The notes under the pieces: model-generated
The model's database searches: none
What the model saw: the letters and a program-made list of their open reading frames with translations, nothing else
Told to the model about the DNA's origin: nothing
Made by a program: the position numbers and the translations under genes
Shown here: positions 1 to 22,684 of the stretch, one piece after another
How positions within the stretch are numbered: position 1 is the stretch's first letter
Layout of the letters: every line of letters starts with the position of its first letter
Virus record (IMG/VR): IMGVR_UViG_3300047458_000078
Location: 1-22,684 of that record
From: a virus
Reading direction: 5' to 3' (one strand)
Length of the DNA stretch: 22,684 bases

Positions 1-162
1 TAGTCGTCTTAGCTGTGTTAGCTGCAATCGCTGAGTTAACAGAGTTTGCAATCTTATCTGCTGTAACTGCGTCATCTGCTATCTTAGCTGTAGTTACGTT
101 TGCATCTGTAATCTTTGCAGTTGTAACTGATCCGTTCTGTAATATTGCTGTTGTAACTGTGT
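1..162 (-). repeat. Short repeats of the VTTAKI type in the tail fibre
   Basis: Units of about 10 to 11 residues: NTVTTAILQ, GSVTTAKITD, ANVTTAKIADD, AVTADKIANS. The array continues to, and possibly past, the window edge. Such Val-Thr-x-x-Lys-Ile repeats are typical of fibrous phage proteins. Confidence 0.8.
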
Positions 163-2188
163 TATCGCTAGGTGTACCTATTCCGACTGTTGACCCGATT
201 GCAGTAACAAAAATACTAGCACCGTTGACAGGAGCGGAACCGAATATAATATCATTACCAACAAGGACGAAGCCTTCACTTGGCTGGCTTGATCCAGCGT
301 TAGGTTTCTGAACGACTCCATCGACACTAACAATAAGAGCTTGTGCTGACTGAGGTGCGTTACTAATTGTAAATCTATAAGCTGTTCCATTTGCTGTTGC
401 ACTGCCTCCACCTGTAGAAGATGAACTTGATAATGTACATATAAAGAAGTTACCTATAGCAGATGACTCTTCCCATGCAGAGTTTTGACTAGAGTAAACC
501 ATAAGCTTACTGTTAGTTGTATCATACCATAAGTCACCACCGTCTAGGGAAGATGTAGGTGCAGAAGCTGATACTCTGTATCTGTTTGAGAATGAGTTAA
601 CTGTAGCACTAATAGCCTGTATATCGGCTGCACTAGCTAATTGTTTGTGGAATGTATATGTATGTAAGGTTGTTGTTGTCTGTACCTGTAATCCACTGGT
701 TGCTGGTAAAGTCTGACTTTGTAATGAAGTAGGAAAACCAGTTATAGTTACAGTGTTACCAGATCCAGCACCATTAGATATAGTTGTTGTACCATTAGCA
801 GCTACTGCAAGACCAGTAGATAGTTGTGATATAGATACAACTGTACCAGCACCGTTGCTTGGGTCAGGGTTAGCTGTAGGAAAGCTAGTCTCGTTTGCTA
901 TAGCTACAAAACCACCAAGAGCATTTGTTACAGACAATACAAGGTCGTTTACCGCTTTAGATGTAGGAATACGAGTATCACTACTTGTAGTAACAGAAGT
1001 TTCTAGTGTTATACCGTCAAGCTGGTTTAGTTCTGCTGTAGTAGCTGTAAGAGCTGTACTATCAGCTAGTCTTGAAGCTGTACCAGATTGCATACCAGCT
1101 AGAGTTGTAAGTTCTCCATCCTGGATTTTGTCAGTTGTAACAGCGTTAGATTGTAAGTTAGCACTATCAACAGTAATGTCTGTGGGAAGTGCTCCACTAC
1201 CTAATTTAGCTAGGGTTACACTGTCATTTGCTAATTTAGAACCAGAAATGTCAGCACTAGCGTTTATATCAGCGTTAACAATAGTACCATCTACTATGTT
1301 TGCACTTGCTACAGTTATATCTGTAGGTAAAGCTCCACTTCCTAGTTTTGCTAAAGTAACACTATCATCTGCTAGTTTACTACCAGCTATATTTGCACTG
1401 CTATTTATATCAGCATTTACTATAGACCCATCTACAATATTAGCTGAGTTTACAGTTATACCACTAGGTAAATTACCAGTAGCAATTTTACTTTGTGATA
1501 TAGCTGCACTAGAGTTAATATCAGCATCTACAATAGAACTGTCTACTATATTGTTACTATTTATCTGTATTCCACTAGGTAGTGTTCCTGTAGCTATTTT
1601 ACTTTGAGCTATTGCTGCACTTGCGTTTATATCTGCATCAACAATACTACCATCTATAATCTTAGCACTGTTTACAAATGGTTGTGCTACACCATTAATA
1701 CTAGGTTGTACACCACCAAATATAGATCCTTCTAAATCTAATGCCTTATTTCTAGCATCTTGCCCTGTAAAGTTAGATTCAGTAGATGAATTGTTAAGGT
1801 CAGTAGCTCTAATTGTACTGCCACTAGCAAAGCTAGTATATGAACTATCTGCATCTCTTGTTCTACGCTCACAAAATACTACTGCCCCACTAGGTAGTGC
1901 AGAGTTAAATGTAATTGTATTGTTATCGCTGGATAGTGTGTAGTTGTATAAAGTTGCTCCCGCAGATACTGCAGGGAAATATAATCCATCTGTATTATTC
2001 ACCTGTGGGTGACTAGATTGTGCAGTACTACCAGTAGACTGGCGTAGCTGTAGAACTCTAGTACCACCCGACAATGTGACATAAACATCTAGATCATCTT
2101 GGTTATTCAGTTGTATGCTGACTGGACTAAATACAGTTGTAGTTGCATTAGTCGTAGCAGCGAATGATTTTTTAGTTGTAACTGCCAT
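1..2188 (-). CDS. 17: Tail fibre protein, T7 gp17-like N-terminus (3' end outside the window)
   Basis: Open from the ATG at 2188 to the window edge, at least 729 aa, with no stop. Residues about 1 to 150 resemble the T7 tail-fibre N-terminal domain that binds the tail nozzle (IQLNNQDDLDVYVTLSGGTR, SALPSGAVVFCERRTRDADS). A repeat region follows, with units such as NIVDGSIVNADINSSANIAG, then a TAELNQLDGITL segment and RIPTSKAVNDLV, both common in cyanophage fibres. At the edge 10- to 11-residue repeats of the type VTTAKIADDAVTADKIA begin. The distal receptor-binding part is missing. It starts 12 bases after the gp16 stop, without a clear ribosome site. Forward ORFs here are shadows of its repeat region. 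Confidence 0.93.
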   Translation of the reverse strand, partial: MAVTTKKSFAATTNATTTVFSPVSIQLNNQDDLDVYVTLSGGTRVLQLRQSTGSTAQSSHPQVNNTDGLYFPAVSAGATLYNYTLSSDNNTITFNSALPSGAVVFCERRTRDADSSYTSFASGSTIRATDLNNSSTESNFTGQDARNKALDLEGSIFGGVQPSINGVAQPFVNSAKIIDGSIVDADINASAAIAQSKIATGTLPSGIQINSNNIVDSSIVDADINSSAAISQSKIATGNLPSGITVNSANIVDGSIVNADINSSANIAGSKLADDSVTLAKLGSGALPTDITVASANIVDGTIVNADINASADISGSKLANDSVTLAKLGSGALPTDITVDSANLQSNAVTTDKIQDGELTTLAGMQSGTASRLADSTALTATTAELNQLDGITLETSVTTSSDTRIPTSKAVNDLVLSVTNALGGFVAIANETSFPTANPDPSNGAGTVVSISQLSTGLAVAANGTTTISNGAGSGNTVTITGFPTSLQSQTLPATSGLQVQTTTTLHTYTFHKQLASAADIQAISATVNSFSNRYRVSASAPTSSLDGGDLWYDTTNSKLMVYSSQNSAWEESSAIGNFFICTLSSSSSTGGGSATANGTAYRFTISNAPQSAQALIVSVDGVVQKPNAGSSQPSEGFVLVGNDIIFGSAPVNGASIFVTAIGSTVGIGTPSDNTVTTAILQNGSVTTAKITDANVTTAKIADDAVTADKIANSVNSAIAANTAKTT
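1170..1675 (-). repeat. Protein-level tandem repeats in the tail fibre shaft
   Basis: Four units of about 37 to 47 residues with the core (N/K)I(V/I)D(G/S)(S/T)IV(D/N)ADIN(A/S)SA. The last two units (47 aa each) share SVTLAKLGSGALPTDITV. Nucleotide sequences of the units differ at many synonymous positions while the protein is kept. Confidence 0.85.
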
Positions 2189-2200
2189 TGATAATCAATG

Positions 2201-5200
2201 TTATTTTGGTATGTTTAATAATCTATCTATTTCATCGTATCTACCTCGACCACCTAAATTCTTCTTAACTTTAGCTTCTTTTAATTTATCTGCAAACGTA
2301 GGATTTTCTCCTACCATTTTTAAATATGCCTCTCTTTTAGCTTTTCTAAATACTTTCTGAACCATTTTATAAAACTCTTGATCCTCTACTCTATATCCGT
2401 TACGTCTACGTAGTTGTAATTTTTTAAACTCTGCAAAACCATTTTTAAATGATTTAGAGTCAAATACTTTTTCTAAGTCTTTACGTAAACTACTCATAGA
2501 AATATACTTTTGCATCGTAGATCTTTCTTTAGAGGTAAGACGTAAACCTTTATAAGTTTTAGTTACTTCTGGTAAGTTATAACCCATTTCATATAGAGTT
2601 GTTTTTACAGAATCTCCAGATGTATTAGTAATAGCTACAGGTGATAAAAAGTTAAATGCACGTAGTAATGGTTGACTTCCTGGGGGCTCAAACTTAACAC
2701 CAGATCTATCTTTTGCAAGCATATCATATTTAGGAGGTACTAAAGATTTAAATAAAGCATCACGTTTAATCATCATTTCTAACATATTGTTAGCTTCTTT
2801 TTGATTAGCATCAAGTAAATCACCAATACTACCAATTAAAGCTGAGTATGGTAAACCTGATCTTGCAAATTTACCTCCTAATGTACTACCTTTGTTAAGT
2901 AAACCTTCGGGATCTAACACGGAAGCTAAGTCATCAACACCTGCAAGCATAGATTTATCAACTACAGCTGCAGCTGCCATAAATGTTAAAGTTTCTAATA
3001 GTTCTGTTTTTATATCTTCATCTAAAGCATGTTGATAATTAAACACGTTAGCTGCTGTTGCAATAACTGTGTTAAATGGTTCTATATCTCTGTAAGAAAC
3101 TAAAGTATTACCAATACGCATTGTATGTGGTTTAATACCTTCTTGTCTCCAAAGATCTCTCATCTCTTTATCACGAGGTAAGTCACCATAAATATTACCC
3201 ATTGCAGCTCCTATACTAGCCATAGCTACAATACTACTACCAACAGCTATTCTACCTTCCATCAAAGCTTTTTCAGCTGGTAAATCAGCTGCAGTAAGAC
3301 CATATTTTTCAAGGTTTTGTCCAGCCATTATATCACGATACCTTTTACTAAAAGCTTCTAAAGGTGTGTGTTGAACGGTAAGACGTATAGCATTATAACC
3401 TGTTCTAACAAATGGGAAGAACAACATACCCACAGGGTTGTTTTGTAAAGTTTCAAATGCTTTCATCCAGCCTTCAACATCTCGTGTCATAGTAGCTTCT
3501 CTACCAGCCATCAATGCTGCTTGGTCAGTTACGACCATCATGTTGCCATCACCCATTTTAAAAATTTGATCTGCAAATCTTTGTTCTTGGGCTCTTGCAT
3601 AATCAGTTAATTGATCTAAGGGTATACCTTTTTCTACACCTTCTTGTGCAGCTCTAATACGAGCTGTAAAACGACCTATCACTGTTCTAGCTGCAGCATC
3701 ACCTGCACCCATAGCATTTTGTGAATAACGCATTAAAGGACTTGTATTTAAATTAACAAGTGTGTTTAAACCTCTATACATCATTTTTTCACTAGGTGAA
3801 CCAAATTCCTCAGCATATTTACCTAACCGTTTAAAGTTTTGTAAATCTGTTGGTAAATCAAATCTACCTTGATAAGACATTTTTTTATTGTGTAGACCTT
3901 GTTGCCAGTTATATTTAAATACTTTCCAACTTTCTGAGTATGCTTTACCTATAGCATCTATAGTTGCAGCTGCTACAGCTTGTTGTGCTCTATCAGCTCC
4001 TCTACCAAACTTAGCACCCGCATACATCATAAAGGGTCTTAATACAGTAATTAAATTAGTACCTACTACAGCCCTGATAGGTGTTTTAGGTGAACTAAGT
4101 ATAGAATTATAGTATACAGAGGCTAATTCTCTCAATACTTGTGACGGTATCTTTTGACCATTAACCATACCACCTAAACCTAAACGTGCTTTTAAGTAGT
4201 TTTGCATCATAGATAAAGACGTTACACGACCATCTGTTATAGAATATATTTCAGCTAATTGTTTTGCTTGGCGTTTATTACCATTTTTAATTAGCTCTTT
4301 CATATGTTGTGTAAATGTCTTCTCTTCTTCTATAATCTCTTTTAATTTTTTACCCAATTTTGCTTGGGCTGCCTGTGGAAATATACCTCTACCTTTTTGT
4401 ACTTCTAACGCATTACCTGTCATATATGCAACTTTTTTCATCTCAACCATTGCAATCTGTAAATGGTCAAGGATGTCCATTGCTTGTCTAGTTGCATTAG
4501 CACCTTTAGGTAACATTGTAACACCTGTACCTATATCAGCTGCTTTTTTTAACATGTAGTGTGTAGCTAGTGTTAAAGCATTTTTCATCTGAGGTGTAAT
4601 AGTTATAACCTTGTCACCGTCAAAATCCCAAAATATAAAGTTTTTACGTCCTGCTATATCACTAACATCTAGTTTCTTTGTACCAAGATCTGCGTTTAGA
4701 TACCGTGTCAAAGCCTGTTGACCTTCTGTTCCACCTATACCTATAATGTCAATAATTTCTTGAGCTGCAGCAATTTGCATCTCTCGTATTTCATTAAACG
4801 GCATAGCATTGTCAATCTGCCTAAATGCTTGCTCAGTAATGTTGTCCATGATTTCTGTAGCAAACTTACGTAAACCTGCATCATCTTGGGTCATTCTACG
4901 TGTATGAGCATTAGTAGACATGTTAGTAGAACCTACTGGTCTGCCTTCACGTCTAAAGTTTTTAGTAGACTCATTAACATATTCTACATATGGATTATCA
5001 GTATCAGTTGATTGACGATAATCAGCTCTTTCAGTTTGACTAAATTTTTGAGGGTTAACATCTGGATCAGGTTTACGGAATCTATTAGCTCGTTCCTGTG
5101 CAGCACTCATGCCTTGTTCTGGTAGCCAAGGGTCATTAGCAGATCTACCTTTTCTAAATGCAAGGTCGATGTAATCTTGTAGAGTAACATTTTCAGTAGT

Positions 5201-7108
5201 TGTTCTACCTAACTCTAACTGATTTGCAGGATCCCAGTATATTTGTACTTGATGTTTACGTTTACCTTTACCAGCATATAAACCACCTTGGTGAGTATAT
5301 CCACCAAAACCTTCTTTTTTTAGACGATCTTCAATTATTTGTAATATACTTTCTGCATGTTCATATGAATACATATCATAATCATAGGTAGCAATTTTTC
5401 TACTTACTCTAATAAATTCACCAAGAGTTACATTTTCTCTACCTAACTCTGCTAAAGTATCAGAAACTACTGCAGCATCATCATGTCTTAAAGTACCATC
5501 TGGTAATGTTTGTTCTTTAAGATAATCATCTAACTCTTTATATATAAGGGGACTCATATCTTCATCAAGATCATAAAACTTTACTTCTTGTTTTTGTCTT
5601 GTTTTGTATACTAACGGGTCAGTTAATTCTGCTCTAGTACTTTTAATATTTTTCTTTTTATATTTATTAGCAGTAATTATATCATCTGTGGTGTAAAAAC
5701 CGTACCCAAATAATCCTGGTTTAGCCTCACCGTAGTAAGCATCACCGTCATATGGCCCTTGTAATTTATCTATTTCAGTAGCAGTACCATGATAATATGT
5801 ACCTTTACCACGAGTGTCAGTTATACGATTTTCTGCTTTAATGACACGATCTGCTTCACCTTTACCCGTCACAGGATCTATGTTATCAGGATCACCTTTT
5901 ATAGTAATATCCTTGTTTAACTCTTCCCCCGCAAACAGTCGTTGGGCTTCTTCGTAATCTTCTTCTGTCAGATGTTTTCTTAAATATAAATCTAAATTAT
6001 CTACATCTTCTGAATTTCTAAAACCTTTACCTTCGGCATAAGCTTTGTCAGCTTCTTTTTTAGCATTAATTATGTCATCTGTATCATTCTTACGAATGTA
6101 ATTATACATAACTCTATTACCTTCAGCATTAGCTGTAGTTATAGCTTCATCATAAAAATCTTTAATAACAAAGTTGTCACCTACAAGATCTTTAGATCTA
6201 GGTAAAAGTTTTTGATCTCCTGTGCCTTGTAGTAGTTTTTGTTCTTCTATAAGTTCTTTTGCTTTTTTAGTAGCAGCAAACTTACCTTTTAAAAAACCTA
6301 CTAAAGCATGGCCTACAAGGTTTACACCAGCTCCAGCTGTAACTGATTTGATTCTAGCAGACCAAGGATTATCTTCTTCATTTACAGACAATGCTTCACT
6401 AAATGGAATCATTGGTGCATATTGATCTATAAGGTTTGCTATGTTGCTTTCTTCACTATCATTCATAATAAAGTCAGCCATACCACCTTCACCTGCTATT
6501 TTAGCAAATTTTGCTGCTCTAGGGTTTGTTAAAAATTGTATGGGTTTACTACCAGCTTTAAATCGCTGTGCAGCTCCTGCTAGCTTTGTACCAGCACTCA
6601 ACCCTTTCATAGCACCACTAGCAGCAATACCTGCCTTTGCAGCAGCTCCTGCCTTAGCAGTCAATACAGCTAAAATACCAAACTCTGTCATACCCCGCAT
6701 CAGTTTACCAAGACCTGTTTTTGTCTCAGGTGTAAATTGATCTGGTATATCTATCCAGTTACCTTTTTCGTATCTATCACTAAAAGGATTTTCTTCTTCT
6801 TTTGTACCAAAACCAAACAAACTACCAGCTGCTAGACTAAGAGTGTCACCACTAAGATCTAAGAATGATCCTATACTTTCTGCAGCATCTACAGCACCAC
6901 CTAAAGGCACGGATACAATTTCTTGTAAAGCCCTGCCTGGCCCGTCAGCTATAAATCCTTGGTCTTGTTCTTGTTGTTTTTGTTCAGCTTCAATCGCTTT
7001 GTTGACGTTTCTTTCCTCTAAAAACTCTTTACCTAACTCATTAAGCTCTTCATACTGTTTGTCAGTTGGCATATCATATGAGGAAATTGGTCTTAAACTG
7101 TCAGTCAT
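2201..7108 (-). CDS. 16: Internal virion protein D (gp16-like) with an ADP-ribosyltransferase-like segment
   Basis: 1635 aa; T7 gp16 is 1318 aa. It is the last core protein by position. The T7 N-terminal lytic transglycosylase, with its catalytic Glu, is not recognisable; residues 50 to 270 are instead Ala/Gly-rich and amphipathic with hydrophobic runs, suggesting membrane contact. Residues about 437 to 632 resemble the ADP-ribosyltransferase domain of large phage polyvalent proteins: TYYHGT (His440), KPGLFGYGFYTT (Tyr472) followed by an A-x-x-Y motif, and a C-terminal KHQVQIYWDPANQ segment. The third catalytic residue cannot be assigned. Further on, VYYNSILSSPKTPIRAVVGT is a pattern common to phage DNA-ejection proteins. 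Translation is probably coupled to gp15 through ATGA. Confidence 0.85.
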   Translation of the reverse strand: MTDSLRPISSYDMPTDKQYEELNELGKEFLEERNVNKAIEAEQKQQEQDQGFIADGPGRALQEIVSVPLGGAVDAAESIGSFLDLSGDTLSLAAGSLFGFGTKEEENPFSDRYEKGNWIDIPDQFTPETKTGLGKLMRGMTEFGILAVLTAKAGAAAKAGIAASGAMKGLSAGTKLAGAAQRFKAGSKPIQFLTNPRAAKFAKIAGEGGMADFIMNDSEESNIANLIDQYAPMIPFSEALSVNEEDNPWSARIKSVTAGAGVNLVGHALVGFLKGKFAATKKAKELIEEQKLLQGTGDQKLLPRSKDLVGDNFVIKDFYDEAITTANAEGNRVMYNYIRKNDTDDIINAKKEADKAYAEGKGFRNSEDVDNLDLYLRKHLTEEDYEEAQRLFAGEELNKDITIKGDPDNIDPVTGKGEADRVIKAENRITDTRGKGTYYHGTATEIDKLQGPYDGDAYYGEAKPGLFGYGFYTTDDIITANKYKKKNIKSTRAELTDPLVYKTRQKQEVKFYDLDEDMSPLIYKELDDYLKEQTLPDGTLRHDDAAVVSDTLAELGRENVTLGEFIRVSRKIATYDYDMYSYEHAESILQIIEDRLKKEGFGGYTHQGGLYAGKGKRKHQVQIYWDPANQLELGRTTTENVTLQDYIDLAFRKGRSANDPWLPEQGMSAAQERANRFRKPDPDVNPQKFSQTERADYRQSTDTDNPYVEYVNESTKNFRREGRPVGSTNMSTNAHTRRMTQDDAGLRKFATEIMDNITEQAFRQIDNAMPFNEIREMQIAAAQEIIDIIGIGGTEGQQALTRYLNADLGTKKLDVSDIAGRKNFIFWDFDGDKVITITPQMKNALTLATHYMLKKAADIGTGVTMLPKGANATRQAMDILDHLQIAMVEMKKVAYMTGNALEVQKGRGIFPQAAQAKLGKKLKEIIEEEKTFTQHMKELIKNGNKRQAKQLAEIYSITDGRVTSLSMMQNYLKARLGLGGMVNGQKIPSQVLRELASVYYNSILSSPKTPIRAVVGTNLITVLRPFMMYAGAKFGRGADRAQQAVAAATIDAIGKAYSESWKVFKYNWQQGLHNKKMSYQGRFDLPTDLQNFKRLGKYAEEFGSPSEKMMYRGLNTLVNLNTSPLMRYSQNAMGAGDAAARTVIGRFTARIRAAQEGVEKGIPLDQLTDYARAQEQRFADQIFKMGDGNMMVVTDQAALMAGREATMTRDVEGWMKAFETLQNNPVGMLFFPFVRTGYNAIRLTVQHTPLEAFSKRYRDIMAGQNLEKYGLTAADLPAEKALMEGRIAVGSSIVAMASIGAAMGNIYGDLPRDKEMRDLWRQEGIKPHTMRIGNTLVSYRDIEPFNTVIATAANVFNYQHALDEDIKTELLETLTFMAAAAVVDKSMLAGVDDLASVLDPEGLLNKGSTLGGKFARSGLPYSALIGSIGDLLDANQKEANNMLEMMIKRDALFKSLVPPKYDMLAKDRSGVKFEPPGSQPLLRAFNFLSPVAITNTSGDSVKTTLYEMGYNLPEVTKTYKGLRLTSKERSTMQKYISMSSLRKDLEKVFDSKSFKNGFAEFKKLQLRRRNGYRVEDQEFYKMVQKVFRKAKREAYLKMVGENPTFADKLKEAKVKKNLGGRGRYDEIDRLLNIPK

Positions 7109-10100
7109 GAGTCAAGTCCTAAATACTTTCTAATATTAGTTATAATGTATATATCTCTTTCTTTTCTAAGTTTATCTATATTTTTGTTAGTTGATTTTTC
7201 TAATCTGTCAGAATTTTGTTCATTCCAATCATTTCTAAATTGTAACACAGGTGAATCTTGGTAAACAATATCTTTGTTACCGTCATACTTTTCTTGAGCT
7301 ATCAACATATTAACAAGGTTATTGTAGTCAACCCTATCAGTAATTGGAGATATGGTTACACCATTTATTATCTTTTCATTTACTCTGTTAAGGTTTTCCC
7401 ATTTTCTAACTTTGTTATTCCATTTATCCCATAAAGGATTATGTGAAACACTATTACCAAAGAAACCATCACTCTTAATTACTATATCTTTAGGTGGTTC
7501 CATATCTTTTAATAACTTATATATAGATGCGTTTCTGTCAAAGTCTTTAAAGTTTACACCAGATGTCTCGTCAAGATCAAGTAAATTTTCTAATACAAGA
7601 TTAGGTTCAAGATTGTATTTTTCTTCAAACTTAGTTAAGTCTCTAGAATTAGATACACTAAGACTATCTTTATTATACTTACCAAGAAGTTTACTTGTAT
7701 CACCTGAGTAGTAACCATCAAGTACATCAAAAGCATAATCAGACTTATCGTTATCTATATTATCATATATACTACCTTCACCATAATCATTCATAGAACC
7801 TTCACCAAATCTCATACCAGTAGCTACCATAAGAATAGCTTGGTTTTTATCATTGGTTTGACTAACTGCCTGTTTAAGTAAATGATTAATTTGTAAACGA
7901 TGTACTTTTTCACGAACTAGGGCATCATTATCATAATCCCCTTTATCAATACCTTCTCTTTCTAACACTGAGATTAAATCACCTTCAAATACAGGATTTT
8001 CAATATTTACTACAATAGAATTAGCAAGTGTATTAAGATCAATAGCACCTAATTCATCTATAGCTCTTGAGAATCCTTCAGCATCACTAGAAAATACTTT
8101 AGCTAAATGCTTATATTTATCTTTTACAGCTGTATGTACTGCCTGTAGTTCTGGAGAAAAGTCTGATAATGGTATATCTTCTAAACCATGTTTACGTCTT
8201 TGTAAGTTTAAAACATCAATAGCTGTATATCCTGTTTCACTAAACTCTGCTATTTGCATAAGTGATCTATCTAAAAAACTAATTTTACCAGTTCCCTTAT
8301 CATACTCTGGAGTAAGTAAAGAACTATTTTTTGGTATAATAATTTCGTTTCTAATATGATCCCCGTCAGGTGCATATTCTTGTAGTACATCTAACTTTTC
8401 GCTAGCTGCTGTACCATCGGCTAATATGTTACCTATTTTTTCATTAGCAGGGATAATACTTGGATTCATTAATGCACTTGTAAAACCTTCTGCATCTGTT
8501 GCAAAAATACCTGTACCTGTTGTTAATTCTGATTCAGCTTGTGCTATTGCGTTTGCTAAAGCAACCTCTGGATTATCACCATTAAGATAATTTGCACCAG
8601 CTAATTTTAATACATATGCTTTTGCACCATCTTCAGCTGCACCAAGTTTAATATCATCGCCAGTCTCAGTAAGGCTAGTTCTAAGTTTACTTGTAATAGT
8701 ACCATTTATATCTTTAAGACTATTATCTACTAATGTACCCCACGTTTCACTACCCATCTCTGACCAAATATGGCTTGTTTTATATTTATACTTACCACCA
8801 TTCTTTTTATGATCTTCTAATATGTCACTTCTAAATGTGGCATCAAATCCAATTAAATCTTCATTTGTAACGTAACCATTTTTACCTACTAATTCATTAT
8901 ACTTTACACGAGATGCTTTATTATTTAATTCAATAGGATCAAAATTAGCAAGTTTTTGTATTGTAGGTATTAAATCTATATCATCGTAACGATCATTACT
9001 TAACATACCTAGACCTATTTCTTTAATGTCCATTATAGTATATGGAGCACCAGTATCTTCATTTATAACATTATTATAATATAAATTTTGAGATTGTTTA
9101 ATTTTTAATTGGACTTCAGCTTTTAGACTTTCATCTATTTTCTGTTGATTTAATCTAGTTTTATTATTATGGTCAATAAGTAATTGGTCAAGATCTAAGT
9201 CTCCTGCCATTAAAGTTTCTAAATCACCAGTCATACCAGCCATTTCAAAACCATTTTCCATTTTTAAAAACTCTACATAGTCGGCTGCTGATTCTGGATC
9301 AAGAGCAGATAATGCACTTTTTATACCTTCAATAAGTCTTGTTTTGTTAGCTTTAAATCTACTAACAGTAGAACCAATAAGAGCTTCACTTCCTGGCCCA
9401 TTTATTAATATATCATTAATAGAATCGACAACAGCTATAAGCTTAACGTCAACATATTTACCGTCTACTAACGGAACCTCTGGCCCAAAGTTTTCAGCTG
9501 CAGTGATAAGTTTATTAATTCTATCACTTTGTTCTGTTTCACCAGTTCTAGCTAACTCTTGTTTAAATTCTGCAGTTCTAAACTCTTGTGTAGATTTTAC
9601 AACACTTGCAGTAAGATAAGAATTTCTAACTGTATCTGCAGCACCAAACGGGTTGTTGTTTGCAATGTATTGATCTTCTACATGGTTCTCAATTTCTTTT
9701 TTATGATCTGAGTTAAGAACTGTGTAGTAATCATTTATCTTATATTCAGTACCATCACGAGTTGTAAATGTATTTTCATTATTTGATAATTCATCAATAA
9801 GATGTGCTTTGTAGCCTTGAGCTGCTTCTTGTAGTTGAGCTCTTACAAAACCCCAACGTACATTAGCACCCATTTTTCTAACATTAAGTGCTTTTAATTT
9901 ATCTTGTAATGATATATTTTCTTGGTTTTGTCTGTCAAGAAATGCCTCAGTAGATTCATTAATCTTTTGAGACATGTTCTTAACTTTTTCATTTAACTCT
10001 TCTATTTCTTTTGCATCACCTTCTACTTCAGCTATAGCTTCTTCATCACCTGCTTCGTACCTTCTGTAAAGTTCTACACCTTCTTGACGCTTGGCATCAA

Positions 10101-10383
10101 TGTATCCTTTACCTACAGTTTTAGCAGCTGTATCTAAAAAGTCATTTAATGTATCACTAAATTTAGATAACTGTTGTATTTGAAATTTGTCGTTGCTGGT
10201 TTGTATACTGTCTTGTCTATCAAGTTCTCCTAGCTGATCCGTAGATGCAGCTGTAAACTCTTTGACAGTTTGTTTTCTTTGTGATTCTAACGCCTTAGCG
10301 TATTCTGCAAGATCTTTGTTGTCTTTTGTATTATAGACTCTCTTGCTATATGAGGAGTTTTTTGTACTACCTGAGTATGTCAT
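7105..10383 (-). CDS. 15: Internal virion protein C, T7 gp15-like
   Basis: 1092 aa, larger than T7 gp15 (747 aa). It is assigned by order (after gp14, before gp16), size and composition. The first 200 residues are strongly charged and helical, with coiled-coil character (EGDAKEIEELNEKVKNMSQK near 115 to 135; LDRQNQENISLQDKLKALNV near 145 to 165) and the RKMGANVRWGFVRAQLQEAA segment. The rest is mostly helical and Asn/Asp/Lys-rich. In T7 it is ejected and helps form the DNA channel across the periplasm with gp16. No enzymatic motif is seen. The stop overlaps the gp16 start by four bases (ATGA). Confidence 0.88.
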   Translation of the reverse strand: MTYSGSTKNSSYSKRVYNTKDNKDLAEYAKALESQRKQTVKEFTAASTDQLGELDRQDSIQTSNDKFQIQQLSKFSDTLNDFLDTAAKTVGKGYIDAKRQEGVELYRRYEAGDEEAIAEVEGDAKEIEELNEKVKNMSQKINESTEAFLDRQNQENISLQDKLKALNVRKMGANVRWGFVRAQLQEAAQGYKAHLIDELSNNENTFTTRDGTEYKINDYYTVLNSDHKKEIENHVEDQYIANNNPFGAADTVRNSYLTASVVKSTQEFRTAEFKQELARTGETEQSDRINKLITAAENFGPEVPLVDGKYVDVKLIAVVDSINDILINGPGSEALIGSTVSRFKANKTRLIEGIKSALSALDPESAADYVEFLKMENGFEMAGMTGDLETLMAGDLDLDQLLIDHNNKTRLNQQKIDESLKAEVQLKIKQSQNLYYNNVINEDTGAPYTIMDIKEIGLGMLSNDRYDDIDLIPTIQKLANFDPIELNNKASRVKYNELVGKNGYVTNEDLIGFDATFRSDILEDHKKNGGKYKYKTSHIWSEMGSETWGTLVDNSLKDINGTITSKLRTSLTETGDDIKLGAAEDGAKAYVLKLAGANYLNGDNPEVALANAIAQAESELTTGTGIFATDAEGFTSALMNPSIIPANEKIGNILADGTAASEKLDVLQEYAPDGDHIRNEIIIPKNSSLLTPEYDKGTGKISFLDRSLMQIAEFSETGYTAIDVLNLQRRKHGLEDIPLSDFSPELQAVHTAVKDKYKHLAKVFSSDAEGFSRAIDELGAIDLNTLANSIVVNIENPVFEGDLISVLEREGIDKGDYDNDALVREKVHRLQINHLLKQAVSQTNDKNQAILMVATGMRFGEGSMNDYGEGSIYDNIDNDKSDYAFDVLDGYYSGDTSKLLGKYNKDSLSVSNSRDLTKFEEKYNLEPNLVLENLLDLDETSGVNFKDFDRNASIYKLLKDMEPPKDIVIKSDGFFGNSVSHNPLWDKWNNKVRKWENLNRVNEKIINGVTISPITDRVDYNNLVNMLIAQEKYDGNKDIVYQDSPVLQFRNDWNEQNSDRLEKSTNKNIDKLRKERDIYIITNIRKYLGLDS

Positions 10384-10401
10384 AACCTTAGTTATTGTTA
10401 A

Positions 10402-11130
10402 TTAAAACATGTCTTTAAAATAATCTTCGCCACCAAGAGTTGTTGCTGCTCCTAGTCCAGTGGATATACCACTGAGTATTGGGCCAAGTGGTGAAGGTTT
10501 AGGTGGAGCCTTCTGTTCAATCGGTGTTTGTGTCATGAATGAAGCGGTTGGAGCTACATGAGCAGATGTTGATATGTTGTTGTAAGCCGATGTGTTGGCT
10601 GCATAATGATCTAAGTCTAGACCAAATTGTTTAATACCATATGCCCTTGTTGCATCAAATATGGTTGCATCTAATTGTGCAGATGCCATACCGTATTCTC
10701 TTTCAATATCGTCAATAGTTAACATCATAGATTGACCAGCTTGTTGCCCACTAGCTAAAATACTGCCTTGTGCTTTAACAGCCTTGGCTAAATTAGTTTG
10801 ACTTTCAAACATAGTCTTATTTACTTTTTCTCTTAACTCAGCTTGAGCTGCTTCTGACGCTCTATTGTGTTCTATTTGATTAATGTTTTTTTGCTGATAG
10901 TATGCAGATCTTGCTGCAGCATCAGCTTGTAGTTGTGCTGTAAATACCTCACCTTTACGTTGATCGTTATAAGCTGAGATAGTTATGTCGTTAATATATT
11001 TTTGTCGTGCCATCGCATTGCTGCGATTTACGGCATCGACCTGAGCACGGTGTTGCCTATTCTGTTCTTGTATTCCAGTGACAGCCTGAGCACCACCGAG
11101 TCCAATAGCTAAAGCTGCTACCGTACACAT
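10402..11130 (-). CDS. 14: Internal virion protein B, T7 gp14-like
   Basis: 242 aa; T7 gp14 is 196 aa. In T7 this inner-core protein is ejected first and forms a pore in the outer membrane. The N-terminus has a short Ala/Gly-rich hydrophobic stretch (VAALAIGLGGAQAVTG). Residues about 20 to 180 are a long Ala/Gln-rich helical region with few prolines, and the C-terminus is Pro-rich then Gly-rich before a final EDYFKDMF. Position between the gp13-like gene and gp15 matches T7. It overlaps the preceding gene by 13 bases; no ribosome site is seen. Confidence 0.88.
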   Translation of the reverse strand: MCTVAALAIGLGGAQAVTGIQEQNRQHRAQVDAVNRSNAMARQKYINDITISAYNDQRKGEVFTAQLQADAAARSAYYQQKNINQIEHNRASEAAQAELREKVNKTMFESQTNLAKAVKAQGSILASGQQAGQSMMLTIDDIEREYGMASAQLDATIFDATRAYGIKQFGLDLDHYAANTSAYNNISTSAHVAPTASFMTQTPIEQKAPPKPSPLGPILSGISTGLGAATTLGGEDYFKDMF

Positions 11131-11585
11131 GGTTTTATAAATGTTATAAGAGGGACATTGTTGTAGACATGATAGTTGACAAAGGTGAAACCTAAAAGTT
11201 TTAGTAATTTTATATGTGATTCATTTCGCATATCTGCTTGATTATATAAATAAGGATTGAGTAAACTGTTTACCCAGCGTTTGGCTTCCCTTACAAATGT
11301 ATGTGGATACTCTGTACTAGCATCAGTACATAACATCCATATTAAATTGTTGGGAGTCACTCCTGCCACTCCAGCAGCCTTGCCGTTGGGAACCTTAAAA
11401 TATACAGAATATGTAGAATTAAAAAAAGATTCAATTATAGAAGCCTCTGCACTTAAACCAGAAGTTTCCTCTGCCTCACGTCTATCTTCATAGCGTAAGG
11501 TCAGACCTACACTTAGAGCTAACTCTGGTGTGCAAGTCTGAATATACTTACCTTCGTACATGTCGTCTATTATGGTATATGCCAT
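11118..11585 (-). CDS. 13: gp13-like internal virion protein A, GNAT-fold-like
   Basis: 155 aa; T7 gp13 is 138 aa. The N-terminus MAYTIIDDMYEGKYIQTCTP and the pattern NLIWMLCTDASTEYPHTFVREAKRWVNSLL (residues about 78 to 108) followed by HIKLLKLLGFTFVNYHV resemble the small N-acetyltransferase-like proteins encoded after gp12 in T7-like phages. No acetyl-CoA-binding motif (Q/R-x-x-G-x-G/A) is visible, so catalysis is doubtful. The start is supported by AGGA eight bases upstream. It overlaps gp12 by 38 bases and gp14 by 13 bases. Confidence 0.7.
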   Translation of the reverse strand: MAYTIIDDMYEGKYIQTCTPELALSVGLTLRYEDRREAEETSGLSAEASIIESFFNSTYSVYFKVPNGKAAGVAGVTPNNLIWMLCTDASTEYPHTFVREAKRWVNSLLNPYLYNQADMRNESHIKLLKLLGFTFVNYHVYNNVPLITFIKPCVR

Positions 11586-14559
11586 CCCAGCTTCCTGAGA
11601 TTATGGCGGTAGAAAAAGGGTCGGGGATTTGTATTTGTAATGTATATTTCTCATTCTTACGTTGTACTGGTACTCGCACACTTTTAGCTAAGTCTGCAGG
11701 AGGCTCATCAAATACACTAGAATTAGATAATATACCAGACTCAAATTGTACATAATCGTCTATGTCTTTAGTAACATTGCCACTAGCATCTACATAAGAG
11801 TATGGTGATGTTAGATGAAACTCTACAGGGCCACCTACACCTAACTCAAAGTTGATGCCAGATATTCTTAGGTCTCCATCAGTATCATATACGTTTTGAC
11901 CTACGTTTAAATAGTATGTTGGTAGTTCTATAATACTTGTATACTTATATCCTACAGCAACCTTAGCTGCACTATGTAGGTTTATATTGTTAAATGTCAC
12001 AGTATTACTACCTACAGCATCAGCTGCTCTAACAGTACCAGCTATAGGATTACCGTCACTGTCATTTCCAGACAACCCAACCATAAACAAATTAGTAGTG
12101 TTTGCAGGGGTATATGGTATTGTAAGGACAGTTTTCTCTGGAGCTGTAGTTGTTTGAGCTGTGCCAGCTACGTTTGTAGCTATAGTCATGTTATCTAGAT
12201 GTGCTTCAAACCATCTTGCTGTTTTAAGTGGAGAACCCACATCACTAGCAGTACCACCTAATACATAGGTTCTATTACTATTAGCATCTGCAACATACTC
12301 ATATTTACATAATTTATAAGAGTTATCATGTAGTGTAACTCCAAAAAAACTACCACCTGTATACAACATATGCTGTATTGTGCCTGTTAATGTCCAACTA
12401 TACCACGCTGACTGTTCACGTTTCTGTCCAGTATTGTAGTATTTGTAGTGATATACTGTACTATCTCCTTTCTTACCATAAGTTACAATACCTACAGCTG
12501 TAGAATTAGCAGATTTTGTAATATCTTTTGGTAAAAATTCTGGTACAACCCTAGTTTGTTCTATGATCTGAGGTGGTGTATCATCATCTATAATAGTAGC
12601 TTCAAATGCTCTAGCATATGCTGCAACATTAGAAGTAAATAATACTGATGTACCTAGATCAACTGGTTGTATAGTAGAATCACATTCATAACTAGCTACC
12701 TTTTTTAATCTAGCAGTCTTAGGGCTAAATATATCTGACTCTGTAAATAATAAGAATTGACCATTATCACTAAACATCATCATACCTTTTTGTATAGGTA
12801 GTACATGATTAATAAATGCAGGTTTAATATCAGATACAGTTATATCAATAGGATTATCATCACTAGCAGATATAGCAGAGACAATAAAGAAATCAAAATA
12901 ATTTCCTGGCTGGCTCATCACTACGTTTTCACCAGAAATAAAACCTAATCTGTTTCTGTGAAAAAACATTTGTTGTACTGTGCCACCAGTAAAAGTAGGG
13001 AACGGGTTAGATACATCATCACCCACAAATCTTTCTTTCCAATAGTTAACATTGTTTTGACTATTAGCAGTAGCCTCATCTAATTTTATAAAAGTAAATG
13101 TACCATTACGATTATTGATAAGAGCATGTGGCATCGTTGCGGGGTCTAAACCTTTTAACATTGGGTCACTACCTGAGCCATCAAAATTGTGTGGCCTTAC
13201 AGTTTCTTCCCAACTACCAGCTCCAGACGTACCATTATCTGCTTCAAATTTTACATAGTAATCATCAGTATCTAAATCAGCAGTGTTAGATATTTGAGCT
13301 ACATAGCCTTGTTTACACATAGCTGGTAGTCTACTAATATCCTGTGCCTTCTGACCTATGACACTCATGTTTTCGTTTACAGCACCACCAAGAAAGTTTA
13401 CACCATCTGCAGCTGTACCATTGAGAAATAAACCACTACCTATAACTTCAGCAGTCACGTTAGCTAAAGAACTATTAACAGCAGTTTTTAATCCAGTAAG
13501 AATAGTAGCCATAGATATAGCTCCATTAGTTGGATTCTTTGGTGTTTTAAAATAAGCTATGCCAGAGACATCTTGATATGTTGTCACTGGTTCAACAGCT
13601 TCAACTGATATTCTGTAAGTCTGCCCTTCCATAGCTACGTCTATAAATAAACCTTCAGCTGTAGATTGGTTTGTAGTTTTAATTAAACCACCATCTTTTA
13701 ATGCAACTGTAGCTGTGTACCGTACATCATAGTCTTGTGTGTATCCTAAAAAATTAGAAGACGCAGTACCGCTTCCATCATAGTTAGGAGTATTATTAGC
13801 AATGTAAGAGTTTCCATTTACTTGTAAACTTCCTTCAATATTTTCTGTAATATTTGTACCACCTACTTCAGCACCAGATGTAGTAACTGCACTACCTCCA
13901 GTAAATGACCAAGTTAGTGTACCTGCTAAAGATTGATTTTCATTAGTGTCATTAAAGGTTGGCCCTTGAGCACTACCCCCAGACATCCTATCTACCTTTA
14001 CAGAAGTAACCCTATAGAAAGTGTTGGGTGAGGGAGCTGTACCACTATATAATATATATTCAGTATTATAAGCAACGGTATCAAGCCTTGCATATGAGTA
14101 GTCTCCATTTAGAAGAGGGGCACTTGTGGTTGCAGTAGTTTTACCTACAGTCTTATTTGGGTTAGCTATAATAGTATAGTCTTGAATTGTAGTAACTGAA
14201 TAGGCTGACGTAGCTCCAGCTAAATACGTAAATAACGAATCTCCACTAGAATTTGTCAAAGATTTTTCAGTACCATCTGCAAGATCCCATACTCTTATAG
14301 GCATGCCACCACTATTAGATGGTGTAATCTGTACTATATATTTTTCATCTCCATCTCTTATAATATCATACCAATGACCACTAGCAGTAGCATTAGTAAG
14401 AGTTCCTACAAACTCTGCAGGAGGACGTTTCTTCAAACCAAATGTAACATCTGGAACAGCGTTATCACATACTCTTAACTGTCCTGGAAATTTTATCTTA
14501 TCTGGCTGTTGAGATACACCCCCTAGAAAGTTTGGAATACGTTGGTTGATTGCTGCCAT
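11548..14559 (-). CDS. 12: Tail tubular protein B (nozzle), T7 gp12-like
   Basis: 1003 aa, longer than T7 gp12 (794 aa), as in other cyanopodoviruses. A hexamer forms the tail nozzle that contacts the host surface. The diagnostic N-terminus is present: INQRIPNFLGGVSQQPDKIK, then RVCDNAVPDVTFGLKKRPPAEFV. Central blocks FFHRNRLGFISGENVVMSQPGNYFDFF and FSDNGQFLLFTESDIFSPKTARLKKVASYECD (about residues 530 to 640) are typical of the family. The extra length is mostly in the Ser/Thr/Gly-rich region between residues 180 and 470. It overlaps the gp13-like gene by 38 bases. Confidence 0.96.
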   Translation of the reverse strand: MAAINQRIPNFLGGVSQQPDKIKFPGQLRVCDNAVPDVTFGLKKRPPAEFVGTLTNATASGHWYDIIRDGDEKYIVQITPSNSGGMPIRVWDLADGTEKSLTNSSGDSLFTYLAGATSAYSVTTIQDYTIIANPNKTVGKTTATTSAPLLNGDYSYARLDTVAYNTEYILYSGTAPSPNTFYRVTSVKVDRMSGGSAQGPTFNDTNENQSLAGTLTWSFTGGSAVTTSGAEVGGTNITENIEGSLQVNGNSYIANNTPNYDGSGTASSNFLGYTQDYDVRYTATVALKDGGLIKTTNQSTAEGLFIDVAMEGQTYRISVEAVEPVTTYQDVSGIAYFKTPKNPTNGAISMATILTGLKTAVNSSLANVTAEVIGSGLFLNGTAADGVNFLGGAVNENMSVIGQKAQDISRLPAMCKQGYVAQISNTADLDTDDYYVKFEADNGTSGAGSWEETVRPHNFDGSGSDPMLKGLDPATMPHALINNRNGTFTFIKLDEATANSQNNVNYWKERFVGDDVSNPFPTFTGGTVQQMFFHRNRLGFISGENVVMSQPGNYFDFFIVSAISASDDNPIDITVSDIKPAFINHVLPIQKGMMMFSDNGQFLLFTESDIFSPKTARLKKVASYECDSTIQPVDLGTSVLFTSNVAAYARAFEATIIDDDTPPQIIEQTRVVPEFLPKDITKSANSTAVGIVTYGKKGDSTVYHYKYYNTGQKREQSAWYSWTLTGTIQHMLYTGGSFFGVTLHDNSYKLCKYEYVADANSNRTYVLGGTASDVGSPLKTARWFEAHLDNMTIATNVAGTAQTTTAPEKTVLTIPYTPANTTNLFMVGLSGNDSDGNPIAGTVRAADAVGSNTVTFNNINLHSAAKVAVGYKYTSIIELPTYYLNVGQNVYDTDGDLRISGINFELGVGGPVEFHLTSPYSYVDASGNVTKDIDDYVQFESGILSNSSVFDEPPADLAKSVRVPVQRKNEKYTLQIQIPDPFSTAIISGSWDGIYHNRRHVRR

Positions 14560-15197
14560 TACATCCTTCTTAATACTTTGAATGGTTTGTATACGGTATT
14601 AGCATCTTGTTGATACTGATAGTCGTTAAATATATTATGATCTGATTGCTTCATTTCGTACTCTACCGCTAAAGCCCTCGCAGCAGCTTCATCTGTCTCT
14701 AATAACTTAGCAGATGGCTGGCTGTTTACCATACGGTTAGAGGCGATTCTGGAAGCTCTGGTGGTAATGTAGTCCTTAAATGCTTGTGGTAAATCTTCAA
14801 AGTCTACCATCCAAACAATGTCGAAATATAATTTACTGCAATTTTGGAATGTAAATGTATGACCTTTTTTATCGTATACTTTTAGTACACCATTATCACT
14901 ACGCCTAACAACATCATAGTCTTTACCATGTTGAAAGATGTTAAGGTCTAATTGTAGTACATTGTTAGGTATAATACATTGGTTGTTTGTGTCGAGGTCT
15001 ATTGGATATTCGTTCTCTGTGTTGTATGACCATCCCTCAGCTTGTATCTCACGGCAGACTTGCCTTAGAGTCTTCTGTGCTATAGCCACTTCGGGGCTTT
15101 GCACCGTTAATGTATTAACTGGGGTCTCTCCAACGCTCATCAGGATTGAATTTACAGCATCTAGTTCGGTAGACACTCCGTAAGATATTTGTGCCAT
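14559..15197 (-). CDS. 11: Tail tubular protein A, T7 gp11-like
   Basis: 212 aa; T7 gp11 is 196 aa. This adaptor ring connects the portal to the tail nozzle. Typical features include the N-terminal segment with ELDAVNSILMSVGETPVNTL, the QKTLRQVCREIQAEGWSYNTE block near residues 43 to 63 found in gp11/gatekeeper proteins, and the C-terminal DEAAARALAVEYEMKQSDHNIF helix. The stop overlaps the gp12 start by one base (TAATG). The start codon directly follows the T-tract of the post-capsid terminator and lacks a Shine-Dalgarno sequence. Confidence 0.95.
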   Translation of the reverse strand: MAQISYGVSTELDAVNSILMSVGETPVNTLTVQSPEVAIAQKTLRQVCREIQAEGWSYNTENEYPIDLDTNNQCIIPNNVLQLDLNIFQHGKDYDVVRRSDNGVLKVYDKKGHTFTFQNCSKLYFDIVWMVDFEDLPQAFKDYITTRASRIASNRMVNSQPSAKLLETDEAAARALAVEYEMKQSDHNIFNDYQYQQDANTVYKPFKVLRRM

Positions 15198-15198
15198 A

Positions 15199-15223
15199 TA
15201 AAAAAGGGGGACACGAAGTCCCC
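15199..15223 (-). terminator. Rho-independent terminator after the capsid gene
   Basis: On the minus strand GGGGAC-TTCGT-GTCCCC forms a perfect 6-bp GC-rich stem, followed by C and six T. It lies between the capsid stop (15238) and the gp11 ATG (15197). T7 has its terminator T-phi in the same place, just after gene 10. Its T-tract runs to within two bases of the gp11 start codon, so gp11 has no room for a normal ribosome site. Confidence 0.85.
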
Positions 15224-15237
15224 ATATAAATGAATAA

Positions 15238-16407
15238 TTATGAGAAAGCTGATGGCTTTGTAGTTGTTCCTGCGAACAATTCTACACAAGCTGCAGGATT
15301 CACGTAATCTGCTCCCATAGCTAGTCTTCCTAGGATGACATCGCCTTGGTAAACAACAGAAACATCACCAGAAGTTACTTGAACTTGTGGGCCGATTGTT
15401 TCTACTACACCTGCAGCTTCTCTTTGGAAGATAAGTCCGCATGTGTTTGCAAAGTTAGAGGCAGCACCGTAGTTCTGACGAGCTCCGTAGTTGTTGCCTG
15501 TAGCTGTATTAGCTGTTTCGATACCTTCAGATACGAATGAACCTGTATTTCCAGGATCGCTTGTAGCAAGGTCAGTCCCAGCTGATGCACCAGAAGATGG
15601 AGCATACTTAGTACCATACTTAGAGAAGAATGGAGCGTTCATTGACTTGTAGATTTGAATACCTGCAATTTCAATTACACCATTTCCGCTTTGTAAAGAT
15701 GTACCTTGTACGTCTCTGTTAATTAGTCCGTTAGAACCTGCACCTTTTATAAGTGAATAGTACTGACGTGGGTTTAGTACGGCAACCCGACCATCATCAG
15801 AAACTCCTTTTTCATCTAAAGCTGCTGCAGCATCATAAAATGCTGTTACAAGTTTATCATCATCAAGAGCATCGTCAGCGTCAGAACCTGCACCAACTTG
15901 AATTTGTGTACCACCTGGCTCTACAAATCCTGTTAGGGATACTGGAGAAGCCTGTCTAGCACCTTTTGCTATAGCTCTGAAGATAAGTCTATCATACTTT
16001 TGAGCAAGAGCATATCCAATCTTCTTGGAAATTTCTCCTCTCATTTCATAGTGTGCTAGTGTCTCATCTAACTCATATACAAATGCAGAACTGATGAGTA
16101 GATCATCAACTGTAATAGTTTTTTCTGCTATTGGAGGAGTTTTGTCAGAGTTTCCTAATATACTGTTGCCAGGAGTGTGGTATTCCGCACTTGTGCGTCC
16201 AGTATAGATGAACTGCAAACTCTTACCGTTGGTAAGTGTACGCTTCATAACGAGATCTCTAGCTATAGTCTCCCTTTGGAAGCCAGTAAACATCTCGCCC
16301 GAAAATAATTTAAGATATAAATCTCTGTTATTTGTAGCGTTAGTCGCAGTATTTATCCTACCCAGAAAGGTTTGTGAGCTAGGATTATTTGTTGACTGTT
16401 GTGCCAT
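15238..16407 (-). CDS. 10: Major capsid protein, T7 gp10A-like
   Basis: 389 aa, HK97-fold capsid family of T7-like phages (T7 gp10A is about 345 aa). Visible family features: an N-terminal arm leading to LYLKLFSGEMFTGFQRETIA, then ARDLVMKRTLTNGKSLQFIYTG, the E-loop and spine region IAEKTITVDDLLISSAFVYELDETLAHYEMRGEISKK (residues about 95 to 128), and VAVLNPRQYYSLIK near residue 210. The C-terminal part has the QREAAGVVETIGPQVQV segment of the cyanopodovirus version. About 415 copies form the T=7 shell in this family. No ribosome site is seen, and the leader is long and structured. An intrinsic terminator lies 14 bases after the stop. Confidence 0.97.
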   Translation of the reverse strand: MAQQSTNNPSSQTFLGRINTATNATNNRDLYLKLFSGEMFTGFQRETIARDLVMKRTLTNGKSLQFIYTGRTSAEYHTPGNSILGNSDKTPPIAEKTITVDDLLISSAFVYELDETLAHYEMRGEISKKIGYALAQKYDRLIFRAIAKGARQASPVSLTGFVEPGGTQIQVGAGSDADDALDDDKLVTAFYDAAAALDEKGVSDDGRVAVLNPRQYYSLIKGAGSNGLINRDVQGTSLQSGNGVIEIAGIQIYKSMNAPFFSKYGTKYAPSSGASAGTDLATSDPGNTGSFVSEGIETANTATGNNYGARQNYGAASNFANTCGLIFQREAAGVVETIGPQVQVTSGDVSVVYQGDVILGRLAMGADYVNPAACVELFAGTTTKPSAFS

Positions 16408-16467
16408 TATTTTTGTAGGTTATATGTATCGTCTCTAGATCTAGAATTGTTAGAATCTTAAATGTAT
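16408..16467. other. AT-rich segment immediately before the capsid start
   Basis: This holds a perfect 12-base palindrome, TCTAGATCTAGA, at 16434-16445. No Shine-Dalgarno sequence precedes the capsid ATG (the bases before it read CCTACAAAAATA). A phage RNA polymerase promoter could lie here, as the capsid gene of T7 has a strong one, but I cannot recognise the specific sequence. Confidence 0.3.
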
Positions 16468-16588
16468 CAGCTAAGACTCAAGCTGTTTGTAGGTCTATCC
16501 CTACCGTCCAGACGGCAAAAGGTGTCTCCGTAGAGGCTTTTACCAATTAGAGGGGAGTCCGACTCTGAGGTGCTCCCCCCCGTTTCAC
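16468..16588 (-). other. Hairpin-rich leader upstream of the major capsid gene
   Basis: No ORF starts here. On the minus-strand RNA several hairpins can form. GGGGAG/CTCCCC spans 16552-16578. GGTAAAAG (16544-16537) pairs with CTTTTGCC (16521-16514) around an inner CTC-TACG-GAG hairpin; one pair is a G-U that would be a C-A mismatch on the other strand, which favours a minus-strand RNA. CCGT-CTGG-ACGG occupies 16504-16515, GTAGG/CCTAC 16489-16504 and CAGCT/AGCTG 16468-16485. Some of these overlap and compete. There is no T-tract, so this is not a simple intrinsic terminator, and no tRNA cloverleaf fits. It may be a structured leader, a processing site or part of a regulatory RNA. Confidence 0.5.
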
Positions 16589-16642
16589 TTACTTAACAAA
16601 TTTTGTGTAAGTGATGCCACGATAAACGAAAGTTACTTTCAT
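16589..16642 (-). CDS. 17-aa peptide downstream of the glutamine riboswitch
   Basis: ORF of 17 codons plus TAA encoding MKVTFVYRGITYTKFVK. The YRG-x-x-Y-x-K pattern fits the short conserved peptides found after Downstream-peptide RNAs in cyanobacteria and cyanophages. A GGAG ribosome site lies six bases upstream, at the end of the riboswitch. Some cyanobacteria use glutamine riboswitches to control small inhibitors of glutamine synthetase; whether this peptide has a related role is unknown. No transmembrane segment or known domain is visible. Confidence 0.75.
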   Translation of the reverse strand: MKVTFVYRGITYTKFVK

Positions 16643-16710
16643 GGTAATCTCCATCTACCTAAGCCCCGTTCCATGCTTAGGTTTCATGCGTCCCGAAGGA
16701 TGAACGGACG
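16643..16710 (-). ncRNA. Glutamine-II ('Downstream-peptide' type) riboswitch
   Basis: Minus-strand RNA just after psbA. It has a hairpin of CGTCC (16710-16706) with GGACG (16693-16689) around a TTCG-bearing loop. A perfect 7-bp stem, CCTAAGC (16681-16675) with GCTTAGG (16664-16658), has a loop containing GAACGG (16671-16666), which is the exact complement of CCGTTC (16707-16702) and so can form a pseudoknot. The CGTTCA, GGGACGCATGA and GGAACGGGG blocks and the following very short ORF match the Downstream-peptide / glutamine-II motif known from marine cyanobacteria and cyanophages, which binds L-glutamine. A GGAG lies at 16652-16649, six bases before the ATG of the 17-codon ORF. A covariance-model search was not possible here. 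Confidence 0.85.
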
Positions 16711-16716
16711 TGACTA

Positions 16717-17796
16717 TTAGCCTAGTGCAGGTGCTGTAAGAGCTACAGAAGTAGATTCAGCAGACGCTAGGTCTAATGGGAAGTTGTGTGCATTTCTTTC
16801 GTGCATGACTTCCATTCCAAGGTTCTGTCTATTAACAACATCAGCCCATGTAGGAATAACTTTACCATTAGTGTCAACTATTGACTGGTTAAAGTTAAAG
16901 CCATTAAGGTTGAAAGCCATTGTGCAGATTCCCATACTTGTGAGCCATATGCCAACCACGGGCCAAGCACCAAGAAAGAAATGTAAAGCACGAGAATTAT
17001 TGAAAGAAGCATATTGAAATATAAGTCTACCAAAGTAACCGTGTGCAGCTACGATGTTATAAGTCTCGTCTTCTTGACCAAACTTATAGCCGTAGTTCTG
17101 AGATACTTCTTCTGTTGTTTCCTTAAGGATTGAGGAAGTAACCAAACTTCCGTGCATAGCAGCGAAAAGAGCTCCACCGAATACCCCAGCAACACCGAGC
17201 ATATGGAACGGGTGCATAAGGATATTGTGTTCTGCTTGGAATACAAACATGAAGTTAAAAGTACCAGAAATACCAAGAGGCATACCATCACTGAAGCTCC
17301 CCTGTCCAAAAGGATAGACAAGAAATACTGCTAGTGCAGCTGATACTGGAGCTGAGTAAGCTACGCATATCCAAGGTCTCATCCCTAGTCTATAACTAAG
17401 TTCCCATTGGCGTCCCATGTAAGATGCTGCACCGATAAGGAAGTGAAAGATGACAAGTTGGTATGGCCCACCGTTGTAGAGCCATTCGTCAAGGGTTGCT
17501 GCTTCCCAGATTGGGTAGAAGTGCAAGCCGATGGCGTTTGATGACGGGACAACTGCCCCTGAAATAATGTTGTTTCCATAGAGAAGAGAGCCAGAAACTG
17601 GTTCACGAATCCCGTCTATGTCAACAGGAGGTGCAGCGATAAAGGCGATAATAAAACAAGTTGTAGCAGCCAGTAAGCAAGGGATCATAAGTACACCAAA
17701 CCAACCAACATAAATGCGGTTGTCTGTGCTTGTTACCCACTTGCAGAAACTCTGCCAGTTATTGGTTGTTTCTCTTTGTAATGAGATTGCAGCCAT
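16717..17796 (-). CDS. psbA: Photosystem II reaction centre protein D1
   Basis: Full-length D1, 359 aa. All landmark residues are at their usual positions: redox Tyr161 with His190; manganese-cluster ligands Asp170, His332, Glu333, His337, Asp342 and Ala344; P680 ligand His198; iron ligands His215 and His272; and Ser264 at the QB site. Residue 130 is Gln, the low-light (D1:1) form. The 15 residues after Ala344 form the C-terminal extension removed by CtpA. Five transmembrane helices are visible. D1 turns over rapidly in light; the phage copy is expected to replace failing host D1 so that photosynthesis supplies energy to the end of infection. There is no frameshift or intron. The start abuts the stop of the preceding 45-aa gene; a glutamine-type riboswitch starts within a few bases of the stop. 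Confidence 0.99.
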
Positions 17797-17934
17797 TTAA
17801 TTAATTTGTATGTGTGAACATTCCTTCTCCACTTTAGAGAGAAAAAAATTTATAAGATTAAGTTGAGATTGTCTATCCAGACTCTCATCAGTTAAGACCC
17901 CGATCTTAGCAAGCTCGAAGTCAAAACACGACAT
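17797..17934 (-). CDS. Hypothetical protein between hli and psbA, 45 aa
   Basis: The protein begins MSCFDFELAKIGVLTDESLD and continues with RQSQLNLINFFLSKVEKECS; it looks like a small soluble helical protein. I do not recognise its function. The start at 17934 is decided by a strong Shine-Dalgarno sequence, GAGGTG at 17939-17944, with GAAG before the ATG. The frame stays open upstream to an ATG at 18084, which would give 95 aa with a signal-peptide-like N-terminus, but that start lies within hli in another frame and has no ribosome site. The stop (TAA) directly abuts the psbA ATG, which has no ribosome site of its own, so translation of this ORF may feed ribosomes into psbA. Confidence 0.7.
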   Translation of the reverse strand: MSCFDFELAKIGVLTDESLDRQSQLNLINFFLSKVEKECSHIQIN

Positions 17935-17938
17935 CTTC

Positions 17939-17944
17939 CACCTC
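17939..17944 (-). promoter_or_regulatory. Shine-Dalgarno site deciding the start of the 45-aa gene
   Basis: GAGGTG on the minus strand, four bases before the ATG at 17934, a perfect match to six bases of the anti-Shine-Dalgarno complement. It is one of the clearest ribosome sites in the window and argues for the 45-aa rather than the 95-aa reading of this frame. Confidence 0.7.
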
Positions 17945-17965
17945 GTATGAGAGTCGTAGTATGGA

Positions 17966-18142
17966 TTACCAGATTCCTGGAATGATTTGTCCTGTGAATA
18001 TGTAGGAGCCGAGAGCAGCAACAAAGCCAAGCATGGCAAACCTGCCATTAGTTTCTTCAGCAACGTGCCACTGGTCGTGTTCATGGTTATGGTTCATAGG
18101 TCTTGGGGGTGTTTCGTTTGGAAAAATGTTCTGTGGTGTCAT
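17966..18142 (-). CDS. hli: High-light-inducible protein (Hli), single-helix chlorophyll-binding family
   Basis: 58 aa. The C-terminal half carries the Hli/chlorophyll a/b-binding helix signature: AEETNGRFAMLGFVAALGSY (residues 28 to 47), with the Glu, Asn and Arg that ligate pigment and pair helices, then FTGQIIPGIW at the end. The N-terminus is Pro-rich and has an HNHEHDQWH His/Asp stretch before the helix. Hli proteins sit in the thylakoid membrane and protect photosystem II from excess light by binding chlorophyll and carotenoid, helping D1 repair. Phage copies are thought to support photosynthesis during infection. Cyanopodoviruses such as P-SSP7 also carry hli just before psbA. No clear ribosome site precedes the ATG; an internal ATG at 18097 is an alternative start. 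Confidence 0.93.
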   Translation of the reverse strand: MTPQNIFPNETPPRPMNHNHEHDQWHVAEETNGRFAMLGFVAALGSYIFTGQIIPGIW

Positions 18143-18236
18143 GTTGTTTTGATGGTATATTATTCCAATGACGTATAACGCCAGAGCAAATAAATAAGTT
18201 TGTTAGTAAAGTTAGATAGATATATAAATCTTTCAA
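18143..18236. other. AT-rich spacer before the hli/psbA cassette
   Basis: This is the largest gap in the operon apart from the capsid leader. It holds no ORF that I can support. On the minus strand there is a possible but poor host-type promoter (TTGCTC, 19 bases, AATAAT, ending near 18150), with a spacer too long to be convincing, and a weak AGAT/ATCT hairpin near 18220. No Shine-Dalgarno sequence precedes the hli ATG. I cannot show that a promoter is present. Confidence 0.25.
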
Positions 18237-18386
18237 TTATCTTTTCTTAGCGGTCTTAGCAGACCTTTTAAAGTTTGCTTTTGTAGGAGCTCCTTTGCTC
18301 CCTACCTTTCTCATCTTCTCACCAGAGCCAGCTGCGATACGCTTTCTCTTGGCGTGTATGTTTGCATACAATCCTCGTTTAGCCAT
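18237..18386 (-). CDS. Small basic protein, 49 aa (MAKRGLYANIHAKR family)
   Basis: Reads MAKRGLYANIHAKRKRIAAG followed by SGEKMRKVGSKGAPT and a Lys-rich tail. Small proteins starting MAKRGLYANIHAKR with a GSGEKMR-x-x-GSKGAPT segment are widespread in cyanophages and other marine phages and remain without assigned function, as far as I recall. About one third of residues are Lys or Arg. It starts one base after the stop of the 82-aa gene and ends the trio of basic genes; 94 AT-rich bases without a gene separate it from hli. Confidence 0.8.
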   Translation of the reverse strand: MAKRGLYANIHAKRKRIAAGSGEKMRKVGSKGAPTKANFKRSAKTAKKR

Positions 18387-18387
18387 G

Positions 18388-18636
18388 TTAGCATTTCCAT
18401 TTACGTAGTGCCAAAGCTTTACGGGTTGGCTTACCGTTGGGCTTTTTCATTGGCCCTTTGACTCCTTTCATGCGAGCACAGAAGGAGCGTTTACGAGCAC
18501 CACCTTGAGGTTGTGGGGCTTTTAGATTTGAGCCAGTAGCTCTGTTATATTTTTTCCTACCAGCTGCTGTCAGTCCACCTGAGCGAGACTTATGCTTACC
18601 CATTTTAAGACTGACACTTTTCTTTTTGACAGCCAT
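18388..18636 (-). CDS. Small basic protein of DUF6321 type, 82 aa
   Basis: Lys/Arg-rich with a recognisable core around residues 20 to 60: GGLTAAGRKKYNRATGSNLK, then an APQPQGGARKRSFCARMKG segment. This Gly-Leu-x-Ala-x-Gly-Arg, Thr-Gly-Ser-Asn-Leu-Lys and Arg-x-Ser-Phe-Cys-Ala-Arg pattern recurs in small proteins of marine phages that I associate with DUF6321, of unknown function. The protein ends in Lys-Trp-Lys-Cys. It is the middle of three back-to-back basic genes between scaffold and hli: its ATG overlaps the previous stop, and the next ATG follows its stop after one base. Its position suggests a virion or assembly role, but nothing in the sequence shows the function. Confidence 0.8.
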   Translation of the reverse strand: MAVKKKSVSLKMGKHKSRSGGLTAAGRKKYNRATGSNLKAPQPQGGARKRSFCARMKGVKGPMKKPNGKPTRKALALRKWKC

Positions 18637-18758
18637 TACTTTTTCTTATTACCTAAGATTTTTTTACGTACAGCTGCAGGTAGTTTTGACATACCCTTGC
18701 TCATCTTCTTAGCAGGTCTACCTTTCTTACTTCCGTAAGTCCCTTTTCCCATCGGCAT
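18636..18758 (-). CDS. Small basic protein, 40 aa
   Basis: Begins MPMGKGTYGSKKGRPAKKMS and is dominated by Lys, Gly, Met and Arg, ending in Lys-Lys-Lys, with an AAVRKKI-like helical segment before the tail. Short Lys-rich proteins starting MPMGKGTYGS are, from memory, common in marine cyanophages, with no known function. A GGAG about nine bases before the ATG gives a good ribosome site, and the scaffold stop lies only eleven bases upstream. The stop overlaps the start of the next small basic gene by one base (TAATG). The charge suggests contact with DNA or RNA, or with the acidic scaffold; this is inference. Confidence 0.75.
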   Translation of the reverse strand: MPMGKGTYGSKKGRPAKKMSKGMSKLPAAVRKKILGNKKK

Positions 18759-18769
18759 TTTTTTAACTC

Positions 18770-19618
18770 CTATACTTTTAAGTTTGATGCGGATAATTTT
18801 CTGATGACATCATCTCTGAACGCTTCATCATTTTGGTATTCTGGTTTATTCATATCTCTGACAACCTCTGCCATACTCCTGTAAGTTTCAGTAGATGACT
18901 CTTTGCCAGTAACTATTTTGGAATCTCGTCCTTGTGAATCTTCGTATTGTCCCATAAGTGCTTTGACTGCGAATTGTATTGCTGTTTTATTTGCTGTTTT
19001 AAGCACAGCATCATAATCATCTTGTGCTTGTTTTTCTAAGTTATTACCAGCCCACTCCATAAGAGCGTTGTAGCCTTCCTCACCATTTGCAATACTTTTG
19101 ATTTCAGAAATTTCAGTTTCATTTAATACTGGTTCAGCAGCCTGTATGCCAGTTTCATTCCTAACTCCAGTAAGGTAATTATCAACAACTTCTTTGTTTA
19201 AACCTGCCTTACCTAGTTGAGCATACATATCTTCACTTAATGTACCTTCATTCTCTGCAAAGTATTTGTTCATTTCAAATGGGTCAATACTATTATCTTT
19301 AAATAAAGAACCTAGTTGTTCACCATACAATTCATTTGCAGTGTCATAATTCACAGCTCCATCATCTGAATACATTTGATATTCTGACTCAGGTTCAGCT
19401 GCAGTAGTTTCTGATGCAGGTTCCGACTCACCTAATTTTTTCTGTAGTTCAAGGTAAGCTGCCTCTAAATCTTGAGGATTCTTATATTTTCCAGCAAGCA
19501 TTTTATCTTGCTTAGACATAAGTTCTTCACCGATCTTTAACGATTCAGCTTCTTTTTCTGCTATTGCTTGTGCTGCTACAGGATCATCTGATGTGTCGTA
19601 GCGGATTGTTTCTGCCAT
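18770..19618 (-). CDS. 9: Capsid assembly (scaffolding) protein, T7 gp9-like
   Basis: 282 aa, very acidic, similar in size to T7 gp9 (about 307 aa). Scaffold proteins fill the procapsid, guide capsid subunit assembly and leave before DNA packaging. Seen here: an N-terminal Asp/Glu-rich segment, a central block with DDGAVNYDTANELYGEQLGS, a helical acidic stretch around residues 160 to 200, and a C-terminal segment rich in charged residues with YRSMAEVVRDMNKPEYQNDEAF-like content (about residues 245 to 265), typical of the cyanopodovirus version. The start lies two bases after the portal stop. Position between connector and capsid supports the call, although the capsid gene is displaced downstream by about 2.4 kb of inserted genes. 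Confidence 0.93.
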   Translation of the reverse strand: MAETIRYDTSDDPVAAQAIAEKEAESLKIGEELMSKQDKMLAGKYKNPQDLEAAYLELQKKLGESEPASETTAAEPESEYQMYSDDGAVNYDTANELYGEQLGSLFKDNSIDPFEMNKYFAENEGTLSEDMYAQLGKAGLNKEVVDNYLTGVRNETGIQAAEPVLNETEISEIKSIANGEEGYNALMEWAGNNLEKQAQDDYDAVLKTANKTAIQFAVKALMGQYEDSQGRDSKIVTGKESSTETYRSMAEVVRDMNKPEYQNDEAFRDDVIRKLSASNLKV

Positions 19619-19620
19619 AA

Positions 19621-21207
19621 TTACTGTGGTTGTGGTGGACTACCAGTCACCATTGAGTTCACTGCCTCAATGACTTGTGGATTTTTCTGTGGATCCATTA
19701 GAGGAGTGCTTGCTAACTGACCCATTTGGTTAGTCATGGATTGCATCTGTTGTGCTTGCATTGCTTGTTGTTGCTCTGCATTACGTTCTTCCATGCTCTT
19801 AACAAGATTGAGAATGTCAATACCTTGAGCTGCTGCAAGACGTTTAATAGCCTCATCAGGATTCATGTATTGAGCTAAAGCTTCTGGCCCCATAGTTTGG
19901 GCTACAGTAGTAATAAACTGTACGAGAGCTTCTCTATCTTGTCCTCTACCTAGTGCATTTATACCTGCAACTATAGTAGGTTTGACTAGATTTTTAGGTA
20001 CGCTAGGTATCTGTTTAGATCTAGTTAATGTGTGCATCTTACGATTCAAATATGGTATCAAAAATTCTGTCGTTAACAAGCTGAAGAGGCCGCCAAGCTG
20101 TCTTTCTAATTCCATCTGTGTCATACGTACTTCTTCTGCAGTAGTTCTTTCTGATTGACGTGGCATGAGAACAAGGAAAGCTTCTGCTAATCTTTTCTCT
20201 AACATGTTAATCATTTGATATGCAGTTTGGAAGTCAGCAGTTTTACCTACTTGGACTACACCTATGTCATCGGGTCTACCTTGTATAATAGCTCCGTTTC
20301 CTGCGTTAGCTAATGATGCTGGTTTGGTTGTACTAGAAGGTGAGACAGTGAATACAACTTTCGCTGCAGCTGCACTACCTTCAACAATAGCTTGCATCAA
20401 TGCTTCTAAAGATTTTAAATCCCCAAGGAACTCTTCAACTCTAGAACGTCCGTAGTCTTCTCCATCTACCGTTACAAAACGTAGTGGTAGCCAGGGGGTT
20501 TTATCTTTTGGAGCTTTACCAACACTGTCAGGTAAGATAGTATCGTTAGCTTCTTGATGCCAACGCCAACCAGTATCAGCTAACTTTACACATGTATATA
20601 CATCTACATCTTTTGTACCTTTATAGTCACCTTTAGAGTCATCATTAGGAGAATTAAATTTTTCTAATTCTGGTAATCCTAATAATTTTTTACTGACTCT
20701 TTCTTTAGTCACAATCTCGACCACGTTACCATTACCATCTCTTTCGATTACGTAACGATTCAATGGATATACTTTCATACCATCTTTTGCCATGTAAAGA
20801 AGAGCATTACCTGATACAACAAGATGTTTTAAGGCAGCAAAAATCTGTACTCTATCTGTAGAGGCAGCTATACTTTCCATTATCATTCGTTCTATCTTTG
20901 CAAAGCTTAAATCTAATTCACTCTTTGCTTCAGCTGGTATCTCTACGCCTAGTTTAGAATCGTCTAGTTGTAGTTTAAAGAAACTGGTAGACGGAGGGAG
21001 TAACCCTAGCATGAGCTTTGAACTCAAGGTGGTAACTCCTTTGGCTCCGACTGATTGCCAAGGTGTTTGAAAGCTTTGATATAAAGCATCACCTTCGTTT
21101 CTCATAAGTAATGTTGGAATAGTTAACTCCGCACATTCGTAAGCGACATTTAAGAATTGTTCACGGTGACTCGATAACTCTTGGTATCGTTGCCGTGCGT
21201 TCTTCAT
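19621..21207 (-). CDS. 8: Portal (head-to-tail connector) protein, T7 gp8-like
   Basis: 528 aa, close to the 536 aa of T7 gp8. The portal forms a dodecameric ring at one capsid vertex through which DNA is packaged and ejected. Family features seen include the N-terminal segment with RYQELSSHREQFLNVAYECA, the PWQSVGAKGVTTLSSKLMLGLLPP block near residues 48 to 73, FFKLQL after it, and the TTAEEVRMTQMELERQLGG helix near residues 350 to 370, followed by a Gln-rich, Met-rich C-terminal tail (EQQQAMQAQQMQSMTNQMG). The ribosome site GGAGG lies about nine bases before the ATG. The gene is followed after two bases by the scaffold gene, the standard T7 order of connector then scaffold. Confidence 0.97.
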   Translation of the reverse strand: MKNARQRYQELSSHREQFLNVAYECAELTIPTLLMRNEGDALYQSFQTPWQSVGAKGVTTLSSKLMLGLLPPSTSFFKLQLDDSKLGVEIPAEAKSELDLSFAKIERMIMESIAASTDRVQIFAALKHLVVSGNALLYMAKDGMKVYPLNRYVIERDGNGNVVEIVTKERVSKKLLGLPELEKFNSPNDDSKGDYKGTKDVDVYTCVKLADTGWRWHQEANDTILPDSVGKAPKDKTPWLPLRFVTVDGEDYGRSRVEEFLGDLKSLEALMQAIVEGSAAAAKVVFTVSPSSTTKPASLANAGNGAIIQGRPDDIGVVQVGKTADFQTAYQMINMLEKRLAEAFLVLMPRQSERTTAEEVRMTQMELERQLGGLFSLLTTEFLIPYLNRKMHTLTRSKQIPSVPKNLVKPTIVAGINALGRGQDREALVQFITTVAQTMGPEALAQYMNPDEAIKRLAAAQGIDILNLVKSMEERNAEQQQAMQAQQMQSMTNQMGQLASTPLMDPQKNPQVIEAVNSMVTGSPPQPQ

Positions 21208-21542
21208 TAATATGATCCTCCACCGCCACCGCTAGAACCAGTGTTAGTACCTTGTGGGGTATTGATACCTGATAATCCACCAGACTCAGGTTTCTTAGTT
21301 TGTAATGATGAAGTACCTCGTTGTCCTCTACCCTTCTCAGGTCTCTTCTTAGCTCTTACCTTTGCCTTTCTCTTTGTCTCGTCCTCTGAAATAGGAGTAG
21401 GAGTAGGAGCTTCTGGCATTGTTGTAGGAGCCTGTTGAATAGGCATTGGGGGTGGAGGAGTGGTTGGGGGTGCGGGTGTTGGTGGTGGTGGGGGAGCTGA
21501 TCGTCCACCTCCGAAGAGGTTAGCAATAGGGCCGACACACAT
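21207..21542 (-). CDS. gp7.3-like tail/adsorption protein, Pro-rich and Gly-rich
   Basis: 111 aa. Residues about 15 to 50 are strongly proline-rich (runs of four and five Pro), residues about 54 to 70 are charged and basic (EDETKRKAKVRAKKRPEKGR), and the C-terminus is Ser/Gly-rich, ending in five Gly then Ser-Tyr. T7 gp7.3, a virion tail protein needed for adsorption, lies in the same place immediately before the portal gene and has a similar acidic-basic-Gly order (SEDE/TEDE, KK/RK-rich, then SGG and Gly-Ile-Asn). Assignment is by position and composition, as the family diverges quickly. The start is supported by AAAGGAG eight bases upstream of the ATG. The stop overlaps the portal ATG by one base (TAATG), and the portal ribosome site is embedded in its Gly codons. 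Confidence 0.6.
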   Translation of the reverse strand: MCVGPIANLFGGGRSAPPPPPTPAPPTTPPPPMPIQQAPTTMPEAPTPTPISEDETKRKAKVRAKKRPEKGRGQRGTSSLQTKKPESGGLSGINTPQGTNTGSSGGGGGSY

Positions 21543-21544
21543 AA

Positions 21545-21727
21545 TTATTCTCCTTTAAGTTTTTCTTTTAGTATACGTATGATTGATAGTTGACCAGCTC
21601 TATAAGATATTTCTTTCTCTGATAGGGTGTGGTCTGGAAACTTGTCTGGGAACTGTTCATCTAGTTCATCAACGATGACTTGAATACGTCCCCAATCAAG
21701 CGTACTTGGGTAGATTGGTGTTTGCAT
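21545..21727 (-). CDS. Hypothetical protein, 60 aa
   Basis: Small gene between the RNR small subunit and the gp7.3-like gene. I do not recognise the family. It is predicted soluble, begins MQTPIYPSTLDWGR, has an acidic middle (ELDEQFPD) and ends in a basic, probably helical segment (IIRILKEKLKGE). The ATG at 21727 gives a 32-base overlap with the previous gene; a TTG at 21769 would add 14 residues, but a non-ATG start deeper in the neighbour is less likely and neither has a clear ribosome site. The stop lies two bases before the next gene, whose Shine-Dalgarno sequence sits inside the last codons here. Gap-free packing and low-complexity-free composition support a real gene. Confidence 0.65.
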   Translation of the reverse strand: MQTPIYPSTLDWGRIQVIVDELDEQFPDKFPDHTLSEKEISYRAGQLSIIRILKEKLKGE

Positions 21728-22412
21728 GTTCAAAAAATGCGGGCATCCTAGCTCGCTTTGTATCGGCAAGCTCTGGGGCTTTACCTTCGTACATTAAACG
21801 GTCACTTGAATCCGTCCAAAATTTTCTGCTTAAATATTTATTAGGTGCTATATCATTTAGTGGTTCAAAGATCCAGTTTATAGTAGCCTTCCTAAGTTTG
21901 TCCAAAGAAACGCTAGGACGTAAACCCATATCAGCACATACCAAAGAGTTGCAGGCGACATGAATTTGCTCATCTCTGGAAATATCAGCCGATACTGTCC
22001 TAAGAGCAGCATCGCCACAAAACCTATTGAAAGGTAGAATAACAAAGAAAATAGCACGTTCAGCCACCAAAGCTTTGAGGACAGTGTGATCTGGATGAGC
22101 TATCCAAGCATCACGTAATAGTTTAGCCTCTCTCTCAGCCTTCTCGTCAACGCCAAGAGCGTCAGCGATGTAGCCAAGAGCAAGGTCATGGTTCTCCTCG
22201 TCCTTTACGTTTGAGACGAGAAGTGTTCTAGCAATTTCGGGAACCTCTTTGCTAAGGGTTTCCGTAATGAAGTCACCCACAGGTAGCTCCATATGCCGTA
22301 CTGCCAGAGCACGGAAGATGGCTTCTTCACTACCTTTAAGGAGGGTTCCTTTTGTGGGCTTAACGGGAGTCCACTTTCTTTTCCGTTGTAATAACTTATC
22401 ATAAGGGTTCAT
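21696..22412 (-). CDS. nrdB: Ribonucleotide reductase small (beta) subunit-like, ferritin-fold diiron protein
   Basis: A protein of 238 aa. With the ATG at 22412 as residue 1, two Glu-x-x-His motifs (E72-H75 and E148-H151), an intervening Glu (E118) and an earlier Glu (E42, about 30 residues before the first ExxH) form the ligand set expected of an R2 or ferritin-like dimetal site. The residue four after the first ExxH His, where E. coli NrdB has Tyr122, is Leu79, so the usual tyrosyl radical site seems absent; Tyr81 lies two residues on. It is much shorter than the roughly 370-aa E. coli NrdB. The ATG at 22412 was chosen over the one at 22430 because it gives a 4-base ATGA overlap with the upstream gene, typical of translational coupling. 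Related cyanopodoviruses encode a reduced beta subunit after a class I alpha subunit. Another diiron oxidase is possible but the neighbour argues against it. Confidence 0.75.
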   Translation of the reverse strand: MNPYDKLLQRKRKWTPVKPTKGTLLKGSEEAIFRALAVRHMELPVGDFITETLSKEVPEIARTLLVSNVKDEENHDLALGYIADALGVDEKAEREAKLLRDAWIAHPDHTVLKALVAERAIFFVILPFNRFCGDAALRTVSADISRDEQIHVACNSLVCADMGLRPSVSLDKLRKATINWIFEPLNDIAPNKYLSRKFWTDSSDRLMYEGKAPELADTKRARMPAFFEHANTNLPKYA

Positions 22413-22684
22413 TCTGCACAACCTATACATGTAATGGGTTCGTTTAGTATCCCACTCAAGTAATCATCGACATCAGCTTCATCTAATGCAGCAAACGCAC
22501 TGGACTTATCTTGTGTATCGCCCATCACTTGCAGGGAATAATATAAAGATGTTTGGGGGCTGTCCAGCCACTCTTCAATGAACGCATTGTCATAGGTTAC
22601 TACATCACTCCAAGAGTTGAATGAGTATCCGTGAAGAAGTCCCGTTTTATTGAGCATTGTCATTATGCCGTCTGCTACACGCTT
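22409..22684 (-). CDS. nrdA: Ribonucleotide reductase class I large (alpha) subunit, C-terminal end (5' truncated)
   Basis: Partial gene: the frame stays open to the window edge (7 further codons upstream of the first visible ATG at 22663), so this is probably the tail of a longer protein. Counting from that Met, the sequence shows a Thr-Ser-Leu-Tyr-Tyr segment (Y41-Y42) about 40 residues before a C-terminal Cys-x-x-Cys (C79, C82). Class I RNR large subunits have a Tyr-Tyr radical-relay dyad followed by a flexible tail with two redox cysteines, as in E. coli NrdA (LKTLYYQNT, then a Cys pair near the end). The next gene is a diiron protein resembling the small subunit, overlapping by 4 bases (ATGA), which fits an alpha-beta pair making deoxynucleotides for phage replication. 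The identification rests on these C-terminal motifs and on context; the catalytic barrel is outside the window. An independent 84-aa gene is the alternative. Confidence 0.7.
   Translation of the reverse strand, partial: KRVADGIMTMLNKTGLLHGYSFNSWSDVVTYDNAFIEEWLDSPQTSLYYSLQVMGDTQDKSSAFAALDEADVDDYLSGILNEPITCIGCAE

Follow-up and report, generated by a model that had tools for sequence, protein, structure and literature searches.

A glutamine-II riboswitch with a one-repeat YRG peptide and a candidate leader RNA at the capsid gene of T7-like cyanophages

Among the viruses that kill the most abundant photosynthetic organisms in the ocean are the T7-like cyanophages. In the window analysed here, a 22.7-kb virus record of IMG/VR (22,684 nucleotides), the space between psbA and the major capsid protein gene is occupied by an aptamer, a Shine-Dalgarno (SD) sequence, a 17-codon ORF, a 33-nt hairpin, a 62-nt structured domain and a perfect palindrome, which follow one another in this order on the minus strand, as do all elements of the locus (Table 1). 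This raises the question of what the array senses, and which of its two large neighbours it belongs to. The T7-like cyanophage setting assumed in the initial annotation of this DNA is supported. Immediately upstream of psbA lies a 95-aa ORF (17797-18084, minus strand) with a secreted-looking, signal-peptide-like start and no Pfam match; this position is occupied by an hli gene in P-SSP7.

Published examples of glutamine riboswitches in phages come from T4-like cyanophages and from Melnitz-like methylophages (PMC9602691, PMC9004378), and the element described below is likewise a predicted phage-encoded glutamine aptamer. The published elements are in T4-like cyanophages, or are of the glnA type and lie at a tmRNA gene, whereas here the phage is T7-like, the element is of the Glutamine-II type and its place is the leader of the capsid gene. 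No description of a glutamine switch at the psbA-capsid locus was found in the open-access literature (PubMed Central).

Table 1. Features of the locus (positions in the window, except in the last row, where the records are named)
Feature	Position	Strand	Sequence or content	Evidence
psbA (D1), upstream neighbour	16717..17796	-		Pfam Photo_RC, E 4.2e-87
Glutamine-II riboswitch aptamer (RF01704)	16658..16709	-		cmscan 47.1 bits, E 9.2e-9, gathering score 33
Pseudoknot strands	16707-16702 with 16671-16666	-	CCGTTC with GAACGG	sequence
P1 hairpin	16700-16698 with 16693-16691 (16691..16700)	-	TCC-UUCG-GGA	Rfam alignment
P2 stem and loop	16657..16682; stem 16681-16675 with 16664-16658	-	CCTAAGC with GCTTAGG	
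Predicted SD-sequestering hairpin	16621..16659	-	GGTAGATGGAG-A-TTAC [CATGAAA] GTAA-C-TTTCGTTTATC	fold z = -2.21
Shine-Dalgarno of the peptide ORF	16649..16652	-	GGAG	sequence
Peptide ORF	16642-16589	-	MKVTFVYRGITYTKFVK	17 codons + TAA; single YRGxxY (DUF4278-like) repeat
Leader domain A, type II minihelix	16549..16581	-	GGGGGGGAG-CACCTCAGAGTCGGA-CTCCCCTCT	9/9 stem pairs with compensatory changes
Leader domain B (model R1)	16487..16548	-		R1 65.6 bits, E 1.5e-16
Perfect palindrome before the capsid gene	16434..16445	-	TCTAGATCTAGA	self-complementary to its centre
Major capsid protein gene (T7 gp10A-like)	15238..16407	-		Pfam PF21703, E 4.9e-69
Complete tRNA genes directly abutting domain B	L007 4481-4551; L353 1327-1399; L352 5453-5524		tRNA-Gly (TCC) in L007 and L353; called tRNA-Leu in L352	ARAGORN

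The aptamer and its predicted expression platform

When the whole window was scanned, RF01704 was the sole Rfam family above its cut-off, and the glnA model (RF01739) stayed below its own (13.4 versus 35 bits), in agreement with the Glutamine-II type read from the letters in the initial annotation. The likeness to RF01704, the Downstream-peptide motif, extends from the aptamer, which scores above the curated cut-off, to the short ORF behind it, the products of this motif being typically 17-100 aa long (PMC2864571). At least 120 viral loci were retrieved with a degenerate pattern in which the loop, the C/G pairs of P1 and the pseudoknot core were the only fixed positions. Among 35 distinct phage sequences the covariation score of the aptamer structure is 0.361, compared to 0.113 when shuffled and at most 0.085 when slid; the covariation figures count sequences, not independent events. 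The 7-bp stem CCTAAGC/GCTTAGG noted earlier is borne out by its relatives, since P2, which lay outside the search pattern, shows compensatory changes at all seven pairs in these 35 sequences. P1 is paired in 99.2% of cells, with double changes at two of its four pairs. The complementarity between the loop GAACGG and CCGTTC is likewise present as described, and as five of the six pairs of this pseudoknot (CGUUC/GAACG) are invariant among relatives, its core being fixed by the search pattern, they carry no covariation information. The hairpin CGTCC/GGACG that had been proposed in addition can indeed pair, but part of it is taken from the pseudoknot strand, so that it would compete with the pseudoknot, and the supported consensus P1 is the shorter TCC/GGA. 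Judged by their sequences, riboswitch and peptide are real and conserved, and amount to a phage version of a riboswitch class already known.

Passages in PMC6316151 and PMC6698751 describe type-2 glutamine riboswitches as ON switches (GFP fusion) that are probably translational, and a passage in the latter has an alternative structure probably occluding the ribosome binding site. A candidate for such a structure is the hairpin predicted around the SD of the peptide ORF. In all 40 distinct main-class sequences among the matches listed, the predicted fold pairs the SD within the stem and leaves the start codon in the loop. The 3' arm of the hairpin consists of the ORF's own V/K-Y-R codons (F-V-Y in the window), and this pairing of the SD with the coding sequence, characteristic of the main phage class, is absent in the hosts looked at. 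In 27 sequences 91.6% of the cells pair and the covariation score exceeds that of shuffles (0.151 versus 0.086, 0/500), with double changes at two positions only, each the third base of a Val codon, so that few events are involved. Across peptide classes, changes in the arm beside P2 go with changes in the codon that precedes YRG (GGTATAT/GTA, GGTAAAT or GGTAGAT/GTT, GGTACTN/AAG), and measured against synonymous shuffles the duplex energy shows a modest shift only (mean z -0.60, 88% negative).

The 5' arm of the SD hairpin shares GGT with the 3' strand of P2, and since it begins with this P2-closing triplet, the two helices would compete over 2-3 bp. With the aptamer imposed in folds computed without pseudoknot energies, the probability of an unpaired SD rose to 0.40 in the window (0.04 without it) and to 0.56 in P-SSP2 (0.05 without it). 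By the same calculation the SD is still paired in P-SSP7, P-GSP1 and some others (0.04 to 0.05), so the overlap may not suffice everywhere, and a clean exchange of P2 and SD hairpin in all phages was rejected, clear release being seen only in the window and P-SSP2. As modelled, a translational ON platform for the peptide is a plausible role for the hairpin.

A one-repeat peptide and its constant neighbour

The GGAG followed by a 17-codon ORF was confirmed in the sequence, and the ORF is conserved behind the aptamer: among the matches listed, every one of the 111 aptamer-anchored viral loci with enough sequence behind the aptamer has [YF]RGxxY within 230 nt of it. The viral peptides take two main forms, one of 13-22 aa and one of about 33-40 aa with a charged N-terminal stretch. 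Over 11 codons dN/dS is about 0.29, in a set for which YRG and the second Tyr had served among the selection criteria, yet their Arg and Gly codons vary synonymously. The P-SSP7 ORF (MKVTFVYRGVAYTRVIG) carries no annotation in the P-SSP7 record, and the same applies to several other records.

Behind nearly every host aptamer retrieved lies a DUF4278 protein, usually of 55-58 aa with three repeats and ending in LNYRGVNYTK, and these host proteins match PF14105 (DUF4278) with E 6e-11 and 29-43 bits. The same domain also forms the N-terminus of IF17, the GS inactivating factor (PMC6316151). The phage peptides have the YRGxxY motif in common with picocyanobacterial DUF4278 proteins such as PMM1846, and with the IF17 N-terminus, and share the upstream riboswitch with the DUF4278 proteins; they differ in being 13-40 aa long, with one motif, and in scoring below the Pfam cut-off. 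Relatives of the window peptide reach 16.6-17.4 bits against a PF14105 gathering cut-off of 25.3 (E 0.006-0.01), and the window peptide itself has no Pfam match, PF14105 included, which places it outside formal DUF4278 membership. A Pfam or PHROG identity for the peptide was given up, as it is too short and gave weak matches only. The motif together with the shared riboswitch makes kinship likely, and the initial annotation's peptide with no known function can be redescribed as a likely one-repeat relative of the DUF4278 proteins that hosts keep under riboswitch control and of the IF17 N-terminus (PMC6316151). By virtue of this relationship a role in nitrogen control is likely as well.

RF01704 is found at the same place in 12 of 13 named psbA-containing phage loci, including P-SSP7, P-GSP1, P-SSP2, S-TIP37 and S-RIP2, and in exactly one copy in 16 of the 17 whole records or contigs scanned. 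In IMG/VR loci anchored on the aptamer alone, and among the matches listed, the capsid gene lies within 2 kb downstream in 78 of 79 cases (distance 221-1441, median 310) and psbA within 4 kb upstream in 36 of 56. The constant partner of the switch is the capsid gene, while psbA is an optional neighbour and was ruled out as the partner on these counts; in SS120-1 and S28-C3 the switch stands beside the capsid gene without psbA. The sole aptamer locus without a capsid gene among those listed, L225, was set aside as a different context, with a hairpin behind the peptide. These proportions, and the existence of riboswitch-free leaders, speak against the earlier framing of the locus as a device for readthrough from psbA into the capsid gene, and no terminator was seen at the psbA-capsid locus. 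The other half of that proposal, control of peptide translation, is plausible in view of the covarying SD hairpin and the ON switches of the literature. Compared to RF01704 in hosts, the element is here phage-borne, single-copy and fixed before the major capsid gene, and the ORF behind it mostly has one YRG repeat as against three in the host protein.

The switch is absent from S-B28, DSL-LC07, S-SRP01, S-CBP2 and P60, and S-SBP1 and S-CBP3 keep the YRG peptide with an aptamer that is only degenerate or divergent. The Glutamine-II aptamer is described as restricted to marine picocyanobacteria (PMC6316151), and its absence from two freshwater phages is consistent with this restriction. In Marine virus AG-345-E08, where the Glutamine-II element is absent, a PhotoRC-II RNA (RF01717; L013 1673-1764) lies upstream of psbA.

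The leader of the capsid gene

The surprising part of the locus is a conserved capsid-gene leader RNA that adjoins the switch and is apparently undescribed. It coincides with no annotated feature in the records matched, and neither of its domains gave an Rfam 15 match in the window or in 25 phage loci, true tRNA excepted. All named capsid loci examined (L001-L012, L335-L346) carry it downstream of the peptide position, and it is present also in cyanopodoviruses without riboswitch or psbA. The domain B model R1 matches 24 of 25 cyanopodovirus records with one strong copy each, weakly in P60 and SS120-1, and S-CBP2 apparently has a divergent form (by eye). Among the matches listed, the capsid gene lies within 2 kb of domain B in all 166 places with room for it, part of which were capsid-anchored. 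Domain B was not found in the outgroup, two marine T7-like phages (HTVC200P and S46-C10). One contig, L428, has two copies (5831-5889 and 5006-5061, minus strand), the only such case among those listed.

Domain B is composed of an 8-bp stem with a UACG hairpin, a CCGTC-NN-GACGG inverted repeat and a GTAGG-GATAGA-CCTAC hairpin, with double changes at 11 of 16 pairs and a covariation score of 0.401 versus 0.142 shuffled. Because the inverted repeat overlaps the 3' strand of the stem, the two helices are mutually exclusive. The repeat (16515-16504, minus strand) is centred on TG in the window and on TA, AT, TATA or nothing in relatives. The perfect palindrome further downstream has counterparts in other phages, located 10-97 nt before the capsid start; they vary in sequence, and 74 of 122 distinct leaders contain one of 12 nt or more, compared to about 2.5% of shuffles.

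Domain A exists in two interchangeable forms, type I in 121 and type II in 116 loci among the matches listed. Type I comprises a T-loop, a T-stem and an acceptor-like stem, which together make 11-12 bp and end 1-2 nt before the TTGG; the acceptor pairing amounts to at least five Watson-Crick pairs in 45 of 77 cases, versus about 12 in shuffles. Type II, the form in the window, has a 9-10-bp stem plus CC/GG flanking the conserved CACCTCAGAGTCGGA loop, with the same spacing as type I; all nine outer pairs covary and the score is 0.833 versus 0.314 shuffled. A match to its loop in L449 was dismissed as chance, as the stem is missing. A real tRNA gene takes the domain A position in NATL1A-7 and two contigs. 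At the window's leader ARAGORN made no tRNA call, and type II hairpins are not tRNAs. In L005 (P-SSP7), L011, L318 and L329 the 5' acceptor strand of the tRNA-like minihelix coincides with the final codons and stop of the ORF for the peptide.

These features suggest that domain A is a tRNA-derived or tRNA-mimicking minihelix of about 12 bp, and the geometry common to both types suggests recognition by tRNA-processing enzymes. From this geometry alone we infer that, once cut at the minihelix, the capsid mRNA would begin with domain B. The leader shares with tRNA and tRNA-like RNA-processing signals the ruler of about 12 bp formed by T-stem and acceptor, the T-loop and, in NATL1A-7, a true tRNA-Gly (TCC) at the same spot; it departs from them in that half of the leaders, the window's included, use a non-tRNA hairpin with the conserved loop. 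Covarying and outside Rfam 15, the leader (16581-16487, minus strand, in the window) is a candidate new RNA family.

A joint explanation and its rivals

The aptamer, the covariation of P1 and P2, the conserved peptide, the linkage to the capsid gene and the leader structure were computed here, and the explanation that we regard as reasonably probable joins a glutamine ON switch and a trans-acting DUF4278-type peptide to an independent capsid leader with likely cleavage. A Glutamine-II riboswitch would lie within a late phage transcript. With glutamine absent, the SD would be held in the hairpin with the F-V-Y codons of the ORF, the start codon being in the loop; bound glutamine would lock P2 and the pseudoknot, and P2 would reclaim the GGU at the foot of the hairpin and free the SD. 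The peptide would thus be made at high glutamine. As a stand-alone YRG-repeat peptide of the DUF4278 type it may then have a trans-acting effect on the nitrogen regulation of the host, either mimicking the host DUF4278 proteins controlled by the same switch or competing with them. The cassette would sit directly upstream of an independent and older capsid-gene leader, minihelix first and then domain B. The most likely role of this leader is to mark where the RNA is cut and to provide the capsid mRNA with a structured 5' end. Such cleavage would insulate capsid output from the switch, as the capsid mRNA would have a 5' end of its own. A more far-reaching version is more tentative, and we hold it to be possible but somewhat doubtful: that an undescribed RNA class precedes the capsid gene in nearly all T7-like cyanophages, its minihelix descending from a tRNA gene or mimicking the 12-bp acceptor/T-stem and being cut by host tRNA-processing nucleases exactly before the 62-nt domain, which becomes the capsid-mRNA 5' end, with the glutamine-sensing cassette installed just upstream in marine lineages.

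The riboswitch could instead control capsid expression, with the peptide as a leader peptide acting in cis: glutamine-dependent translation of the short ORF, its 3' end overlapping or adjoining the minihelix, would remodel or block the leader and thereby determine the processing or stability of the capsid mRNA. The capsid gene as the invariant neighbour of the aptamer (78/79 among the matches listed) agrees with this, as does the frequent placement of the tRNA-like 5' acceptor strand in the last codons and stop of the ORF (GAGTA in P-SSP7; AACTGA, AAGTAA or AGGTAA elsewhere); stop codons overlapping the tRNA-like stem in several phages would fit peptide translation regulating the capsid leader, and in the window the last codons and stop fall within a predicted hairpin. 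Such overlap may, however, equal genome compaction, the peptide lies hundreds of nt away in many phages, and S-B28, DSL-LC07, S-SRP01 and P60 have leader and capsid gene without aptamer or peptide. The conservation of the peptide's amino acids and its kinship with host DUF4278 also argue against the cis reading, which we consider unlikely. Less likely still is that the leader works as DNA, as a phage RNA polymerase promoter or a replication or packaging site. It contains two palindromes, one of them perfect and of variable sequence, and domain B starts with TTGG, a published Syn5 promoter containing ATTGGGCACCCGTAA (primer sequence, PMC6395800). Promoters recur, whereas both a pattern scan and R1 gave one strong copy per genome, by which domain B was rejected as a repeated phage promoter, and none of the loci examined has the Syn5 promoter core upstream of its capsid gene. 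The covarying stems, which allow G-U pairs, the UACG/UAAG tetraloops and the replacement of domain A by true tRNAs point to RNA. Finally, the module could be cargo without present function, a captured and reduced host DUF4278 riboswitch-gene unit hitch-hiking with the capsid leader. Its absence from several cyanopodoviruses, the degenerate or divergent aptamers of S-SBP1 and S-CBP3 and a peptide down to one repeat would suit this account, which is nevertheless very improbable given the strong covariation of P2, a peptide in 111 of 111 loci (among the matches listed), a dN/dS of about 0.29 and the co-varying SD hairpin.

Under the joint explanation, a glutamine sensor beside the capsid gene would couple a late phage gene product to the nitrogen status of the host. 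This phage-host nitrogen link has long been discussed and is now testable at one short locus, the model phage P-SSP7 included. As for the leader, it would constitute a new RNA family, one in which tRNA genes would have become elements of an mRNA leader, a look-alike later taking their place.
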